DNA of 64,000 nt from Haloarcula marismortui ATCC 43049 (GTDB lineage: Archaea > Halobacteriota > Halobacteria > Halobacteriales > Haloarculaceae). Position 1 is the stretch's first letter; each line of letters begins with the position of its first letter. Position numbers and translations under genes: made by a program. The notes below the pieces were generated by a model. The model was not told where the DNA came from. It ran no database searches and worked only from the letters and a program-made list of their open reading frames with translations. The stretch spans positions 992,001-1,056,000 of the forward strand of contig NC_006396.1 of assembly GCF_000011085.1 (NCBI RefSeq), given 5' to 3'. This document shows, piece after piece, positions 1 to 64,000 of this stretch.

Positions 1-1271
1 CGAAGCCCCTCCGTGCCGGCCCGCTGAAGCGCTTCTTCGGCGATGGCCTCCGCGTCGCCAATCGTTTCTGCGAGGCCGACAACGGCGTAGGAGCGAGAGG
101 TAGTCGTGTAGATACCGTCCTCACGGTCGTCGACGCTGGCGTAGCACAGCAGCGCCTCCGGGGCCGTCTCCGGGTCGTCACCGGACTGCTTGCGGTGGTC
201 GTTGACGACCTCCGCGATGACGTCGTCGTCGATTGGTACCTTCGCCCCGGCGTCGGGGTCGGTCGGGTAGCCGTCCGGGACGGCGTACTTGCAGACGGTC
301 GCCATCGGGCGGAAGGAGAGCTGTGGCAGGGGGTCGTCGTCGCGTGCGGCGGTCAGTACGTCGAGGAAGTCCGTGTTGAGCACCGGCAGCGTGTTCATCG
401 CCTCGGGGTCGCCAAAGCGAGCGTTGAACTCCACGACGCGTGGCCCAGTCTCGGTGAGCATGAACTGCCCGTAGAGGACGCCCTTGTACCCGTCAAGGGC
501 CTCGACGGTGGCCCGGAGCACGTCGACGGCGTCCATGTAGTCGTCCTCGTCCATGAACGGCAGGTGGAGGCTGGCGTCGGAGTAGCTCCCCATCCCGCCG
601 GTGTTTGGTCCCTCGTCGCCCTCGTAGGCACGCTTGTGGTCCTGTACCGCCGGCGTGACGCGCAGTTGCCCGTTTGCGACAAACGCCTGCACGGTGAACT
701 CCTCGCCGACGAGGCGCTCTTCGAGGACGACGCGGTCGTAGTCGGAACTCCGGAGGTACTCCTTGGCCTCCTCGGCAGTGCACTGGTCGCCGATGACGCG
801 GACGCCCTTACCGCCGGTCAGCCCGGCGGGCTTGACCGCGAGGTCGCCGTCGTACTCGTCGATGTACTCGCAGGCGGCGTCCATGTCCTCGAACGTCTCG
901 AAATCCGGACAGCCGGGGATATCGTGTTCCCGCATGAACCGCCGCTGGAACGCCTTGTCCGTCTCGATGCGGGCCTCCTGCTCCTGTGGCCCGAATGTGT
1001 AGATACCGGCGTCGTCCAGCGCGTCGGCGACACCTGCGGCGAGGGCCGCCTCGGGTCCGATGACCGCCAGCGTGGCGTCGACCTCTCGAGCGTAGGTCGT
1101 CACGGCTGTCGGGTTGGTCGTATCGAGTGCCTCGAAGCCGTCGGCGAGGGCGACGATGCCCGGATTCCGGTTGCCGGCACAGGCGTACAGCTCTCCCGGC
1201 GAGTTCCCGAGCGAGCGCGCAATCGCGTGTTCCCGGCCGCCGCCACCCACGAGCAGCACTGTCTCTGACAT
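1..1271 (-). CDS. purD: Phosphoribosylamine-glycine ligase (3' end cut by window)
   Basis: GAR synthetase, the ATP-dependent ligation of glycine to phosphoribosylamine in purine synthesis. The frame is open from the ATG at 1271 to the window edge, giving 423 residues, so only the last few of the usual ~430 are missing. The start reads MSETVLLVGGGGREHA, the standard PurD N-terminal nucleotide-binding motif. The ATP-grasp part shows GPNTGGMGSYS near residue 210 and the metal-binding VVEFNARFGDPEAM near residue 280. The gene stands alone here, with a small membrane protein divergent upstream. Confidence 0.93.
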   Translation of the reverse strand, partial: MSETVLLVGGGGREHAIARSLGNSPGELYACAGNRNPGIVALADGFEALDTTNPTAVTTYAREVDATLAVIGPEAALAAGVADALDDAGIYTFGPQEQEARIETDKAFQRRFMREHDIPGCPDFETFEDMDAACEYIDEYDGDLAVKPAGLTGGKGVRVIGDQCTAEEAKEYLRSSDYDRVVLEERLVGEEFTVQAFVANGQLRVTPAVQDHKRAYEGDEGPNTGGMGSYSDASLHLPFMDEDDYMDAVDVLRATVEALDGYKGVLYGQFMLTETGPRVVEFNARFGDPEAMNTLPVLNTDFLDVLTAARDDDPLPQLSFRPMATVCKYAVPDGYPTDPDAGAKVPIDDDVIAEVVNDHRKQSGDDPETAPEALLCYASVDDREDGIYTTTSRSYAVVGLAETIGDAEAIAEEALQRAGTEGL

Positions 1272-1423
1272 ACCCGAAGGCCGGATGGGCTCTCACGTAA
1301 GTATTGTCTTTTCGCCGGTTTGCGCTGACTGTGGCAGTCGTTTCTGTGTCGAGCGCGCTCGTGTGCAGGTCCGCCGGACGGAGACCGGGAGCTACTTTGC
1401 CCGACTGTCTGACACACAGAGAT

Positions 1424-1687
1424 ATGTCCCCTCCCCGCCCCTTCATCGACCCCGCGACAGGAGAGATAGACAGGGCCCAGATACTCTCAGAGGCCATGCC
1501 ACTCGCGAAGCTCATCGGCGTGTTCGTTGCCGGGAGCCTCCCTCTCTATGCAATCGCGTTCTTCGGTGCGGAGAACTCCGTACTGGGTGTAGTACTGGCC
1601 CTGCTCGGTAATTTCATCCTCGCCATCGGAGCCGGTGTCGTCCTGATGTACGTCATTGCCCGTGGAATCCGGCTGGCTGGCGAGTGA
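1424..1687 (+). CDS. Small two-span membrane protein
   Basis: An 87-aa protein. The frame is open further upstream, but the upstream part is Arg/Ser rich and unlike haloarchaeal coding sequence, so I take the ATG at 1424 (MSPPRPFIDPATG). After a short acidic head there are two hydrophobic stretches, about residues 26-46 and 50-76, ending with a short charged tail. No catalytic motif is visible and I do not recognise the family. It sits 54 bp before the DUF255 gene on the same strand, so the two may be co-transcribed. Confidence 0.7.
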   Translation: MSPPRPFIDPATGEIDRAQILSEAMPLAKLIGVFVAGSLPLYAIAFFGAENSVLGVVLALLGNFILAIGAGVVLMYVIARGIRLAGE

Positions 1688-1741
1688 GGCGTCGCTGCCG
1701 GCGTCGCGTTCCTTTTCACCGCGGCGCTCCCAGCCACAGGT

Positions 1742-3943
1742 ATGAGCGACGCCACGGACCCGACGGCCCGAAACCGACTCGACGAGGCGGAGAGCCCGTA
1801 TCTCCGCCAGCACGCTGACAATCCGGTCAACTGGCAGCCCTGGGACGAGACAGCCCTGGAAGCCGCCAGAGAGCGGGACGTTCCCATTTTCCTCTCGATT
1901 GGTTACGCAGCGTGTCACTGGTGTCACGTCATGGAGGAGGAGAGCTTCGAGGACGAGGCCATTGCCGAACAACTCAACGAGAACTTCGTCCCGATAAAGG
2001 TCGACCGCGAGGAGCGGCCGGACCTCGATTCGGTGTACATGAGCATCTGTCAGCAGGTGACCGGTGGCGGTGGCTGGCCGCTATCGGCCTGGCTCACGCC
2101 GGAGGGGGAGCCGTTCTACGTCGGGACATACTTCCCGCCGGAGGAGAAGCGCGGACAGCCAGGCTTTGGCGACCTGCTCCAGCGCCTTTCAGGCTCGTGG
2201 TCGGACCCCGAACAGCGCGCGGAGATGGAGAACCGCGCCCAGCAGTGGACCGAGGCAATCGAGAGTGACCTCGAAGCGACGCCGGCTGACCCTGAGGACC
2301 CCGCAGAGGACATCATTCAGACCGCCGGCACCATCGCCCATCGCGGGGCCGACCGGCAGGACGGCGGCTGGGGCTCCGGCGGCCCAAAGTTCCCCCAGAA
2401 CGGGCGACTACACGCATTGCTGCGGGCATATGCTGACGGTGGGCAAGAAGACTACCTGAACGTCGTCGAGGAGACGCTGGACGTGATGGCCGACCGAGGA
2501 CTGTACGACCACGTTGGTGGGGGCTTCCACCGCTACGCGACAGACCAGCAGTGGGCCGTGCCGCACTTCGAGAAGATGCTGTACGACAACGCCGAGATTC
2601 CGCGGGCCTTTCTCGCGGGCTATCAGGCCATCGGCTCAGAACGCTACGCGTCGGTCGTCCGGGAGACCTTCGAGTTCGTCCAGCGCGAACTCCAGCACCC
2701 CGACGGCGGCTTTTTCAGCACGCTCGATGCCGAGAGTGCGCCGCATAGCGAGTCGCGAAGCGACTCGGAACAGTCGAGCGGGGAAAGCCCGCGAGACGAC
2801 CCCGACGGCGAGACGGAGGAGGGGCTGTTCTACGTCTGGACACCCGAGCAGGTCCACGACGCCGTCGACGACGAGACGGACGCTGACATCTTCTGTGACT
2901 ACTACGGCGTCACGGAGCAAGGCAACTTCGAGGGCGCAACGGTACTCGCCGTCCGCAAGCCGGTGCCGGTGCTGGCCGAGGAGTACGAGCGAAGCGAGGA
3001 CGAAATCACGGCGAGCCTCCAGCGGGCGCTAAACGAGACTTTCGAGGCCAGAAAGGACCGACCGCGACCGGCCCGCGACGAGAAGGTACTGGCCGGCTGG
3101 AACGGTCTGATGATCCGGGCGCTCGCTGAGGGGGCGATTGTCCTCGATGACCAGTATGCCGACGTGGCCGCCGACGCCCTCTCGTTCGTCCGGGAGCACC
3201 TGTGGGACGCCGACGCGGGACGACTCAATCGCCGGTACAAGGACGACGACGTGGCTATTGACGGCTATCTGGAGGACTACGCGTTCCTCGGCCGCGGCGC
3301 GCTGACGCTGTTCGAGGCGACCGGCGACGTCGAGCACCTCGCCTTTGCGATGGACCTCGGCCAGGCAATCACGGAGGCGTTCTGGGACGACGAGCAGGGC
3401 ACGCTCTTCTTTACCCCGACCGGCGGCGAATCGCTGGTCGCACGGCCCCAGGAACTGACCGACCAGTCGACGCCGTCGAGCACGGGCGTCGCCGTCGACC
3501 TCCTGCTGTCGCTGTCCCATTTCAGCGAGGACGACCGCTTCGAAAGCGTGGCCGAGCGGGTCATCCGAACCCACGCCGACCGCGTCTCCTCGAACCCGCT
3601 CCAGCACGCCTCGCTCACGCTGGCGACGGACACCTACGAGCAGGGCGCGCTGGAGGTCACGCTGGTCGGCGACCAGTCAGACTACCCGACTGAGTGGACG
3701 GAGACCCTCGCCGAGCAGTACATCCCGCGGCGCTTGCTGGCCCACCGGCCAGCCGAGAAAAGTCGTTTCGAGCAGTGGCTCGACACACTGGAGGTGGACG
3801 AGTCGCCGCCGATCTGGGCCGGCCGCACGCAGGTCGACGACCGACCGACGGTGTACGCCTGCCGGAACTTCGCCTGTTCACCGCCGAAACACGACCTCGG
3901 GACAGCGTTAGACTGGGGCGAAACGGCCGACGATTCGGAGTAA
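1742..3943 (+). CDS. DUF255 (YyaL/SPATA20-type) thioredoxin-domain protein
   Basis: A 733-aa cytosolic protein of the YyaL/spermatogenesis-associated 20 family. The N-terminal ~170 residues are the thioredoxin-like DUF255 domain, with the family signatures QHADNPVNWQPW and ACHWCHVMEEESF. The rest resembles the alpha/alpha-toroid of N-acylglucosamine 2-epimerases. The family's reaction is not established. A hydrophilic Ser/Glu/Asp-rich insertion at about residues 336-355 is encoded by DNA containing two perfect hairpins (2749-2767 and 2778-2792), which suggests a palindromic element inserted in frame. A thioredoxin gene lies convergent two bases downstream. Confidence 0.92.
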   Translation: MSDATDPTARNRLDEAESPYLRQHADNPVNWQPWDETALEAARERDVPIFLSIGYAACHWCHVMEEESFEDEAIAEQLNENFVPIKVDREERPDLDSVYMSICQQVTGGGGWPLSAWLTPEGEPFYVGTYFPPEEKRGQPGFGDLLQRLSGSWSDPEQRAEMENRAQQWTEAIESDLEATPADPEDPAEDIIQTAGTIAHRGADRQDGGWGSGGPKFPQNGRLHALLRAYADGGQEDYLNVVEETLDVMADRGLYDHVGGGFHRYATDQQWAVPHFEKMLYDNAEIPRAFLAGYQAIGSERYASVVRETFEFVQRELQHPDGGFFSTLDAESAPHSESRSDSEQSSGESPRDDPDGETEEGLFYVWTPEQVHDAVDDETDADIFCDYYGVTEQGNFEGATVLAVRKPVPVLAEEYERSEDEITASLQRALNETFEARKDRPRPARDEKVLAGWNGLMIRALAEGAIVLDDQYADVAADALSFVREHLWDADAGRLNRRYKDDDVAIDGYLEDYAFLGRGALTLFEATGDVEHLAFAMDLGQAITEAFWDDEQGTLFFTPTGGESLVARPQELTDQSTPSSTGVAVDLLLSLSHFSEDDRFESVAERVIRTHADRVSSNPLQHASLTLATDTYEQGALEVTLVGDQSDYPTEWTETLAEQYIPRRLLAHRPAEKSRFEQWLDTLEVDESPPIWAGRTQVDDRPTVYACRNFACSPPKHDLGTALDWGETADDSE
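2749..2792. repeat. Two adjacent hairpins inside the DUF255 gene
   Basis: The first palindrome is CGAGTCGCGAAGCGACTCG at 2749-2767 (8-bp arms, GAA loop). The second has 5-bp arms GCGGG/CCCGC at 2778-2782 and 2788-2792. Together they encode the Ser/Arg/Asp/Glu-rich linker that interrupts the DUF255 protein. The reading frame is kept. This looks like a small palindromic element that entered a surface loop; a search for further genomic copies would decide this. Confidence 0.5.
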
Positions 3944-3945
3944 AG

Positions 3946-4335
3946 TTACGCCATCGCGTTTTCGATTTTGTCAGCGAGATACACCGCAATAGGGACCGGC
4001 TCTTCCTCGACGAATCGGGCGATCTCCTCGCCGTCGTGTTCGACGACGACCGTCGGAATGAGTTCGATGTCGTACGCCTCGACCTCCGGGCCGGTCTTCG
4101 AGCCGTCGTCTTCCTTCTCGACGGGGTAGTGGTGGACCTGCCCCTCTGGGACACCCGCGGCTTTCAGCGCCGCCCCGAAGTCGGGAAGCTGCGCCCGGCA
4201 GTCCTTACACCAGTCGCCGCCCCAGATCTTGTACTCGAACTCGTCAGCGTAGCGTGTGAGAACGTCGACGGTGTCAGCGTAGGCGTCTTCGACCCACACC
4301 GGATTCGGCTCCATGGTTTCGAGCGTCTGACTCAT
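3946..4335 (-). CDS. Thioredoxin family protein
   Basis: A 129-aa protein counted from MSQTLETMEPNPVW; a longer frame starts at 4377 but its extra residues look non-coding. The active site is WCKDCR, the CxxC of a thioredoxin fold, placed after an IWGGD strand, with a cis-Pro region LIPTVVVEHDG further on. The likely role is cytosolic thiol-disulfide exchange. It is convergent with the DUF255 gene, with only two bases between the stops. Substrate unknown. Confidence 0.82.
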   Translation of the reverse strand: MSQTLETMEPNPVWVEDAYADTVDVLTRYADEFEYKIWGGDWCKDCRAQLPDFGAALKAAGVPEGQVHHYPVEKEDDGSKTGPEVEAYDIELIPTVVVEHDGEEIARFVEEEPVPIAVYLADKIENAMA

Positions 4336-4444
4336 AACCGGCTGTATGTAGTCAGGGGGCTTGAAATCCCCGGCCACGAATTCCGCGAGTCAGACGAGCT
4401 TCAGCTAATACATCGGGATTTCAGTTGGGATAGGGCTGGACGCG

Positions 4445-6604
4445 CTAGCGGTCGACTGGAACAGTCGTCCGAATGTCTCGCGACGAGCGGCCGATTTCGA
4501 CGGTGTACGTTCCGGTGTCGACCGTCCAGCCGGAATTCGGGTCGTACCGCGAGAACGCCAGGTCGTCCAGCGTCAGTGCTACCGTCTTCTGTTCATCAGC
4601 ATCTAACTGTACAGCCTCGAACCCGGCGAGTTCGCGCCGCGGGCGGTCGACGCCGTCCACGGACGGCGGTCGGACGTAAGCCTGAATTACTTCTCGGCCC
4701 GGCCGGTCGGCGGCGTTCTTGACTGGAACTGCGACCGTCCACTCGCCTGTGATTTCGGCATCGCCGTATTCGAACGTCGCATACGAATGGCCGTGACCGA
4801 ACGGATAGGTCGGGTCGGCGTCTTCGTCGTCGAAGTGTCGGTAGCCGATAAAGACGTCCTCATCGTAGTGGACTTCGTCGTCGACACCGGGGTAGCGGCG
4901 TTCGGCCCCGGCGGTCGGATACTCGCCTTCTGGGGCGAACGTGACCGGGAGCCGGCCGCTCGGGTCACGGTCACCATAGAGGACGGCGGCCGCTGCGTCC
5001 CCGTCCGCCTGCCCGGGGTACCACTGTTCGAGGACCGCGGCCACGTCCTCGCGCCATGGGAGTTCCACGGGGCCGCCGGACCTGACGACGACCACAGTGT
5101 TCTCGTTGGTGGCCGCGACGGCCGAGACGAGGTCGTCTTGCTGGCCCGGGAGCGCCAGTGAATCGCGGTCCCGCGCCTCCGTCGTCGCATCGCGGACAAA
5201 CACCACGGCGACATCGGCTGCCGCGGCCGCGTCGACGGCGTCGTCGAGCGACGGGTCCTGTTGGGCGATGTCCGCTGCCGTACCGTCGGTATCGTCGTCC
5301 TCACCGACAAACGGCAGGAGGTCGAACAGCGAAACGGACTCTATCTGCGGGACGCCAAACGCCGTCGTGACCGCGCCCTCGGCGCGGGATTCGATTCCCG
5401 CGACTGGTGTAACCGAGTGGACCGGCGTCGTTTCGGAAGAGCCGCCCCCGCCCAATTTCGGCTCGTCGATGTTTGGTCCGATGACAGCCACGTCCGCTCC
5501 GTCAGCCAGCGGCAGGACCCCGTCGTTATCGAGCAACACCGTTCCGCGGGCCGCCACGTCCGCAGCGATATCTCTGTGTCGCTGGCTGTCGAGTTCGCCC
5601 GCCTGGTCGTCGCTTGCACCGTCTTCGGCGGCGGTACGGCTGCCGTCCAGTCGCCCGAATCGGTCCATCTGACCGAGAACCCGCCGGACCATGTCATCAA
5701 GGCGCTCGGCTGGAACCTCGCCGCTGTCGATGGCTTCGACGAGCGGGTCGCCGAACAGGCCTGCGCGGGTCGCGTCCGGGATGCCGTCGGGCCACTCGAA
5801 CTCCTCGGCATCATCCGCAGTGTCGCTGTTGGCGGCTTCCGCTGCCCCGGGGGCCGCCACCCCGGGCATCTCTACGTCCATGCCTGCGTTCGCCGCGCCG
5901 ACAGTGCTCTCCAGCCCGTACCAGTCCGAGACGACGTAACCGTTGAACCCCCACTCGCTTTTGAGTACGTCGCCGACGAGGCGCCCGTGGTCACTCATGT
6001 GTGTGCCGTTCACTCGGTTGTACGCCGTCATCACCGACCCGACGCCAGCGTCAACAGCCGAACGGAACGGTGGAAGATACAGCTCTCGGAGCGTCCGTTC
6101 ATCCACTTCGGTGCTGACGGTCGTGCGATGTGTCTCCTGGTTGTTGGCGACGAAGTGTTTCACTGTGGCGACGACATCAGCGGACTGGATGCCGTCGATA
6201 AGGCCGGCCCCGACAGCGCCGGCGTGGACTGGGTCCTCGGAGAGATACTCGAAGTTGCGGCCGCAGTGCGGGACCCGGATGATGTTCACGCCGGGCGCGA
6301 GCAGCGCGTCCTGTCCGAGCGCCGCTGCTTCGCGGCCCATCGCCGCCCCCTGTTGTCGGGCCAGATCGGGGTCAAACGTTGCTGCTGTCGCAATTGACGC
6401 CGGAAAGGCAGTCGCACGCTGTCCCTCGGCGCGGATTCCCAGCGGCCCGTCGACGAGGCGAAACGGCGGAATCCCGGCTTCCTCGACACCCGAAAGGTAC
6501 CCCGTCGCTGTGCCCTCCGGGTCGGTTGCACCGCGAACGAGAGCGAGTTTCTGTGGACGGGACAGCCGGGCAAGTACCGCTTCAATGTGGTCGTCATCGG
6601 CCAT
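4445..6604 (-). CDS. Glycoside hydrolase family 3 beta-glucosidase
   Basis: A 719-aa GH3 enzyme counted from MADDDHIEAVLARL; the longer frame from 6745 runs through the intergenic region. The N-terminal (beta/alpha)8 domain carries the KHF motif at residues 149-151 and the predicted nucleophile Asp227 in VVSDWYG. The second alpha/beta sandwich begins near residue 365 (RGTVLLDNDGVLPL), and a C-terminal fibronectin-like domain ends the protein. No signal peptide is seen, so it probably hydrolyses imported beta-glucosides in the cytoplasm. The exact sugar cannot be read from sequence. Confidence 0.9.
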   Translation of the reverse strand: MADDDHIEAVLARLSRPQKLALVRGATDPEGTATGYLSGVEEAGIPPFRLVDGPLGIRAEGQRATAFPASIATAATFDPDLARQQGAAMGREAAALGQDALLAPGVNIIRVPHCGRNFEYLSEDPVHAGAVGAGLIDGIQSADVVATVKHFVANNQETHRTTVSTEVDERTLRELYLPPFRSAVDAGVGSVMTAYNRVNGTHMSDHGRLVGDVLKSEWGFNGYVVSDWYGLESTVGAANAGMDVEMPGVAAPGAAEAANSDTADDAEEFEWPDGIPDATRAGLFGDPLVEAIDSGEVPAERLDDMVRRVLGQMDRFGRLDGSRTAAEDGASDDQAGELDSQRHRDIAADVAARGTVLLDNDGVLPLADGADVAVIGPNIDEPKLGGGGSSETTPVHSVTPVAGIESRAEGAVTTAFGVPQIESVSLFDLLPFVGEDDDTDGTAADIAQQDPSLDDAVDAAAAADVAVVFVRDATTEARDRDSLALPGQQDDLVSAVAATNENTVVVVRSGGPVELPWREDVAAVLEQWYPGQADGDAAAAVLYGDRDPSGRLPVTFAPEGEYPTAGAERRYPGVDDEVHYDEDVFIGYRHFDDEDADPTYPFGHGHSYATFEYGDAEITGEWTVAVPVKNAADRPGREVIQAYVRPPSVDGVDRPRRELAGFEAVQLDADEQKTVALTLDDLAFSRYDPNSGWTVDTGTYTVEIGRSSRDIRTTVPVDR

Positions 6605-6675
6605 ACCGGAGTTCACGGCCGGGCGGGCCTTAGAGTGTCGACTGGTCAGGACGGCGTCTCGGGCGATTGGACCGA

Positions 6676-8403
6676 CTACGTTTCGAGCCCCGAAACAACG
6701 AGTTTCGCGCCACCGGACCGGCTTTCGGTCATCTCGACGGCCCACCCGTGAGATTTGACGACGTGCTGGACGATTGCCAGTCCGAGGCCGGTTCCCGACT
6801 CGGAGCTGGTAACGCCGTGTGTGAATATCTCTTCCCGTTCCTCGGGTGGGACACCGGGGCCGTCGTCGCCGATTGTGAACCCGTCCGAGGTGGCGTCAAC
6901 ACGTATCGTTACTCCTGTGCCCGCCGGTTCTACGCTGTTGTCGGATTCCGGCCGACTGTGCCCGTGCTCGGTACTGTCGTCGCCCCCTGGTCGACCGCCT
7001 GTGGAGCCATGCTCCACGGCGTTCCGAACCACGTTTTCGAACAGCTGTAGAAGTTGGTCACGGTCGCCGGTAATTTCTCTGTCGCCGTCGATTTGCAGCG
7101 TTGCCTCGCCGGTGTCGACGTGGGCCCAGGCCGCCTTTGCCAGCGCCGAGAGCCGTAGCTCGACTCGGTCGGTCGTCTTCTCGTCGCGAGCGAAGGCGAG
7201 CACCTCGTCGATGAGGCTGCTCATCCGTTCGTGGGCTTCCTCGACGCGGTCGAACTCCTCGGGGTCATTGCGTTCTCGGGCCAGTGCCAGTCGCCCCGAA
7301 GCCACGCTCAGTGGGTTCCGAAGGTCGTGTGAGAGGACGGCGGCGAACTGGTCGAGCTGCTGGTTCCGGCGTTCGAGTTCTCGCTCCCGCTGCTTTTGTT
7401 CGGTGATTTCGTGGACAAGAAACACGCGCCCGACCAGTGTGTCGCGGGAGTCATACAGCGGGGTGAGCTGGACATCGAAAAACCGGTCGCGCTGCTCGAT
7501 AACGGCCTGTGTTTCCTTGGCGTCGTCGTTCAGACCGCGGTACTTTTCCAGTAGCTCGGGCGACGTTTCGAGCGCGTCCTCGACAGATTGGCCGACGATA
7601 GTCTCCTCTCGAAGTAGCTGGCGGCCGGCGTCATTGGCCTCGATTATCTTGCTGTTCGTGTCGACGACGAACACGGCGCTGTTGAGCGACTCGACGACCT
7701 CTCGATAGGCGACCGGTGAGATGTCCAGCAATCGCCCCCTGAAGAACGCCCACGAGAGGGTGAGCCCAGTGCCCGCCAGCAACAGCGGTGTGAGTTCGAT
7801 GCTGGTGTCGCCGAAGATGCTGAGGACGCTCCCGAACCACGGGAGGCCGATGGCCAGCAGGACGGCGTACACCTGCTTCCGGTACAGACCGCCGGAAACG
7901 AGTGCGTAGTGGATGATGAGCGCACTTGACACGGCGATAAGTGCGTAGGAGTACACCAGATGGCCCCAGAAAACAGGCCCGCCGATGATTTCCCAGCCGT
8001 ACATAGCAGCGTCTGTCGGGCCAGAGATACTGTATATCGCGCCGTCGGGGCCGACAAACAGTGCAGCAAAGAACACGATGGGTTCGACAGTCAGTAGCGC
8101 GACGGTCCGCCGGCTGAGATAGCGGTCGCGGTCGGTGTAGGCCAGCGCGAATGCGAACAGGCCGGCCATCGCGGGCATCACACCGACGAACACGCCGTAC
8201 GCGAAAAGCAGCGCCAACTCGGTTCCGCGTGTCAGAACACCGGCCGCAGCACAGAGGTCCCATATCGAGAGGCCGGCGAGCAGAACCGCGAGTGCGGTCC
8301 CGCCGCTGTAGTCGCGCCGCCCCCATGCGTACACCGACAGCGTCCCGAGGACAACGGCCACAGCCAGCAGGAGAAAGGCGTACGCAACGAGCAGCGTGGC
8401 CAT
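6676..8403 (-). CDS. Membrane histidine kinase (7TM-PAS-HisKA-HATPase)
   Basis: A 575-aa sensor kinase from MATLLVAYAFLLLA. The first ~230 residues hold about seven hydrophobic segments of the haloarchaeal histidine-kinase 7TM type. A PAS domain follows (about 235-355), then HisKA with the phospho-acceptor box LSHDLRNPL, then the ATPase with N box NVVRNAVEHGS, G1 DDGPGVP and G2 GTGLGLAI. A His/Ser/Gly-rich loop interrupts the ATPase between N and G1. No response regulator is adjacent; its partner is presumably encoded elsewhere. Ligand unknown. Confidence 0.9.
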   Translation of the reverse strand: MATLLVAYAFLLLAVAVVLGTLSVYAWGRRDYSGGTALAVLLAGLSIWDLCAAAGVLTRGTELALLFAYGVFVGVMPAMAGLFAFALAYTDRDRYLSRRTVALLTVEPIVFFAALFVGPDGAIYSISGPTDAAMYGWEIIGGPVFWGHLVYSYALIAVSSALIIHYALVSGGLYRKQVYAVLLAIGLPWFGSVLSIFGDTSIELTPLLLAGTGLTLSWAFFRGRLLDISPVAYREVVESLNSAVFVVDTNSKIIEANDAGRQLLREETIVGQSVEDALETSPELLEKYRGLNDDAKETQAVIEQRDRFFDVQLTPLYDSRDTLVGRVFLVHEITEQKQRERELERRNQQLDQFAAVLSHDLRNPLSVASGRLALARERNDPEEFDRVEEAHERMSSLIDEVLAFARDEKTTDRVELRLSALAKAAWAHVDTGEATLQIDGDREITGDRDQLLQLFENVVRNAVEHGSTGGRPGGDDSTEHGHSRPESDNSVEPAGTGVTIRVDATSDGFTIGDDGPGVPPEEREEIFTHGVTSSESGTGLGLAIVQHVVKSHGWAVEMTESRSGGAKLVVSGLET

Positions 8404-8484
8404 TACCGTATAATCCGGCCCAGCGAGTAAATGGGTTCCGCCCAGTTCGAGGGGTTTACACACTCGCTCGGCATACCGGCGGGT

Positions 8485-8754
8485 ATGCCTGTCGACAAGC
8501 AGGAGTTCGACGAGATACTGTCGTTCGAGCTCCACGAGCCCGCGGACATTCTCGACCCCGACAAACTGTACACCATCCCGGAAATCGCCCGCCTGCTGCA
8601 GGGCCTCCCGGCAGATGCCCAACTTAATGAGGCCAACGAGTCCGTGTTCATCGACTGGGCGATCCCGTGGATGATCTTCAATCAGGACGACCTCGTGATC
8701 GCCGACCCGCAGGACGATGATGTTGTCGGGCTGTACGGCCTCGCTGAGTCATGA
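8485..8754 (+). CDS. Small conserved haloarchaeal protein, DUF5827-like
   Basis: An 89-aa acidic soluble protein. I take the ATG at 8485 (MPVDKQEFDEIL) because the upstream extension overlaps the promoter of the divergent kinase. It contains a conserved-looking middle, LDPDKLYTIPEIARLLQ, and a C-terminal VIADPQDDDVVGLYGL. I believe it is the haloarchaeal DUF5827 family, from memory only. Its stop overlaps the next start (ATGA), so it is translationally coupled to the P-loop ATPase gene and probably works with it. Confidence 0.72.
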   Translation: MPVDKQEFDEILSFELHEPADILDPDKLYTIPEIARLLQGLPADAQLNEANESVFIDWAIPWMIFNQDDLVIADPQDDDVVGLYGLAES

Positions 8755-9575
8755 AGCTCCTCGTTGCCGGCAGTGACCGGGTCGACGCGGGCAAGACCAC
8801 GTTCAGCGTCGGCCTGCTCGAACGGACCAGCGCTCAGGGGTTCAAGCCCAGAGCGGGCAACAACTACTGGTTCGATCACGACGACTATCAGCGAGCGACA
8901 AACGAGGGGCGGCTGTACGGCAAGGACGCCAAGCGCCTCGCGGCCGCGTCACCGAGCGATGTCGCACCGGAAGAGATCAATCCGATTCACCGCCTCTGGC
9001 ACCCCTCACCGGGAGCCGAGACGGGCCTGCTCGGGAAAGAAAACCAGCAGTTCGTCGTGGACCGGGTCGGCCGCCCGAGTACGGAAACGGGCGTCGAGTA
9101 TGTCGTCAACGGGACTGTCGACATTCCGGAGTCCGTTTCCGAGCGACTCCCGCTTGCCGATGCGCCACGAGTAACCTCGATCGCCGATTTCAACGACCTG
9201 ATGCGGGTGATGCACGTCGAGGCGCTGGAGTCGGTCGCCGCGGATATCGAAGCGACGGACCGGGCAGTCATCGAATCCTACGGCGATGTGGCTCGGCCGC
9301 TGTCAGGTATCGAACCAGATGCCGTGGCCGTCGTCGAACCCGGCCGAGCCCGCATCTACGACGGCGACCGATACAGCAAGGCCTGTCAGATCGCCACCGG
9401 TGGTCCCGGCGACGGGCAACTGGAGGAACGAGTGCCGAACGTCGTCGACCTCATCGAACAGGTCGCGGCAGTACGGCTCCCCGCGCTCGACAGCGAGCAG
9501 CGCAGTGACCCGGCAGCTGTCGCCGATGCGTACGACCACGCCTACGACGCCTTGCTGGCCTGTGCGTTCGACTAA
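8751..9575 (+). CDS. P-loop ATPase, BioD/CobQ-like
   Basis: A 274-aa soluble protein. The N-terminal MKLLVAGSDRVDAGKTTFS is a Walker A loop of the deviant type found in the dethiobiotin synthetase/CobQ/MinD group (GxDxxxAGKTT). The central part, with ESYGDVARPL and DAVAVVEPGRARIYDGD, fits the same fold. The substrate is not evident. It overlaps the DUF5827-like gene by four bases and is convergent with the MBL hydrolase gene. Its ATP-dependent role is inferred only from the fold. Confidence 0.75.
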   Translation: MKLLVAGSDRVDAGKTTFSVGLLERTSAQGFKPRAGNNYWFDHDDYQRATNEGRLYGKDAKRLAAASPSDVAPEEINPIHRLWHPSPGAETGLLGKENQQFVVDRVGRPSTETGVEYVVNGTVDIPESVSERLPLADAPRVTSIADFNDLMRVMHVEALESVAADIEATDRAVIESYGDVARPLSGIEPDAVAVVEPGRARIYDGDRYSKACQIATGGPGDGQLEERVPNVVDLIEQVAAVRLPALDSEQRSDPAAVADAYDHAYDALLACAFD

Positions 9576-9598
9576 AAGCTGTGCGCTGTCCCGCGATC

Positions 9599-10174
9599 TC
9601 AGAACTTCGCGGCCTGCAGCGCCAGTTCGATGTCCTGGTACGGCGCGTCGGTGATGCTGGGTCCGTGACCGGTGTGCATCTCCTGTAAGTCCTCGTCGGT
9701 GACCGACAGCACCCGCTCGATGCTGTCGACGAGCAGGTCCCGGTTGCCTTCGTTGAGGTCGGTCCGGCCGAAGCTCCCGTTAGCGAACACGAGGTCGCCG
9801 GCGAACAGGACGCCGGCGTCGTCCGAGTAGAAGCAGAGATGGTCGTTCTTGTGGCCGGGCGTGTGCAGCGCCCGGTAGTCGTGGTCACCTAGCTGTATCG
9901 TCTCATCGTCGGCGATAGCGTACTCGACGCCATCCTGATCCGTATCGTAGCCGTACACCGGTACGTCGAAGGCGTCGACGACGCTGTCGAGGTTCTCGAC
10001 GTGGTCGTAGTGGGTGTGGGTGACGGCGACAGCGTCGATATCGTCGACGTGCTCTTCGACAGTCGACACCACGTCGAATTCGTTGCCGACGTCCACCAGC
10101 ACAGTTCGGTCCCCAGTGACGAGGAACACGTTGCTCGTGAAGGCCTGTTGCCCACGGGCGAGATTTCGAATCAT
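9599..10174 (-). CDS. MBL-fold metallo-hydrolase
   Basis: A 191-aa hydrolase starting at MIRNLARGQQAFTSNVF; the longer frame from 10276 is not acidic and looks non-coding. The metal-binding signature is THTHYDHVEN, a variant of HxHxDH, followed by LHTPGHKNDHLCF and ADLVFANGSFGRTDL. This is the glyoxalase II-like branch of the metallo-beta-lactamase superfamily. It should bind one or two zinc or iron ions. The physiological ester or thioester is unknown. It is monocistronic, facing the ATPase gene. Confidence 0.85.
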   Translation of the reverse strand: MIRNLARGQQAFTSNVFLVTGDRTVLVDVGNEFDVVSTVEEHVDDIDAVAVTHTHYDHVENLDSVVDAFDVPVYGYDTDQDGVEYAIADDETIQLGDHDYRALHTPGHKNDHLCFYSDDAGVLFAGDLVFANGSFGRTDLNEGNRDLLVDSIERVLSVTDEDLQEMHTGHGPSITDAPYQDIELALQAAKF

Positions 10175-10296
10175 TACCCGCCTATTTGCCGTCGTCCCGG
10201 ATGTGGGTATCGTTCTGTTACCGGTCGAGACGCGCTGCACGCCCGCACCCACAGGGCTATGTACGTGGATATGCAAACGAGGGATAGTAGAACATT

Positions 10297-10881
10297 ATGT
10301 CAGATTCGGACCTACCTGTGGTGCTTATCGTCGAAGATGAACCAGATGTTGCCGAGACGTACAAACTGTGGCTGCAACAGGAGTACGAGGTCCGCATGGC
10401 ACAGAACGGCGACGAGGGCCTGGAGCAACTGGACGCGGATGTCGATGTGGTGCTGCTCGACCGGATGATGCCCGGACTTTCTGGAGACGAAGTGCTTGAG
10501 CGCATTCGCGAGCGTGATCTTGGCTGTCGGGTGGCAATGGTCACCGCTGTCGAACCGGACTTCGATATTCTTGAGATGGGTTTTGATGCATACCTCTCGA
10601 AGCCGATCCGGAGCGAACAGCTACATGAGACGGTCGACAATCTGCTCGACCGCTCCGAATACGACTCGCTGCTGCAGGAGTATTACGCACTCGTCGAGAA
10701 GCAGGCGACGCTCGAAGCGACAAAATCGAGCGCGGAACTGGCAGAAAGCAGTCAGTACGACGAGCTGAGCCAGCGAATCGCGGAGATGCGAGACGACCTC
10801 TCAGATACACTCGGTGGCATCGAAGACGACTCCGATTTCATCGCAACGCTTCGCGGACTGAGCGACGATGAAGACAACTGA
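10297..10881 (+). CDS. Response regulator with HalX domain
   Basis: A 194-aa haloarchaeal HalX regulator. The receiver domain (about 7-120) has the acidic pocket VEDEPD, the phospho-acceptor Asp in VVLLDRMMPG, and the lysine in YLSKPI. The C-terminal ~70 residues are the helical HalX domain, rich in Gln and Glu, ending with SDFIATLRGLSDDEDN. HalX is seen only in haloarchaea and its output mode is unclear. The 3' end abuts a RecA-like ATPase gene, a pairing that suggests one signalling unit. Confidence 0.9.
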   Translation: MSDSDLPVVLIVEDEPDVAETYKLWLQQEYEVRMAQNGDEGLEQLDADVDVVLLDRMMPGLSGDEVLERIRERDLGCRVAMVTAVEPDFDILEMGFDAYLSKPIRSEQLHETVDNLLDRSEYDSLLQEYYALVEKQATLEATKSSAELAESSQYDELSQRIAEMRDDLSDTLGGIEDDSDFIATLRGLSDDEDN

Positions 10882-10891
10882 GCGACAAACA

Positions 10892-11551
10892 ATGTATGAT
10901 CTCACCTCAGTACTAGAGTTCGATGCGCTCAGTGAGGTCCGGCCAGGGTCAAGCATCCTGATATCCGGCCCAGCAATGAGCGGGAAGGAACGACTCGCAT
11001 ACGATATTCTCGCCGACGGGTTGGACAGAGGTGACGGCGCGGTGGTCGTGACGACCGGTGACGGCGCAGGCAGCGTCGTCGAGGAGTTCCGGTCGCTCGT
11101 GCCCGACCTCGACGACTCCCAGCTCGGTGTCATCGACTGCCGGGGGGAGAGTGGCACGGACGAGGAGGTAATCGGTAACGCTCACGCGCATCACGTCTCT
11201 TCGCCCGGTGATCTCACCGGCATCGGTATCGGTATCACAAAGGCGCTTGAGGGGCTGCACAACGCCGGCAACGAACAGGGCCGTCTCGCCCTCGTCTCGC
11301 TGTCGACAATGCTGACCTACACGGACAAGAAGACCGTGTTCAAGTTCTGTCACGTGCTGTCCTCACGGCTGGACTCTGCTGGCTACATCGGCGTGTTTAC
11401 CATCGACTCGGGAGCCCACGACGACCAGACCCTGCAGGTCATCAAGCAGGCGTTCGACGGGATGATCGACGTGCGCGACGCCGAGGGCGGCGGCCGCGAG
11501 GCCCGCGTACTCGGGCTGTCCGGCGAGCCGACCGACTGGCAGGACATCTGA
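10892..11551 (+). CDS. RecA/KaiC-like ATPase linked to signalling (HTR-like)
   Basis: A 219-aa protein counted from MYDLTSVLEFDAL; an earlier ATG at 10868 would overlap the HalX gene by 14 bases. The Walker A is SGPAMSGKERL, a GxxxxGK variant, and a hydrophobic strand LALVSLSTML takes the Walker B place but without a clear acidic end. It belongs to the archaeal RecA-superfamily proteins thought to act in signal transduction (HTR-like/DUF7504). Directly after a HalX regulator, it is a candidate effector or partner of that regulator. The mechanism is inferred. Confidence 0.72.
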   Translation: MYDLTSVLEFDALSEVRPGSSILISGPAMSGKERLAYDILADGLDRGDGAVVVTTGDGAGSVVEEFRSLVPDLDDSQLGVIDCRGESGTDEEVIGNAHAHHVSSPGDLTGIGIGITKALEGLHNAGNEQGRLALVSLSTMLTYTDKKTVFKFCHVLSSRLDSAGYIGVFTIDSGAHDDQTLQVIKQAFDGMIDVRDAEGGGREARVLGLSGEPTDWQDI

Positions 11552-11633
11552 GTACGTCCCCATCCACAGGCGGTCCGAACCCCGTGTCGGTCCGGGAAGG
11601 AAGTATTTTGCCGCTCCGGGACACCCACCCGAT

Positions 11634-12377
11634 ATGGACGTCAAGCTGCTCGAAGCCACAGACGACCCCGAGGATCTTATCTGCAAGGCAGCACGCAACG
11701 ACTACAGCGACACCTCCGTCGGCAGCCAGTCGTTCGAAGCGACGATGGCTGAGGTCGACGGAGACTCGCTTGAGGAAAAAAAGGAGACGCTCATCGGGCA
11801 TCTCCTCGACCACGGCCACTTCGGCCCCTTCGAACACGCGCAGGCGACTTTCGCCGTCGAAGGCGTTTCCCGCTCCTGTATGGCCCAGATCACCCGTCAC
11901 CGACACGTCTCATTCGATGTGCAGTCGATGCGGTACGTCTCCTTCGACGACGTGGACCCCGAAGCCGTCCGCGAGGGGGAACTGGTCGTGACGCCGCCAT
12001 CTGCGACGGATCCGGACTGGATCGGCCGGAACCAGCAGAAGGCAAGCGTCTCCGACGAAGAGTTCGAAGAACGCGCGGAGATATTCAAAGACACCATCGA
12101 GCAGGCGGTCGAATCGTATCAGGAGCTGCTTGAGCTGGGAATGCCGCCGGAAGACGCCCGGTTCGTACTGCCAATCGGCACCAAGGTGAACATCGTGATG
12201 TCGATGAACGCCCGAATGCTGATGCACGTCGCGGATATGCGAGCCGCGGCGGACGCACAGTGGGAGATCCGAGAGATGACCGAGGAGATGCTCGAGTTGG
12301 CGGCCGACTGGTGTCCCAAGACCTTCGAGTACTACGAACAGGAGATGAAGGGGCGCAAGAACCGGCTCGCCCCCTGA
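11634..12377 (+). CDS. thyX: Flavin-dependent thymidylate synthase
   Basis: A 247-aa ThyX, which methylates dUMP to dTMP using FAD, NADPH and methylene-tetrahydrofolate. The ThyX signature RHRxxSxxxxSxRY is complete as RHRHVSFDVQSMRY, near residue 85. Other family parts are HGPFEH-like FGPFEHAQATF before it and the C-terminal substrate-binding stretch ARFVLPIGTKVNIVMSMNARML. Length is normal for the family. It appears monocistronic, 82 bp after the RecA-like gene. Confidence 0.96.
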   Translation: MDVKLLEATDDPEDLICKAARNDYSDTSVGSQSFEATMAEVDGDSLEEKKETLIGHLLDHGHFGPFEHAQATFAVEGVSRSCMAQITRHRHVSFDVQSMRYVSFDDVDPEAVREGELVVTPPSATDPDWIGRNQQKASVSDEEFEERAEIFKDTIEQAVESYQELLELGMPPEDARFVLPIGTKVNIVMSMNARMLMHVADMRAAADAQWEIREMTEEMLELAADWCPKTFEYYEQEMKGRKNRLAP

Positions 12378-12575
12378 CAGGTCCGGCACTTCTCTCGGCG
12401 GTTCAGAGCGACTGTCTCCGGCTACGACCATCGACAATTGTTGAATCGACCTTGATACTCACAACGGCAATAGCAAGACACAAGTCGTTTTGTTGCATAA
12501 ACGGCCGGGTTTCAGAGTATCAAAAGACGAAACGAGTACGACACATTCATTACCGCACATCCTAGATGAACAATT

Positions 12576-12749
12576 GTGTCTTACGAGGTTGAACGTCCCA
12601 CCCGTCGGTCGGGAACTGCGTCTGATGTGATGTGTGCTGTCGACGATGTCGACGGCCAGCAGCGGTTCGTCATCGCCGATATTGCCCACGATGACACCTG
12701 GATTTCGATGGTAGCGGACGAGACCTGTACACTTACAGCCTGGCGATAA
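12576..12749 (+). CDS. 57-aa haloarchaeal protein (GTG start), DUF7556-like
   Basis: A short frame starting with GTG at 12576: MSYEVERPTRRSG, then VMCAVDDVDGQQRFVIADI and a C-terminus TLTAWR before TAA. Amino-acid use is acidic like real haloarchaeal genes, and the ATG ten bases upstream is out of frame. The sequence resembles the small haloarchaeal family DUF7556 as I remember it. It probably folds as a small beta sheet. It lies 52 bp before the aIF2-beta gene on the same strand. No function is known. Confidence 0.6.
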   Translation: MSYEVERPTRRSGTASDVMCAVDDVDGQQRFVIADIAHDDTWISMVADETCTLTAWR

Positions 12750-12801
12750 CGGACGACCACCGGCTGAAAAGTTTTTGTTGGCTGCTCTGTGACGTAGGAG
12801 T

Positions 12802-13206
12802 ATGGAATACGACGACATGCTTGACCGGGCGATGGAAGAGACGCCCGAGATTGATGGCACAAGCGAGCGGTTCGAGGTCCCGGACCCGGATATCCGACAG
12901 GAGGGGAACGTCACCGTCTACGAGAATTTCCAGTCGACGTGTTCCCGGCTTGGACGCGAGGACGACCACGTGATGAAGTTCCTCCAGAACGACCTCGGAA
13001 CGAGCGGCCACATCGACGAGAGCGGTCGAGTGCGCCTGACCGGTGAATTCGATGCCACCCGTATCGAGGCGTCCATCGACGAGTACGTCGACGAGTTCGT
13101 GCTCTGCTCGGAGTGTGGACTGCCGGACACGCAACTGGAGCGGGAACAGGGTGCGCTGTTGCTCCGCTGTGAGGCGTGTGGCGCACGCTCGGCGACGAGC
13201 GAGTAG
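12802..13206 (+). CDS. Translation initiation factor aIF2 subunit beta
   Basis: A 134-aa aIF2-beta, part of the heterotrimer that brings initiator Met-tRNA to the small ribosomal subunit. The N-terminal helix MEYDDMLDRAMEE, the alpha/beta core with VMKFLQNDLGTSGHID, and the C-terminal C4 zinc ribbon (CSECG...CEACG) are all in order. Length is typical of the archaeal protein. The stop codon touches the stop of the convergent zinc-ribbon gene. Confidence 0.93.
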   Translation: MEYDDMLDRAMEETPEIDGTSERFEVPDPDIRQEGNVTVYENFQSTCSRLGREDDHVMKFLQNDLGTSGHIDESGRVRLTGEFDATRIEASIDEYVDEFVLCSECGLPDTQLEREQGALLLRCEACGARSATSE

Positions 13207-13386
13207 TTACTGCAGTCCTTTCAGCGTCTGCAAGTCGTTTTCTGTACGGGTGAAAACAGCGAGCCGATGGCTCGCGTGACAGTTCGGGCAGTGGAACGTC
13301 GTGTCGTGTCGCGGCAAGTCTGTCGGCGTCGACTCCCAGTCTTTCTTACACTCAGGGCAGAGCAATCGCACGTACGCTTCCTCCAT
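13207..13386 (-). CDS. 59-aa zinc-ribbon protein
   Basis: A short frame from the ATG at 13386, MEEAYVRLLCPECKKDWEST, to TAA at 13207. Two CxxC pairs, CPEC and CPNC, are 23 residues apart and should bind one zinc ion. It ends in a charged helix, TRTENDLQTLKGLQ. This fits a small haloarchaeal zinc-ribbon family (DUF7836-like, from memory). Such proteins often bind nucleic acid, but that is only inference. Its stop is directly adjacent to the aIF2-beta stop, with no intergenic base. Confidence 0.72.
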   Translation of the reverse strand: MEEAYVRLLCPECKKDWESTPTDLPRHDTTFHCPNCHASHRLAVFTRTENDLQTLKGLQ

Positions 13387-13459
13387 GTATGTTACTCACA
13401 CACATAGCCAATGATAAAAAGCCTTGTCGTCTCCCCATTAGTCTGCCTTCATCCGAGCG

Positions 13460-14428
13460 TCAGGCCGGAAGGTCCTCGGCTTCGAGGAGTTCCTTGTATC
13501 GGTTTCGGATGGTCACTTCAGAGATGTCAGCGACGTCGCTGACCTGGCTCTGTGTGACCTTCTCGTTGGTCAGCAACGCGGCGGCGTAGACGGCCGCAGC
13601 GGCGATGCCGACCGGCGATTTGCCGGAGAGCATCCCCGACTGACGAGCACCTTCGACGAGGTCCCGTGCCTGTCGCTGGGTCTCCTCACTGAGGTCCAGG
13701 TCGGAGATGAACCGTGGGAGGTAGTGTTCCGGGTCCGCCGGCTGAACTTCGAGACTGAGTTCCCGGACAATGTAGCGGTAGGTCCGTGTGAGCTCCATCT
13801 TTTCGACGCGGGAGACACGGGCCATCTCGTCCAGCGACCGGGGGTTCCCGGCCATGCGAGCGGCCGCGTACAGCGCAGCGGTCGCAACGCCCTCGATAGA
13901 GCGACCCGGAAGGAGGTCGTCACCGAGTGCGCGGCGGTAGATGACGCTGGATGTCTCACGGACGTTCTGGGGGAGCCCCAGCGCAGAGGCCATACGGTCG
14001 ATTTCGCCCAGTGCCTGCTTGAGATTGCGCTCCTTGGAGTCACGGGTCCGGAACCGTTCGTTCCAGGTCCGGAGCCGCTGCATCTTCTGGCGCTGTTCGC
14101 TGGAGAGGGAGCGCCCGTAGGCGTCCTTGTTCTGCCAGCCGATGTTCGTCGAGAGACCCTTGTCGTGCATCATGTTCGTCGTCGGCGCGCCGACGCGGGA
14201 CTTGCGGTCCTTCTCGGCGGAATTGAACGCACGCCATTCCGGCCCGCGGTCGATCTCGTCTTCCTCAACGACCAGCCCACAGTCTTCACAGACTGTTTCG
14301 CCGTGCTCGGTATCCGTAACGACGTTGCCACTACATTCGGGACAGGTCTCTACAGCCTCCTGTTCCGTCGATTCGGTGATTTTCTCGTCTCGTTCTCGTG
14401 TGCTTGTCCGCGTTGTTGATTCACTCAT
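13460..14428 (-). CDS. tfb: Transcription initiation factor TFB
   Basis: A 322-aa TFIIB homologue that bridges TBP, the BRE element and RNA polymerase. It has a Ser/Thr/Glu-rich head, a zinc ribbon (CPECSGN...CEDCGLV, residues 29-54), the B-reader/linker segment around GPEWRAFNSAEKDRKSRVG, and two cyclin-like core repeats (about 125-220 and 225-315) with the recognition helix SDVADISEVTIRNRYKEL. Haloarchaea carry several TFBs; which paralogue this is cannot be decided here. Transcription probably starts from the TATA box at 14510-14517, leaving a ~60-nt leader. Confidence 0.95.
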   Translation of the reverse strand: MSESTTRTSTRERDEKITESTEQEAVETCPECSGNVVTDTEHGETVCEDCGLVVEEDEIDRGPEWRAFNSAEKDRKSRVGAPTTNMMHDKGLSTNIGWQNKDAYGRSLSSEQRQKMQRLRTWNERFRTRDSKERNLKQALGEIDRMASALGLPQNVRETSSVIYRRALGDDLLPGRSIEGVATAALYAAARMAGNPRSLDEMARVSRVEKMELTRTYRYIVRELSLEVQPADPEHYLPRFISDLDLSEETQRQARDLVEGARQSGMLSGKSPVGIAAAAVYAAALLTNEKVTQSQVSDVADISEVTIRNRYKELLEAEDLPA

Positions 14429-14509
14429 GATTGGAAGTCCTGTTCTGCCGGGTGCAGAAATTTTAAGACTGATTGGGGATTTGTCTTACCCTATAGTTAG
14501 TCCGTAAAG

Positions 14510-14517
14510 TATATAAA
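14510..14517 (-). promoter_or_regulatory. TATA box of tfb
   Basis: On the minus strand the sequence reads AAGATTTATATAC, a good archaeal TATA box. It lies about 85 nt upstream of the TFB start codon, so the mRNA should have a 5' leader of roughly 55-60 nt, unlike the many leaderless genes around it. Confidence 0.55.
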
Positions 14518-14528
14518 TCTTTTGCCGG

Positions 14529-15086
14529 CTTCTGGCATAAACCGCAGTACAGCGGCGTGGTAGGGTATAGCATGTCCCGATATAGGGATGTATAAAGTTG
14601 ACGGTGGCCGCCAACGCCCGGACATAACGCATAATCGGGGGACTGCAACGCCGTGTGACTCCGTCGGTGCAGCGCTGAACGACCAGCCCACACCTTGCTC
14701 CAGTCATTCCAGTTCAGTCGAGAACGGCGAGTGGGTCCCGAAATTACCGGGTCAGCGGGAGTCACAGTGTGGTTCCGCACATCGTGAGGGAGTGATATGA
14801 TGTAAAAAGCGATGTTACCGAGTAACACAGCTTAGCTACGGTTGTATACCAGATAGGTACATACGGTGATGATGACGCCCTGTCACTGGAGCGGCCCGCG
14901 ACCGATTAATCGGGGGCGACCCAGACCACAAGGCCACCGAACTCAAGTGCCGCAACGAACGTCATCGTGCGACTGGAGCGAGGGGCCGTTTCGCAGTAGG
15001 GCAGCGACCTGCGGTTCGAACAGATAGTAGTAGACGGACAGACAGCTCTCTGTGAGCGCCAACCACAGATCCATCTGGCCGCGGTT
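14529..15086. other. Gap without a recognised gene between tfb and DUF357
   Basis: About 550 bp with lower G+C at both ends. The frames present are short, basic and Ser/Arg rich, unlike haloarchaeal proteins. A 43-residue frame on the minus strand just after the DUF357 stop is possible but weak. I see no tRNA, SRP RNA or RNase P RNA signature. It may hold tfb regulatory DNA or a small RNA. Confidence 0.4.
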
Positions 15087-15371
15087 TCAGACAGTGAACA
15101 GATGCCCCTCAGTTGGCACGTCAAAGAGCCCGATACGTGCGCCTGCGTCCAGCCACGCGTGCCCGTACGAGAACGACGCTAAGGCGTTCACGAGGTCGTC
15201 GTCGTCCCTGAAGTGACGCCCATCTTCAAGATACGCTGACGCCATCTCCTCGCACTCCAAGGCGGCATTGTGCATCGGTGTCCCTTCAGGGGGTGCGACT
15301 GATGCCGCATCAAGTGCCTCCGCGAGTAGTCCTTCGTAGCGGTCAGTCTTCTCTTCGATATCGGCAGCCAT
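15087..15371 (-). CDS. DUF357 domain protein
   Basis: A 94-aa acidic, helical protein starting at MAADIEEKTDRYEGLL. The features of the archaeal DUF357 family are present: two helices rich in Ala/Glu and the segment YLEDGRHFRDDDDLVNALASFSYGHAWLDAGARIGLF near the C-terminus. Function is unknown; the helical hairpin suggests a binding role. It is divergent from trxB, with starts about 100 bp apart. Confidence 0.85.
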   Translation of the reverse strand: MAADIEEKTDRYEGLLAEALDAASVAPPEGTPMHNAALECEEMASAYLEDGRHFRDDDDLVNALASFSYGHAWLDAGARIGLFDVPTEGHLFTV

Positions 15372-15472
15372 ACCCTCAGCGAACGGTGGCAGCGGCCTAA
15401 GCGTGTCGTCCCAGCCCGCGTTCGGCGCACGACAACACAAGCTAAATACGGCCCGGTAGTCTAACTTGGCTA

Positions 15473-16522
15473 ATGACAGAATCGGTCGAACACCGACGAC
15501 TCATCGTCGCTGGCACGGGCGCAGCGGGACTGACAGCGGCCATCTACGCCGCCAGGAGCAACAACGACCCACTCGTTCTCGAAGGTGACGAACCCGGTGG
15601 GCAGCTCACGCTGACTAGTGAAGTCGAGAACTTCCCCGGCTTCCCGGAGGGCCTCTCCGGGCCGGACCTCATCAACAATATGAAAGAGCAGGCTGAGCGC
15701 TTCGGCGCTGAGCTGGAACACGGTATCGTCGCCGACATCGACGACAGCGAGCGGCCGTTCCGCGTAGAGCTGTCAAACGGCGACGTGTACACCTGCGACG
15801 CCTTCATCGCCGCCTCCGGAGCCAGCGCCCGCACGCTGGGCGTCCCCGGCGAGGACGAACTCATGGGCTACGGCGTCTCGACGTGTGCGACCTGCGACGG
15901 CGCGTTTTTCCGTGGCGAAGACATGCTCGTCGTCGGCGGCGGCGACGCAGCCATGGAGGAGGCCCACTTCCTCACGAAGTTCGCTGACACCGTCTACATC
16001 GCGCACCGCCGCGAAGAGTTCCGCGCCGAGGACTACTGGATCGACCGCGTCCAGCAGAAGGTCGACGAGGGCGAAATCGAGATCATGCGCAACACCGAGC
16101 TGCTGGAAATGCACGGCTCCCCCGAGGACGGCGTCGACCACGTCACCCTCGCACAGAACGACGAGGGCCATCCCAGCGAGAAGCTCGACGCCGACGGGAC
16201 CGAAACCTTCGACTTCGACGTTGGTGCCGTCTTTATTGCCATCGGTCACACGCCTAACACCGACTACCTCGGAGACACCGGCGTCGAGCTGGACGATACC
16301 GGGTACATCCAGACCCACGGCGGCACCGGCGGCGACCAGACCGCCACCGACGTGGACGGTATCTTCGGTGCCGGCGACGTGGTCGACTACCACTACCAGC
16401 AGGCCGTCACCGCTGCCGGGATGGGCTGTAAAGCCGCCATCGACGCTGACGAGTACCTCGAAGCACAGGCCGAAGCTACCGCAGAGGCAGAGTCCGAAGC
16501 CGCCGCAGAAGCCGACGACTAG
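15473..16522 (+). CDS. trxB: Thioredoxin reductase (NAD(P)/FAD-dependent)
   Basis: A 349-aa flavoprotein disulfide reductase. The FAD-binding GxGxxG is GTGAAGLTAAIYAARSN at residues 12-28. The redox-active CATCDGAFF sits near residue 138 inside the NAD(P) domain, whose own dinucleotide motif is VVGGGDAAMEEA. The second FAD motif is DVDGIFGAGDVVDYHYQQ. It passes electrons to thioredoxins such as the one at 3946-4335. The Ala/Glu-rich tail after residue 325 is an extension beyond the usual bacterial length. Confidence 0.93.
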   Translation: MTESVEHRRLIVAGTGAAGLTAAIYAARSNNDPLVLEGDEPGGQLTLTSEVENFPGFPEGLSGPDLINNMKEQAERFGAELEHGIVADIDDSERPFRVELSNGDVYTCDAFIAASGASARTLGVPGEDELMGYGVSTCATCDGAFFRGEDMLVVGGGDAAMEEAHFLTKFADTVYIAHRREEFRAEDYWIDRVQQKVDEGEIEIMRNTELLEMHGSPEDGVDHVTLAQNDEGHPSEKLDADGTETFDFDVGAVFIAIGHTPNTDYLGDTGVELDDTGYIQTHGGTGGDQTATDVDGIFGAGDVVDYHYQQAVTAAGMGCKAAIDADEYLEAQAEATAEAESEAAAEADD

Positions 16523-16584
16523 CGCGCCTGTTTCTCCGTTCTCACATCCACAGACCCTTTAGGATAGCCCCCGGAGTAAACCGC

Positions 16585-16872
16585 ATGGCAACAGACACTG
16601 TCACGCTGACTATTGACGACGGCGAAGAGACCGACGAACTCACAGTTCCGAGCGAACTCGTGGACATCCTCCGCGAGTCACCGGACGAGACGGACCCGCA
16701 GGTCGTCGGCGACATCGCGATGTTCGGCATGACCCAGCGGATTCACAGCGCTGTCCACCACGCGCAGGGCGAGCCGGACGAGCAGATCGTCGCGCTCGAA
16801 GAGGAAACCAGCGAACTGTTCGAAGAGCGCTTCGGCCAGTCCTTCGCCGAGCTGACCGGCCACGACCACTAA
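16585..16872 (+). CDS. Conserved haloarchaeal 95-aa protein
   Basis: A small acidic soluble protein starting MATDTVTLTIDDGEETDELTVP, a ubiquitin-like strand pattern followed by helices: DIAMFGMTQRIHSAVHHA and a Glu-rich C-terminal helix ending ELTGHDH. I believe it is one of the haloarchaea-only DUF families (DUF7545-like) but cannot confirm. It follows trxB by 62 bp on the same strand and may be co-transcribed. No catalytic motif is visible. Confidence 0.7.
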   Translation: MATDTVTLTIDDGEETDELTVPSELVDILRESPDETDPQVVGDIAMFGMTQRIHSAVHHAQGEPDEQIVALEEETSELFEERFGQSFAELTGHDH

Positions 16873-16888
16873 TTCTGTCGGCCAGTTC

Positions 16889-17548
16889 TTAGAACTGCCA
16901 GTGTAGCACCACGCCGTCGTCGACCCGTTCGACGTCGGCTAGCTCCGGCTCCGGGAAGTCCTCGATGAAGCCGTCGCCGTCGGCCAGCGTCGGCGCGTCC
17001 CGGCCGCCGATAACCTTCGGACCAACGTAGACGAACAGTTCGTCGACCAGCGCCTCCTCCAACAGGCTGAAGATGAGTTCGCCGCCACCTTCGACCATGA
17101 GCTGGTCGATGCCATCGCCTTCCAGCTTTGCAAGCGTCGTCGTCAGGTCGACCCGGTCCTGCCCGGCGGCGATGACGTACGCGCCGGCGTCTTCCATCTC
17201 CTCGATGAAGTCCGGTGGCGCGGCTTCGCTAACGAGGAGGTAGGTCTGTGCGCGGCCGTCAAGCACTGTGGCGTCCGGCGGCGTGCGGATACGGGAGTCA
17301 GCGATGACGCGCGCGGGGTTTTCGGGGTCGCCACGCTCGGCCCGAGCGGCGCGGCGGTCGGCGTCGTCGACGGTCAGCGAAGGGTCATCGGCGAGAATTG
17401 TGCCGACGCCGACCATCACCGCGTCGCTGTCGGCTCTGAGCTGGTCGACGCGGTCGAAGTCGTCCGGGCCGGAGATAGCTATCTGTTCGCGGCGGCGAGA
17501 AGAGAGTTTCCCGTCCACACTCATGGCGGCGTTGACGATGACGTGCAT
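16889..17548 (-). CDS. 2,5-diamino-6-ribosylaminopyrimidinone 5'-phosphate reductase
   Basis: A 219-aa RibD C-terminal type reductase (DHFR-like fold) from MHVIVNAAMSVDGKLSSR. Archaea use this enzyme in riboflavin and F420 synthesis to reduce the ribosyl group of the pyrimidine intermediate with NAD(P)H. Family motifs are MSVDGKL, SDAVMVGVGTILADDPSLT, and VEGGGELIFSLLEEALVDEL near residue 165. Length is normal. It stands between two convergent/divergent single genes, with no other riboflavin gene in the window. Confidence 0.9.
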   Translation of the reverse strand: MHVIVNAAMSVDGKLSSRRREQIAISGPDDFDRVDQLRADSDAVMVGVGTILADDPSLTVDDADRRAARAERGDPENPARVIADSRIRTPPDATVLDGRAQTYLLVSEAAPPDFIEEMEDAGAYVIAAGQDRVDLTTTLAKLEGDGIDQLMVEGGGELIFSLLEEALVDELFVYVGPKVIGGRDAPTLADGDGFIEDFPEPELADVERVDDGVVLHWQF

Positions 17549-17592
17549 ACTCGTTCGTGCCGGCGACACGTCAAACGGCTTTTGGGTTACAG

Positions 17593-18051
17593 TCAGGAAG
17601 ATGTTGTCTCGGGACGCTTCGAGAGCTTCCGGACGTCGAGTTTCTTTACCGTACCATCGGCGGTTTTCAGCTTTAGCACCGTCTTTTTCAGCACCAGTTC
17701 ATCGACGTCAAGCGTCGTCTCACTGTTCCAGCCACGGAGTCGAACCACCCCTTCCTCGTCGATTTCAACGAACGTACGGGGCTTGCGCTGTGAGCCCATC
17801 GTCCACTCCTCGTCGCCGACGGAGAGTTCCTGTCCCCCGCTTTTCGACCAGCGGAACACGCAGGCGAACTGCTCGCGAGGTTCGTCCGCACGGTCGTGGT
17901 CAACGCGGGTCCACTGCTCGAAGTCGACGCCGAAATGGGCGGCCCACAGTTCCAGATACTCGAAATCGAACTTCTTTTTGCCGTCGTTGTTCCGGCCACT
18001 CCGCCAGATGACGTGGGCCTCTGACGGCTTCGACCCGAACACGCTCCCCAT
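17593..18051 (-). CDS. Uncharacterised 152-aa haloarchaeal protein
   Basis: Starts MGSVFGSKPSEAHVIWRSG. Trp-rich and mixed alpha/beta, with a Lys-rich C-terminus (LVLKKTVLKLKTADGTVKKLDVRKLSKR), unusual for this acidic proteome. No zinc, nucleotide or membrane motif is seen. It may bind nucleic acid or a polyanion through the basic tail, but that is only a guess. The 243-bp upstream gap is shared with the divergent rpa operon. Confidence 0.65.
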   Translation of the reverse strand: MGSVFGSKPSEAHVIWRSGRNNDGKKKFDFEYLELWAAHFGVDFEQWTRVDHDRADEPREQFACVFRWSKSGGQELSVGDEEWTMGSQRKPRTFVEIDEEGVVRLRGWNSETTLDVDELVLKKTVLKLKTADGTVKKLDVRKLSKRPETTSS

Positions 18052-18141
18052 GGTCAGGCTCCCCTATGCCCACACTCGCTATCAGTGACAATAACTTTCT
18101 GTCCGGTTAGCTTGACGTGGCCAGTAGCGGAATTTTCGGCC

Positions 18142-18222
18142 GTTTGAAATGCACTAACTCGGTCAGGGAGCATATGCTGAGAGATTACAGTATCATAAAT
18201 AAGAATTTTGGGCGATTTCAAA
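18142..18222. repeat. Spaced inverted repeat in front of rpa1
   Basis: GTTTGAAAT at 18142-18150 is matched by ATTTCAAAC at 18214-18222. Each arm is preceded by GAATTTT (18130 and 18202 regions), so there is also an imperfect direct repeat. An AT-rich TATA-like stretch (ATCATAAATAAG near 18190) lies between. This could be the control region of the rpa operon or of the divergent gene. Confidence 0.35.
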
Positions 18223-18294
18223 CAGGTATCGACGGCTGTACCCTGCACGGCTGGCCGAAAACGCTTTTGAGTGCTCCCGTCGAACCGTCAGTCG

Positions 18295-19575
18295 ATGTCT
18301 CTCGAAGACCATGCCGAGGAGCTCGCCTCCGACCTCGGTGTTGACAAAGAGGAGGTCACACGCGACCTGGAAAACCTCGTGAACTACTCCGTCCCGATGG
18401 ACGAGGCTAAGCAAAGCCTCAGACGGAAGTATGGCGATGGCAGCTCGGGCGGCGATAGCACGCCGTCAAGCAAGGCCATCAACGAGGTTTCGACCGAAGA
18501 CTCGAACGTGACAGTCACCGCCGTGGTGCTCACGTCGGGTCGCCGGTCTATCCAGTACAACGGGGAACAGCACGTCATCCGCGAGGGCGAACTCGCCGAC
18601 GAAACGGGAAAGATATCCTACACGGCGTGGGACGGCTTCTCGGGCGACCTCCAGCCCGGCCAGACCGTCCAGCTCGGCAACGCCGGCGTCCGCGAGTGGG
18701 ACGGCCAGCCGGAGCTTAATCTGGGCGACAGCACCGACCCCGAAGTCGTCGACGAAACGCTCGACATCGACTACGATGTGGGCGGCCGCGCCGCGCTGCA
18801 GGACCTCGCGCCCGGTGACCGCGGCATCACTGTCGAGGTGCAGGTACTGGAATGCGAGCAGAAGGTCATCGACGGCCGCGACGGCGAAACGACGATTCTC
18901 AGCGGTGTCCTCGGCGACGAGAGCGGGCGGCTCCCGTTTACCGACTGGGATCCCCACGACGAAATCGAGGAAGGGGCGTCCGTGCGCCTCGACGAGACGT
19001 TCGTCCGTGAGTTCCGTGGTGCGCCATCGGTGAACGTCTCGGAGTTCTCCGCGGTGACCGCGCTGGACCGCACGGTCGGCGTCACTGAAGACGCACCGCG
19101 GTTGTCAGTCCGTGAGGCCGTCGAGAGCGGCGGCCTGTTCGACGTGGAACTGGCCGGCAATGTCATCGAGGTGCGGGACGGCTCCGGCCTCATCGAGCGC
19201 TGTCCGGAGTGTGGCCGCGTCATCCAGAACGGCCAGTGTCGCTCCCACGGTGCGGTCGAAGGCGAGGACGACCTGCGGACGAAGGCCATCCTCGACGACG
19301 GCACCGACACCGTCACCGCGGTGCTCGATGACGAACTCACCGCCCGCGTGTACGGTGGCGACCTCGACGACGCCCGCGAGCACGCCCGCGATGCGATGGA
19401 TAAAGAGGTCGTCGCCGAGCGCATCAGCGACCGCATCGTCGGCCGCGAGTACGTCGTCCGCGGGTCGCTGTCGGTCGACGAGTACGGCGCGAACCTCACT
19501 GCCTCGACCTTCGCCGAGGCCGACGACGACCCGGCGACGCGTGCGCAGGCCCTGCTACAGGAGGCAGACACATGA
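18295..19575 (+). CDS. rpa1: Replication protein A, three-OB-fold subunit
   Basis: A 426-aa single-stranded DNA-binding protein for replication and repair. After a helical N-terminal segment it has about three OB folds (about 65-170, 175-285, 290-330 onward), each with the SYTAWD or PFTDWDPHD type strand, and a zinc finger in the third region (CPECGRVIQNGQCRSHG). The start MSLEDHAEELASD is preferred over an earlier ATG. It overlaps the next gene by four bases (ATGA). The gene order matches the Haloferax rpa1-rpap1-rpe operon. Confidence 0.92.
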   Translation: MSLEDHAEELASDLGVDKEEVTRDLENLVNYSVPMDEAKQSLRRKYGDGSSGGDSTPSSKAINEVSTEDSNVTVTAVVLTSGRRSIQYNGEQHVIREGELADETGKISYTAWDGFSGDLQPGQTVQLGNAGVREWDGQPELNLGDSTDPEVVDETLDIDYDVGGRAALQDLAPGDRGITVEVQVLECEQKVIDGRDGETTILSGVLGDESGRLPFTDWDPHDEIEEGASVRLDETFVREFRGAPSVNVSEFSAVTALDRTVGVTEDAPRLSVREAVESGGLFDVELAGNVIEVRDGSGLIERCPECGRVIQNGQCRSHGAVEGEDDLRTKAILDDGTDTVTAVLDDELTARVYGGDLDDAREHARDAMDKEVVAERISDRIVGREYVVRGSLSVDEYGANLTASTFAEADDDPATRAQALLQEADT

Positions 19576-21293
19576 GCGAATCCGGAGACAGCGGCCCCGG
19601 CCGCCGGGAGGTCGCCCATCGACTGTTCGCCGCGGAGTTCGATGACGCCGACTTCTCGTACTCCGAATCCGACGAGGAACGGGCCCCGAACTACGTCGTC
19701 ACGCCGACCGGCGCGCGGGTCAACCGGCTGTTCCTCGTTGGCGTTCTCACCGAACTCGAACAGGTCAACGACGACGTGTTGCGCGCTCGCGTCGTGGACC
19801 CGACCGGCCCGTTCGTCATCTACGCTGGTCAGTATCAGCCCGACGAGCTGGCCTTCCTCGAAGCCGCTGACCCGCCGATGTTCGTCGCCGTCACGGGCAA
19901 GGCTCGCACCTTCCAGCCCGACGACAGCGACCGGGTGTTCACTTCGGTGCGACCCGAGAGCATCAGCGAGGTTGACGCGGATACGCGGGACCGTTGGGTC
20001 GTTCAGGCCGCCGAGCAGACCGTCTCGCGCATCGGACAGATGGCCAGCGCGAAACAGGCCGGTTTAGCCGGCGACGAACTCCGCCTTGCGTTACTCGACC
20101 GGGGCATCGACGAGAGCGCCGCGGCCGGCATCACGCTCGCGCTAGACCACTACGGCACGACCGGCGACTACCTCGACGCGCTCCGGACGACGGCGCTCGA
20201 CGCCGCTCGCGTCGTCGCCGACGACACGGACGAGGCGCAAGGGCTGTCGTTGTCACCAGACGACGGGACCGACGACCCGATTCCGCTCCTTGCCTCTCTC
20301 GACCTCGATACTGACGTTTCCACCCCGGAGACGGCGACTGAGGACGCAGAGGGAGACGCGACGGCAACCGACTCCGGCGCTACTGAGCCGACGACAGACG
20401 AAGAGGTGGCCGACGCGGCGGAAAAAGGTGCGCCCGCAGACGCTGCCGACGCCGAGCCCGCGCCCGGTTCGCCCGGCGCACCGGCCGGCGACGAGTCGAC
20501 AGAGCCAGACGCCGGCGCGGCCGCGAGTGACGCACCCGTCGAGACGCCCGAGACAGCGACCGACGCCGCAGCCGACGAAACCACGCCGGGAGAGTCCGTG
20601 GGTGAGGACGTGTCCTCGACGCCTGAACAGAGCGAGCCCGTGGACGAACCACCGGTGTCGAGTGAGCCGGTGACCGACGCCGACGCGATGGGACAGGACG
20701 AACCGGAGTCGTCGTCCGAACCCGACGACGGCGGTGACCTCGGCGACTTCGACACCGAGTTCGAACTGGACGAGGACGAACGCGAGGAAATCGAACAGGA
20801 GTACGGCACTGACTTCCAGAGCGGGACGGAAGTGGATGAGCCCGGCGAGGCCGACATCGAGACGCCGGACCACGAAGAACTGGCCGACGCGGCCCAGGAG
20901 GGCGCGCCCGCAGACGCCGCCGACGCCGAGCCCGCACCCGGTTCGCCCGGTGCACCGGCCGGCGATGAGTCCCCCGAGCCGACCGCTGACGCGGCCACAA
21001 GCGACGCACCCGCCGAGACGCCCGAAACAGCGACCGACGCCGCAGCCGACGAGACCACACCAGACGAGTCGGCGAGCGAGGACGCGCCTACCGAGGACGT
21101 GGACCTCGAAGACGCCGTCATGGCGGTCATGGATGACCTCGACGACGGCAGTGGGGCCGACCGCGAGGAACTCCGCTCGACGGTCGTGAGCCGCCACGGC
21201 GCGGACGCCGATGCCGTCGAGGACGCCATCCAAGACGCGTTGATGGGCGGACGCTGCTACGAGCCCGAGGACGGCAAGCTCACACCCATCTGA
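19572..21293 (+). CDS. rpap1: RPA-associated protein
   Basis: A 573-aa partner of RPA (COG3390). An OB-fold domain occupies the first ~190 residues (SYSESDEERAPNYVVTPTGARVNRLFLVG...), and a short winged-helix-like domain closes the protein (DREELRSTVVSRHGADADAVEDAIQDALMGG). Between them is a very long acidic, Pro/Ala/Thr-rich disordered linker containing two near-identical ~70-residue blocks, at residues 277-346 and 435-504. The duplicated linker makes this protein much longer than the core domains need. Translation is coupled to rpa1. Confidence 0.88.
   Translation: MSESGDSGPGRREVAHRLFAAEFDDADFSYSESDEERAPNYVVTPTGARVNRLFLVGVLTELEQVNDDVLRARVVDPTGPFVIYAGQYQPDELAFLEAADPPMFVAVTGKARTFQPDDSDRVFTSVRPESISEVDADTRDRWVVQAAEQTVSRIGQMASAKQAGLAGDELRLALLDRGIDESAAAGITLALDHYGTTGDYLDALRTTALDAARVVADDTDEAQGLSLSPDDGTDDPIPLLASLDLDTDVSTPETATEDAEGDATATDSGATEPTTDEEVADAAEKGAPADAADAEPAPGSPGAPAGDESTEPDAGAAASDAPVETPETATDAAADETTPGESVGEDVSSTPEQSEPVDEPPVSSEPVTDADAMGQDEPESSSEPDDGGDLGDFDTEFELDEDEREEIEQEYGTDFQSGTEVDEPGEADIETPDHEELADAAQEGAPADAADAEPAPGSPGAPAGDESPEPTADAATSDAPAETPETATDAAADETTPDESASEDAPTEDVDLEDAVMAVMDDLDDGSGADREELRSTVVSRHGADADAVEDAIQDALMGGRCYEPEDGKLTPI
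20400..21083 (+). repeat. Intragenic duplication in rpap1
   Basis: Two ~210-bp blocks, 20400-20609 and 20874-21083, are 474 bp apart, in frame, and encode nearly the same acidic Ala/Pro/Thr linker; both contain GAPADAADAEPAPGSPGAP. High similarity also at the DNA level points to recent duplication or gene conversion inside the gene. Copy number is likely to vary between strains. Confidence 0.8.
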
Positions 21294-21341
21294 CGCACCG
21301 AGCCGCGGTCCTTTTCTCCCCTGCGACCCAACCGAGCGCAG

Positions 21342-22091
21342 ATGCGTGTCGAACCGCTTCCCGGCGTTCCAGCGGCCACAGTCGACACCGACGGAGAGCG
21401 ACTGCTGGCGGTGGCCGATTATCACGCCGGCATCGAAGCAGGACTGAGGTACGAGGGGGTCGAACTCCAGTCGGCCGCCGAGGCCCGCCGGGAGCGGTTG
21501 CTGACATGCCTGAGACGCGCCCGGGCCGACCGGCTGGTCGTCATCGGCGACCTGGGCCACGCCATCGGCGACCCGTTCGCAGACGAGCGAGCGGAGCTCG
21601 AAACGCTGTTCGACGCCCTTGACGTGCCCGTGACACTGGTGAAAGGGAATCACGACGGCGGTCTGGAGCCAGTCTTGTCTGACCTCGACGCCGATGTTGA
21701 GGTAACACCGGGACATGGAACCCGTCTCGGTTCGGTCGGGTTCGCCCACGGCCACACCTGGCCCGCGCCGGACGTGCTCGAAGCCGACGTCGTCTGTGTC
21801 GGCCACGAACATCCCGTCGTCCGACTCGAAGACAGCGTCGGTGGGGCCCAGAAGGAGCGGGCCTGGCTCCGCGGCTCGCTGGTGACTGAGCCCTTTGCCG
21901 AACAGTTCGACCAACCAGTCGAGAACGCGCCGGACATCGTCGTCTTTCCGGCGTTTAACGACCGCTCCGGCGGGACGTGGGTCAACGTCGACGGCCAGGA
22001 GTTCCTCGCCCCGTTCCTGCCCGAGGGCATGGCGGATACCGAGGCGTTCCTGCTTGATGGCACGCGGTTAGGGGCCTACCGACAGGTCTGA
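21342..22091 (+). CDS. rpe: Calcineurin-like phosphoesterase of the rpa operon
   Basis: A 249-aa metallophosphoesterase. Metal-binding motifs appear in order: VADYHAGIE (D-x-H), VVIGDLGHAIGD (GDLGH), VKGNHDGG (GNHD), FAHGHTW and VCVGHEHPV. The divalent-metal centre is therefore complete. In Haloferax the third gene of the rpa1 operon is a phosphoesterase of this kind, reported to be needed for DNA repair; the same order here supports the assignment. It lies 48 bp after rpap1. Confidence 0.88.
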   Translation: MRVEPLPGVPAATVDTDGERLLAVADYHAGIEAGLRYEGVELQSAAEARRERLLTCLRRARADRLVVIGDLGHAIGDPFADERAELETLFDALDVPVTLVKGNHDGGLEPVLSDLDADVEVTPGHGTRLGSVGFAHGHTWPAPDVLEADVVCVGHEHPVVRLEDSVGGAQKERAWLRGSLVTEPFAEQFDQPVENAPDIVVFPAFNDRSGGTWVNVDGQEFLAPFLPEGMADTEAFLLDGTRLGAYRQV

Positions 22092-22110
22092 GCCAGCGTT
22101 CTGTACCCGC

Positions 22111-22959
22111 CTATGTTTCCGAAAGCGCCGCTTCGAGTTCGTCGACCAGTTCTGCGTTCCCGAGGAACGTCGGCGTCCGGTCGTGGATACCGTCCGGTTC
22201 AACGTCGAGCAACGACTGCGAGCCGTCGCTAGAGGCCCCACCGGCAGCCTCGACGAGGTACGCGAGCGGCGCTGATTCGAAGTGGACCCGGAGCTTGCCG
22301 TTTGGATACCCCGACGTCACCGGATACCCGAACAGCCCGCCGTATTCGAGCACCTGTGCCAGGTCGGCGACGGTCGCGCCGCCGTAGCGGAGCTTCAGGT
22401 CCCGCTCGAAGGACTGGGCGATGTCGTTGAACGCGTCGCTTCGCTCGCCAGTCTTGCCCGCTAACCCGACAACAGTCGCCTCTGCTGGCAGTTCGAACTG
22501 GCCCCAGCGCTCGCTGTGCCCATCCCGGAGGAGGTGCTCCTGAACGACATCGCGGTCGGACCGGGCGATTGTCAGCGTCGTGTATGGGCCGTACAGCACC
22601 ATCAGCGATGCGACCATTTCCCGGCCCGCCGCGGGCAGTTCAGCGTCGTAGACCCCGATTATCGTCCCCACGGAGTTGTTCGAGGCGAGGTTCGAGGAGC
22701 CATCGAGCGGGTCGATGGCGATGCTGTAGCCCTCGCCACAGTCGACCACGTCGCTACGTTCCTCGCTCGCGTACGCGCCGATGCCGTCGATGTACGCGAG
22801 TGCGTCGAAAAACAGGTCATCGGCCCACACGTCGCCACCGACCTGTTGCTCCCCACTCGGGTTCTCGCCAGCGGCTCTGTTGGCGTAGTTCGCCAGGTTC
22901 CCGCTAACGTAGTGGGCCGTGTCCTTTACCGCCCGTTCGATCTCATCAAGCGTGTTCAC
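22111..22959 (-). CDS. fbp: Fructose-1,6-bisphosphatase (class I)
   Basis: A 282-aa enzyme of gluconeogenesis, removing the 1-phosphate from fructose 1,6-bisphosphate. Family motifs: ASEERSDVV for the metal-binding Glu, [20 protein letters not shown] for the metal and phosphate site, and the C-terminal [24 protein letters not shown]. The protein is somewhat shorter than bacterial class I enzymes (~330 aa), as is usual in haloarchaea. It stands alone and converges on rpe. Confidence 0.93.
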
Positions 22960-23135
22960 AGGCCATCACCGGCCGCAGTTGCACAGGCGTCGGTCATGAT
23001 TCCACATATCCCAGGGCAACGACATAAGGCTGTACCCGTTCTCCCCCGCAACGCCCGCAGTGCTCTGGTTACCGATGGGGAACGAGAGAATGTGACACAA
23101 CGTGTTTAACCCGGTGTAGTCGCTAGAGAGGGGCG

Positions 23136-25970
23136 ATGACTGACGGGGTCGCTCGCGGCGATGACGCCTTCACTGCGCTCGGGCCGGCCGTCCGCAGTGC
23201 GCTCTCCGAGCGCGGCTTCACGACGCCGACCGACCCACAGCGAAAGGCGATTCCAACTCTGGCTGACGGGCGAGACGCGCTAGTCGTCGCCCCGACCGGA
23301 ACCGGAAAAACTGAAACGGGGATGTTGCCGGTCTTCGACGCGCTGGCCGAATCCGAGGACCGCTTTGGCATCGGCGCGCTGTACATCACGCCGCTCCGGG
23401 CGCTGAACCGCGACATGCGCCAGCGCCTCGACTGGTGGGGCGAAACGCTCGGCCTCGAAGTGGACGTTCGCCACGGCGACACGACTGACTACCAGCGCCA
23501 GAAGCAGGCAAACGACCCGCCGGACGTGCTGGTGACTACGCCGGAAACGCTACAGGCGATGCTCACCGGGTCGAAGCTCCGGACAGCGCTAGAGGATATC
23601 GAGCATATCGTTATCGACGAGGTCCACGAACTCGCCGCGGCCAAGCGCGGCGCACAGTTGACTATCGGACTCGAACGGCTCCGGGAACTGTCCGGGCGGT
23701 TCCAGCGAATCGGCCTCTCGGCGACCGTCGGCGACCCACACGAAGTCGGCCGGTTTCTCACTGGCGGCCGAACCTGCGCCATCGTGGAAGTGGACATCGG
23801 CAGCCGGCTAGATATCGAAGTGGTTCGGCCCCAGATTACTGACCGGGACGAGGAACTGTCGAGCTCCCTCGTCACTGACGCGGGAACGGCTAGCCACGTC
23901 CGGTTCATCGCGGACCTCATCGACGAAAACGAATCTGTCCTGCTGTTTGTCAACACCCGACAGACAGCGGAGGCACTGGGCTCGCGGTTCAAAGAGCTGG
24001 GAACCGACCTCGGCGTCCACCACGGCTCGCTGTCGAAAGAGGCCCGGATCGACGTGGAGGACCGCTTCAAAGCCGGCGACCTCGATGCCCTGTTGTGTAC
24101 CTCCTCGATGGAACTGGGTATCGACGTGGGCCACGTCGACCACGTCGTCCAGTACGGCAGCCCCCGGCAGGTGTCCCGCCTCGTCCAGCGGGTCGGCCGC
24201 GCCGGCCACCGCCGGGACCTCGTTTCCTCGGGCACGGTCGTTACGACTGACACCGACGACACGCTGGAGGCGCTGGCGATTGCGAGACAGGCCGAAGCCG
24301 GCGATGTCGAGCCCGCCGAAATCCACGACGGGAGCCTCGACACAGTTGCCAACCAGATCGCCGGACTGGTGATGGATGCCGGCGAAATTCGGGCGATGCG
24401 GGCCTACGAGATACTGACCCGCGCGTACCCGTTCCGGGACCTCGACGAGGCCCAGTTCAAGCAGGTCGTCGAGGAACTCGCGGCGAACAACGTCATCTGG
24501 CTGGACGAGGACCGAGACACGTTAGAGAAGCGCCGGGGGACCTGGCAGTATTTCTATCAGAACCTCTCGATGATCCCCGACGAGGCTACCTACGACGTGG
24601 AGGACGTGGCCTCAGGCCAGCAGGTCGGGACCCTCGATGAGAAGTTCGTCGTCAACTTCGCCACGCCCGGCGAGGTGTTCGTCCAGCGCGGGGAGATGTG
24701 GCGCATCACGAATATCGACGAGGAAGAGGAAGTCGTGACCGTCTCACCCATCGAAGACCCCGCCGGTGAGGTCCCGTCGTGGGTGGGGCAGGAGATTCCG
24801 GTTCCGAGAGCCGTCGCCGCGGAAGTCGGCGAACTCCGTCGTGTGGCTGGTCGGCAACTCCAGGACGGCGCGGACACCGAGGCCGTCGCCAGAGACGTGG
24901 CGACTCGCTATGCCGCCGGCCCCGAAACCGTCGTCGACGGGCTCTCGCAGGTGGAAGAACACGAAGGGCCGATTCCGGACGACACGACTATTCTGGTGGA
25001 GTTCCACGGCCGGGAGGTCATCGTCAACGCTTGCTACGGGCACAAAATCAACGAAACGCTGGGCCGGGTCCTCTCGGCGCTGCTCGGTCAACGGGCAGGG
25101 TCGTCGGTCGCGATGGACGTCGACCCGTACCGGATTACGCTGGAGGTCCCGCGCCGGATCACCGCCGGCGATGTCATCGAAGTCATTGAGGACACCGATC
25201 CTGACCACCTCCCAGCGCTCATCGAACTCAGCCTGAAAAACGCCGACGCGCTGAAGTTCAAGCTCGCGCAGGTGGCGACGAAGTTCGGCTCGCTCAAGCG
25301 CTGGCGGGGCCGGGGGTCGACTGACTTCGGCCGTGACCGCCTGCTGGCAGCGCTTGAGGACACGCCGATGTACGACGAAGCCCTGCGCGAGGTTCGCCAC
25401 GAGGACCTCGCTATCGAAGCGACAGCCGACCTTCTCCGAGATATCCAGAACGGCGACGTGGCGCTCGAAACAGTGGGCGAACACACGCCAATCGGGACTG
25501 GCGGTAGTTCCTCCGGGCGGGAACTCCTCTCACCGGAGAACGCCGACGCGAGCGTCATCAAAACCGTCAAGGAGCGCATCCAGAGTGACCGCGTCATCCT
25601 CGCGTGTCTGCACTGCAAGAAGTGGGACCGCAAACAGCAAGTCAAGCGCGTGCGGGATCAGCCGTCGTGTCCGCAGTGTGGCTCGACCCGAATCGCCGCG
25701 CTGAATCCGTGGGCCGAGGAAGTCGTCTCGGCCGTCCGGACCGACGACAAGGACGAGGAGCAGGAGAAGATGACCGAACGAGCCTACCGCTCGGCCTCGC
25801 TGGTCCAGAGCCACGGGAAACAAGCCGTGGTCGCGCTGGCCGCCCGCGGTGTCGGGCCGCACAACGCCGCCCGCATTATCAACCGCCTGCGAGAGGACGA
25901 AGACGAGTTCTACCGGGACATCCTCCGACAAGAGCGGGAGTACGCACGGACGCAGTCGTTCTGGGGTTGA
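23136..25970 (+). CDS. lhr: Lhr-type superfamily 2 helicase
   Basis: A 944-aa large helicase-related protein. Motor motifs: Q-motif region TPTDPQRKAIP, Walker A APTGTGKTET, Walker B IDEVHELAAAKRG, motif III GLSATVG, motif V/VI TSSMELGIDVGHVDHVVQYGSP and QRVGRAGHR. The Lhr winged-helix and C-terminal domain follow, with a C4 zinc finger near residue 825 (CLHC...CPQCG). Lhr enzymes unwind DNA-DNA and RNA-DNA hybrids 3'-5' in repair. Single gene. Confidence 0.92.
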   Translation: MTDGVARGDDAFTALGPAVRSALSERGFTTPTDPQRKAIPTLADGRDALVVAPTGTGKTETGMLPVFDALAESEDRFGIGALYITPLRALNRDMRQRLDWWGETLGLEVDVRHGDTTDYQRQKQANDPPDVLVTTPETLQAMLTGSKLRTALEDIEHIVIDEVHELAAAKRGAQLTIGLERLRELSGRFQRIGLSATVGDPHEVGRFLTGGRTCAIVEVDIGSRLDIEVVRPQITDRDEELSSSLVTDAGTASHVRFIADLIDENESVLLFVNTRQTAEALGSRFKELGTDLGVHHGSLSKEARIDVEDRFKAGDLDALLCTSSMELGIDVGHVDHVVQYGSPRQVSRLVQRVGRAGHRRDLVSSGTVVTTDTDDTLEALAIARQAEAGDVEPAEIHDGSLDTVANQIAGLVMDAGEIRAMRAYEILTRAYPFRDLDEAQFKQVVEELAANNVIWLDEDRDTLEKRRGTWQYFYQNLSMIPDEATYDVEDVASGQQVGTLDEKFVVNFATPGEVFVQRGEMWRITNIDEEEEVVTVSPIEDPAGEVPSWVGQEIPVPRAVAAEVGELRRVAGRQLQDGADTEAVARDVATRYAAGPETVVDGLSQVEEHEGPIPDDTTILVEFHGREVIVNACYGHKINETLGRVLSALLGQRAGSSVAMDVDPYRITLEVPRRITAGDVIEVIEDTDPDHLPALIELSLKNADALKFKLAQVATKFGSLKRWRGRGSTDFGRDRLLAALEDTPMYDEALREVRHEDLAIEATADLLRDIQNGDVALETVGEHTPIGTGGSSSGRELLSPENADASVIKTVKERIQSDRVILACLHCKKWDRKQQVKRVRDQPSCPQCGSTRIAALNPWAEEVVSAVRTDDKDEEQEKMTERAYRSASLVQSHGKQAVVALAARGVGPHNAARIINRLREDEDEFYRDILRQEREYARTQSFWG

Positions 25971-25993
25971 GGGCGGCACAGTACGCCAGCGGG

Positions 25994-26737
25994 CTAACTC
26001 AGTTCCCGAATCGCTTCCGCAAGTCGTGGCTCGATAGCGTCAGGGTCAGGAGCTTCTATCGTGAGTTTCGTGTGTCGCTCGTCGGCGTCAGTCACCTCCG
26101 AAAGCAGTCCGGCGCTGCGGTCGACTTCTAGGTACACCGTGAGCCGGTCATCGTCGAACACCGGGACGATTTCGACCTCGTCGACCGCGCCGGTGAACTC
26201 GCCGCGCTGGGGCCGGAACTCGAACTCCTGCGCGAAGTTCGCCGAGGTAGTGAAAAGGCTCCCAGCTGCTGCCTCACAGGCCGAGGCGTGGAGCGAGAAG
26301 CCGAGCGAATCGAGCGCGTCGAACACTGCCTGCGTGCGGTGTGTTGGTTCGACTTCGATGTAATCCTCATCGCCGGGGTCGACCGCCATCGAGATATCGA
26401 GGCCAGTCTCGATTTCAACGGCCGTCGAGCGTGTGGTCACCGGCGTCTCCCGGGGAATATCGATAGTAGTCTCGAAACGTCGTTTCTCGCCCGCTTCGAT
26501 AGTGAACGGCTCCGTGAGTTGCCACTGGTCGATGATGGCGTCCTTGTACCCCTCGTCGGACTTGTATTCAGTTTCCAGCGCGAAGTAGACCGAATCGATG
26601 TTCTGGTCTGTCGATCCGCCCTCAACATGGACTTCGGCCCGGACGGATTCACCGGCTCTGACGGAATCTGTGGGCAAAACCGTGTCTACCGTAGCAGACC
26701 CGATGCCGATTCTGGAGAGCACGTCTTTCATTGGCAT
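25994..26737 (-). CDS. Spo0M-like sporulation-control family protein
   Basis: A 247-aa arrestin-like protein of the SpoOM family; MKDVLSRIGIGSATVDTVLP is the conserved start (a second Met two residues upstream is possible). Strand-rich N-terminal half with ALETEY and ERRFETTIDIPRETPVT-type motifs. Archaea that do not sporulate carry it widely; its role there is unknown, perhaps membrane trafficking or regulation. It converges on lhr with 23 bp between the stops. Upstream AT-rich DNA can hold a promoter. Confidence 0.88.
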   Translation of the reverse strand: MPMKDVLSRIGIGSATVDTVLPTDSVRAGESVRAEVHVEGGSTDQNIDSVYFALETEYKSDEGYKDAIIDQWQLTEPFTIEAGEKRRFETTIDIPRETPVTTRSTAVEIETGLDISMAVDPGDEDYIEVEPTHRTQAVFDALDSLGFSLHASACEAAAGSLFTTSANFAQEFEFRPQRGEFTGAVDEVEIVPVFDDDRLTVYLEVDRSAGLLSEVTDADERHTKLTIEAPDPDAIEPRLAEAIRELS

Positions 26738-26893
26738 TGTTCAATTCAGCCGTCATATGGTATAAGGCTCAGGGAGTTGCAGGGCGAATAAATAGTCTGT
26801 CGGCGGACACGTCTGCGTATGGCGGCCGGTCAGCACAGTCCAGCACACAGGGCCGGCCACAGTGACCGGCATCTGCAACAGAGAGACACTCGA

Positions 26894-28030
26894 TCAGGTA
26901 TCAGAAACATCCTGACCAAGTATGACAAGCCCTGCAGTGTTGTTGTCCAGATCAGTCAAGGAGTGAGCGCGGAACTCATACCGCTGTTGCTGACCGCTGT
27001 CGAGGCAGAGGCTGGCCGTGATAGTCGTTCGGCCAGTGCGGAGCGCATCGTCAACCGCGTCAGCAATCGTCTCCCGCTCTTCGTCGGGAAACAGGGCAGT
27101 TATCGGCGTTCCGACGGCTGTCTCTTCGGTGTTCCCGGTAAGCTCGAGTGCACGATGGTTACAATGCTTGAGGCGGCCATCTATATCGGTGACGAACAGC
27201 GGCTCATCGAGCGCATCAAGCGCCTGTTGAATGACGGCCCGTTCTTCGCGTAACTTCTGCTCACGGGCGTGTCGTTCGGTGATATCGGTAAACGCGACGA
27301 CGAGTTGCTCGACCTCACCGTCTCTGGTGATCGGCGTGGTATTGACTTCATGAACAACGTCGCCGACTGGATGAGTAAGTGTCACCGTATATGTAATTGT
27401 CTCACGCATGGCGACACATTTCCGATACGCGCCGGCGACCGCTCTGGAATTCTCGTAGCCGAGTGCCTCCTGTGGGGTCTTCCCGATAAGTTCCGACTCT
27501 GCAAGTCCGGTAAACTCAAGCACCCGTGAATTACACCGCCGGAAGCGAAACCCGTCTTGTTCGACATCAACAAGCAAGAGCCCGTTCCGCGCGTTCTCGA
27601 AAACGGCAGCATACTCCTCTTTGGTCTCGCGTAGCTGTTGTTCTGAGCGATTGCGGGTGACAGCGTTGTTAATGCGGTTGGCCAGTAGCTCGTACTGCTC
27701 AGTCCCGGATTGTTTCTGTAAGTAGTCAGTTGCACCGGCAGAGATCGCATCGCTTGCGATTTCTTCGCTTCCTCGGCCAGTAAACAGGATGAATGGGAGC
27801 TTAGCGTGTTCCGCCCGGACGGCCTCTAAAAACTCAAGTCCGTCTATCCCGGGCATCTCAAAGTCAGAGACAATGCAGTCAGGGGAGAGGTCGCTGAGCA
27901 GCTGTAGCCCTTCTGTCGCGCTTGTGGCAGTCTCCACGTTGAACCGACTGTCCTTGCGTTCAAGTAGGTCGGCAGTCAGGCTAGCAAGCCCCTTGTCGTC
28001 GTCAACGTGTAGAATATCAACGCCCCCCAT
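26894..28030 (-). CDS. REC-PAS-PAS signalling protein without output domain
   Basis: A 378-aa soluble protein. The receiver (about 5-120) has DDDKGL acidic residues, phospho-Asp in CIVSDFEMPG and the Lys in YLQKQSG. Two PAS domains follow (about 140-250 and 265-375), joined by the ITERHAREQKLREERAVIQQ helix. The frame stops directly after the second PAS; no HisKA, ATPase or HTH is encoded in the next 150 bp in any frame. It may be a truncated kinase or a genuine sensing adaptor. No partner is adjacent. Confidence 0.88.
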   Translation of the reverse strand: MGGVDILHVDDDKGLASLTADLLERKDSRFNVETATSATEGLQLLSDLSPDCIVSDFEMPGIDGLEFLEAVRAEHAKLPFILFTGRGSEEIASDAISAGATDYLQKQSGTEQYELLANRINNAVTRNRSEQQLRETKEEYAAVFENARNGLLLVDVEQDGFRFRRCNSRVLEFTGLAESELIGKTPQEALGYENSRAVAGAYRKCVAMRETITYTVTLTHPVGDVVHEVNTTPITRDGEVEQLVVAFTDITERHAREQKLREERAVIQQALDALDEPLFVTDIDGRLKHCNHRALELTGNTEETAVGTPITALFPDEERETIADAVDDALRTGRTTITASLCLDSGQQQRYEFRAHSLTDLDNNTAGLVILGQDVSDT

Positions 28031-28230
28031 ATGTCACGGTGGGCTTGTACTGGATTATTTCTTTCTATCACTTAGAATACAATCTTCAGCCGGAAACCCA
28101 CGGCAGAGACAGCGATTTGACTGCATGGGTCGTGCTACACTGTGATAGAGTATTAGCGCTCCCCAGATCTGTATTCTGCTAATATGACACTATCCGGGTC
28201 ACTCAAACCGCTCGGTGTGTAAAGGAGAAT

Positions 28231-28839
28231 ATGACCGAGTGGCGTGACGCGTCGGACCCCGCCTGCCCGGAGTGTGGCGAGCCGCTGGAGCCCACGGCAA
28301 TGGCCTGTCCACACTGTAACGCGTCGCTACTCACTGACGAACAGGCCGAAATGCTCGACGAGCGCCTGACCGAGACGCTGGAGTCGATGGATTCCGGGAC
28401 GCCAACGTGGGCGGTCGCGCTCACTGGCCTCTCCCTCGGTATCGCCATTGCGCCGCTCGTGCTGTACGCCGTCGTCATCCTCGTCGGCGACCTCTCGCTT
28501 CCCGTGGCCGTCGGCGTCCTGTTAGCGGGCTGGCTCGGCCCGGCGGCGTATCTCTCGCGGCTTCGCAATCCCAGTGAGGTGCTTGCCCGCGGGCTATACC
28601 TCGTCGTCGCCGGCGTGGCCGTGGTTGTGCTTGTGGTCGGCTACGAAGTCCTCCTGTCAGATGGGCCGTCGGTGGTCTCGGAACAGACCGCACTTGTATC
28701 GCTCGGTCTGGCGATTCCGGCAGCACTGGGGGCGCTCATCGCACGCCGTGCCGCTCGGCGGGCTGACCGGCAGGCCCGCGGGGAACCGGGGCCACTGCAT
28801 GAGCGCTTCGGTATCGACGACGACGAGCCCGACAACTGA
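28231..28839 (+). CDS. Zinc-ribbon membrane protein
   Basis: A 202-aa protein. The N-terminal zinc ribbon has CPECGEPLEPTAMACPHC at residues 11-28, followed by an acidic helix and about four hydrophobic segments (around 55-80, 85-105, 122-145, 152-175). The tail is basic then acidic and probably cytosolic. Family unknown to me, although the domain layout is common in haloarchaea. It precedes the MutS-like gene by 35 bp on the same strand. Confidence 0.75.
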   Translation: MTEWRDASDPACPECGEPLEPTAMACPHCNASLLTDEQAEMLDERLTETLESMDSGTPTWAVALTGLSLGIAIAPLVLYAVVILVGDLSLPVAVGVLLAGWLGPAAYLSRLRNPSEVLARGLYLVVAGVAVVVLVVGYEVLLSDGPSVVSEQTALVSLGLAIPAALGALIARRAARRADRQARGEPGPLHERFGIDDDEPDN

Positions 28840-28874
28840 AAACGCCTAAGCGGGCCGCCGTTCTCCACCCGTGC

Positions 28875-30632
28875 ATGCGACTGGAGGAGTACTGGGGCAT
28901 CGGCCCGAAGACGTCCGAACTGCTCACCGAGGAGCTGGGCGTCGAGCGGGCCATCGAGGCCATCGAGTCGGCGGATACACGAGCGCTAACTACGGCTGGC
29001 CTCTCCCGGGGACGAGCGACGCGCATCCTCCGGCGGGCGACCGGGGCCGAGTCGATGGACCTGCTCGCCACCAGAGACACCCGCGACGTGTACAAGGAAC
29101 TGCTCGACCTCGCCGAGGAGTACGCGGTCACGGCGGATGCGGCGGACAGCATCCGGGTGCTGACGCCGCTGCCGACCCGCGAGGCGATGGCCGAGCGGCT
29201 GGACGACGTGCTCGAAGCGCGGGACACCTGGGCTGACCTCTCCGAGTCGGACCAGCGGGCCGTTCTCGACGCGTTCGAGGAGTACGACGCCGGCGGGGGT
29301 GAACTGGCCGCGGTCGACGTGGCGCTCGCCCTCCGGGACACCGGCATTGAAAGCGGCGTGTTCGAACCGCTAGCGGCCCTCGACGGCGAGTCGCTGACGG
29401 CCGGACGGGCGGCGCTCGCCGGGCTCGCGGGCGACGGCGAGTTCGTCGGCGAAGGGGCCGATGAAGAACTCGACCGCCTGCGCGACCAGCTCGGACAGAT
29501 AGAGGACCTTGCAGCGGCATCGATGGAAGTCGTCGAAGCCGTGCAAGAAGGCGCACGGCGACCCGACGAGTTCCAAGACGCGCTCGTCCGTCATGTCACG
29601 AGCGAGACGGGCATCGACGCCGCCCGCGTCCGGGATGCGATGCCCCGTGAGGCGACCGACGCGCGGGACTTCGTCGACGTGGCGCTCCGAGACCTCCGGA
29701 ACACGCTACGAAGCGACGTACAGAAGCGAGAGGAAGCCGTTGCCGACCGGCTGGAAGACGACCTCGCGGACGCCCGTGAAGACATCGACGCCGCAGTCAA
29801 GGCGGTGGACGACATCGCCTTTTCTGTCTCGCTCGCCCGCTTTGCCATCGCGTTCGACCTGACAAGGCCCAGCTTTGTCGAGGACCGCAAAACTATCGCG
29901 GTGAAGCGAGCACGGAACCTCACCATCGCGGACGTAGAGAGTGTCCAGCCGGTCACCTACGCTATCGGCGACCACACGCTAGAGTTGGACCGGGCGAACC
30001 AGCCGCCCAGCGGCGACCGGGTGGCTGTCCTGACCGGCGCGAACTCCGGCGGGAAGACGACCCTGCTGGAGACGCTGTGTCAAGTGCAACTGCTGGCCCA
30101 GATGGGGCTTCCGGTTCCCGCTGAGGCCGCCGAGGTCGGCATCGTCGACACGGTCGTGTTCCACCGTCGGCACGCGTCGTTCAACGCCGGCGTCCTCGAA
30201 TCGACGCTGCGCTCGGTTGTGCCGCCGCTGACCGAGAGCGACCGGACACTGATGCTCGTCGACGAGTTCGAGGCCATCACCGAACCCGGCTCCGCCGCCG
30301 ACCTTCTCCACGGACTCGTGACGCTGACTGTCGACCGCGACGCCTTGGGCGTGTTCGTCACCCACCTCGCGGACGACCTCGAACCGCTGCCCATCGAGGC
30401 CCGTGTCGACGGCATCTTCGCCGAAGGGCTGAATCAGGACCTCGACCTGCAGGTCGATTATCAACCTCGCTTTGGGACCGTCGGGAAATCCACGCCGGAG
30501 TTCATCGTCTCCCGACTGGTCGCGAACGCGAGCGACCCGGTCGAGCGCAGCGGGTTCGAGACGCTTGCCACAGCCGTCGGTGAGGAAGCGGTCCAGCGGA
30601 CGCTTTCGGACGCGCTCTGGACCGACGAGTAG
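28875..30632 (+). CDS. MutS-like ATPase with N-terminal helix-hairpin-helix
   Basis: A 585-aa MutS-related protein of the archaeal MutS5-like group. It begins with a helix-hairpin-helix-like GIGPKTSELL segment, continues with a long helical lever/clamp region (about 60-350), and ends with the ATPase: Walker A TGANSGGKTTLLE near residue 380 and Walker B LMLVDEFEAITEPGSA near 455. The mismatch-recognition domain of MutS1 is absent, so a role in recombination or structure-specific repair is more likely than classical mismatch repair. Confidence 0.87.
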   Translation: MRLEEYWGIGPKTSELLTEELGVERAIEAIESADTRALTTAGLSRGRATRILRRATGAESMDLLATRDTRDVYKELLDLAEEYAVTADAADSIRVLTPLPTREAMAERLDDVLEARDTWADLSESDQRAVLDAFEEYDAGGGELAAVDVALALRDTGIESGVFEPLAALDGESLTAGRAALAGLAGDGEFVGEGADEELDRLRDQLGQIEDLAAASMEVVEAVQEGARRPDEFQDALVRHVTSETGIDAARVRDAMPREATDARDFVDVALRDLRNTLRSDVQKREEAVADRLEDDLADAREDIDAAVKAVDDIAFSVSLARFAIAFDLTRPSFVEDRKTIAVKRARNLTIADVESVQPVTYAIGDHTLELDRANQPPSGDRVAVLTGANSGGKTTLLETLCQVQLLAQMGLPVPAEAAEVGIVDTVVFHRRHASFNAGVLESTLRSVVPPLTESDRTLMLVDEFEAITEPGSAADLLHGLVTLTVDRDALGVFVTHLADDLEPLPIEARVDGIFAEGLNQDLDLQVDYQPRFGTVGKSTPEFIVSRLVANASDPVERSGFETLATAVGEEAVQRTLSDALWTDE

Positions 30633-30637
30633 CGCGG

Positions 30638-31102
30638 TTACGACAGCGAACTGGCGACAGCCCCCTCCTCCGCTTCGACTGCCTTGGCGACGTTGTCAAG
30701 CAACTGCCGAACTTCTCGACGGTTGTACCAGCGGATGAGCGGCGCGAGGAGGAACTCCGGGAGCGGCCCCGGAACATCGTAGTCGGCCGTATACGTGAGT
30801 CGCGTGCCACCGCGCTCCGGTTCGAACCGCCAGTCGATCCGCCCCGTCAGGTCGCCGTCCATGTCGTAGACGATTCGTTCGGGCGGCTCGTACGTCGATG
30901 CTCGGACCTCGCCGTTAAAAGTGAGTCCGAACATCCTGTACTCGTAGGCGGCGCGGTTCCCGCTGTTCGGCAGGCGTTCGATGCGCTCGGCGCGGGACAA
31001 ACTTGGCGTGACGGCCGCCTGATTCGACGGTTCGTCCATGAACGTAAAGACCGTCTCGACTGGCGCATCGAGCCAGCGGTCGTCGGAGGTGTGGACCGTC
31101 AT
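30638..31102 (-). CDS. SRPBCC/polyketide-cyclase-like protein
   Basis: A 154-aa protein with the START/Bet v1-like fold: MTVHTSDDRWLDAPVETVFTFMDEPSN at the start, IVYDMDGDLTGRIDWRFEPERGGTRLTYTADYDV in the middle, and a C-terminal helix LLDNVAKAVEAEEGA. Such proteins bind hydrophobic ligands in a cavity. Ligand and pathway are unknown. Convergent with the MutS-like gene, five bases between the stops. Confidence 0.82.
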   Translation of the reverse strand: MTVHTSDDRWLDAPVETVFTFMDEPSNQAAVTPSLSRAERIERLPNSGNRAAYEYRMFGLTFNGEVRASTYEPPERIVYDMDGDLTGRIDWRFEPERGGTRLTYTADYDVPGPLPEFLLAPLIRWYNRREVRQLLDNVAKAVEAEEGAVASSLS

Positions 31103-31186
31103 ATGTGGTAGTTCGCGCTCCAGTATCTTACAGGCTCGGCCACACAGGCCAGCAGACTAGTCCGGATACGGACGACTGCGACCGGT

Positions 31187-31208
31187 CCCGGCGGCTACAG
31201 CCGCCGGG
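31187..31208. terminator. 9-bp GC hairpin downstream of tRNA-like element
   Basis: CCCGGCGGC (31187-31195) pairs perfectly with GCCGCCGGG (31200-31208) around a TACA loop. It lies 3' of the tRNA-like element in the minus direction. No T-run follows, so termination is uncertain; it could equally be part of a longer structured transcript. Confidence 0.35.
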
Positions 31209-31293
31209 TGCGGCGTGACTGTGCTCTGCTCTTCGAGTCGCGTCGCCGCCTGTCGATGACAGTGGCGAGGTAGAGGTTGTGCATACGTGTGGA

Positions 31294-31357
31294 CTTCCCG
31301 GCAGGACTCGAACCTGCGCCGGGCGAGAGCCCGGGTCCGGTTGGGATATTCGGGAAG
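31294..31357 (-). ncRNA. tRNA-like element lacking a normal anticodon loop
   Basis: Read on the minus strand, a 7-bp acceptor-like stem (CTTCCCG at 31357-31351 with CGGGAAG at 31300-31294) encloses a perfect 5-bp T arm with a TTCGAGT loop (31317-31301). A short D-like arm TCC/GGA with loop CAACC precedes a 5-6 bp stem with a loop of only 4-6 nt where the anticodon arm should be. Total length is 64 nt and TCCA follows the acceptor. It may be a degenerate tRNA, an integration scar, or a non-decoding tRNA-like RNA. Confidence 0.45.
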
Positions 31358-31381
31358 ACGGGAGAGAGTGGAGGGCTGCGC

Positions 31382-31693
31382 TTACGCGTCACCGGTCACG
31401 TCGACGCAGTTGACTGCCATCACGCCGAACCCCGCTTGCAGGAGTTCGGTGCGGCCGTCGGCAGTGTTCCGTTCGTCGTCGACCCGCAGTGTCAGCGACA
31501 CATCGGCGTCGACCCGGATGTCGGTCCAAGTGGGACGCACGCTTGTCACACGGTCAACGGCCACGTCTTCGACGCCGTCGACGGCCGCAAGGACGCCGGC
31601 GACACCGGCTTCGAGGGTCTCGGACCCGCCACGCGGAACGCGCAGTGATACGTCGGCCGATACCTCGGTCGGGGGAGTCGCCTGCAGCGACAT
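31382..31693 (-). CDS. Uncharacterised 103-aa haloarchaeal protein
   Basis: Counted from MSLQATPPTEVSADVSLRVP; the 13 residues upstream in frame look non-coding. The protein is acidic, with alternating strands (VEDVAVDRVTSVRP, TWTDIRVDADVSLTLRVDD) and a final ELLQAGFGVMAVNCVDV, suggesting a small alpha/beta ferredoxin-like fold. No motif identifies a function. It is flanked by the GC-rich non-coding block upstream and the tRNA-like element downstream. Confidence 0.6.
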   Translation of the reverse strand: MSLQATPPTEVSADVSLRVPRGGSETLEAGVAGVLAAVDGVEDVAVDRVTSVRPTWTDIRVDADVSLTLRVDDERNTADGRTELLQAGFGVMAVNCVDVTGDA

Positions 31694-32048
31694 AACGCCG
31701 ACGGCCGGAGTCGAACCGGGCCGAAAGGGCACTCACCAATCGAGTCGCGTCGGTCGGGGACTGCGCGGGTGGCGGGCGCGTACGTCCGGCGCGGAGCGGC
31801 CGGTAGGGGATTCCCACACCAGGACGATGGGGAACCCGAGGGCTGGACAGCGAGAGGGCGACACGATACAGTGCAGGCTCAGGGCCGAGTGGCGACACGC
31901 CGACAGACCACACTGGGTGGTGCAGGCCTCTCAGACGGAGCGGCCAAGCAGGGGGTAGAGCCCCGCCGCTCGACAGTGAGCCAGATCGAATCCCCACCGC
32001 AGTGCGGCGTCCGTGAGTGGGACGCCGGTCCCACGGCGGCGAACCAGT
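31694..32048. other. GC-rich non-coding block with strong hairpins
   Basis: About 355 bp in which no frame looks like a haloarchaeal protein (products rich in Arg, Pro, Cys and His). Strong hairpins are present: GTGGGAC/GTCCCAC with loop GCCG at 32016-32033, GAGCGGC/GCCGCTC around an inner GGGG/CCCC (about 31938-31971), and TTCCC/GGGAA (about 31811-31833). On the plus strand the loops are purine rich. It may be a structured RNA; I could not match RNase P or SRP RNA. Confidence 0.4.
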
Positions 32049-32219
32049 CTATGGTGCCACGGGCGGAATCTTCACCGAGCGGGTGTCCGCGGCGACCCGT
32101 TCCCCGATAAGGGATGCATACTCGACCGTAGCGTCGAGGCTACGTTCGATGGCCGACCGCCCGCTGTACAGCCAGCGAGCGAACGACGTTGGCGCGGGAA
32201 CGGGAATTGCGTAGGTCAT
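32049..32219 (-). CDS. 56-aa small protein with leaderless promoter
   Basis: Short frame from the ATG at 32219: MTYAIPVPAPTSFARWLYSG, then an amphipathic helix RSAIERSLDATVEYASLIGERVAADTRS and a C-terminal VKIPPVAP. Coding support is the natural-looking composition and a TATA box (CATATATAC on the minus strand, 32245-32253) about 30 nt upstream of the ATG, which fits leaderless transcription. Family unknown to me. It precedes the GC-rich structured block, which may be its 3' UTR. Confidence 0.55.
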   Translation of the reverse strand: MTYAIPVPAPTSFARWLYSGRSAIERSLDATVEYASLIGERVAADTRSVKIPPVAP

Positions 32220-32244
32220 GGGTCACCACGTCGGTGAAAGCGAC

Positions 32245-32253
32245 GTATATATG
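32245..32253 (-). promoter_or_regulatory. TATA box of the 56-aa gene
   Basis: CATATATAC on the minus strand, centred 30 nt before the ATG at 32219. A second AT-rich TATA-like stretch, GATTTAATATATC, lies further upstream near 32266-32278, so two initiation sites are possible. Confidence 0.5.
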
Positions 32254-32347
32254 ACCAGAACTGGTGATATATTAAATCTGTTTCAGACATGATACCAAAT
32301 AACAACCATTCGGCGGTCGCTGGCAAGACAGCAATCGACAGCCGGTG

Positions 32348-34729
32348 TCAGTCGGCCGCTGCTGGTTGCTGTGGCGGAGCCGGTCCATCGACACTCGCAT
32401 CGCCGTGTGAGGCCGTGCCCGCCAGCGTCCGCGTGGAGTTCCCCACGACGAGCAGACTGCTGGCCGTCATCGCCAGGGCCGCAAACAGCGGATTCAGGAC
32501 GCCAAGCAGCGCGAGCGGGAGCGCCACGGCGTTGTAACAGAACGCCCAGGCGAGGTTCTGGCGGACCCGCGTCCGGGTTGCGGCTGTCACCGAGAACACG
32601 TCAGGGACGGCGCGAAGGTCGTCCGTCGTGACGACCGCGTCTGCCGCATCAGCGGCCAGTGACGTGCCAGACGCCATGGCGATGCCAACGTCGGCAGCAG
32701 CCAGCGCCGGGGCGTCGTTACTCCCGTCGCCGACCATCGCGACAGTCCCGCGGGACTGCAGTCGCTCGACGACTTCGGCTTTCGCCTCGGGCGGCACCCC
32801 AGCGAACACCTCGTCGACGCCGTCGTGGCGCTCGAACGGGACGGCGGCCTCCGGGCGGTCGCCCGTGATGACGACGACATCGCGGTCACGGGCCAGCGTC
32901 GAGACGACCGACTCCCAGTGCGGGCGGAGCCTGTCCCCCGCAACGAGTACATCCCGTGCCTCGCCGTCCCAGCCGACGAGCGCCGGGACACGCCCGTTCT
33001 CGGTCGCACGCTCACACCGGGTCCGGAGGTCGGCGGGCACGTCGAACCCGAGGTCGTCGAACAGCGCTTGCGTCCCGACGACGACCTGTTCCCCATCGAC
33101 TGTCGCACTGACGCCCTGGCCCGGGTGTTGCTCGAACTCGGAGACAGTCGCGTCGGGGACCGACACGGCGGCCGTCACCGCTTCGGCGACGGGATGGTCC
33201 GCGAACTGCTCGACCGCGGCGGCTCGGGCCATCGCCCGGTCGTCGGCCCGCTCCAGCAGTTCCATCTCGCCGGTCGTCAGCGTGCCCGTCTTGTCGAACG
33301 CGACCACGTCCGCGTCGGTCGCCGTCTCGAACACTGCGTCGCCGGTGACGACGGTGCCGCCGTCCAGCGCCCGGCGGATGCCGGCCGCGGTCGCAAGCGG
33401 CGTCGCCAGCCCCAGCGCACAGGGACAGGAGACCACGAGCACCGCCAGCCCGGTCAGCATCGCGTCGGTCAGCGTTGCGCCAGTGACGAGATGCCCACCG
33501 GTGGCGAGCACAGCGAGAACGACCACCAGCGGGACGAAGACGGCGGCGATGCGGTCGACCAGCCGCTGAACGCCGCCGCGCGTGCTCTGGACTTCCCACA
33601 GGAGGTTCGTCAGCCGGTCGACGGTGCTCTCGGCGTCTGGCCCGACCCGCACGACGACGCCGCCCTGCGTGACCAGCGACCCCCCGATGACCTCGTCGCC
33701 GTCCGTCTTCCGGACAGCCAGCGACTCGCCGGTGACGAGTGACTCGTCGACAGCAGCAGTCCCCTCAAGTACAGACCCGTCAACGGGAATTCGCTCGCCG
33801 GAGCGGACGACGACTTCGTCACCGGCCGACAGCGACCCCACGTCGACCTCCTCGTGGCCCCCATCGGTGCGCCGTCGAGCGCTATCGGCCCGCTGTGTGG
33901 TGAACTCCGTGAGCCGGTCCAGCGCGCGTCGCCGGACCCGGTCCTGATAGTAGTCGCCGACCGAGACGGCCATCACGATGACCGTCGCCACGTCGAAGTA
34001 CACCTCTGTATGTCCCAAAATGACGGCGACGACGCTGTACAGGAAAGCGGTCACGGCAGCCATCGCCACCAGCAGGTCCATGTTCGGCCGGCCGGCCCGG
34101 AGGCTGACGTAGGCCCCGCGAAGCAACGGCCACCCGGTGTACCCGACCACAACACCGGTCATCACGGCCATGTTCCACAGCAGGTAGTCCCCCGCCTGCC
34201 CTGAGGGGTCGAACAGCAACAGGGACGAATCGACGCCGAGATAGGCCGGGTAGAGAAAGAGGATGTACCACAGCATCGTCATCATCCCGAAGAAGCCGCC
34301 GACGATGAGACGCCCCTCTAGTTCGTACTCGTCGTCAGTCTCAGTGGCCTGCAGACTGGCGTCGTAGCCGGTGCCGGCCACCACGTCTGTGAGGGCTGAC
34401 TCCGAGAGTGCGTCGGCGTCGTAGGTGAGTTTCATCGTTCCCGTCGGATAGCTGGCGGCCGCGGCAGCGATGGCATCGTGGTCTGTGGCCCGCGCTTCGA
34501 GGAACGTCTCGCAGGTTGCACAGTGCATCCCGTCGACGGAAACGAAAGCGGTCTCGCCGTCAGCGTCGTCCGGGTCGGGGCCAGTGTCGGCGGCGTCGCG
34601 GGTCTCCGTCGCCGGGTCGTCGAGCGTCCGTGCGACTTCCAGACAGCCGCGACAGCAGAACGTCCCCTCGACCGCGTCATCGGTGACTGGCGCATCGACC
34701 GGCAGGTCACAGAGCGTGCAGTGAGTCAT
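32348..34729 (-). CDS. FixI/CopA-type copper P-type ATPase
   Basis: A 793-aa P1B ATPase from MTHCTLCDLPVDAPV; the longer frame to 35053 overlaps the upstream gene. The N-terminus has a cysteine cluster (CTLC...FCCRGC) of the kind seen in FixI/CcoI, then an HMA domain with GMHCATCE near residue 70. The membrane CPC motif is VVSCPCALGLATPLAT, the phosphorylation site DKTGTLTTGEM, the hinge GDGSNDAPAL. It should export Cu(I), probably to feed the ba3 oxidase encoded next door. Start overlaps the upstream stop by four bases. Confidence 0.92.
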   Translation of the reverse strand: MTHCTLCDLPVDAPVTDDAVEGTFCCRGCLEVARTLDDPATETRDAADTGPDPDDADGETAFVSVDGMHCATCETFLEARATDHDAIAAAAASYPTGTMKLTYDADALSESALTDVVAGTGYDASLQATETDDEYELEGRLIVGGFFGMMTMLWYILFLYPAYLGVDSSLLLFDPSGQAGDYLLWNMAVMTGVVVGYTGWPLLRGAYVSLRAGRPNMDLLVAMAAVTAFLYSVVAVILGHTEVYFDVATVIVMAVSVGDYYQDRVRRRALDRLTEFTTQRADSARRRTDGGHEEVDVGSLSAGDEVVVRSGERIPVDGSVLEGTAAVDESLVTGESLAVRKTDGDEVIGGSLVTQGGVVVRVGPDAESTVDRLTNLLWEVQSTRGGVQRLVDRIAAVFVPLVVVLAVLATGGHLVTGATLTDAMLTGLAVLVVSCPCALGLATPLATAAGIRRALDGGTVVTGDAVFETATDADVVAFDKTGTLTTGEMELLERADDRAMARAAAVEQFADHPVAEAVTAAVSVPDATVSEFEQHPGQGVSATVDGEQVVVGTQALFDDLGFDVPADLRTRCERATENGRVPALVGWDGEARDVLVAGDRLRPHWESVVSTLARDRDVVVITGDRPEAAVPFERHDGVDEVFAGVPPEAKAEVVERLQSRGTVAMVGDGSNDAPALAAADVGIAMASGTSLAADAADAVVTTDDLRAVPDVFSVTAATRTRVRQNLAWAFCYNAVALPLALLGVLNPLFAALAMTASSLLVVGNSTRTLAGTASHGDASVDGPAPPQQPAAAD

Positions 34730-35499
34730 GTCCAGGGCATCGGCAGGGGTGGTTTCGGGATAGCAATACCAAACGCCGCCAGTCCGTTCGACAGCGGGAC
34801 GAGCGCGAGCGCGATGAAAACGATACCAAGTGCCCGGTGCAATGTCGCGCGGTGGCCCGGCGACAGCGTGCCAAAGGCGGTCCCGTAGGCGAACACCAGC
34901 GGAAACGTCCCGAGGCCAAGCGCGGCCAGCGAGAGCCCGCCGGTGAACGCAGAGCCGGTCGCAAACGCGTAGAGGAACGCCGGGTAGAGCAGCGGACAGG
35001 GGAGCAAGCCGTGCATCGCGCCCAGTGCGACCATCCCCGGGCCGTCGACCCACCGGTCGACTCTGGCGACGAGCGACGCGGAGAGTCGCTGGAACAGGTC
35101 CCCGACCAGCGGTAGCGACCGGGCCACGTCGACGGCGCGGCCACGGGAGAGATACCCCAGCCCCACGGTGATGATAGCGAGCCCGACGAACACCCCGACG
35201 GCCCCCCGGACAGCGGTCCCGAGGCGCGCAAGGCCGGCGACGTCGTACAGCACACTGCCGGCAGCGCCAAGCACTGTCCCGACGAGCGCGTAGCTCAGCG
35301 TCCGTCCGGCGTTGAACAGCGCGTGCTGACGTATCTCGTGGCTTGATACTGGCCCGCCGTCGTCAAGTCTATCGGCGTAGGTGGTGACTAACGGTCCGCA
35401 CATCCCGAGACAATGGACGCTCCCGACGAGCCCAAGCCCGACAAACGCCGCGAGGCCAGCCGTCTCACCGGAACTCAGCCCCGCCGTCCCGAACTGCAT
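34726..35499 (-). CDS. UreH/DsbD-type membrane protein (copper oxidase maturation)
   Basis: A 257-aa protein with about six membrane segments and the paired motif GSVHCLGMCGPLV near residue 29 and GAMHGLLPCPLLYPAFLYA near residue 160. This is the sulfite exporter TauE/UreH-like family that sits next to the copper ATPase in bacterial cbb3 oxidase gene sets. It may help move copper or thiols across the membrane. Coupled by ATGA overlap to the ATPase and one base after the 58-aa peptide gene. Confidence 0.85.
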   Translation of the reverse strand: MQFGTAGLSSGETAGLAAFVGLGLVGSVHCLGMCGPLVTTYADRLDDGGPVSSHEIRQHALFNAGRTLSYALVGTVLGAAGSVLYDVAGLARLGTAVRGAVGVFVGLAIITVGLGYLSRGRAVDVARSLPLVGDLFQRLSASLVARVDRWVDGPGMVALGAMHGLLPCPLLYPAFLYAFATGSAFTGGLSLAALGLGTFPLVFAYGTAFGTLSPGHRATLHRALGIVFIALALVPLSNGLAAFGIAIPKPPLPMPWT

Positions 35500-35500
35500 A

Positions 35501-35677
35501 TCAGGCGAGACTCGACTCTGTCGGTTTTGTCATCAGGAACAGACTACCGGCAATGATGACGACACTGATCAGCGAAAGCGCGACGATGGTGCGGCCGGTT
35601 CCCTGCATATAGTACGCGACCGGCGCGAGTCCGAGCAGCGCCAGCAACGTTACGAGCCGAGGGCTTGACGCAGACAT
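35501..35677 (-). CDS. 58-aa two-span membrane peptide
   Basis: A short frame from ATG 35677, MSASSPRLVTLLALLGLAPV, to TGA at 35501. Two hydrophobic stretches (residues 7-24 and 30-49) are separated by a short polar YYMQGTGRT turn. It is the first gene of the copper operon: one base separates its stop from the UreH-like start. Its TATA box lies at 35699-35708, 25-30 nt before the ATG. A small accessory subunit of the oxidase or the copper transporter is likely by position. Confidence 0.68.
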   Translation of the reverse strand: MSASSPRLVTLLALLGLAPVAYYMQGTGRTIVALSLISVVIIAGSLFLMTKPTESSLA

Positions 35678-35698
35678 ATCTGGCCGTACGTTAGAGGG

Positions 35699-35708
35699 AA
35701 TATAAAAA
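35699..35708 (-). promoter_or_regulatory. TATA box of the copper-maturation operon
   Basis: The minus strand reads CTTTTTATATTCC, centred about 27 nt upstream of the ATG of the 58-aa gene, as expected for a leaderless haloarchaeal message. The 166-bp gap to 35843 must also contain the promoter of the divergent halocyanin-oxidase operon. Confidence 0.55.
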
Positions 35709-35843
35709 GAAATGGGTCGTTCCTGACGACTGAAAACACCATCTGGGTTTTTTTAGGTAATCTGCTATTCTCCCAGATATGGTACGGCACGAAGCTAGAA
35801 GCAGCCAGCTGCCAGATTCGCACGACGCGGTGGGGGTGCGACA

Positions 35844-37073
35844 ATGGCGCTGAGTCGGCGACAGTTCGTCGGTGCCGCAGCCGGGACAGCGGCGCTGGCC
35901 GCGACCGGCACGGCGACAGCACAGGAGGAACCGGACTACGGCGGCTGGTTCGACGACGTTTCGAACTACGACGGGACCGTCGACAAGCGAGGCCAGGACA
36001 CCGTGACAATCACCGTCGGCGCGCAGGGCAACAACGGCGCGTTCGCCTTCGACCCGCCCGCGGTGATGGTCAGCCCAGGTACAGAGGTTGTCTGGGAATG
36101 GAACGGTGAAGGCGGCGGTCACAACGTCGTCTCGGACGGCGACGGGCCACTTGATTCCGGGAGCCCGGTCAGCGAGGCCGGAACGACCTACAGCCACACC
36201 TTCGAGTCGGAGGGAATGTTCAAATACGTCTGTGTCCCTCACGAAACGCTCGGGATGAAGGGTGCCGTCGTCGTTCGGCCCGGTGGCTCCGGTGACGGCG
36301 GCTCCGGCGGACAACAGCAGCAAGGCCCACCCGAGAACCCGGATTACGGCGGCTGGTTCGACGATGTTTCGAACTACGACGGAACGACCGTCGACAGGAC
36401 CGACGCTGACAGCGTCGAGATATCGGTCGGCGCACAGGGCAACAACGGCGCGTTCGCCTTCGACCCGCCAGCGGTTCGGGTGACACCCGGCACCGAAGTG
36501 ACGTGGACCTGGACCGGTGAAGGCGGCGGTCACAACGTCGTCTCGGACGGTGACGGCCCGCTTGAGTCCGGTGACCCGGTCAGCGAATCCGGGACCACAT
36601 ACAGCCATACCTTCGAAGAGATGGGCGTGTACAAGTACGTCTGTACACCCCACGAATCGCTCGGGATGAAGGGCGCTGTCGTTGTCGGTGGCCCGCTTGA
36701 TGGTAGCGGTGGCGGCAGTGGGGGCGAAAGCGGACAGGAGGGTGGCGGTATCGAACTCTCCGGCCCGCAGTGGCTTCTCTCAGGCTCGGTCCTGCTGGCG
36801 TTCTTCTCGCCGCTGCTGTTTGCCGTTGCGATGCGACGCCGCCAGAACGGGCGGCCGCCACAGATGGGTGAAGGTGGCGAACTGCAGCGGGCAACCGGCC
36901 CGGAGCCGGTTGAAGAGGCTGCAGAGACTGAACCGGCCGTTGAGCTGGGCCACGACGAGTACGACCCGAAGGGAACAGCGGCGCTGGTCGCCTTCTACTT
37001 CGTGTTGATCGGCCTGCTGTGGGTGTTCATGTACTTTGTCGAGTTCCTTGGCCGTGTCTCAATAATCGGGTGA
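35844..37073 (+). CDS. Two-domain halocyanin with C-terminal membrane hairpin
   Basis: A 409-aa exported copper protein. The Tat signal is MALSRRQFVGAAAGTAALAA. Two halocyanin (plastocyanin-like) domains follow, about residues 30-145 and 160-285, each with the copper ligands GGGHNVVSDGDGPL and YVCVPHETLGM or YVCTPHESLGM. A Gly/Ser linker leads to two membrane segments (about 305-330 and 375-405). It probably donates electrons to the CuA site of the oxidase encoded directly downstream. The near repetition of the two domains suggests gene-internal duplication. Confidence 0.9.
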   Translation: MALSRRQFVGAAAGTAALAATGTATAQEEPDYGGWFDDVSNYDGTVDKRGQDTVTITVGAQGNNGAFAFDPPAVMVSPGTEVVWEWNGEGGGHNVVSDGDGPLDSGSPVSEAGTTYSHTFESEGMFKYVCVPHETLGMKGAVVVRPGGSGDGGSGGQQQQGPPENPDYGGWFDDVSNYDGTTVDRTDADSVEISVGAQGNNGAFAFDPPAVRVTPGTEVTWTWTGEGGGHNVVSDGDGPLESGDPVSESGTTYSHTFEEMGVYKYVCTPHESLGMKGAVVVGGPLDGSGGGSGGESGQEGGGIELSGPQWLLSGSVLLAFFSPLLFAVAMRRRQNGRPPQMGEGGELQRATGPEPVEEAAETEPAVELGHDEYDPKGTAALVAFYFVLIGLLWVFMYFVEFLGRVSIIG

Positions 37074-37077
37074 TAGC

Positions 37078-37650
37078 ATGCAGGTCCATAGATTCGAAAA
37101 AGTCTGGCTCGGTGCAGCGCTACTGCTCATCGTCGGGTTCATTGCGACCATCGCGTACGGCTCGGTCGGCGTTGGTGTCGGAATGGTCGACGATTCGGGC
37201 GGACAAATAAGTGCGGAAGCGGTACAGAACGGTAACACTGGGACTCAGTTCGACGACCCCGGTGTCGTTCAGACGGGCGAGGATAAGTACACCGTGTACG
37301 TCGTCGCCCGGCAGTTCCAGTTCGTTCCAGGAAGCGGTGACAATCCGGTTCAGGTGCCAGCAGGTGCCAACGTAACGTTCAGGGTGACCAGTGCAGACGT
37401 GGTGCACGGCTTCTCCGTGGTCGAAACCAACATCAACACGATGGTCATCCCGGGACAGGTCTCTGAGGTCTCGGCCCGGTTCAACGAACCCGGTACCTAC
37501 GGGCTTATCTGCCACGAATACTGCGGGGCGGCCCATCACACGATGGGTGGCTCCGTCGAAGTGGTCCCGCCAGAGGAATACGATATGCAACAAGAGAACA
37601 TTGACCAGTCTGCGGATGATGCACAGGCTCAGGAGGAAGCGGATCAGTAA
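37078..37650 (+). CDS. cbaB: ba3-type cytochrome c oxidase subunit II
   Basis: A 190-aa subunit with one N-terminal membrane anchor (residues 9-33) and an external cupredoxin domain. CuA ligands are visible: His in SADVVHGFSV and the cluster GLICHEYCGAAHHTMGG (two Cys, His, Met). Short length with a single anchor is typical of ba3-type enzymes. It begins four bases after the halocyanin stop and overlaps the start of subunit I by one base. Confidence 0.93.
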   Translation: MQVHRFEKVWLGAALLLIVGFIATIAYGSVGVGVGMVDDSGGQISAEAVQNGNTGTQFDDPGVVQTGEDKYTVYVVARQFQFVPGSGDNPVQVPAGANVTFRVTSADVVHGFSVVETNINTMVIPGQVSEVSARFNEPGTYGLICHEYCGAAHHTMGGSVEVVPPEEYDMQQENIDQSADDAQAQEEADQ

Positions 37651-39338
37651 TGGTGTTCGTCGACTCCTATCCGAAAACGTCGAAGCTCGTCCGTAGCGAG
37701 TTCATTGTGGCATTCGCCGCCCTTGGAATCGGTGCGCTGTTTGGCATCATCCAGTCGCTTCACCGCACTGGCGTGTTCCGCGGGTTCATCAGTTCGGCGG
37801 ACTACTACACGATCCTGACGGGCCACGGCGTCTTGCTGGCGCTCGTGTTCACCACGTTCTTCATCGCGGGGCTGTTCACGTGGGCTGTCGCTAACAGCCT
37901 CGAACGCGAGTTGCCACACCGCATCGCCTGGTCGGCCTTCTGGATAATGCTCACGGGAACAGTGCTTGCGGCCGTGTCCATCATCGGCGGTCTCGTCGGT
38001 GCGCCGTCGATTCTGGGTCACGACCTCAAAGCGGATGTGCTGTTTACCTTCTACGCCCCGATGAAGGCGCACCCGGCGTTCTACATCGGTGCCGCGCTCA
38101 TTATCGTCGGCTCGTGGGTCGCCGGCCTCGCGTACTTCAAGGCGCTGTGGGAGTGGCGGTCTGAGAACCCGGGTGAGCGAATCCCGCTGCAGACGTTCAT
38201 GGTCGTAACGACGATGCTGATGTGGTACGTCTCCACCATCGGCGTCGCCGTCGAGGTCGTTGCTTTCCTCATTCCGTGGTCGCTCGGACTGATCCAGAAC
38301 ATCGACCCACTGCTGACGCGGACGCTGTTCTGGTACTTCGGCCACCCGGTCGTGTACTTCTGGCTCATGCCGGCGTACCTCGTCTGGTACACGATTCTGC
38401 CGAAGCTGGCTGGCGGGCGACTGTTCAGTGACCCGCTGGCCCGCGTGGTCTTCGTCGCCTTCCTGCTGCTCTCGACCCCGGTCGGCTTCCACCACCAGTA
38501 CACCGACCCCGGGATTCCATCGGGGTACAAGTTCATCGCGATGACAAATACGATGTTCCTGCTGTTGCCCTCGCTGTTGACCGCGTTTACCGTGGTCGCC
38601 TCTGTTGAACACGGGGCTCGCCAGCGGGGTGCAAAGGGCTACCTCTCCTGGCTTCGGAATCTGCCGTGGGGCAAGCCTGCCTTTGCCGGCTGTATGCTCG
38701 CCGGCCTGATGTTCGCAGCAGGCGGCTTCTCCGGTATGATAAACGCCGGGATGAACATCAACTACCTCATCCACAACACCATCTGGGTGCCCGGCCACTT
38801 CCACCTCACCGTCGGGACGGCGTTCGCGCTGACGGCGATGGCTATCAGCTACTGGCTGGTCCCACAGATTACGGGGAAGAAACTCCAGCTGCGGGGCCTC
38901 GCTTCGCTTCAGCCGTACGTCTGGTTCGTGGGCATGGCAGTGATGTCGAACGCGATGCACCGCGCTGGCCTCGCGGGCATCCCGCGACGGACTGCCGAAC
39001 CAACGTACGACGAGTTCGCGTTCGAGGGCGTCGCCGGAACGGTCGGCGAAATGCGCCTTCAGATCGCCATCGGCGGCTTCCTCCTGTTCGTCGGCGCAGC
39101 GATGTTCCTCATCGTCATGGCCGACACCCTGCTCGCTCGCCGTGGCGGGACGCTATCGGTCAACGGCCACATTCCAGAACCGCTGTCCGGCGCGGACCAC
39201 AGCCCACGCATTCTGGACAACTACAAGCTCTGGACGGCGATTGCCCTGCTGCTCATCGTGATTGCCTACGGGCCGCCACTCGCCAGCATGGTTGCTGACG
39301 GACTATTCGCACCCGGTAGCCCGCCAATCCCAGTCTAA
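37650..39338 (+). CDS. cbaA: ba3-type cytochrome c oxidase subunit I
   Basis: A 562-aa haem-copper oxidase core with about 13 membrane segments. Haem and CuB ligands: TGHGVLLALVF (low-spin haem His), FGHPVVYFWLMPAYLVWY (CuB His and the covalently linked Tyr; HPVVY rather than HPEVY marks the B/ba3 type), PVGFHHQYTDPG (two CuB His), and VPGHFHLTVGT (haem His). It reduces oxygen to water and pumps protons. Subunit II is immediately upstream. Confidence 0.95.
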   Translation: MVFVDSYPKTSKLVRSEFIVAFAALGIGALFGIIQSLHRTGVFRGFISSADYYTILTGHGVLLALVFTTFFIAGLFTWAVANSLERELPHRIAWSAFWIMLTGTVLAAVSIIGGLVGAPSILGHDLKADVLFTFYAPMKAHPAFYIGAALIIVGSWVAGLAYFKALWEWRSENPGERIPLQTFMVVTTMLMWYVSTIGVAVEVVAFLIPWSLGLIQNIDPLLTRTLFWYFGHPVVYFWLMPAYLVWYTILPKLAGGRLFSDPLARVVFVAFLLLSTPVGFHHQYTDPGIPSGYKFIAMTNTMFLLLPSLLTAFTVVASVEHGARQRGAKGYLSWLRNLPWGKPAFAGCMLAGLMFAAGGFSGMINAGMNINYLIHNTIWVPGHFHLTVGTAFALTAMAISYWLVPQITGKKLQLRGLASLQPYVWFVGMAVMSNAMHRAGLAGIPRRTAEPTYDEFAFEGVAGTVGEMRLQIAIGGFLLFVGAAMFLIVMADTLLARRGGTLSVNGHIPEPLSGADHSPRILDNYKLWTAIALLLIVIAYGPPLASMVADGLFAPGSPPIPV

Positions 39339-39361
39339 CACCACTTCATTACTCTCTCATC

Positions 39362-39910
39362 ATGTTCGAAGACGTCGACGGTCCGGAGCAGAAGACGCTG
39401 TTACGACTCCTCATCATCGTCGGAATCGGCTTGCCGATCCTCATTGAGGTCGTTACCTTCGGGAGTATGATGGGGCATCACCTGATGGGAGACACTGGGG
39501 GTGAGGCGGTCCCTGAAACGCCGACAGCGGCCGAATCCGGTGCCAGCGTTGGTGACCCGATTCTGGAATCCGCCAACGTCTCAGCCCGCATCGATGCGGC
39601 GTCTGTCGTCACCGCTGACGAGGGGTGGCGGTTCACGCTCACAGTGAACGTGACAAACACCGGGTCAGACCCCACAGCGGTTCGTCTCGACAGCGTTACC
39701 ACCCGCAGCGGAGAGACAGTTGCGGACACCGCGAGCACTGGACAGCTACCAGTGGGGGACACTGACGACGTGACCAAGTCGTGGCTCCTCCCGCCCGGTG
39801 AGCGCCCGGGCACCGTCGCTGTAACGGTGTTCGTGTACCCGGACGGGGAATCAGTACAGTCGACACAGTACACTGTCGCGCTCGGCGACATCCCCGTTTC
39901 GAACCGCTGA
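39362..39910 (+). CDS. Membrane-anchored oxidase accessory protein
   Basis: A 182-aa protein with one N-terminal membrane anchor (LLRLLIIVGIGLPILIEVVTF, quoted in part; about residues 13-34) and an external beta-sandwich (VSARIDAASVV...WRFTLTVNVTNTGSDPTAV). By position, 23 bp after subunit I, it is the last gene of the oxidase operon and may be a small subunit or an assembly factor. The Met/His-rich MMGHHLMGD after the anchor could bind copper. Confidence 0.72.
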   Translation: MFEDVDGPEQKTLLRLLIIVGIGLPILIEVVTFGSMMGHHLMGDTGGEAVPETPTAAESGASVGDPILESANVSARIDAASVVTADEGWRFTLTVNVTNTGSDPTAVRLDSVTTRSGETVADTASTGQLPVGDTDDVTKSWLLPPGERPGTVAVTVFVYPDGESVQSTQYTVALGDIPVSNR

Positions 39911-39915
39911 CCGCC

Positions 39916-41187
39916 TCACCCGTCGACAGGGTTGCCACAGGACGGACAGGTGTCCGCGTCGGGCGGCAGCGACTCGCCGCACTCGCTACAGTACGACTGC
40001 CCGGCGTCCCGGCCGCCCGGCGTGAAGACGGACGTATCATCCATCCACGCTTCGTCGGTTGCTGAAGCAGCCTTATTCGTATCGTCGGGCCCCGCTGTCT
40101 CCGAATCAGTGTCTGTCCCGCTGTCGTCACCCGCCGTTTCCGGTTCTTCCCCACTATCCGATGACTGCGCGTTGTCCGGTGCCGATTCGTGAGCGGGCGG
40201 TTCCGCCGCCGGGACCTCGTCGGGCGAAAACACTCGGGTCCCGGTGTGTCCCGGTGACTCTTCGTCGCTACCAGTATCTGCGGTGTCAGCCCTGTCCCCA
40301 GTCTGTTCCCGAGAGTCTGATTCAGCGTTGACAGTCCGCTCGGCAGTTGGACGCTCGGTGCCGCTTTCCGCCGTCCTGACCGGTGGCATAATCGGGAATC
40401 GCTGGTCCGGACGGCGCTGCGGGTTCGAAAGCGGCGCGCGAATTCTGACGACGGTCCCGGCGAGCAGCTGGAAGAAGAGGTACGCACTCGCCAGCACACC
40501 CGGGACGGCAACTAACAGGGGTGTGGCCTGTGCTGGCTGGACACCGGTCAGTTGGAGCGCTGTTTCAACCACGGGACTGATGCCAGTCTGGGTCAGCCAC
40601 GGGGACAGCGCCGACAATACGCCTGGTGCGGTGACCGTCTGGACCAGCCACCCAGTACTAAGCGAGACTGCGCTTACAAACACCAGCAGCGACAGGAATG
40701 TGGGGACCGAAAGTGTGTACACGCGGTGGCCGTACGCGACGGTCCGGACGACCAGATGCACTGTTCCGAACAGTGCAATCACCGTGAGCGGGCGTCGCTG
40801 ACCGAGAATGAGACTTACCAGCAGGCAGCCAAGGAGCACACTGCCGGGGATAGCGAGCAACACACTCGGGTGGTCCAGCCGATACGCGTCGGCAAGGTTG
40901 CCGTGCCTGTTCCGGAGCCGTCGGTTAATGAGGACGACGGTCGCCAGTGACGGACCGACGAGCCAAAGACCGCCGGCAAGCACAGTGCGTAGCGAAACAG
41001 TTCGGCCAGCAAGTGTCACAAGAACAGTTTGTTCGAGTCCCGAGAACTGCGCCAACAGCAGCCCCGTCGCAAGCACCCAGCCACCGTAGACGAGCCATGC
41101 CAGACCGACACCCACAAACAGCCAGGTTTCAGTTCGCAGTAGTGCAGCGGACTCGCGGAGTTCCAACCCCAGTCGACCACGCTCCAT
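39916..41187 (-). CDS. Multi-span membrane protein with C-terminal zinc ribbon
   Basis: A 423-aa protein. About seven hydrophobic segments fill residues 20-245. A long acidic Ser/Thr/Glu-rich region (about 255-395) follows, ending in a zinc ribbon, YCSECGESLPPDADTCPSC. The Ser/Thr-rich cytosolic tail is a plausible substrate for the kinase encoded upstream. It is the last of five same-strand genes (40 bp after the FHA gene). The convergent oxidase operon ends five bases away. Function unknown. Confidence 0.72.
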   Translation of the reverse strand: MERGRLGLELRESAALLRTETWLFVGVGLAWLVYGGWVLATGLLLAQFSGLEQTVLVTLAGRTVSLRTVLAGGLWLVGPSLATVVLINRRLRNRHGNLADAYRLDHPSVLLAIPGSVLLGCLLVSLILGQRRPLTVIALFGTVHLVVRTVAYGHRVYTLSVPTFLSLLVFVSAVSLSTGWLVQTVTAPGVLSALSPWLTQTGISPVVETALQLTGVQPAQATPLLVAVPGVLASAYLFFQLLAGTVVRIRAPLSNPQRRPDQRFPIMPPVRTAESGTERPTAERTVNAESDSREQTGDRADTADTGSDEESPGHTGTRVFSPDEVPAAEPPAHESAPDNAQSSDSGEEPETAGDDSGTDTDSETAGPDDTNKAASATDEAWMDDTSVFTPGGRDAGQSYCSECGESLPPDADTCPSCGNPVDG

Positions 41188-41227
41188 CAGCCTGATATTT
41201 TCCGACCGACCGCTTAATTGTGGGTGG

Positions 41228-42361
41228 TCACGCCGCCCGAATCGTCATCGTCACAACACCTGACAGTTCGAGTTCATCGCCCGGTTGGATCGGTTCCCGG
41301 TCGCCTTTCTGCAACTGGGTCTCGTTCAGCCGCGTCGGGTTGTCCCCGAGGTCGACCAGATAGTATCCTTCCGACTGGCGGTCGAACCGGACGTGTTCGC
41401 GGTGGATTCGAACCGCTTCGTCTTCCGGTCGCCCGGCGTCCAGTAGCGCTGCCCGGATCTCCCGGCCGATGCGGTCCCCGTCCTCAACAGTGATGTCTCG
41501 ACCCTCGACCGAGAGGACGAGTTTGTCCGGTACGGTTGCGTCATCGGTGGACTGTGACGCGAGTGTGTCGACGGCGTTACCCGTAGCTGCTGACTCACTC
41601 TCTGTCTCAGCGGTAGTTGCCGACCCTGCTGTCGAATCAGCCGTCGACGTGTCACGCCCGCCACGATGTGCGTCTAAATCCTCCCCACAGTTGACACAGA
41701 AACTGGCGTCGTCGTCGACAGCGGTGTCACAGGACGGGCACGCGTCAAGCGACCCGTCGTCCCCCGGTGTAATGTCCTGTACGTCGGCACCGCAAGCGAC
41801 ACAGAAATTCGCGTCGGCGTCGAGTTCGCGGTCACAGTCCGGACAGGTAATCGTTGCCGAATCGTCATCTGCCTCCTGAGTTTCGTCGAATATCTCGTCG
41901 TCCCCATCGGAGTCACTGCTTGGCTGATCCGGCGTGTCGTCGGCCTCGTTGTGTTCTCTCTCGGTGTTCGGCTCGGCCTCAGTGTCGGCTTCCATTTCGT
42001 GTTCCGTCGCCGTCTCCGTCGTCCCCACCGTCTCGTCTTCGGCCTCGGGTGCCCCAGTGTCCGAGGCCGCATCCGCCGATGCTTCGTCGTCGCTATCATC
42101 GTCGACAGTGTTCCCACCCGGGGTGTCGGCTTCGCCGCTAGCCGCCACCGACCGGCCATCCATCGGGTCCGCCTCGTCCGTGCCTTCCGGTATCAGGTCA
42201 GCGTCGTCCGGCACCCCATCGTCAGTCTCAAAATCAGCAGCGCTTTCGTCGGTGTGTTTCCACTCACCACAGTCCGGGTTTGTGCACCATCCGCCCGCGA
42301 CTGTCGGATCAAAGTCCTCGTCGCATATGGGGCATTTTACCGTGCGGTCGGATTCAGGCAT
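41228..42361 (-). CDS. Zinc-ribbon protein with C-terminal FHA domain
   Basis: A 377-aa soluble protein. An N-terminal zinc finger (CPICDEDFDPTVAGGWCTNPDC), a ~120-residue acidic linker, two further zinc ribbons (CPDCDRELDADANFCVAC and CPSCDTAVDDDASFCVNC), and a C-terminal FHA-like domain (about 285-375; EHVRFDRQSEGYYLVDLGDNPTRLNE). The FHA core lacks the usual clear GRxxxxDI and SxxH motif pair, so phospho-Thr binding is uncertain. Position between phosphatase and membrane gene suggests it reads the kinase's products. Confidence 0.8.
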   Translation of the reverse strand: MPESDRTVKCPICDEDFDPTVAGGWCTNPDCGEWKHTDESAADFETDDGVPDDADLIPEGTDEADPMDGRSVAASGEADTPGGNTVDDDSDDEASADAASDTGAPEAEDETVGTTETATEHEMEADTEAEPNTEREHNEADDTPDQPSSDSDGDDEIFDETQEADDDSATITCPDCDRELDADANFCVACGADVQDITPGDDGSLDACPSCDTAVDDDASFCVNCGEDLDAHRGGRDTSTADSTAGSATTAETESESAATGNAVDTLASQSTDDATVPDKLVLSVEGRDITVEDGDRIGREIRAALLDAGRPEDEAVRIHREHVRFDRQSEGYYLVDLGDNPTRLNETQLQKGDREPIQPGDELELSGVVTMTIRAA

Positions 42362-42421
42362 GGATTTCGTTAGGTCCTACAAAGTCGAGAAATAAAATAC
42401 TTGTCCCACGAAACTTTCTCT

Positions 42422-43630
42422 CTATTCGTCTGTCATAATCACTGTGTCACGTTCGGAAATATCGAGGTCCGGATCGATATCTCGAACTGGCATCCCACCG
42501 CTTTCCGGTGTTTTCGGGAGCGCACTGTCAGCAAACAGGAGCACGGAGATGTTGTCTTTCCCGCCGCGGTCGTTTGCCAGTGATACGAACTCTCGACTCG
42601 CCGCATCGAGGGACGATGCACCAAGGACCACGTCACGGATTTCCTCGTCGGTGACGACCTCGTCGCGGATACGCTCGGCCACCGACTCGGCGTGGTCCGA
42701 ATCGACGTACTCTTCGTACAGTTCCGGCGCATCGGTCTGTGCATCGATGAGTCCGTCGCTGGTCGCCAGCACCGTGTCTTCTTCGTACAGCCGGACCGTT
42801 CGCGTGTCCACCCCGACAGTCGCCTCGTCAGGGTCCTCGTAGCCGGACCCGCCCAGCGCGCGTGTGATTTCGTTCCCGTTGGGGTGGACGTGCGCCTCCA
42901 CAGGGTCGATTTCGTCGCTGTCAACCCATTCCTGAACTACGGCGTGGTCTCTGGTCAACGGCGAAATCGTCTCACGGGCACTGTTGACGACGTAGGCTCG
43001 GCTATCACCGACCCAGCCGTAATGGAGTTTGCCGTCGGCGTAGATCCCCGCGACAACTGTCGTGTAGGACTGTGTCCCGGTCTCGTTTGCGTACCTGATA
43101 ATCTCGCGATGGGCCGCCGTAATCGCCTCCGCCACGGCAGTTTCGAGTTCCCGTTCACCGGGCGGGTCCGGCAGGACATCACGGGCCACATCGACATCGA
43201 AGTCACCGGGATAGCTCCGGGCCGTTCGGATCGCCACAGGAGCAAGGTGTTCGGCCACGATAGTCGTCGTGATGTACGACGCGATGTCGCCGGCGTCGTG
43301 CCCGCCGGCCCCGTCAGCGACAACGAACACGCCGGCCGAGCGGTTCATCGGTTGTCCGCTGCCATCGGTTTCGGACGTATCCGCGTCGTCAATGTCAGCA
43401 CCGTCCGTGTCGGCAGCCGTATACGCCGCCGTCTCAGTACCGGCTGTCTCGTCTGTCGCATCCGCCGTCTCGCTGTCGTCTGCTGTGGCTGGGTCCTGCG
43501 ACTGGGGTCTGTCTTGCCCGCGGTAGCCGTCCCGATGGCCCTCCTCGAACACCGTCAGCGAGACGCTGTCCTCGTTGATGCCCTGTCCTCGCTTCCTGTC
43601 GCCGATGTCGTAGTTCGTGCTGTATCTCAT
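42422..43630 (-). CDS. PP2C-family protein phosphatase
   Basis: A 402-aa PPM/PP2C phosphatase with Mn/Mg-binding motifs in order: GINEDS near residue 18, VVADGAGGHDAGD near 107, GWVGDSRAYV, LATSDGLID and GGKDNISVLL. A ~70-residue acidic low-complexity insert lies between the first and second motifs. It should remove phosphate from Ser/Thr. Its start overlaps the kinase stop by four bases, so writer and eraser are made together. Metal-binding Asp residues all appear intact. Confidence 0.9.
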   Translation of the reverse strand: MRYSTNYDIGDRKRGQGINEDSVSLTVFEEGHRDGYRGQDRPQSQDPATADDSETADATDETAGTETAAYTAADTDGADIDDADTSETDGSGQPMNRSAGVFVVADGAGGHDAGDIASYITTTIVAEHLAPVAIRTARSYPGDFDVDVARDVLPDPPGERELETAVAEAITAAHREIIRYANETGTQSYTTVVAGIYADGKLHYGWVGDSRAYVVNSARETISPLTRDHAVVQEWVDSDEIDPVEAHVHPNGNEITRALGGSGYEDPDEATVGVDTRTVRLYEEDTVLATSDGLIDAQTDAPELYEEYVDSDHAESVAERIRDEVVTDEEIRDVVLGASSLDAASREFVSLANDRGGKDNISVLLFADSALPKTPESGGMPVRDIDPDLDISERDTVIMTDE

Positions 43631-44865
43631 GACTCCTCCGGATGGAACTCGAACGTGACCCCGTAGGTCGGATGAACCAGCGACACCAGATCGCCGTCAG
43701 TCAGTGTCACTGACTCGGGGGGCACATCACCGTGTCTGTCGGTCGGGTCCTCGCCCTCAGAGCGCAGGCGGTTACGTCCGGGTTCAGAGAGGACCCGCTG
43801 CCAACCAGCCCCTTTCTGGACGAACGTCCCGTTGAGACTCCGGTCGTGGAGAGACCACTCGCCGTCCTCGATATCGAACTGTACCTGCACCGAGGAGATG
43901 TACTCTCCCTGTGGGTCTTCGATTGTTATCGATGCCGGGGGGCCGCTTGCGCCCTGTCGCCCGATAGTGTCGCCCGGTTCGACAGTGAACTGCCTGTTCG
44001 CCTGAATGTACGTCACCGACGCCGTCGCGGGCGGCGTTGGATCTCGTCGTTCGAGGACCTCTTTGAGGACGGTCGCGTTCCGGTATCGGTCGCGGTAGTG
44101 TGACTGCGTGGCCCGCTCGACAATTTCAGCCAGATAATCGTCGCAGTCGGCCCCAAACGCCTGCGGGTTCACGCCGTCCTTTTTCGGAACGCTCCCTTTG
44201 AGCAGGAACAGGAGGATTTTTCCGATCGAGTACACGTCCGACCAGGGGCCCTGCCGAACGTCGGTTCGGCTGGCTTCAGCGACTTCCCGGGGCTTGAACG
44301 GCCCCAGAATCGTTGTCCCGGTGTTCCCGGAGGACGGGTCCTCCGTCGCATCGAACCCCGTCGCCGTATTAAAGTCGATCAGCGTGGGCGTGATATCGGG
44401 CGTGAGCATCACGTTCTCGGGTTTCAGGTCCCGGTAGACGATCTCGTTTTCGTGAAGAAACCCCATCGCGTCACAGAGGTCGATACCGATCTGGCGGACC
44501 TGCTCGCTGTCGTCGATCGGGCCGTGCTGGTCGATGACTTCGTCGAGCTCGATCCCGTCGACAATTAGCTGGACGACCAGAAATGGAACGTCACGCTCTG
44601 TGACCTGGTCGTAGTAGTCCATCACGTTCTCGTGGCCGCCGGCCCGGCGGATACGTTCCAGCGAGCCGACCTCCTTTTTAAAATACTCCTCGATGATGTC
44701 GGGGTCGTTCTGGGATTCGGTGTAGTTGGGGTATTTAACGGCGACAGACTCGCCAGTCTCGGTGTCTTTAGCGCGGAACGCCTTTGCGAACCCTCCTTTG
44801 CCGAGGAATTCCGCAAGTTTGTACTGGCCGGCGATGACATCACCGCTCTCAGGTTCCCAAGTCAT
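43627..44865 (-). CDS. Ser/Thr protein kinase with C-terminal FHA domain
   Basis: A 412-aa soluble Hanks-type kinase. Gly loop LGKGGFAKAF (21-30), ATP-binding Lys44 in VAVKYP, catalytic YRDLKPEN with Asp146, metal-binding Asp164 in LIDFNTATG (DFN in place of DFG), and WSDVYSIGKIL. The FHA domain (about 295-405) has the recognisable SLNGTFV strand and GRQGASG. There is no membrane segment, unlike bacterial PknB. Part of the vWA-kinase-phosphatase-FHA operon. Confidence 0.92.
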   Translation of the reverse strand: MTWEPESGDVIAGQYKLAEFLGKGGFAKAFRAKDTETGESVAVKYPNYTESQNDPDIIEEYFKKEVGSLERIRRAGGHENVMDYYDQVTERDVPFLVVQLIVDGIELDEVIDQHGPIDDSEQVRQIGIDLCDAMGFLHENEIVYRDLKPENVMLTPDITPTLIDFNTATGFDATEDPSSGNTGTTILGPFKPREVAEASRTDVRQGPWSDVYSIGKILLFLLKGSVPKKDGVNPQAFGADCDDYLAEIVERATQSHYRDRYRNATVLKEVLERRDPTPPATASVTYIQANRQFTVEPGDTIGRQGASGPPASITIEDPQGEYISSVQVQFDIEDGEWSLHDRSLNGTFVQKGAGWQRVLSEPGRNRLRSEGEDPTDRHGDVPPESVTLTDGDLVSLVHPTYGVTFEFHPEES

Positions 44866-44921
44866 TAATTACCCGTTTCTCCGGCCAGTAGCGGCCTTGC
44901 CGACACCGCAGATTGGGACAG

Positions 44922-46106
44922 TCACTTCTGGATGCCCTCGTCAGTGACAATTTTCGTCGCCCTGTTTTGCTCCTTGCGCCCGCCTTCCATCACGATACGC
45001 GTCTCTCGCTCTGCTGTCTGGACGGCCTCGGTGTCCTCGCCGTGGATGCGCGTCATCCGCTCCAGTTGTGTCTGGGCTTCGGCGACGTTGCCCTTGCCGA
45101 GTTCCGTCTTGATAACGGTCTGCCGGTGGTCCACATCGACCTGTTCGTTGTGTTCTGCCAGTTTCGACTCGTCGTCGGTGTAGTCGACGGTGATTGATTC
45201 CCGCGTCGTCTCGCCGCCGGCGTGCAGTGTGACATCCGCCAGGGACACAGCGTCTTGCGGGTCGTTAGCCGGAGCGTGTATCTTTAGCACGACCCGCTGG
45301 GTCTCCCGGTCAAGCAGGTCGGGCAGCGGCACGACGGCCGTGTTGTCCTCCCAGTCGGGGTTCACGGACTGCGTCTGTGGGAGTGAGCGGTACACCTCGC
45401 TCACCTCAACGCCGTCAGCCACGTCGAGTTCGAGACGAGCGTCGGGAGCGACAACGGTCCCGGCCTCCTCGACTGCGTCGCCGAAGAACGACTCGATGTC
45501 ACCGGCAGCATCCAGATGTGTCCATTCGCCGCGGGCAACGGTCCCGAGCGTCCGGATCGTCTCCTCGCGGTAGTCGCTCCCGATGCCGGCCGCCTTGATT
45601 CTGATACCCTCAGTGTCGATTTCGCGAGCTAGCGTCCCGAACGCTTCCGGGTCGTGGGAGTTGTCCTTCCCGTCAGAGAGGAGCAGGACCCGCCGGGCCG
45701 TGTTGTCGTCGGTCGGTAAATCCTGCAGGGACGCCTTCGCTTCCAGCAGGCCGCTGTACATATCAGTGCCCCCGCCAGCAGAGATGTCAGCGACCGCGTC
45801 TACTGCCGTTTCGCGCGAAATAGTGCCCCACCGCGTCGGCGCAAGTACTGTCGTAACCTCGTTGTCGAAGGCGATGATCGAGACGTAGTCGTCCTCGTCG
45901 AGGAGTCCGAACACCCACTCAGCGCCGGCACGTGCCTGCTCGATGTCGTTACCGGCCATCGACCCACTGGCGTCGATACAGAGGGCAATCTGTCGCGTGG
46001 GTGGTTCCTCCAGCCGTCCGGGCTCGACTTCGATTTCAGCAGTCAGTTTCGCCCCGCCCGTCGGCACGTAGGGTCGGTTGACCTCGCTCACGACAGTAGC
46101 GGTCAT
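44922..46106 (-). CDS. vWA (TerY-like) domain protein
   Basis: A 394-aa soluble protein. The von Willebrand A domain spans about residues 38-215, with a complete MIDAS: CIDASGSM (DxSxS), GGGTDMYSG (Thr) and LLLSDGKDN (Asp). A beta-rich domain and a C-terminal charged helix follow. Likely a metal-dependent protein-binding scaffold. First gene of the operon; a TATA box lies at 46132-46139 with an inverted repeat just upstream. The kinase gene starts 56 bp after its stop. Confidence 0.9.
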   Translation of the reverse strand: MTATVVSEVNRPYVPTGGAKLTAEIEVEPGRLEEPPTRQIALCIDASGSMAGNDIEQARAGAEWVFGLLDEDDYVSIIAFDNEVTTVLAPTRWGTISRETAVDAVADISAGGGTDMYSGLLEAKASLQDLPTDDNTARRVLLLSDGKDNSHDPEAFGTLAREIDTEGIRIKAAGIGSDYREETIRTLGTVARGEWTHLDAAGDIESFFGDAVEEAGTVVAPDARLELDVADGVEVSEVYRSLPQTQSVNPDWEDNTAVVPLPDLLDRETQRVVLKIHAPANDPQDAVSLADVTLHAGGETTRESITVDYTDDESKLAEHNEQVDVDHRQTVIKTELGKGNVAEAQTQLERMTRIHGEDTEAVQTAERETRIVMEGGRKEQNRATKIVTDEGIQK

Positions 46107-46131
46107 ACTGGTAGATGGGTCGTACGGAGTA

Positions 46132-46139
46132 GTTATATG
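46132..46139 (-). promoter_or_regulatory. TATA box of the vWA-kinase-phosphatase-FHA operon
   Basis: CATATAAC on the minus strand, about 29 nt before the ATG of the vWA gene. The expected transcript is leaderless or nearly so. It abuts the 7-bp inverted repeat at 46141-46159, which occupies the BRE position. Confidence 0.55.
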
Positions 46140-46140
46140 T

Positions 46141-46159
46141 TTCCCTCAAATCGAGGGAA
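46141..46159. repeat. Inverted repeat upstream of the vWA gene
   Basis: TTCCCTC (46141-46147) and GAGGGAA (46153-46159) pair perfectly around AAATC. On the minus strand it is preceded by a T-run. It overlaps the BRE position of the vWA promoter, so it could be an operator; alternatively the T-run serves as terminator for the upstream gene ending at 46228. Confidence 0.45.
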
Positions 46160-46227
46160 AAAAGGTCCACCCACTATCTGAGCCGGTAGCCTGTTGCTAC
46201 TATTTTCCCCCCAGTAGTAGGTACTAT

Positions 46228-46842
46228 CTACGCTACCTGTTGCGCCGTCTCGACTCGACTCCCGACCCAGAGAAGGGTTCCGAGTAGTGCCACGACAGTG
46301 AGGGGGAGGAGCCACTGGAACAGCGAGAGAAGCCCAGCGCTTGCCTGAATACCGACAACGAGCAGGATAGTGGGGCCACAGCAGGCAAACCCGGAAAGCA
46401 GTCCTGGTAGTCCCGACATAGCCCCTGCACCCGGGCCGAGACGGCAGGCCGATGGGCCGCGCCACGCGACGATGGAGACAGCGAGGTTGAGTCCGACCAG
46501 CGCTGCCAGAACTGCCCCGAGAAGCATATTCAGCGGCGCGACGAGCAGTTCGACCGGGCCGACGACCACCAGTGCGATCGGTTCCCACTGGAACGGGCCA
46601 ACCTGCCGGAACGCACGGACAAGCGGGTTACTGACGACAGACACCTCGTATCCGGACGGGCCGAAGCCGAGATGTCTGAGGCCAGCGAGATACAGCAGGA
46701 AGTACGCCAGTCCGGACACACTCAGAGACACCCGTCCGTCACGGCGGCTGAGCGCCCCGCTGACCGCAACTACAGTGTTCCGAAACAAGCGTTGGACGCT
46801 GGCAGCTGCACCTGCCCCGTCGGTCGGGCTGTCAGTTGACAT
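46228..46842 (-). CDS. Uncharacterised multi-span membrane protein
   Basis: A 204-aa protein from MSTDSPTDGAGAAASV with about five hydrophobic segments. The region SGFACCGPTILLVVG contains a Cys pair inside or next to a membrane helix, which might bind a metal or form a disulfide. The 5' end overlaps the DUF3179 gene by 11 bp, so the two are one transcription unit and may act together at the cell surface. Family not recognised. Confidence 0.72.
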   Translation of the reverse strand: MSTDSPTDGAGAAASVQRLFRNTVVAVSGALSRRDGRVSLSVSGLAYFLLYLAGLRHLGFGPSGYEVSVVSNPLVRAFRQVGPFQWEPIALVVVGPVELLVAPLNMLLGAVLAALVGLNLAVSIVAWRGPSACRLGPGAGAMSGLPGLLSGFACCGPTILLVVGIQASAGLLSLFQWLLPLTVVALLGTLLWVGSRVETAQQVA

Positions 46843-47947
46843 ACCCACTCTCCGGATAGAAGCCGGCCCAGGCGAACCACATCGCGTCGAAAGACAGCGT
46901 GCGGTCCAGCGGGAGCGAATCGGCATCATATGCCGTCCCGTCGATCATGTAGCCGTCGTCCGACGCTGCAACTGACATCGATTCTGGGTTCGCGTACACG
47001 TACCCGCTGGCGAGGTTGGTATCGGCGACCGCGACGTACGGTGTGTCGTCGATACGGCCGGTCAGCACGCGCTGACGCAGCAGTGTTTCCTTGTCGAACG
47101 CGAGTCCCCCGGTTTCAGTCCGGGTCCCGATGACGACAGCCTTCGGGTGAGCGCGACTGTCGCTGTGCAGGGGTTCGAACAGTGTCCGGGTGCTCGAATA
47201 ATAGCCGCGCTTCTCGTTGTACTGGCCGTACGGGTCGACACCGTAGCGCCGCGAGAAGCCGGTGTCTTCGGTGAGGATGCGTGTCTCCGGGTACGCGCTG
47301 GACCAGCGGCTCCATGTCGTCCAGATGACCCGGAACTCCCGCAGCGACTCGCCAGTTAATGGGCCCGTAATCGCTGTCGCCAGCATCTGTGGCCACCAGC
47401 TGTCAGTGCCCCGGTCGTACATCGTCAAATTCGAGTTCACAAGCCGCCCTGAGACGCCGAACTCCACTGGACCACGCTCGAACCCCTGTGCGGTGCCCGT
47501 CAGCGGACAGTACGTCACGGCGACGGGGTCGCCGGCGATGGTGTCGTTCACGATCTCGTGGTGAACGAGAATGTACTGCGGGTAGGCTTTCGCCTCCCCG
47601 TTGCGGACCACGCCGAACACCGGGTCGTCCGGGGCTAATCCGTCCGGGGGCGTATCCGCAAACGTCGGGTCGTCGATGGCTGGAATCCCGTCTTTGGGAA
47701 CACCACCGCTGACGATATTCTCTTCGAGTGTCCCGATCTCGTAGTCCAAATGCAGGCGGCTATCAGTTGTGGGTGGTTCTGAGCCGTCGTTCCGATCAGT
47801 TGCCATCGACGCCGTGCTGGTTCCAGTGCTGGAGTCGGGTTCCGAACCACCTCCAGCGGTAGCACCCTCATCCCCAACACAGCCTGCGCCGCCGAGCGTC
47901 ACACCGGCCCCAACTGTCGCAAGAAATCGTCGGCGGGAAATCCTCAT
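46832..47947 (-). CDS. DUF3179 lipoprotein
   Basis: A 371-aa exported protein from MRISRRRFLATVGAGVTLGG with a twin-arginine lipobox signal (GGAGC). DUF3179 hallmarks: DDPVFGVVRNGEAKAYP, LVHHEIVNDTIAG, VAVTYCPLTGTAQGFER and LYDRGTDSWWPQ-like MYDRGTDSWWPQMLA. The family is widespread and uncharacterised; the conserved Cys and His suggest redox or metal binding on the outer face of the membrane. Overlaps the downstream membrane-protein gene. Confidence 0.9.
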   Translation of the reverse strand: MRISRRRFLATVGAGVTLGGAGCVGDEGATAGGGSEPDSSTGTSTASMATDRNDGSEPPTTDSRLHLDYEIGTLEENIVSGGVPKDGIPAIDDPTFADTPPDGLAPDDPVFGVVRNGEAKAYPQYILVHHEIVNDTIAGDPVAVTYCPLTGTAQGFERGPVEFGVSGRLVNSNLTMYDRGTDSWWPQMLATAITGPLTGESLREFRVIWTTWSRWSSAYPETRILTEDTGFSRRYGVDPYGQYNEKRGYYSSTRTLFEPLHSDSRAHPKAVVIGTRTETGGLAFDKETLLRQRVLTGRIDDTPYVAVADTNLASGYVYANPESMSVAASDDGYMIDGTAYDADSLPLDRTLSFDAMWFAWAGFYPESGYVN

Positions 47948-48043
47948 GTTACGTGTGAGTTTTCCAACCACAAAACCTCGCGGTGAGGTGCCGGTAACTT
48001 CCTGTTCGGCCGCTCATCGAGCGGATCCCGGTGACCGGACCGC

Positions 48044-48682
48044 CTAATTGACGAGGCCAGCGGTCAGCGACGAGACGTACGCCAGTTCATCTTCGTTCAC
48101 GCCGTGGCCCATCCCCTCGTAGATGCGTTCCTCCACGTCCCCGTTCAGACGCTCGAAGACCGAGGCTGTGACGTGTACGCGTTCTTCGGGAATGTGTGGG
48201 TCGACATTGCTACAGCCCAGAAACACCGGCGTCTCCTCGATGTCGCCCTCGTACTCGCTTTCGTCGATAGACTCACCGATGAGACCGCCGCTGAGGGCCA
48301 CGAGACCGCCGTAGCGCTGTGGGTTGCGAGCCACGAACTCGCTCGCAAGACAGGCTCCCTGTGAAAAGCCCAAGATGAGCACGTGATCAGTCGGAATCCC
48401 GGCTTCTGCTGCCTTCGTGACGGCGTCTTCGATAGCCTGCAGCCCCGATGACCGTCCGGGTTCATTCTGCTCGACCGGCGAGAGGAACGAGTTGGGATAC
48501 CAGGTGTTTCGCGCGGCCTGAGGTGCAAGAAGAGCCAGCCCGTCCTGCTGGAATTCCGCCCCCATCTGGACGATGCTCCGAGCCGTCGCGCCCCGACCGT
48601 GGACCAGCACCGCTGCCGCGCTCGCCTCCGACAGCGCGGTTCCCGCAGTCACGAGCTGCTGGCTCTGATGCGGGTCGCTCAT
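48044..48682 (-). CDS. Alpha/beta hydrolase (phospholipase/carboxylesterase family)
   Basis: A 212-aa esterase. The oxyanion region is VLVHGRGATARSIVQM, the nucleophile elbow GFSQGACLASEF with Ser near residue 108, and the catalytic His in YEGMGHGVNEDE near residue 196. Length and motifs fit the carboxylesterase/lysophospholipase group. No signal peptide, so cytosolic. Natural substrate unknown. Single gene. Confidence 0.88.
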   Translation of the reverse strand: MSDPHQSQQLVTAGTALSEASAAAVLVHGRGATARSIVQMGAEFQQDGLALLAPQAARNTWYPNSFLSPVEQNEPGRSSGLQAIEDAVTKAAEAGIPTDHVLILGFSQGACLASEFVARNPQRYGGLVALSGGLIGESIDESEYEGDIEETPVFLGCSNVDPHIPEERVHVTASVFERLNGDVEERIYEGMGHGVNEDELAYVSSLTAGLVN

Positions 48683-49202
48683 TGCTCCCCTCCCGGTCGT
48701 CGGCTGGGTCCTATCACGCCCACACAGTCAGTCTCTGCTTCCGTTCGTCCACCTGCCGAAGCCAGCCGTCGTATCGTGTGCATATCCCAGATAGCGCGCG
48801 AAGACACTTGACTTGGCACATCAGTCAATCGGTCGAAATGTCCCGTGTACGGGTTCGCAGGCGGAGTTCAAAATCGACGGGCGATAGTAAGTCAGCAACA
48901 GTTAGGCCTACCCGGCCAATCTCGGTGTCCGATGGAAGCGCCGCCTAATCCATACCGATAGTAGGCGTAGACAGTCCATAACCCTGAGTGCCAGTCGCAG
49001 ACACCCGCGGTGAGTTTGCGACGGCAGTGTTCAGCTCGTTGTGGTCCATCGCCGAAAAGCGTGCTTTGCTAGCACACGCCTACAACTTTGGAGAAATGGT
49101 AAAATTTAGTGTAAAATACTCAAAATATACTTCGTGGCGAGAATTATTCATAAACTATTACGTAGTACTAGCAGAGACGTGTGTTAACCTTCATCAGAGT
49201 AG
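48683..49202. other. Gene-free stretch before the UPF0058 gene
   Basis: About 520 bp. The first half is GC rich with no plausible frame; the second half (about 49060-49200) is strongly AT rich for this genome and probably regulatory. No tRNA or repeat was found. The repeated TAACCTTC elements begin at its end. Confidence 0.4.
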
Positions 49203-49210
49203 TACTATAA
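49185..49210 (+). promoter_or_regulatory. Promoter region of the UPF0058 gene
   Basis: TAACCTTCAT at 49185-49194 and a TATA-like TACTATAA at 49203-49210, about 31 nt before the ATG at 49238. The same decamer occurs on the opposite strand at 50110-50119, upstream of the UPF0212 gene, hinting at a shared regulator. Confidence 0.4.
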
Positions 49211-49237
49211 CCTTCGAGTTGTTACCTTGGGTTGACT

Positions 49238-49474
49238 ATGAAAAAGCAGGAGCTCATCCACCTTCACGGCCTGCTTGCACAGGTACAGAACCACTACGAA
49301 GCCGAATCCGGGACAGAAGTGGACCACGACGAATACGAGGAACTGGGCGTCAAGCCGACATCGATTCACAAGTCGAAAACAGACCACAAAGCCGCTGTCT
49401 TTGCGATTGCTGACGGTATTGCCTCCGAGATGGCCGACGAGACTAAAGAGCCTGTTTCTGCCGCCGCGGACTAA
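49238..49474 (+). CDS. UPF0058 family protein
   Basis: A 78-aa acidic helical protein starting MKKQELIHLHGLLAQVQNHY, the conserved head of UPF0058. The middle has GVKPTSIHKSKTDHKAAVFAI. An in-frame TTG two codons earlier is ignored because the ATG fits the leaderless promoter. The family is common in archaea, small, and of unknown function; a DNA- or RNA-binding role has been guessed at from charge but is not shown here. Confidence 0.88.
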   Translation: MKKQELIHLHGLLAQVQNHYEAESGTEVDHDEYEELGVKPTSIHKSKTDHKAAVFAIADGIASEMADETKEPVSAAAD

Positions 49475-49610
49475 CGGTTCTCAGTAGTTTCTACGCAGTT
49501 CTCCCGCCAAGCAATGCCATTAGTGACCGTATAACAGCTCTTAGACTTATATTAGAATTTCTATACGTCGAGCGTATAGTTAGATATGCCCTTGCTGCTC
49601 GGTAGCCTGG

Positions 49611-50084
49611 CTACTCGTCGATTAATTCCTCGAACTCGGGTAACACGTCGTCCGATTCGTCCGCGGATTGGTCCGACGGCGGGTCATCGGCGTCAGCTTC
49701 CGACTCTGCGGACGAGGACTCGTCTTCTGTCGTCTCGTCGGACTCCTCTGGAATCTCCTCGATTTCGAGCACGTCGAGCGGGATATTCTCGAGCCGTTGC
49801 CCGATCTCCTTGCGTGCAATTCGGGCGGCATGTTCGTCTCGTTCGACGTTGAACACGGTCATCTCCAGTTCGAGTGCGACGAGACTCTCATCAGCTGCGA
49901 GAAACGCGGGTTCCAGTGTCTCACCGCAGTGTGGACAGTGCCGATCCCCCATGTTGATCTCGACGTAGTTGAGGTCAGGGTTCAGCATCTCCCCTGTTTT
50001 CGAGATGGCGATACGAACTGCCTCGTCCGCAGATGCCACGTCGTACACTGGGACTGCGGCCTCGACAACAACTCGGCAATTCAT
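49611..50084 (-). CDS. UPF0212 family protein
   Basis: A 157-aa protein from MNCRVVVEAAVPVYDV. The first ~110 residues are the UPF0212 domain, ending with a CPHCG zinc-binding pair (NMGDRHCPHCGETLEPAF). A ~45-residue acidic disordered tail (EESDETTEDESSSAESEADAD) extends it beyond the archaeal family norm. Longer frame up to 50204 is rejected as non-coding. Function unknown. Confidence 0.85.
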   Translation of the reverse strand: MNCRVVVEAAVPVYDVASADEAVRIAISKTGEMLNPDLNYVEINMGDRHCPHCGETLEPAFLAADESLVALELEMTVFNVERDEHAARIARKEIGQRLENIPLDVLEIEEIPEESDETTEDESSSAESEADADDPPSDQSADESDDVLPEFEELIDE

Positions 50085-50334
50085 GCCAGTATGTTTGTTT
50101 CCCAATATAATGAAGGTTAGCCCTGAACCAGAGTGTACCACACGCGACGGATATTGGGTGTCAGAGAGACGGAGCGCCCAATCGAGCGGGACACACACGA
50201 GCACGCCAAAACGTCACTACGACAAAACCAGTGACAGGTAAGACAACTGCAGTTCCTGAACTGCTGGTACACGTGCAACGCCAGTGCGAGTGGAACTCGT
50301 AACGCCATTACCTCCGGGTCCGTACACGTAGACA

Positions 50335-51243
50335 ATGGAACAGGGCGTCATCGATGTCGGGTCGCTGGCAGGCGGTATCGATTTGCAGGCAACTGTCGAG
50401 AGCGGGCAGTCCTACCTCTGGGACCGCGATGACGGCAAAATGTATCAGCGCGATGGGGCAACTGGTGGGGACGCATGGTACTGGACAACAGTCCGCCGCG
50501 ATGGGTCACCGGAGGTCATCCGCGTCCGACAGCAAGATGGAATGCTCGAATGGGAATCGACAGTCGACGCCGAAGCGGACCTCAGGCGACTCCTTCGGCT
50601 TGACGACGACCTCGCTGCAATTCGCTCGACAGCACCGGACGACGACGTGGTCCAGTCGGCCTATGAGACGTTCTGGGGGATGCGACTGGTTCAGGACCCT
50701 CCGTTTGGGTCCCTCATCTCGTTCATCTGTTCGGCCCAGATGCGTGTCGCCAGAATCCACAGTATGCAGCAGGCACTCCGTGACGCATTCGGCGAGGAGG
50801 TCGAGTTCGGCGGGCGAACGTACAGTGCCTATCCGACGCCATCGGCGCTGGCCGAAACGACAGAAGAACGACTCCGGGACCTCGGGCTGGGCTATCGTGC
50901 GCCGTACGTCCAGCGCACTGCGGAGATGGTCGCAGGCGGCGAGGCCGACCCCGAAGAAGCCGTCGGCCTCGACTACGAGGACGCCAGAGAATCGCTCACC
51001 CGCTTTGTCGGCGTCGGCGATAAGGTCGCAGATTGCGTGTTGCTGTTCTCGCTTGACTACCTCGAAGCGGTCCCGCTAGACACCTGGATCCGGACGACAA
51101 TCGAGGAGTATTATCCAGAATGTGAGCGGGGGAACTACGCCGACACGTCGCGGGCCATCCGGGGCGCACTGGGTGGTGAGTACGCCGGCTACACGCAAAC
51201 GTATCTGTTTCATTACCTCCGAACGGGCAGCAACGAGGACTGA
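50335..51243 (+). CDS. 8-oxoguanine DNA glycosylase/AlkA-type HhH-GPD enzyme
   Basis: A 302-aa base-excision repair glycosylase of the OGG1/AlkA type. An N-terminal beta domain (residues 1-95) precedes the helix-hairpin-helix core: the HhH is FVGVGDKVADCVLLFSL near residue 223 and the catalytic Asp lies in LEAVPLDTWIRTTIEEYYP near 245. The QDPPFGSLISFICSAQM stretch is typical of OGG. A matching lyase Lys, which OGG enzymes place in the HhH, appears as GDKVADC. It probably removes 8-oxoguanine. Confidence 0.87.
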   Translation: MEQGVIDVGSLAGGIDLQATVESGQSYLWDRDDGKMYQRDGATGGDAWYWTTVRRDGSPEVIRVRQQDGMLEWESTVDAEADLRRLLRLDDDLAAIRSTAPDDDVVQSAYETFWGMRLVQDPPFGSLISFICSAQMRVARIHSMQQALRDAFGEEVEFGGRTYSAYPTPSALAETTEERLRDLGLGYRAPYVQRTAEMVAGGEADPEEAVGLDYEDARESLTRFVGVGDKVADCVLLFSLDYLEAVPLDTWIRTTIEEYYPECERGNYADTSRAIRGALGGEYAGYTQTYLFHYLRTGSNED

Positions 51244-51296
51244 CACGCGTGGCGGAAGGCGACAGTATAACGAAGGCCGCCGGCAAGTCCTCGGAT

Positions 51297-51572
51297 ATGG
51301 CTCACACGCGAGCACACGTGTTCGTCTCCGGTCGTGTTCAGGGCGTCTATTACAGAGCGACCACGCGGGAGCGCGCACAGGATCAGGGAGTCAACGGATG
51401 GGTCCGTAACCTCGACGATGGCCGCGTCGAAGCGGTGTTCGAAGGCCCCGACGCCGACGTAGAAGCGATGGTCGAGTTCTGTCACGAGGGGAGCGAACGC
51501 GCGAACGTGACCGACGTCGAAGTCGAGTACGAGGACCCGGAGGGTGTCGACGGCTTCGAAGTCCGCTGGTAA
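51297..51572 (+). CDS. acyP: Acylphosphatase
   Basis: A 91-aa enzyme that hydrolyses acyl phosphates such as carbamoyl phosphate. The signature VSGRVQGVYYRATTRERA supplies the catalytic Arg, and NGWVRNLDDGRVEAVFEG the catalytic Asn. I take the ATG at 51297 (MAHTRAHVFV); the longer frame begins in the upstream spacer. It lies between the glycosylase and the NnrD/E gene on the same strand. Confidence 0.93.
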   Translation: MAHTRAHVFVSGRVQGVYYRATTRERAQDQGVNGWVRNLDDGRVEAVFEGPDADVEAMVEFCHEGSERANVTDVEVEYEDPEGVDGFEVRW

Positions 51573-51618
51573 GGCGCCGTCCCGTAGAGTTACTTCACTG
51601 GCGGGCGAACCCGCGGGT

Positions 51619-53061
51619 ATGCTCACCGGCTCCGAAATGGGTGTCGTCGATGAGAACGCCGCGGCGCTCGGCGTCCCGCGCAAACAGTTGATGGAGTCAT
51701 CCGGGCACGCTGTCGCACGGGCGGTCCGTACCCTCGCTGACCCCGGCGACCAAGTCACCATCGTCGCTGGTCGAGGGAACAACGGCGGAGACGCGCTCGT
51801 CACCGCCCGCTTTCTCGACGAGTACGACCTCCGCGTCCTTTTGTTGGGCCGCCCGGACGCCATCTCGACGACGATTGCCAGGGAGAACTGGGATGCGCTC
51901 CAGCACGCCGAGTATCCGACGGAACCAGTCAAAGATTCCTCGGCCTTCGACCTTGGGAGCCCTGACATCGTCGTCGACGCGATGCTAGGAACGGGAATCG
52001 CCGGTGCCCTCCGGGAACCGGAGGCAACGGCCGCCACGGCGATGAACGAGAGCGACGCGACCGTCCTCTCTGTGGACGTCCCGTCGGGCCTCGACGCCGA
52101 AACGGGGCGGCTGGCCGAGAACGCCGTCGACGCCGACCACGTCGTCACGTTTCACGACACCAAGCCCGGCCTTCCGGACCTCGACGTCCCGGTCACCGTC
52201 GCCGACATCGGCATCCCCGACACTGCGGAGTTGTTCATCGAGCGGGGCGACCTCACCCGCCTCGAACGGGACCCAGCGAGCCACAAGGGCGACAACGGCG
52301 AGGTGCTAGTCGTCGGTGGCGGCCCGTACACCGGTGCGCCGGCGCTCACGGCCCAGGCCGCCCTCAGAAGCGGGGCCGACCTCGTCCGGGTCGCCTGCCC
52401 GGCCGTCGTCGCGCGCGAAATCCAGTCCTACAGCGAGAACCTCATCATGCGGCCGTTCGACGGGGACCACCTCGCGCCGCACCACGTCGACCGCCTCGCC
52501 GAGCTGGCGGCGGACCACGATACCTTGATTGTCGGGCCGGGGCTCGGGAACGCCGACGCGACGCTGGATGCTGTCGCGGACCTGCTGTCCGGATTTGCGG
52601 GGACGGCCGTCGTCGACGCTGACGCCCTGTCAGTGGTCCCGGACATCGAAACGGACGCGGACCTCGTCTGCACGCCCCACCAAGGCGAACTGCTCGGTAT
52701 GGGTGGGGAGACAGCCGAAGACTGGCGGGAGCGAGCGGACCTCGTGGAGTCCTTCGCAGCGGAGGTCGGCCAGACACTGCTTGTCAAAGGCCCGTACGAC
52801 ATCGTCTCCAACGGTGAGCGGACCCGCGTCGGTCGGACGGGCAATCCGGGGATGACAGTCGGCGGAACCGGTGACGTGCTCGCGGGCGTGACGGGCGCAC
52901 TCGCCTCCGTGCAGGACCCACTTGACGCGGCCGCTATTGCCGCCTATACTGTCGGCAGCGTCGGCGACCGCGTCGTCGACGACCGCGGCTACGGGCTGGT
53001 CGCGACGGACCTGCTAGACGAGATACCGAGCGTTCTGTGGCAGCGAGACGCAGAGCCGTAG
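51619..53061 (+). CDS. nnrD/nnrE: Bifunctional NAD(P)H-hydrate epimerase/dehydratase
   Basis: A 480-aa fusion that repairs hydrated NAD(P)H. The N-terminal epimerase (about 1-210) has VAGRGNNGGDALVTARFL and VLSVDVPSGLDAETG. The C-terminal ADP-dependent dehydratase (ribokinase-like, 215-480) has HKGDNGEVLVVGGGPYTGAP, the CTPHQGEL motif and the anion hole VGRTGNPGMTVGGTGDVLAG. Fusion order is standard. Start at the ATG 51619 rather than the longer 51544 frame. Confidence 0.94.
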   Translation: MLTGSEMGVVDENAAALGVPRKQLMESSGHAVARAVRTLADPGDQVTIVAGRGNNGGDALVTARFLDEYDLRVLLLGRPDAISTTIARENWDALQHAEYPTEPVKDSSAFDLGSPDIVVDAMLGTGIAGALREPEATAATAMNESDATVLSVDVPSGLDAETGRLAENAVDADHVVTFHDTKPGLPDLDVPVTVADIGIPDTAELFIERGDLTRLERDPASHKGDNGEVLVVGGGPYTGAPALTAQAALRSGADLVRVACPAVVAREIQSYSENLIMRPFDGDHLAPHHVDRLAELAADHDTLIVGPGLGNADATLDAVADLLSGFAGTAVVDADALSVVPDIETDADLVCTPHQGELLGMGGETAEDWRERADLVESFAAEVGQTLLVKGPYDIVSNGERTRVGRTGNPGMTVGGTGDVLAGVTGALASVQDPLDAAAIAAYTVGSVGDRVVDDRGYGLVATDLLDEIPSVLWQRDAEP

Positions 53062-53068
53062 GGCGTAG

Positions 53069-54379
53069 TCAGGCCGACGCACCGACCAAGTCCCCCGCTT
53101 TCGCCCGGGACTGCTCGATGATGGCCGGCCGCGCTTCGAACTCGATGACAACTTGGTCGCCATAATCGACCGTTTCGACGCTGGCGTGGTCGTGAATCCA
53201 CGAGACGAGACTCATCGTGTCGTCGGTCATCGGGAGCACGAGCCGCTCCCGTTCGTAGTCCGGCAGTTCGTGGTCGATTCGCTCAGCCAGGTCGTCGATG
53301 TTGAGCCCCTGCTCGGCGCTGACGGCGACAGGGTTCGGGGCTAGCGACGAGAGCGCGTCTCGCTTGCGACGGACCTCCTCGTCGTCGACCATGTCGGTCT
53401 TGTTGAGGACCGTGACGATGGGGGCTTCGTTGCGCTCGTACAGCGTGTCGTGGCTCGTCACCAGTTTCTCCCGGATTTCCTCGACCGACTCGGAGACATC
53501 GACGACGAGCAAGACGAGGTCGGCGTGGTACACCGACCCCAGCGTCGACTTGAACGATTCGACGAGCCAGTGTGGGAGGTCTTGAATGAACCCTACCGTA
53601 TCGGTGACCAGTACCTCGCGTTTGCCGACCTCGGCGCGGCGAGTGGTTGTCCCGAGCGTTGTGAACAGACGGTCCTCGCTCTCGGCCGTCGTGTCGAGGT
53701 CGGGGTGGAGGTCGTCGTTCTCGTCGACGTCGAGGTCGTCGGCGAGGCGGCGCAGGAGCGTCGACTTTCCGGCGTTAGTGTAGCCGGCAAGTGCAACGAG
53801 GTCGAAGCCGGACTCCCGGCGCTGTTCCCGCCGATGGCGCTCGGTCTCCTCGATGGATTCCAGTTCGTCCCGGATGTTGGAGATCTGCTTTTTGATGTCC
53901 TCTTCGCGGGACTCGTCGTACTCGCCGAGCCCCATGAACCCCGGCCGCTCGTCGCGTTTGGCCAGGCTGGCCTTGGCTTCGGCACGCGGGAGTTCGTAGC
54001 GAAGCTCCGCGAGTTCGACCTGAAGCTGGGCTTTCCGCGTCCGGGCTCGCTGGCCGAAGATTTCGAGGATGAGCCGGAAGCGGTCGATGACGCGCACCCG
54101 CTCTGGGAGTTCGTTCCCGATGTTGTACGTCTGGTACGGGCCGAGCTGATTGTCGAAGATGACGACAGCGGCCCCTTCGCGGGCGACCGCGTTGCTCAGT
54201 CGCGTTACCTTCCCCTCGCCGAGGTGGTACGCCGGGTCCTCCGTTCTGGTCTGTGTCACTTCGCCGACAACGTCGTACCCGGCCGCCCGGGCAAGGTCCC
54301 GGATTTCCGTCGTGTCGGCGGTGCCACTGTCGACGCGCTTCGCGATAACCGCTCGTTTCGTGGTGTGTGTCGCCGTCAC
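53069..54379 (-). CDS. hflX: GTPase HflX
   Basis: A 436-aa GTPase that binds the 50S subunit and can split stalled ribosomes. The N-terminal HflX domain contains the glycine-rich GEGKVTRL segment; the coiled region has LRYELPRAEAKA; the G domain starts near 197 with G1 ALAGYTNAGKSTLL, G3 DTVGFIQDLP and G4 NKTDMVDD. The start codon is GTG at 54379, and a TATA box (TTAAATAATC, about 54399-54408) lies about 25 nt upstream. Confidence 0.95.
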   Translation of the reverse strand: MTATHTTKRAVIAKRVDSGTADTTEIRDLARAAGYDVVGEVTQTRTEDPAYHLGEGKVTRLSNAVAREGAAVVIFDNQLGPYQTYNIGNELPERVRVIDRFRLILEIFGQRARTRKAQLQVELAELRYELPRAEAKASLAKRDERPGFMGLGEYDESREEDIKKQISNIRDELESIEETERHRREQRRESGFDLVALAGYTNAGKSTLLRRLADDLDVDENDDLHPDLDTTAESEDRLFTTLGTTTRRAEVGKREVLVTDTVGFIQDLPHWLVESFKSTLGSVYHADLVLLVVDVSESVEEIREKLVTSHDTLYERNEAPIVTVLNKTDMVDDEEVRRKRDALSSLAPNPVAVSAEQGLNIDDLAERIDHELPDYERERLVLPMTDDTMSLVSWIHDHASVETVDYGDQVVIEFEARPAIIEQSRAKAGDLVGASA

Positions 54380-54563
54380 TCGTTATGGAGATACGGCGTC
54401 CGATTATTTAACCCCCCGGGCGGCTCACAGCGTCGCCCAGTGCGCTGGCAGAAAGGCGGTAAAATGGCAGATGCCGCGGGTAGCGGCGGTCGATTGCTAA
54501 CCGTTGCCCGTTCTGTCTCGCGATGTCTGAGACAGCCACCACGGCAGTGGCGTTCGCTCCGGC

Positions 54564-56876
<2,313 letters not shown>

Positions 56877-56935
56877 TCAGACCTCTGTAGCAGAAGCTGT
56901 GTATAAAAGGAGTGCCCCAGGGGGAGCACAAAGGA

Positions 56936-56943
56936 TTTAAAAA
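56936..56943 (+). promoter_or_regulatory. TATA box of the FUN14 gene
   Basis: TTTAAAAA centred about 25 nt before the ATG at 56964, fitting leaderless transcription. A further AT-rich GTATAAAAGG at about 56901-56910 is an alternative. Confidence 0.5.
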
Positions 56944-56963
56944 CAGGCGGTCAGGTACGCGGT

Positions 56964-57311
56964 ATGGGTGAGTTCGTACTCCAACTAGATGGGTTGGGCC
57001 TCCAGCAGATGGGCCTCGAATTCGGTGGCGGCGGCCTTATCGGCGGTATCATCGGGTTCGCCGCAAAGAAGGTTGCAAAGCTCATCGCCGTCATCGTCGG
57101 CATCGAGCTGGCGCTGTTCAAGTTCCTTGAGACGCGCGGGATTCTCGAGGTGAACTGGAACGCGATAGGCGGGGCCGCACAGAACGCGACTGGCACCGCC
57201 GGGAACGCGGCGGCGACGCAACCGCCGTCCTGGGTCACGTCGCTGCTTTCGGCCCTGCCGGTCAGCGCTGGTTTCACGGCCGGCTTCCTCGTCGGATTCA
57301 AGAAGGGATAA
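56964..57311 (+). CDS. FUN14 domain protein
   Basis: A 115-aa membrane protein with Gly-rich hydrophobic segments: GGGGLIGGIIGFAAKKVAKL (about 22-41), IAVIVGIELALFKFL, and a C-terminal VSAGFTAGFLVGFKKG. The FUN14 fold is known from eukaryotic mitophagy receptors, where an LC3-binding motif is added; that motif is not evident here. Archaeal function unknown. Convergent with sdo1 with a 15-bp gap. Confidence 0.85.
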   Translation: MGEFVLQLDGLGLQQMGLEFGGGGLIGGIIGFAAKKVAKLIAVIVGIELALFKFLETRGILEVNWNAIGGAAQNATGTAGNAAATQPPSWVTSLLSALPVSAGFTAGFLVGFKKG

Positions 57312-57326
57312 CGCGACGCCGCGGCG

Positions 57327-58055
57327 TCAGCCGCGTGTACTGATGTCGTCTTCGTCTTTGATGATTCGGGTTTCCGCCTCGCCGCTTGTGTGTTCGTTCA
57401 CCACGTCATAGAAGTCGTTCTGTAGGCCGGCTGGGAACGTCATGACGCCGACCCACGAGCCATCAGACTGCCATTCCTCGCGTTCGAGGTCTCCGAACTG
57501 CCGGATCTGTGCCTGGGCGCTCCCGGCGTAGTCCGCAGGGACCTGCACGGCAACAGTGACCTCATCAAACCGGATTGGGATGACTGGCCGGAGCGCATCG
57601 AGGGCGTCGTCGACCTGCGCCTCGACGGGCTCCATCGGGTCAACTCTGAAATCCGTTTCTTCGAGGGCAGATTCGATTCGCTCCGGCGGGTGTGGCGCAT
57701 CATCCATCTGCGGGTTGACCGCGTTGCGCGTGATCCGCTGGATGAGCTGTTTGTGCTTTTGTTCCTGCATCTCGCGGCGCTGGTCGGCCGTGATCTGGAT
57801 CTCACCCCGTTTGATGACTTCGGGGATGATAGCCATCGGCTCAGTCGTGTCAAACACCTCTTCGAGCATATTCTCGGGCGGCCGGTCCCCTCGCGAGGCG
57901 TCCTCGAACACGTCCTCCGCTGCGATAACGTCCTCGAGGTCGTCGTCGAAGTCATCACGTTTTATCGCCAGCGCAGCGTCCGGATCCACCAGTACCTCGA
58001 ACCGCTGGCCGTGGGATTCGAGGCGCGCCGTCACCGCCTCGTCAAGCGATATCAT
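57327..58055 (-). CDS. sdo1: Ribosome assembly factor SBDS/SDO1
   Basis: A 242-aa SBDS protein, needed for late 50S maturation (release of anti-association factor aIF6). N-terminal FYSH domain: MISLDEAVTARLESHGQRFEVLVDPD and AIIPEVIKRGEIQITADQR; C-terminal domains follow, with VAVQVPADYAGSAQA. The order proteasome alpha then SBDS matches the archaeal exosome-proteasome supercluster, but no exosome core gene follows in this window. Confidence 0.93.
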   Translation of the reverse strand: MISLDEAVTARLESHGQRFEVLVDPDAALAIKRDDFDDDLEDVIAAEDVFEDASRGDRPPENMLEEVFDTTEPMAIIPEVIKRGEIQITADQRREMQEQKHKQLIQRITRNAVNPQMDDAPHPPERIESALEETDFRVDPMEPVEAQVDDALDALRPVIPIRFDEVTVAVQVPADYAGSAQAQIRQFGDLEREEWQSDGSWVGVMTFPAGLQNDFYDVVNEHTSGEAETRIIKDEDDISTRG

Positions 58056-58142
58056 ACCCGTCGGTAGCAGTGGGCCAGTTAAAGGCCTTACTGCGTGGTC
58101 GAACAGAAAAAGTCCAGTCGCCCGCGAGGGCTGTCGGAAGGG

Positions 58143-58925
58143 TTACTCTTCGGTGGCGTCTTCGTCTTCAGCTTCGTCGTCCGCGTCTTCGCCGGTGTCA
58201 AGCAGGTCGGCCTCCGCGAGGTGGGCCTCCTTCTCCTCGTCGGTCAGCTGGCCGAAGGTCTCCGTTTCGACGTCGACCGTAGCGACGCCGATGCCTTCCG
58301 GCGAAAGTTCGTCGTCGTTGACTGACGCGAGAGCGGCCAGCGCGAGGTCGACACCCTCGTCAAGGTCCATCCCCTCGTCGTAGTGCTCTTCGAGGTAGTC
58401 TCGGATGTCGCCGCGGTCGGCCCCGACAGCGAGGGCCTTCCACTCGTAGGGCGTCCCGGAGGGGTCGGTCTCGAACAGGCGCGGCTCGCCGTTCACGATG
58501 CCGCCGATGATGAGGGCAACGCCGAATGGGCGCGCGCCACCGACCTGCGTGTACTGCTGAATGTAGTCGGTGATTTCCTTGGTGAGGGTCTCGACGCCGA
58601 CCGGCTCGCCGTAGCGGAGCTGGTTCACCTGCGCCTGTCGGCGGGCGAAGTCGATGAGCTGTCGGGCGTCGGCGACGTGGCCGGCCGAGGCGATACCGAT
58701 GTGGTCGTCGGCCTTGTGGATCTTCTCGACCGAGGAGCGCTCCATCAGCGGCGACCGGATGCGCTTGTCCACGGCGAGAACGACGCCGTCGCTCGTTCTG
58801 ACGCCGATGCTTGCTGTGCCGCGTTTGACCGCTTCGCGGGCGTACTCGACCTGGTAGAGGCGTCCGTCCGGCGAGAAGATAGTGATCCCGCGGTCGTAGG
58901 CCTGCTGTTGGTTTTGTCCCTGCAT
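58143..58925 (-). CDS. psmA: Proteasome alpha subunit
   Basis: A 260-aa alpha subunit of the 20S proteasome. N-terminal gate and alpha signature YDRGITIFSPDGRLYQVEYAREAVKRG (residues 9-35, shown in part by YQVEYA), then GVVLAVDKRIRSPL and HIGIASAGHVADARQLI. The C-terminal ~30 residues are acidic. Alpha subunits lack the catalytic Thr and instead form the antechamber. The gene starts two bases after the rnp2 stop. Confidence 0.96.
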   Translation of the reverse strand: MQGQNQQQAYDRGITIFSPDGRLYQVEYAREAVKRGTASIGVRTSDGVVLAVDKRIRSPLMERSSVEKIHKADDHIGIASAGHVADARQLIDFARRQAQVNQLRYGEPVGVETLTKEITDYIQQYTQVGGARPFGVALIIGGIVNGEPRLFETDPSGTPYEWKALAVGADRGDIRDYLEEHYDEGMDLDEGVDLALAALASVNDDELSPEGIGVATVDVETETFGQLTDEEKEAHLAEADLLDTGEDADDEAEDEDATEE

Positions 58926-58927
58926 AG

Positions 58928-59413
58928 TTATCGGAAATCGAGTGCTGTCGCGCCGACGAACGCACCGTCGGAGGCCGTTTCGACATCGTAGCGCGGAGGC
59001 CGAACAGTAGCGCTCCGGTCTGCGTTCTCGAACACGACGTGTCTCTGTTCAGTGAATTCCGGCGGCCCGCGTATATACTTTTCTTCACAGGCACGCACGG
59101 TGCCGCTAATCCCCCGGACACGGACCCGAACGTCATCGTCATCGACGCTGTCCAGACAGGTCAGCGCGGCCCGTGCCGGGTTCGTCTGGCCGCGTCTGGT
59201 CCGGACGATAGCCTCAGCCGTGCCGTCGTAGTCGTGGAACTGGAGGACGGTCATATCCGTCTCGGCGCTGCCGGTGTCGCCAAGCAGGTTCTGGGCGGCG
59301 TACCACACCTCGCGCTGGAACGCCCGGCGGCCAAAGGAGGCGTTCGGCCACGTCTCGATGCCGACGGCAAGATAACGCCACCGGGGCCGGAGATGCTTCG
59401 GGAGGTGTTTCAT
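58928..59413 (-). CDS. rnp2: RNase P protein component 2 (Pop5/Rpp14-like)
   Basis: A 161-aa RNase P subunit. The Pop5 signature is MKHLPKHLRPRWRYLAVGIE at the start, then FHDYDGTAEAIVRTRRGQTNPARAALTCL. RNase P trims the 5' leader of tRNA; Rnp2 pairs with Rnp3 to activate the catalytic RNA. Rnp3 lies upstream, beyond a DUF2391 gene. The longer frame to 59482 is non-coding. Confidence 0.92.
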   Translation of the reverse strand: MKHLPKHLRPRWRYLAVGIETWPNASFGRRAFQREVWYAAQNLLGDTGSAETDMTVLQFHDYDGTAEAIVRTRRGQTNPARAALTCLDSVDDDDVRVRVRGISGTVRACEEKYIRGPPEFTEQRHVVFENADRSATVRPPRYDVETASDGAFVGATALDFR

Positions 59414-59523
59414 ACACAAGCGTTGGAACGGAGGACAATGAGCGGTGTGGTGTGGGAGTCGGCGGTAGTCTGTCTCAGTCACACAGCACAGTGCCCCGAG
59501 AAGTAGAGCGGTCCGGCGTCGGG

Positions 59524-59946
59524 TCAGAACAGGCTGTCGGTCGTCACCGCGCCGACGACACTGAACACAGCCCCGACGCTGATGGCGCGGAAAGTGACGA
59601 TCATCTGGTCAGCCAGGGGAAGCTCACCCAGGAACTGGTCAGGAGCGGTGACCGCGATTGCGAGCGTTCCGACGGAGCCGAACGCGACAAGCAGGACAGA
59701 AATGAACCTGACTGGGACACCGGCGACCGCGGCTTCGCGTCTGGGGTCACGGTCGTTGTCAGCGCCGTACAGCCCGCCGTATCCGATGGCTGCGACAATA
59801 CAGACGAGGAATACGTTGTGGAAGACGGTCATGTTCAGCGCGAGCGCCCACACCTCTTGGGTCACGACGAACGGTCCGGACAACAGGAATCCGCCGACGA
59901 TCTGTTGAGCCGTGTCCGCGAGTTTGTGTTTCTGTCGTTCTTTCAT
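59524..59946 (-). CDS. DUF2391 membrane protein
   Basis: A 140-aa protein with four likely membrane segments (residues 13-35, 42-61, 79-100, 112-135). DUF2391 family features: QIVGGFLLSGPFVVTQEVW and the acidic DNDRDPRREAA loop. Function unknown. It sits between rnp3 and rnp2 on the same strand, with 145- and 110-bp spacers, so it may have its own promoter and be a later insertion into the RNase P set. Confidence 0.85.
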   Translation of the reverse strand: MKERQKHKLADTAQQIVGGFLLSGPFVVTQEVWALALNMTVFHNVFLVCIVAAIGYGGLYGADNDRDPRREAAVAGVPVRFISVLLVAFGSVGTLAIAVTAPDQFLGELPLADQMIVTFRAISVGAVFSVVGAVTTDSLF

Positions 59947-60091
59947 ACGTCTCGTGTACTCCGGTCGGATGCAAACGCATTCGGGTCAAGTCAGTCAGAT
60001 GACATGTCGTAGAAAAAAGCGGAATCGGGCTGCAACGCACTACATCCTGCACAGAACCGATACCGTCCAGTGAGAGTGGTATCAGCGCTAG

Positions 60092-60799
60092 TTACTCGGC
60101 ATCGTCTGCGTCGTCTTCCAGCCGGACGCCGGGTTCGATGACGGCACCGCTCTGGCGCTCGCGGTTGCGTTCCACGATCTGACCCCACTCCGTCAGGCCC
60201 TCGCGGACGGTGTCAGCGTCGAAGCCGATGGTCTCCCCGACCGCGATGATATCTCGCGGTGCCCGAATCTGGAGATGAGTGCTCGGCGACGCCGAGACGA
60301 CGAAGGGCGCGCCAGCGTTCTCGACCAGTTCCCGGAGCTTCCGGAGTTCCTTGATGGCCCGGACGCGACTGCCGCCGGAGGCCCGGAGCACCGGGCCGAA
60401 GTCGAACTCGACGCGGACGCCGTTGTCAGCCGCCGCGTTCGCCAGCACGTGGTTGAAATCACCGTCATCACGCATCGGATGGGCGAGCACGTCGACAGTC
60501 GGTTGCTCGACCGCGAACCGATTGATGCGGCGGTCGCCGCCGTGGACGACGACGACCGTCCGGTCACTTCGGTAGTTCCCGACGAAGCCACTCGCCCGTG
60601 AGGGGTCGTCCGCTCGGACCTCGATGCCGGCCGCGACATCAACCCCATAGGCGTCGCTGATGGCATCGGCGTCGTAGTCCGCCTGTTCGTCGCCGTGGTT
60701 CCTGACGACGATACCGTCGTACTCTGAATCAGCGGCCGTCAGCGCGTGTCGGGCAACGGTGCTGTCGCCGTCAGGATGAGCGTAGACGGCCTCGTACAT
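60092..60799 (-). CDS. rnp3: RNase P protein component 3 (Rpp30)
   Basis: A 235-aa TIM-barrel RNase P subunit. Rpp30 features: VYAHPDGDSTVARHALTAA at the start, VVVHGGDRRINRFAVEQPTVDVLAHPM in the middle, GVRVEFDFGPVLRASGGSR and the C-terminal DADTVREGLTEWG helix. Its start overlaps the stop of the upstream RNA-binding protein gene by one base. The acidic tail is short. Confidence 0.92.
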   Translation of the reverse strand: MYEAVYAHPDGDSTVARHALTAADSEYDGIVVRNHGDEQADYDADAISDAYGVDVAAGIEVRADDPSRASGFVGNYRSDRTVVVVHGGDRRINRFAVEQPTVDVLAHPMRDDGDFNHVLANAAADNGVRVEFDFGPVLRASGGSRVRAIKELRKLRELVENAGAPFVVSASPSTHLQIRAPRDIIAVGETIGFDADTVREGLTEWGQIVERNRERQSGAVIEPGVRLEDDADDAE

Positions 60800-61224
60800 C
60801 ACAACTCCTCTAGGAGTTCGCGGGCGTTCTCGACGGCCTTCTCCCGCTTTGCAGGGTAGGCCTCGACTTTTGCCCGGAGCGTGATGCCGTCGCCGCGTTC
60901 CACGTTCCTGCCGAACGCGGCCTGTTTGCCGAACGTGAGGAAAAACGAGCAGTTGTCGTCAACCCGGTCGTCAAGTTCCGCACGCACCGCGTCGATCTCC
61001 GGCGCTGACGCTACTTGCGTGAGCACGTGCCGGATGTCGTCGGCGTTCTCGACGCGAGCCGAAAGGACGATGATCCGGTCGCCGTAGTGCCCCTCGCTCT
61101 GTGCGCGCTCGACAGGGTAGTCCTCAGGGAGGAACGTCCGGAGCGCGTCCTCAACGCGCTTGTCGTCCTCTGTTGCGTAGCAGAAAGTCCGGAGGTCAAC
61201 GTAGTGGAACGGAACCGACGACAT
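60799..61224 (-). CDS. COG1325 RNA-binding protein (exosome-associated type)
   Basis: A 141-aa protein from MSSVPFHYVDLRTFCYA. The COG1325 family is found in the archaeal exosome/RNase P supercluster and is proposed to bind RNA. The conserved C-terminal stretch is FFLTFGKQAAFGRNVERGDGITLRAKVEAYPAKREKAVENAREL. It is coupled to rnp3 by a one-base overlap. Confidence 0.85.
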   Translation of the reverse strand: MSSVPFHYVDLRTFCYATEDDKRVEDALRTFLPEDYPVERAQSEGHYGDRIIVLSARVENADDIRHVLTQVASAPEIDAVRAELDDRVDDNCSFFLTFGKQAAFGRNVERGDGITLRAKVEAYPAKREKAVENARELLEEL

Positions 61225-61231
61225 TGCGGCC

Positions 61232-61417
61232 CTACTCGTCCTCAGCGGCTTCGAGGTTGTCCTCGGGGACGCCCTGTTCTTGGCCGTCCTCGAAGGAAAC
61301 CGTGTAGTTGGCGTCGCCGAACATCGTCTCAACGACCTGCGTGATGGTGCCTTCTTCGCCGTCGTAGTCGCTGTGCTCGTCGTGGAGAATAACGCTGTCG
61401 TCCTCTTCGAATGCCAT
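61232..61417 (-). CDS. DUF1918 domain protein
   Basis: A 61-aa protein from MAFEEDDSVILHDEHSDYDG; the longer frame from 61444 is rejected. The SH3/KOW-like DUF1918 fold is suggested by EEGTITQVVETMFGDANYTVSFEDGQEQGVP. Some related proteins bind nucleic acid or ribosome components, but no partner is known. It is the first gene of the RNase P/proteasome strand run, seven bases before the COG1325 gene. Confidence 0.8.
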   Translation of the reverse strand: MAFEEDDSVILHDEHSDYDGEEGTITQVVETMFGDANYTVSFEDGQEQGVPEDNLEAAEDE

Positions 61418-61444
61418 ACCCGGCGGTACTCGGTGGCTCGTCAA

Positions 61445-62030
61445 AAAGGGACTGATTCGGGTTTGCTTGGCCTAACCGTGGACTGGTCAGTAAATGGAGC
61501 GGTGACACGTCCTGTATTGACCAATCGGGACAGCGATAAACGCCGATCAACGTAGACCGAGCGGTGCGCCGGCCAGCGATGACCGTTCCCATGTTCTCTA
61601 TCACTTCGGTTGTGGAAGGTCCAACACTAATTAGACTTGTCTAAATATTTGCTTAGACAAATAGAATTAAGTGCCGGGGAGCTCCACAGTCACGTGCGTT
61701 CTGTCAACCACGGAACGCAAAGGCGTATAGATCGAGTGGGTAGAACGAACCGTCAGGTCGTCACAAAACCAAAGAGTTCCTGCTACACGGGAGCGTGGCT
61801 TTCCTTGTTCGGACACCTTCCCGTGTTTCGTTTCGAATGAGCCAGCCCAGCGTGTATCCCCATCCACACTTCCCCACCAGTGTCAGCAACGCAACGGGTT
61901 CGATAGCGAAGCCGCCCGAGATTCGCCACGACAGCCGATCTGTCACAACAACTGTTATGGGACTCTCTAAACTAACCATCGACATGATCAATCCACCGCT
62001 TTCCCCCATCGAGACGGCTGTTTCGTCGAG
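61445..62030. other. Gene-free stretch with a palindrome and no clear coding
   Basis: About 590 bp with no frame of haloarchaeal composition. Frames present are basic and Ser/Arg rich. A perfect palindrome and an additional half site lie at 61631-61660. Base composition is lower in G+C than the neighbours, so it may be decayed or foreign DNA. Confidence 0.4.
61631..61660. promoter_or_regulatory. Operator-like palindrome plus half site
   Basis: TTAGACTTGTCTAA (61631-61644) is a perfect 6-bp inverted repeat with a 2-nt spacer. A direct copy of one half, TTAGACAA, follows at 61653-61660. The shape is that of a DtxR/MntR-like or other dimeric repressor site, but the nearest plus-strand gene is 400 bp away. 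Confidence 0.4.
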
Positions 62031-62054
62031 GTGTCAGACACAGATAGGACACAG

Positions 62055-62624
62055 ATGACGAGCGTCGACGACCTGTGGTTCCTCTCTGATAAGGCCTGTC
62101 AGACGGCCGAACAGACGTATCACGACCTCCGGAAGCGCTACACGGATTTCATTGAGTTCACGCGCCACCGCAACGTCCCGCGGAGTCGGTTCCGAGACGT
62201 GGCGACCGGCGCTCGGGATCACGGCGCACCCTACGGCGCACACACGCTCGCCTACCGACCCAGCGGTGAACTCCTGCTCGTCCGCCACGAAGGCGTCGAC
62301 ATGTGGGTTCTACCCGGCGGCGAGCTCGACAGAGGCGAGTCCTTCCAAGAGGCCGCACTGCGGGAATTAGGCGAGGAGAGCGGCATCGAAGCAACCATCG
62401 AGGGACTGGGGATGCTCGGACGGGTCGAGTTTTACTGCGACGGTAATATGGCCTGGGGCGTGCTGCCAGTGTACGAGGCGCAAGCAGAGACGACCGACAT
62501 CGCCGTCGACGACCCGGACCACGAAATCAGCGAGGCCCAGTGGTTTGACAAACTACCGGCCGATACGCGCGACCGCGAAGAGATCCTGCAGTGGCGCGGA
62601 CAGCGGTTCAGCGGCAGAGCGTGA
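62055..62624 (+). CDS. NUDIX hydrolase
   Basis: A 189-aa NUDIX enzyme from MTSVDDLWFLSDKACQ (a GTG eight codons upstream is possible). The NUDIX box is GGELDRGESFQEAALRELGEESGI, near residues 88-111, with all the metal-binding Glu residues (REUxEExGU). An N-terminal helical extension of ~70 residues precedes the fold. It should cleave a nucleoside diphosphate linked to another moiety; the substrate is not predictable here. Confidence 0.9.
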   Translation: MTSVDDLWFLSDKACQTAEQTYHDLRKRYTDFIEFTRHRNVPRSRFRDVATGARDHGAPYGAHTLAYRPSGELLLVRHEGVDMWVLPGGELDRGESFQEAALRELGEESGIEATIEGLGMLGRVEFYCDGNMAWGVLPVYEAQAETTDIAVDDPDHEISEAQWFDKLPADTRDREEILQWRGQRFSGRA

Positions 62625-62643
62625 GCCGCCGAAGTCGGGTCGA

Positions 62644-63468
62644 TTACTCCGGCCCGAACGACTGCCCGTCGCGGGCGTCGGCGTTCATCCGGCGGATGGT
62701 CGCGCGGGCGTTACTCGCGTCGTAACCGAACAGCACGGTCTCGGCGTACTCCTCGGCCACCTCGACGGCCTTCGAGAGGTCGTCCACGTCCACGTCGACG
62801 GCGTACAGTTCGATGCTAAAGGGCGTCGAGAGGCGGTCCTGCCACCCTTTCGCCAGGATCTCCAGCCAGTAGGTCGTCGAGTAGGCCATGTCGTAGATGG
62901 GGACGACGAACTCATCGACGTACTCGGCGATGTCGTCAACCGCGACGCCCGAGCGGGCCTCGAGGTGGCCGGGGTAGGGGTCTGGATACAGCGTGAGGTA
63001 CATCTTCCCGGGCACGCGCTCGCGAGCCTCGGCGACAAACTCCGTGATGACGTTGCTGCGCCAGGCCGACCAGTCCTCGAACTCGCTGTCGGCGAAGCGC
63101 TGCTCGCAGCGGTCACAGTGGCAGTACTCGTCCCGTGGAAAGCCCACGTCATCGAGGCGGACGTCCTCGTTGACGGCGGCGGCCTCCTCGATGATGTCGA
63201 GCAGGCCCTCGCGGTAGCGGTCGTGGGTCGGGCAGACGTACGTCCAGTCGAAGTACGGCTGGTTCCGCGTTGCCGGCGTCCCCTCGTCGTCGAACGCGAG
63301 CAGGTCCTCCTCGCTTTCGACCGCGTTGTCGCCGAAACAGGACACCATGTTTACCGCGCCCGCAATCGGTTCGACAGCGCGGCCGGTCACGTCCTTGACC
63401 TCGTAGAACGCCCGGTCGAACTCAGACCACTCCGTCTCCTCCTCGTTACGGGTGACGACGCCGTACAT
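62644..63468 (-). CDS. TIM-barrel, glycoside hydrolase-like protein
   Basis: A 274-aa soluble protein from MYGVVTRNEEETEWSEF; the longer frame to 63582 overlaps the gap. Segments fit a beta/alpha barrel of the GHL type: FDWTYVCPTHDRYREGLLDII, VRLDDVGFPRDEYCHCDRC (with a CxxC pair), YLTLYPDPYPGH, VVPIYDMAYSTTYWLEIL. Conserved acidic residues at strand ends suggest a hydrolase, but no substrate or family number can be claimed. Single gene, convergent with the NUDIX gene. Confidence 0.72.
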   Translation of the reverse strand: MYGVVTRNEEETEWSEFDRAFYEVKDVTGRAVEPIAGAVNMVSCFGDNAVESEEDLLAFDDEGTPATRNQPYFDWTYVCPTHDRYREGLLDIIEEAAAVNEDVRLDDVGFPRDEYCHCDRCEQRFADSEFEDWSAWRSNVITEFVAEARERVPGKMYLTLYPDPYPGHLEARSGVAVDDIAEYVDEFVVPIYDMAYSTTYWLEILAKGWQDRLSTPFSIELYAVDVDVDDLSKAVEVAEEYAETVLFGYDASNARATIRRMNADARDGQSFGPE

Positions 63469-63653
63469 ACACGCTGGTACGGCGGTTCGCCGGGTAAGGG
63501 TTCGGAAAGCGACGGCGCTGCCGCTGACAGCGCAGAAGCCGAGAGAATACTGCCGGCCGTCATAGTACCCGACCCAATACAACGCCGTTGAGGACCAGTA
63601 GGCAGGGCGGCCGGCAGTAGGTTCAGAGGGTGATACAGCCGATTCGCGCAGCG

Positions 63654-63722
63654 TTACCGCTTGACGACGTACACGAGGGCAAGTGCCATGACCGCGACGA
63701 GGGCGATGACTTTCTTTGACAT
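63654..63722 (-). CDS. 22-aa single-span membrane peptide
   Basis: MSKKVIALVAVMALALVYVV followed by KR and TAA. A charged head, one membrane segment and a basic end. A TATA box (TTTATAATC on the minus strand, 63743-63751) lies about 25 nt before the ATG, as for leaderless haloarchaeal genes. Too short for homology, but the fit of promoter, start and hydrophobic frame supports it. Function unknown. Confidence 0.45.
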   Translation of the reverse strand: MSKKVIALVAVMALALVYVVKR

Positions 63723-63742
63723 CGTTTCAATAAACGAACACC

Positions 63743-63751
63743 GATTATAAA
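63743..63751 (-). promoter_or_regulatory. TATA box of the 22-aa gene
   Basis: TTTATAATC on the minus strand, centred about 25 nt from the ATG at 63722. It lies between the thiC stop and the peptide gene, so the peptide can be transcribed separately from thiC. Confidence 0.5.
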
Positions 63752-63765
63752 GAACTACCGCCGTG

Positions 63766-64000
63766 CTAATCGTCAGCACTCCCCTCTGTATCAGCGGGCA
63801 TATCGGCGTCAGGGCCGGGGATATCGGCCCCGTCGTGGGTACCGACCGGCGGTCGGTTTACCGCTGCCGCTGACGAGTCTTCGAGGGGAGTCCGGTCGTC
63901 AGCGTCGGCCTCGATCGATTCCATGTCGCCGTCAGACCGTGCATCCTGATCGATGCGCATCGAACAGAACTCCACGCCACACATCGAACAAAAACGTGCC
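63766..64000 (-). CDS. thiC: Phosphomethylpyrimidine synthase, C-terminal end (5' part outside window)
   Basis: The frame is open to the window edge and starts with ARFCSMCGVEFCSMRIDQDAR, which contains the CxxCxxxxC motif that binds the 4Fe-4S cluster of the radical-SAM enzyme ThiC (HMP-P synthesis for thiamine). After this the protein continues with a ~58-residue acidic, disordered tail (ESIEADADDRTPLEDSSAA...), longer than the usual ThiC end. Only about 78 residues are in the window. Confidence 0.85.
   Translation of the reverse strand, partial: ARFCSMCGVEFCSMRIDQDARSDGDMESIEADADDRTPLEDSSAAAVNRPPVGTHDGADIPGPDADMPADTEGSADD

Follow-up and report, generated by a model that had tools for sequence, protein, structure and literature searches.

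tRNA-like elements at the start codons of a conserved small-gene unit in Halobacteria and their possible use as mRNA punctuation

Results

A pair of tRNA-like elements flanks the gene for a small protein

The analysis of a 64,000-nt stretch of the Haloarcula marismortui genome (the window) and of related loci suggests that Halobacteria reuse tRNA-Glu and its relics as mRNA punctuation, which would set the leaderless 5' ends of a conserved small-gene operon throughout the order; we lean slightly towards this general statement. As for the process itself, it is fairly probable that one transcript is cut at tRNA-like relics by tRNase Z (together with RNase P) into near-leaderless small mRNAs. The relics have a tRNA-like structure with covarying stems, they keep their position before a start codon, and in some lineages an intact tRNA occupies the same spot.

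The element to which an earlier note on this DNA had drawn attention (element 2) has the following parts.

31294..31357, minus strand: tRNA-like element 2, recognised by folding, covariance-model match and compensatory changes
31357-31351 with 31300-31294, minus strand: acceptor stem of element 2, 7 bp, CUUCCCG/CGGGAAG
31317-31301, minus strand: T arm of element 2, GCAGG-UUCGAGU-CCUGC, 5-bp stem
31293 and 31292-31290, minus strand: 3' flank of element 2, a discriminator-like U and then CCA

The tRNA-like structure described in the earlier note, which named no strand, is real and lies on the minus strand, with its 7-bp acceptor, its 5-bp T arm with the UUCGAGU loop, and U followed by CCA. The anticodon arm is indeed replaced by a stem with a short loop, namely a 6-bp hairpin with a 4-nt loop. 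The minimum free energy of the element is -31.8 kcal/mol. When 67 nt were folded, z was -2.93 and equally good folds were found in 2/200 shuffles; with 65 nt, z was -3.06 (0/200 shuffles). The 17-mer of the T arm is present in a single copy in the window and was found in 0/100 shuffles. The structure is therefore, as had been argued, too intact for chance (z about -3), a possibility ruled out by the folding z, the unique 17-mer and the compensatory changes presented below.

ARAGORN calls no tRNA in the window, in agreement with the claim that the element cannot decode normally, and the Rfam search of element 2 gave nothing at gathering level, RF00005 included. These two negative results ruled out an active tRNA. 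The candidate tRNA-Sec (RF01852) was rejected as well, since it scored 19.8 bits (E 0.19) against a gathering level of 47 and the element has only a 7+5 bp stack. The short D-like arm noted earlier found no support in the comparison: 70.4% of the cells of its 3 pairs were paired and 0 pairs had changed on both sides.

When element 2 was searched for at the same place in relatives, blastn located it in 10 of the 32 Haloarcula genomes, its own genome counted, and its flanks aligned along with it. The covariance model R1 had matches in 36/146 genomes of the family, with ordinary tRNAs partly among them; the matches L032, L036, L037 and L038 (L numbers denote loci) were dropped as ordinary tRNAs by ARAGORN. 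The covariance model R2 scored element 2 at 76.6 bits. Searched with R2 at E up to 10, its own genome yielded three places: element 2, a place of 21.8 bits without a tRNA call, and a second element (element 1), which lies directly before the ATG of a 103-aa protein gene in the window as well as in several relatives.

31697..31754, minus strand: tRNA-like element 1, weak when taken alone and recognised by comparison among loci
31382..31693, minus strand: 103-aa protein gene (P102), recognised by codon-position variation, order-wide distribution and a predicted model
31195..31284, minus strand: 29-aa Arg-rich ORF MHNLYLATVIDRRRRDSKSRAQSRRTRRL, found at this place by profile search (1.2e-18)

Element 1 (31754→31697) is made of the acceptor ACCGACG/CGUCGGC with an A-C end pair, the D-like arm CUCGAUUGGUGAG, and the T arm CCCGG-UUCGACU-CCGGC with one mismatch; 3 nt separate it from the ATG (31693). 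An A-C pair at the acceptor end is frequent, being found in 12/67 distinct elements of the window and relatives. R2 scored element 1 at 20.9 bits (E 0.22), and a looser pattern gave 20 places in its own genome against 4 for the reversed control, only one of the 20 being element 1. It should be noted that element 1 folds no better than shuffles (z +0.27), as do the elements of L154, L104 and L100, which counts against the punctuation reading.

Element 2 sits between the 103-aa gene and the 29-aa ORF and is the downstream member of a pair flanking the 103-aa gene. Two further genera have the strong element itself at the start of the homologous gene, with 2-3 nt between it and the ATG, indicating that the 103-aa gene is the constant partner. 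Two Haloarcula loci (L066 and L067) have element 2 missing or broken and keep element 1 and the 103-aa gene, which also counts against the punctuation reading; L066 retains the 29-aa ORF despite this loss or damage.

The 103-aa protein is widespread and has a predicted ferredoxin-like fold

The 103-aa gene was first listed as a 116-aa ORF starting from a GTG. Among 14 distinct Haloarcula sequences, its variation over the three codon positions was 26/16/60. The protein profile had matches in 216/392 genomes and 63/95 genera of the order, and a wider profile in 241/391 of the class sample. The model predicts a ferredoxin-like fold (pLDDT 84.5). Foldseek gave no match to this model at E 0.001 or better (best E 5.1e-3), and in the fold comparison the matches were generic, with 3bpd at Z 7.1 and 2x3d at Z 6.8; DUF211-like is a candidate family name for these ferredoxin-fold matches. 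As far as the listed matches go, the predicted fold points to no function. Searches against Pfam, NCBIfam, PHROGs and solved relatives gave scattered weak matches only, none of them above cut-off.

The gene had no match in the plasmids, phages or viral contigs searched, and the idea in the earlier note of an integrase attachment scar therefore found no footing. The 3' halves of tRNAs are common integration sites, and a scar left by an integrated element was weighed for this reason. However, the element still has the two strands of its acceptor and its T arm, which covary, and the gene is absent from the mobile elements searched, as far as negative searches can tell, so that a scar is hardly credible. 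A mobile-element origin was rejected, no relative having been found in the mobile-element searches.

As for the surroundings, a MutS-domain gene and a zinc-ribbon gene are located near the unit (window 28231-30632, plus strand), and also nearby in L059 and L070 of the same family. In L161 (1700-3900), L162 (2700-4750) and L163 (2250-3850), the 103-aa gene is embedded in arrays composed of tRNAs and unusual tRNA-like units, and intron-like inserts with repeats of similar sequences occur in several of these units; ARAGORN called 3, 5 and 6 tRNAs in these loci, respectively.

The upstream element keeps a short distance from the start codon across the order

The position of the upstream element was examined in 90 loci, comprising the 30 best and 60 picked to spread over families. 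A T loop TTCRANNC followed by an in-frame ATG was found in 86/90, and at least 4/5 pairs of the T stem were present in all 86. The gap between acceptor and ATG in these 86 loci was 2 nt (40 loci), 3 nt (30), 4 nt (10), 5 nt (5) or 0 nt (1). Two of the misses were L086, which lies at a contig edge, and L146, whose surroundings are tRNA-like but whose T loop is a variant. The T-loop motif is absent in L126 and L135, which counts against the punctuation reading; by eye, a long hairpin remains at the position in these two loci, as if the acceptor/T stack had been preserved in the form of a single helix.

As the ATG had been picked via the T loop in this count, a stricter repeat was performed on 20 previously uninspected loci. 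For this, all in-frame ATGs were taken, and a T stem of at least 4/5 pairs and a gap of 0-6 nt were demanded. The start codon passed in 18/20 loci, compared with 1/298 of the other ATGs of those loci; the two misses (L235 and L237) share the variant T loop of L146. In the window, 2/1195 ATGs passed, one of them belonging to the 103-aa gene and the other, inside a longer ORF on the opposite strand, being taken as chance. A Shine-Dalgarno reading of the position was rejected, since a GGAG-like string at -15 to -4 was seen in only 20/86 loci.

Downstream, a T arm on the sense strand within 190 nt of the stop codon of the 103-aa gene was found in 35/90 loci (antisense, 3/90). Tiny ORFs often lie behind this arm, and several of them are Arg-rich in the family of the window. 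ORFs of 27-32 aa that are Arg-rich and end in RRTRRL, RRTRRR or similar follow the downstream element in the window and in L094, L100, L101, L104, L110, L119 and L120. In L134 the distance from the end of the downstream element to an ATG is again 2 nt. In most aligned Haloarcula loci, the 29-aa ORF starts 9 nt past the acceptor of element 2; that element 2 in the window ends 9 nt, and not 2-3 nt, before its ORF counts against the punctuation reading. tRNA-like units that flank genes and abut start codons, the layout expected of punctuation, were thus found upstream in 86/90 and 18/20 loci and downstream in 35/90.

The functional non-decoding RNA suggested in the earlier note came nearest among its options, but the context points to a mark for processing in cis within an mRNA, because in 85/86 loci 2-5 nt separate the end of element 1 from the start codon of a gene of one and the same family. 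Such a fixed spacing would also suit an uncut regulatory mimic of tRNA, bound beside the start codon by the 103-aa product, a synthetase, a translation factor or the ribosome and controlling translation in cis. The 103-aa protein is small and its predicted ferredoxin-like fold, however generic its matches, is common to many RNA binders. Meanwhile, synthetase identity is not kept, because the acceptor is variable, as are the bases next to it, and the anticodon arm has disappeared; element 2 also precedes other ORFs; and some loci have an intact tRNA-Glu at the same spot, a pre-tRNA being normally processed. We therefore regard the uncut mimic as rather unlikely.

The stems of the element are maintained by compensatory changes

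For the examination of covariation, a set of 19 diverse elements (A6) was picked by hand, from which the R2 model was built; L031 was left out of it for poor acceptor pairing, and L002, L005, L006, L008, L025 and L026 as copies or near copies. In A6, 9/12 pairs of the acceptor and T stem had changed on both sides (0/500 shuffles), and 96.5% of the cells were paired compared with 82.3% in shuffles (0/500 as high), although this pairing is partly selected because most rows came from covariance-model matches.

A second set of 67 distinct elements was also considered, which had been chosen by T loop and ATG alone, without selection on pairing. Their T stem has 94.0% standard pairs, compared with 69.3% in shuffles (0/500 as high), and exchanges such as GC, CG, TA or AT occur at 3/5 of its pairs. 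While T-stem pairs that changed on both sides are no more numerous (3) than in shuffles, the number of such cells is higher, 81 compared with 34. The excess of the acceptor over shuffles in this set is biased, because the 5' strand was chosen as the best match. The acceptor pairing of a single locus is weak, since shuffled upstream sequence did equally well in 47% of trials on average, and this counts against the punctuation reading. The paired positions, whose conservation the earlier note had proposed to check, are thus conserved in relatives both in the T stem of the 67 elements and in A6. The sequence of the acceptor varies and its shape is kept, as expected for an enzyme that reads shape. 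What is retained is a tRNA-size acceptor stem and T arm without a decoding arm, which is the structure of a t-element.

Element 1 probably descends from tRNA-Glu(UUC)

ARAGORN found an intact tRNA-Glu(UUC) at the position of element 1 in L123 and L124, which belong to one genus, and in L133 of another family. The Rfam tRNA score of the L124 element is 59.1 bits. L139 represents a third family; by eye it retains this arm with one loop base altered, although ARAGORN calls a tRNA-Arg. These three loci with tRNA-Glu(UUC) indicate a series from tRNA to non-decoding remnant, and the comparison of sequences suggests that element 1 probably descends from a real tRNA, namely tRNA-Glu(UUC).

A tree of 77 proteins was considered, which has few columns, with 13 near-identical or edge rows dropped and the label 'remnant' assigned by eye. 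On it, two to three changes are needed to account for the three intact cases; L128, placed near L123 and L124, carries a degenerate element. The simplest history is that a tRNA-Glu stood before the gene and its decoding arms were lost several times; a reverse order, from remnant to intact tRNA, is conceivable.

The earlier note had also offered a degenerate tRNA. The ancestry part of this proposal stands, at least for element 1, by virtue of the three tRNA-Glu(UUC) loci, whereas functionless decay does not agree with the compensatory changes. A tRNA pseudogene decaying without function would account for intact tRNAs in some lineages and remnants in others. It would not account for compensatory changes in the stems, for conservation beside one gene throughout the order or for the maintained 2-3 nt spacing, and we consider it very improbable. 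In particular, a pseudogene with loss of stem constraint is contradicted by the compensatory pairs.

A hairpin GGUUCCCCAUCG...GGUGUGGGAAUCC is located upstream of element 1 at 31807-31837 of the window (minus strand), and a very similar one is found upstream of tRNA-Glu in L161, L162 and L163, which belong to other families. Judging from this resemblance, the unit may include this hairpin as an additional conserved RNA feature.

The unit may be read from a distant promoter and cut at the elements

The remaining features of the putative transcript are as follows.

32267..32277, minus strand: TATA-like stretch ATTTAATATAT, at a similar distance in most Haloarcula loci
32049..32219, minus strand: sORF1, a 56-aa ORF at the probable 5' end of the transcript
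31187..31208, minus strand: GC hairpin of 9 bp that overlaps the 29-aa ORF at its stop codon, recognised from sequence and alignment

8-mers with at least 7 A/T were found within 200 nt upstream of the 103-aa gene in 0/86 loci; for comparison, an all-A/T 8-mer is present within the same distance of 6/36 long ORFs of the window. A promoter at the 103-aa gene is unlikely for this reason. In most Haloarcula loci, the TATA-like stretch is placed about 580 nt upstream of the 103-aa gene, before sORF1, and is a possible promoter of the whole unit. Given this distant stretch and no promoter-like stretch nearby, the 5' end of the 103-aa mRNA is probably made by processing, or else the gene is read inside a long message. 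sORF1 was found by pattern in 12/20 loci of the range L075-L094 (not all of them Haloarcula), and its first 26 aa are nearly invariant across those 12. Both sORF1 and the 29-aa ORF are likely to be coding, with weak codon periodicity (13/7/16 and 15/12/20, respectively). The hairpin at 31187..31208 is a possible 3' end signal.

We infer a single transcription unit, the cleavage, the enzymes and the benefit from this arrangement. A long transcript would start near 32240 and run through sORF1, element 1, the 103-aa gene, element 2 and the 29-aa ORF. The acceptor/T stack and the T loop are the parts used by tRNase Z and RNase P, and each element keeps these features (a 12-bp stack and the T loop) and has lost the decoding parts. 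tRNase Z would cut after the base next to the acceptor stem, which would usually leave 1-2 nt ahead of the AUG in the mRNA of the 103-aa gene. As the gap is 2-3 nt in 70/86 loci, a cut after the discriminator would leave 1-2 nt, that is, a leaderless mRNA, and haloarchaea translate leaderless or nearly leaderless mRNAs well. At element 2 of the window, the same cut would leave 8 nt before the AUG of the 29-aa ORF. RNase P may cut the 5' side of an element and thereby trim the upstream message. The anticodon arm of the ancestral tRNA would have been lost several times, and the processing signal kept. Against punctuation, the Haloferax tRNA-like elements tested by Hoelzle (Biochimie, 2012), other than the one at 5S rRNA, were reportedly not cleaved in vitro.

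If cleavage occurs, the excised tRNA-like RNA could itself be the functional product, a stable non-decoding RNA, the effect on the mRNA being incidental. Element 2, compact and strongly folded (z -3.06), would fit such a product. However, the central part varies in length and sequence between lineages, the acceptor, T arm and distance to the ATG being constant, and element 2 is lost or broken in some Haloarcula members, which makes this alternative improbable.

Discussion

Processing marks of tRNA-like shape have precedents. t-elements in plant mitochondria are such marks, found in an organelle and in another lineage; a gradation from intact tRNAs to relics at a single locus is not known for them. 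The tRNA-like mascRNA/menRNA of animals, at the 3' end of long non-coding RNAs, is released by RNase P and tRNase Z; its Rfam model (RF01684) scored the tRNA-Glu of L162 at 24.2 bits, under the cut-off of 42.5. Most known cases of mRNA punctuation by tRNAs come from organelles, and in haloarchaea it is the element preceding 5S rRNA that is established as a tRNA-like processing element.

Reports on Haloferax volcanii describe a t-element upstream of 5S rRNA that is cut by tRNase Z to give the 5' end of 5S (PMC4326828, PMC4946936). The elements described here likewise have a tRNA-like structure in a haloarchaeal sequence, and their cleavage is proposed. Unlike the 5S t-element, which precedes a stable rRNA, they lie before the start codons of small protein genes, often occur on either side of the gene and are conserved order-wide. 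t-elements have also been used in pairs for the excision of crRNAs (PMC4326828, PMC4946936), and those placed around a crRNA in Haloferax are processed in vivo, which was attributed to RNase P and tRNase Z (PMC4326828). In mitochondria, intergenic tRNAs are excised by RNase P and Z and the mRNAs are thereby freed (PMC8437803). That system employs working tRNAs, whereas mostly relics without a decoding arm are seen here, on an archaeal chromosome.

t-elements and tRNA punctuation are already known, and what appears to be new is the use of relics of tRNAs to punctuate start codons within an archaeal operon. Searches of an open-licence library of papers found no description of tRNA-like elements in front of these genes.

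The locus also draws attention to a widespread uncharacterised protein family and to a set of tiny Arg-rich ORFs. If the punctuation reading is true, tRNase Z would gain a role in the making of mRNAs, and it would be explained how internal genes of an archaeal operon become leaderless. The loci would then represent a natural series from a working tRNA to a pure processing signal, and the enzymes of tRNA processing would determine how protein genes are expressed in a free-living archaeon.

Follow-up and report, generated by a model that had tools for sequence, protein, structure and literature searches.

A five-gene operon of Haloarcula marismortui ATCC 43049 probably encodes a phosphothreonine switch of the ArnA/ArnB kind, in a haloarchaeal version that is complete in itself, operating through a proposed phospho-docking cycle, and we put this reading at roughly 60%. 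The five adjacent minus-strand open reading frames lie at 39916-46106 of the window, meaning the whole 64,000-nucleotide stretch of DNA that was analyzed. From the vWA gene to the membrane gene, the operon encodes a vWA protein (P0001), a kinase-FHA protein (P0002), a PP2C phosphatase (P0003), a zinc ribbon-FHA (ZnR-FHA) protein (P0004), and a membrane protein (P0005), with intergenic spacings of 56, -4, 60, and 40 bp. A sequence-only reading of this DNA had listed the same genes, and its coordinates, strand, and gaps were all reproduced exactly. Pfam also agreed with its domain calls (VWA; Pkinase plus FHA; PP2C_2/PP2C; DZR/zinc ribbons plus FHA; and a C-terminal zinc ribbon). A TATA-like box read from the sequence at 46131..46140 (minus strand), ~30 bp upstream of the first ATG, could be part of a leaderless promoter.

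Few circuits have been assigned in haloarchaeal serine/threonine signalling, and archaeal FHA proteins have been stated to be conserved only in Crenarchaeota (PMC10470591). Here, one compact operon, inherited as a unit, supplies a kinase, a phosphatase, readers, a scaffold, and a candidate membrane client, making it a comparison point for the origin and general job of the Sulfolobus Arn switch.

Scaffold, reader, kinase, and phosphatase

The 394-aa vWA protein P0001 (44922..46106, minus strand) has N-terminal strands, a MIDAS vWA domain (Pfam VWA E 2.5e-15), a beta-sandwich, and C-terminal helices, and its MIDAS residues D45/S47/S49, T114, and D145 are all present. The best PDB sequence match was ArnB in 8S05 (E 2e-9), an entry identified as ArnAB (PMC12852372). 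Profile-profile alignment with Sulfolobales ArnB (hhalign) gave a probability of 99.6 over 318 columns and extended into the C-terminal helices. The AF2 model (pLDDT 86) comprised the vWA domain, beta-sandwich, and C-terminal helices, and Foldseek aligned it with 8S05 over the whole chain (E 4e-25). The top Foldseek matches were 4FX5 from Catenulispora, 8S05, and 5A8J, with the remainder at 1e-15 or weaker. The model and its matches to 8S05 and 5A8J place P0001 in the ArnB fold, in which a beta-sandwich is split by the vWA domain and followed by a C-terminal helical domain. With E values up to 0.1 accepted, Pfam returned only VWA-type families for P0001, with no ArnB_C domain.

P0004 (41228..42361, minus strand; 377 aa) has the architecture of ArnA by Pfam domains and alignment, with N-terminal zinc ribbons (DZR E 6.7e-12), an acidic linker, and a C-terminal FHA domain (E 7.2e-7). 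It carries three zinc ribbons of four cysteines each, compared with one ribbon in ArnA. The ribbon cysteines and FHA residues R300/H323/N341 are invariant in the alignment, and the FHA domain has His at a contact position that is Ser in most FHA domains. Similarity of this FHA domain to ArnA was weak (54 columns, probability 82), as is the case for orthology. A PDB sequence search with P0004 returned no match, and a whole-genome search with the Pfam FHA model also found none, missing even the operon's own two FHA domains.

The 412-aa P0002 (43627..44865, minus strand) is a Hanks-type Ser/Thr kinase (Pkinase E 1.9e-28) with a C-terminal FHA domain (E 5.2e-6). Catalytic residues K44, E65, D146, N151, and D164 are present, with YRD in place of HRD and DFN in place of DFG, and FHA residues R303, S324, and N345 are invariant in the orthologue alignment. 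The kinase gene is overlapped by 4 bp by that of the PP2C (PPM) phosphatase P0003 (42422..43630, minus strand; 402 aa; PP2C_2 E 1.1e-10), which retains D21, D106, D292, and D359 and matched the Stp1 model at E 3.5e-42, yet under that model's cut-off. Because P0002 is the only Pkinase match above the Pfam cut-off in the whole genome and P0003 the only PF13672 match, one or two deletions combined with phosphoproteomics would define the circuit.

The ArnA/ArnB switch, which controls motility in Sulfolobus together with ArnC/ArnD and PP2A, shares with this operon a ZnR-FHA reader, a vWA/beta-sandwich/helical scaffold, a Hanks kinase, a phosphatase, and gene clustering. The systems differ in their phosphatase (PP2C here, PPP-type PP2A in Sulfolobus), in their kinase (co-encoded and FHA-fused here, whereas Sulfolobus ArnC has OB and TPR-like regions), and in their candidate phosphosites (T-x-[IVL]-[hydrophobic], or TxPhiPhi, here and ETTRR in Sulfolobus). 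The haloarchaeal operon additionally encodes a membrane protein with a TRVF motif. The sequence-only reading did not mention ArnA/ArnB, an archaeal system in which ZnR-FHA and vWA proteins are already linked with a phosphatase and Hanks kinases.

That reading had proposed a writer-eraser-reader circuit, for which the domain content, the intact catalytic motifs, and the conserved gene order provide good support. Its comparators, TerY-P triads and type VI secretion, were not the closest ones, as the vWA structure and profile point to ArnB and the kinase tail is an FHA domain. TerY-P triads are defined by a vWA protein, a PP2C, and a Ser/Thr kinase whose C-terminus is a zinc ribbon or OB-fold (PMC11090510). 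The operon could be such a triad, extended by two genes and serving in metal sensing or phage defence, since the three components are co-encoded, adjacent, and co-linear and the P0001 MIDAS is intact. We give this only a small chance. P0002 ends in an FHA domain instead of a zinc ribbon or OB-fold, and the P0001 scaffold has ArnB-like extra domains, unlike TerY-P. P0001 was also closer to ArnB than to most other solved vWA proteins, a set in which TerY was not directly compared. PADLOC gave no match for the vWA protein or the PP2C, and no Ter, restriction, or DNA-processing genes were found in the flanks examined, in agreement with the earlier claim that tellurium genes are absent.

Tail motifs and a proposed docking cycle

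The new element of our analysis is a putative docking motif, T-x-[IVL]-[hydrophobic], found repeatedly, and at conserved positions, in three tails, those of the vWA protein, the PP2C, and the membrane protein. The vWA C-terminus (44946..45002, minus strand) carries two conserved candidate phosphothreonines, TRIV (T369) and TKIV (T384), with T369 invariant across 16 aligned rows. The motif occurred in the tails of 14 of 16 vWA orthologues, with 38 matches against 5.8 expected from composition shuffles that ignore kinship. In the divergent vWA proteins L058 and L059, the final 90 aligned residues lacked it. The PP2C C-terminus has one candidate, TVIM (T396; 42434..42445, minus strand), and the 16 PP2C orthologues gave 8 tail matches against 1.1 expected, again from shuffles ignoring kinship. 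No TxPhiPhi motif was found in the scanned parts of either FHA protein.

The membrane protein P0005 (39916..41187, minus strand; 423 aa) has ~6 transmembrane helices by hydropathy, a Ser/Thr-rich acidic tail, and a C-terminal zinc ribbon (Zn_Ribbon_1 E 3.4e-6); its AF2 model was poor (pLDDT 44). The tail contains TRVFSP (T317; 40222..40239, minus strand), an instance of T-R-[VI]-[FY], and a second copy, TSVFTP (T385; 40018..40035, minus strand), found in all five Haloarcula-genus rows. The motif was noticed post hoc in type 1 (the locus type of this operon). In its TR[VI][FY] form it was present in the membrane proteins of 5/5 genera tested and of L052, against a shuffled expectation of 0.0075 that ignores kinship. 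We then looked at the membrane proteins of a second locus type (type 2, described below), and all 7 had a motif of this type. The motif precedes the zinc ribbon even in these otherwise dissimilar proteins, in which the ribbon is the only detectable similarity to type 1. A genome-wide search for TRVF[ST]P found one other match, apparently in a spurious frame, and no further clients. The earlier suggestion that the kinase circuit acts on the membrane protein, a candidate client, gains support from this conserved motif.

The tail motifs are candidate phosphothreonine docking sites for FHA domains, which may form a membrane-tethered complex dissolved by PP2C. P0001 would serve as an ArnB-like phospho-scaffold, P0004 as an ArnA-like reader, P0002 as a kinase that itself carries an FHA reader, P0003 as the eraser, and P0005 as both membrane anchor and client. 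The kinase would phosphorylate T-x-[IVL]-hydrophobic threonines in the tail of the membrane protein and the C-terminal helices of the vWA protein, with the PP2C tail perhaps a further target. P0004 and the kinase would then dock on the phosphorylated motifs through their FHA domains, assembling a kinase-scaffold-reader complex at the membrane, and PP2C would strip the phosphates so that the complex disassembles. Before phosphorylation, the zinc ribbons may keep P0004 on the scaffold, as the ribbon of ArnA does on ArnB. From gene content, residues, order, fold, and motifs, we infer phosphorylation, FHA binding, membrane recruitment, and a physiological output of the operon.

A comparison can be made with GarA, whose site continues V-F, resembling TSVF of P0005. 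In the actinobacterial GarA/OdhI-PknB/PknG systems, the phosphothreonine motif ETTS lies in an unstructured tail and is read by an FHA domain (PMC5448819). There the contact is intramolecular, with GarA recognising its own site, and the switch has no vWA protein or membrane client.

The output could instead be that of the Arn proteins themselves: starvation or damage would lead the module to repress transcription of archaella or pili, and the membrane protein would be incidental. The scaffold and reader are of the same kind as ArnA/ArnB, which repress archaellum genes (PMC6509490, PMC12852372), and SisArnA, which represses ups pili (PMC10470591). Still, we consider this unlikely, as the examined neighbours included no archaellum or pilus genes. 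In six type-1 genera the membrane gene lies co-linear with the others or close by, a counterpart sits beside many type-2 loci, and conservation of its tail motif argues for a client role.

Conservation and genomic context

Full-length kinase-FHA was found in 26 of 194 haloarchaeal genomes, and in all 26 the vWA gene adjoined it (gaps of -1 to 165 bp). The gene order recurred across haloarchaeal genera well beyond chance, so the possibility raised with the sequence-only reading, that it might not be conserved, did not materialize. Type-1 loci are ordered vWA-kinase-PP2C-(ZnR-FHA-membrane protein), except in L043, L046, L053, and L056, which either lack the ZnR-FHA or membrane gene or have it far away. 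Type-2 loci are ordered ZnR-FHA-vWA-kinase-PP2C(-FHA)-(second kinase), often with their own membrane protein alongside. Beyond haloarchaea, Sulfolobales loci also cluster arnA-phosphatase-arnB, and the thaumarchaeal locus L034, fetched with ArnB, has a vWA gene, two ZnR-FHA genes, a kinase, and a PP2C consecutively. The phosphatase is of the metallophosphatase type in L033 and L111-L114. It is possible, though we hold this tentatively, that an ArnB-like vWA/ZnR-FHA/kinase/PP2C system is archaea-wide (haloarchaea and Thaumarchaeota, with Sulfolobus Arn derived) and reaches Chloroflexota, and that in haloarchaea the complex forms at the pTR[VI][FY] tail of its own dedicated membrane protein, a kind of membrane-anchored phospho-complex previously undescribed.

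Patchy distribution (26/194 genomes) might also indicate an anti-phage module akin to the kinase-based PD-T4-6 or KKP, and P0002 scored E 6e-36 with PADLOC PD-T4-6 models. These matches probably reflect generic kinase domain similarity, and we set aside a PD-T4-6 identity for P0002 on this ground. KKP comprises two kinases and one phosphatase, a make-up often seen in type-2 loci, but type 1 has only one kinase. Moreover, the operon occurred in 12/12 sampled Haloarcula genomes, and in the four with flanks read the neighbours did not differ and the kinase and vWA proteins were 96-99% identical, unlike a mobile island. A defence role of this kind is very improbable.

In type VI secretion, the kinase PpkA, the PP2C PppA, and the FHA protein Fha1 control assembly via phosphothreonine. 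Regulation of a secretion system or a contractile injection apparatus in this manner is the role to which we assign the lowest odds, barely above negligible. Sheath (PF04984/PF17482) and Pvc16_N genes lie next to L059, one divergent relative, so the earlier statement that secretion genes are lacking stands for the window operon but not for this locus. L059 was the only locus with such neighbours among those looked at, and the injection link was rejected for the window operon, which had no such genes or secretion structural genes among the neighbours examined. The operon's FHA domains touched the TagH model at 21 and 17 bits, far under its cut-off of 120, and are not TagH members. A genome search with PF14065 gave no match, and its positive control was likewise silent.

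Haloarchaeal ESCRT-associated kinase/phosphatase systems also pair FHA (arCOG13166) with a kinase and phosphatase (PMC11188069). In those systems a CdvA-like domain is the fusion partner of the FHA, whereas the operon's FHA domains are fused to zinc ribbons or a kinase, and no Vps4 or ESCRT-III genes were recognised beside the operon. The flanks instead hold cox genes, DUF3179, and an esterase, which are common only to Haloarcula, with other genera carrying another set. The flanks thus look like inherited context, and because neighbours vary between genera, we set them aside as functional partners. A sixth gene, at 46228-46929 and also on the minus strand, flanks the operon outside the conserved unit.

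Conservation of the five-gene operon

The minus-strand operon at 39916-46106 encodes a vWA protein (P0001), a kinase with an FHA domain (P0002), a PP2C phosphatase (P0003), a zinc-ribbon-FHA protein (P0004), and a membrane protein (P0005). All five genes were found exactly as in an earlier sequence-only reading, and a domain search upheld its domain assignments. The expected catalytic and metal-binding residues are present in the kinase, PP2C, and vWA proteins, except that the kinase departs twice, with YRD in place of HRD and DFN in place of DFG. The inverted repeat CCCTC-GATTT-GAGGG lies at 46143-46157, immediately upstream of the first gene's TATA-like box, and is a possible operator.

Kinase matches occurred in 22 of the 57 genomes in a family sample (one of them, G029, with weak kinase-domain matches only), and we read gene order within as much as 20 kb of sequence surrounding the good matches. 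The gene-neighborhood comparison that the sequence-only reading had proposed showed the order to be kept: vWA, kinase, and PP2C are contiguous in the majority of loci, followed by the zinc-ribbon-FHA and membrane protein genes in Haloarcula and several other genera (type 1). A second arrangement, zinc-ribbon-FHA-vWA-kinase-PP2C, often with a further kinase (type 2), occurs in other families and some Haloarcula relatives. In type 2, the PP2C open frame often extends into sequence that matches the kinase's FHA portion (L070-L076 and L078); these loci thus hold kinase-FHA, PP2C-FHA, and zinc-ribbon-FHA together, and a second kinase is frequent.

In a sample of 194 genomes, 26 encoded a full-length kinase and the same 26 a full-length vWA protein (Fisher p ~3e-29, uncorrected for relatedness). 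The two genes were adjacent in 27 of 27 loci, separated by -1 to 165 bp. Three further haloarchaeal genomes had a long ArnB-like vWA match without the kinase-FHA (G084:C5:140877-142031, G087:C1:1644076-1645080, and G081:C1:2219871-2220995). Because the flanks are constant within Haloarcula and a different set is common to several other genera, the operon looks like a unit inherited as a block, with no fixed partner gene. The whole genome comprises 4,274,642 bases in 9 contigs. Elsewhere in the window (35844-37073), a halocyanin-like protein with a tandem-duplicated domain starting YGGWFDDVSNYDGT is encoded upstream of cox genes.

A threonine motif in the protein tails

FHA domains typically bind phosphothreonine ligands in which a hydrophobic or acidic residue is preferred at +3. 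At conserved positions, T-x-[VIL]-[FVILMY] matched 38 times across the last 90 residues of vWA orthologues (5.8 expected from composition shuffles), 8 times in PP2C tails (1.1 expected), and 15 times in membrane-protein tails (0.6 expected). Neither the scanned C-terminal part of the kinase, which includes the FHA domain, nor the scanned P0004 linker region had a match.

All type-1 membrane proteins carry TR[VI][FY]. Near the majority of type-2 loci, a distinct membrane protein is encoded that is built the same way: the transmembrane helices are followed by a Ser/Thr-rich tail, T[RQ][VI][FY], and finally a zinc ribbon. The zinc ribbon is the only part that profile comparison aligns between the two types. 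Because the type-2 proteins were examined only after the general motif had been defined, they serve as an out-of-sample check. The narrower T[RQ][VI][FY], fitted after they were seen, occurs in 7 of 7 (0.008 expected from shuffles that do not allow for shared ancestry).

A proposed membrane-tethered ArnA/ArnB-type switch

The best solved relative of the vWA protein by sequence was 8S05 chain A, which is Sulfolobus acidocaldarius ArnB (PMC12852372). Comparing the haloarchaeal vWA profile with one built on Sulfolobales ArnB sequences gave 99.6% probability, and the 318 aligned columns start at the N-terminal strand and reach into the C-terminal helices. Its AF2 model (mean pLDDT 86) comprises N-terminal strands, the vWA domain, a beta-sandwich, and three C-terminal helices. 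In a Foldseek search, the top matches were 4FX5 (a Catenulispora vWA protein), 8S05, and 5A8J, with E-values from 1e-25 to 7e-18, and later matches were at 1e-15 and weaker; global TM-scores were ~0.6 and rmsd >7 Å, so the domain arrangement differs. P0004 shares the plan of ArnA (zinc ribbon, linker, FHA) but has three ribbons, and profile comparison found weak FHA similarity.

ArnA/ArnB, a predicted operon (PMC4858521), and TerY-P are already known systems, as are haloarchaeal FHA proteins near ESCRT genes (PMC11188069), and ArnB-like structures have been mentioned in Halorubrum (PMC12852372). The open-access literature yielded no paper on the haloarchaeal operon or its membrane motif. In Sulfolobus, phosphorylation of ArnB by ArnC leads to higher ArnA/B complexes, which PP2A dissociates (PMC7472852); the ArnA zinc ribbon contacts ArnB before phosphorylation, and the FHA domain binds after (PMC12852372).

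The simplest reading of the Haloarcula operon is a membrane-tethered ArnA/ArnB-type switch. The kinase would write phosphate on the vWA scaffold and membrane-protein tail, the FHA domains of the kinase and P0004 would act as readers, and PP2C would be the eraser. Gene set, order, folds, and motifs are observed; each phosphorylation or binding event and the output are inferred.

In five Sulfolobales loci (L033 and L111-L114), arnA, a PP2A-like phosphatase gene, and arnB form a single cluster with the phosphatase gene in the middle, and in L033 (4248-7035) the three overlap; in three others (L115-L117), no such gene lies between arnA and arnB. A thaumarchaeal locus retrieved using part of ArnB as the query (L034, 2673-7325) has vWA, two zinc-ribbon-FHA, kinase, and PP2C genes consecutively, and a Dehalococcoidia locus (L035, 4098-9179) has a kinase-PP2C fusion, vWA, zinc-ribbon-FHA, and kinase. 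Thus, distant lineages also have the operon's parts grouped around an ArnB-like vWA protein. The thaumarchaeal vWA protein carries TTVI ahead of a C-terminal zinc ribbon.

A divergent relative of the module (L059, G027:C33, 2722-7024) adjoins contractile-injection-system genes (sheath PF04984/PF17482 and Pvc16_N). In two other loci (L080, G025:C2, 727-18128; L082, G029:C1, 1939-17927), several kinase-domain genes lie scattered within 20 kb and have HEAT-like or PP2C neighbors, a kinase-rich system different from the operon.
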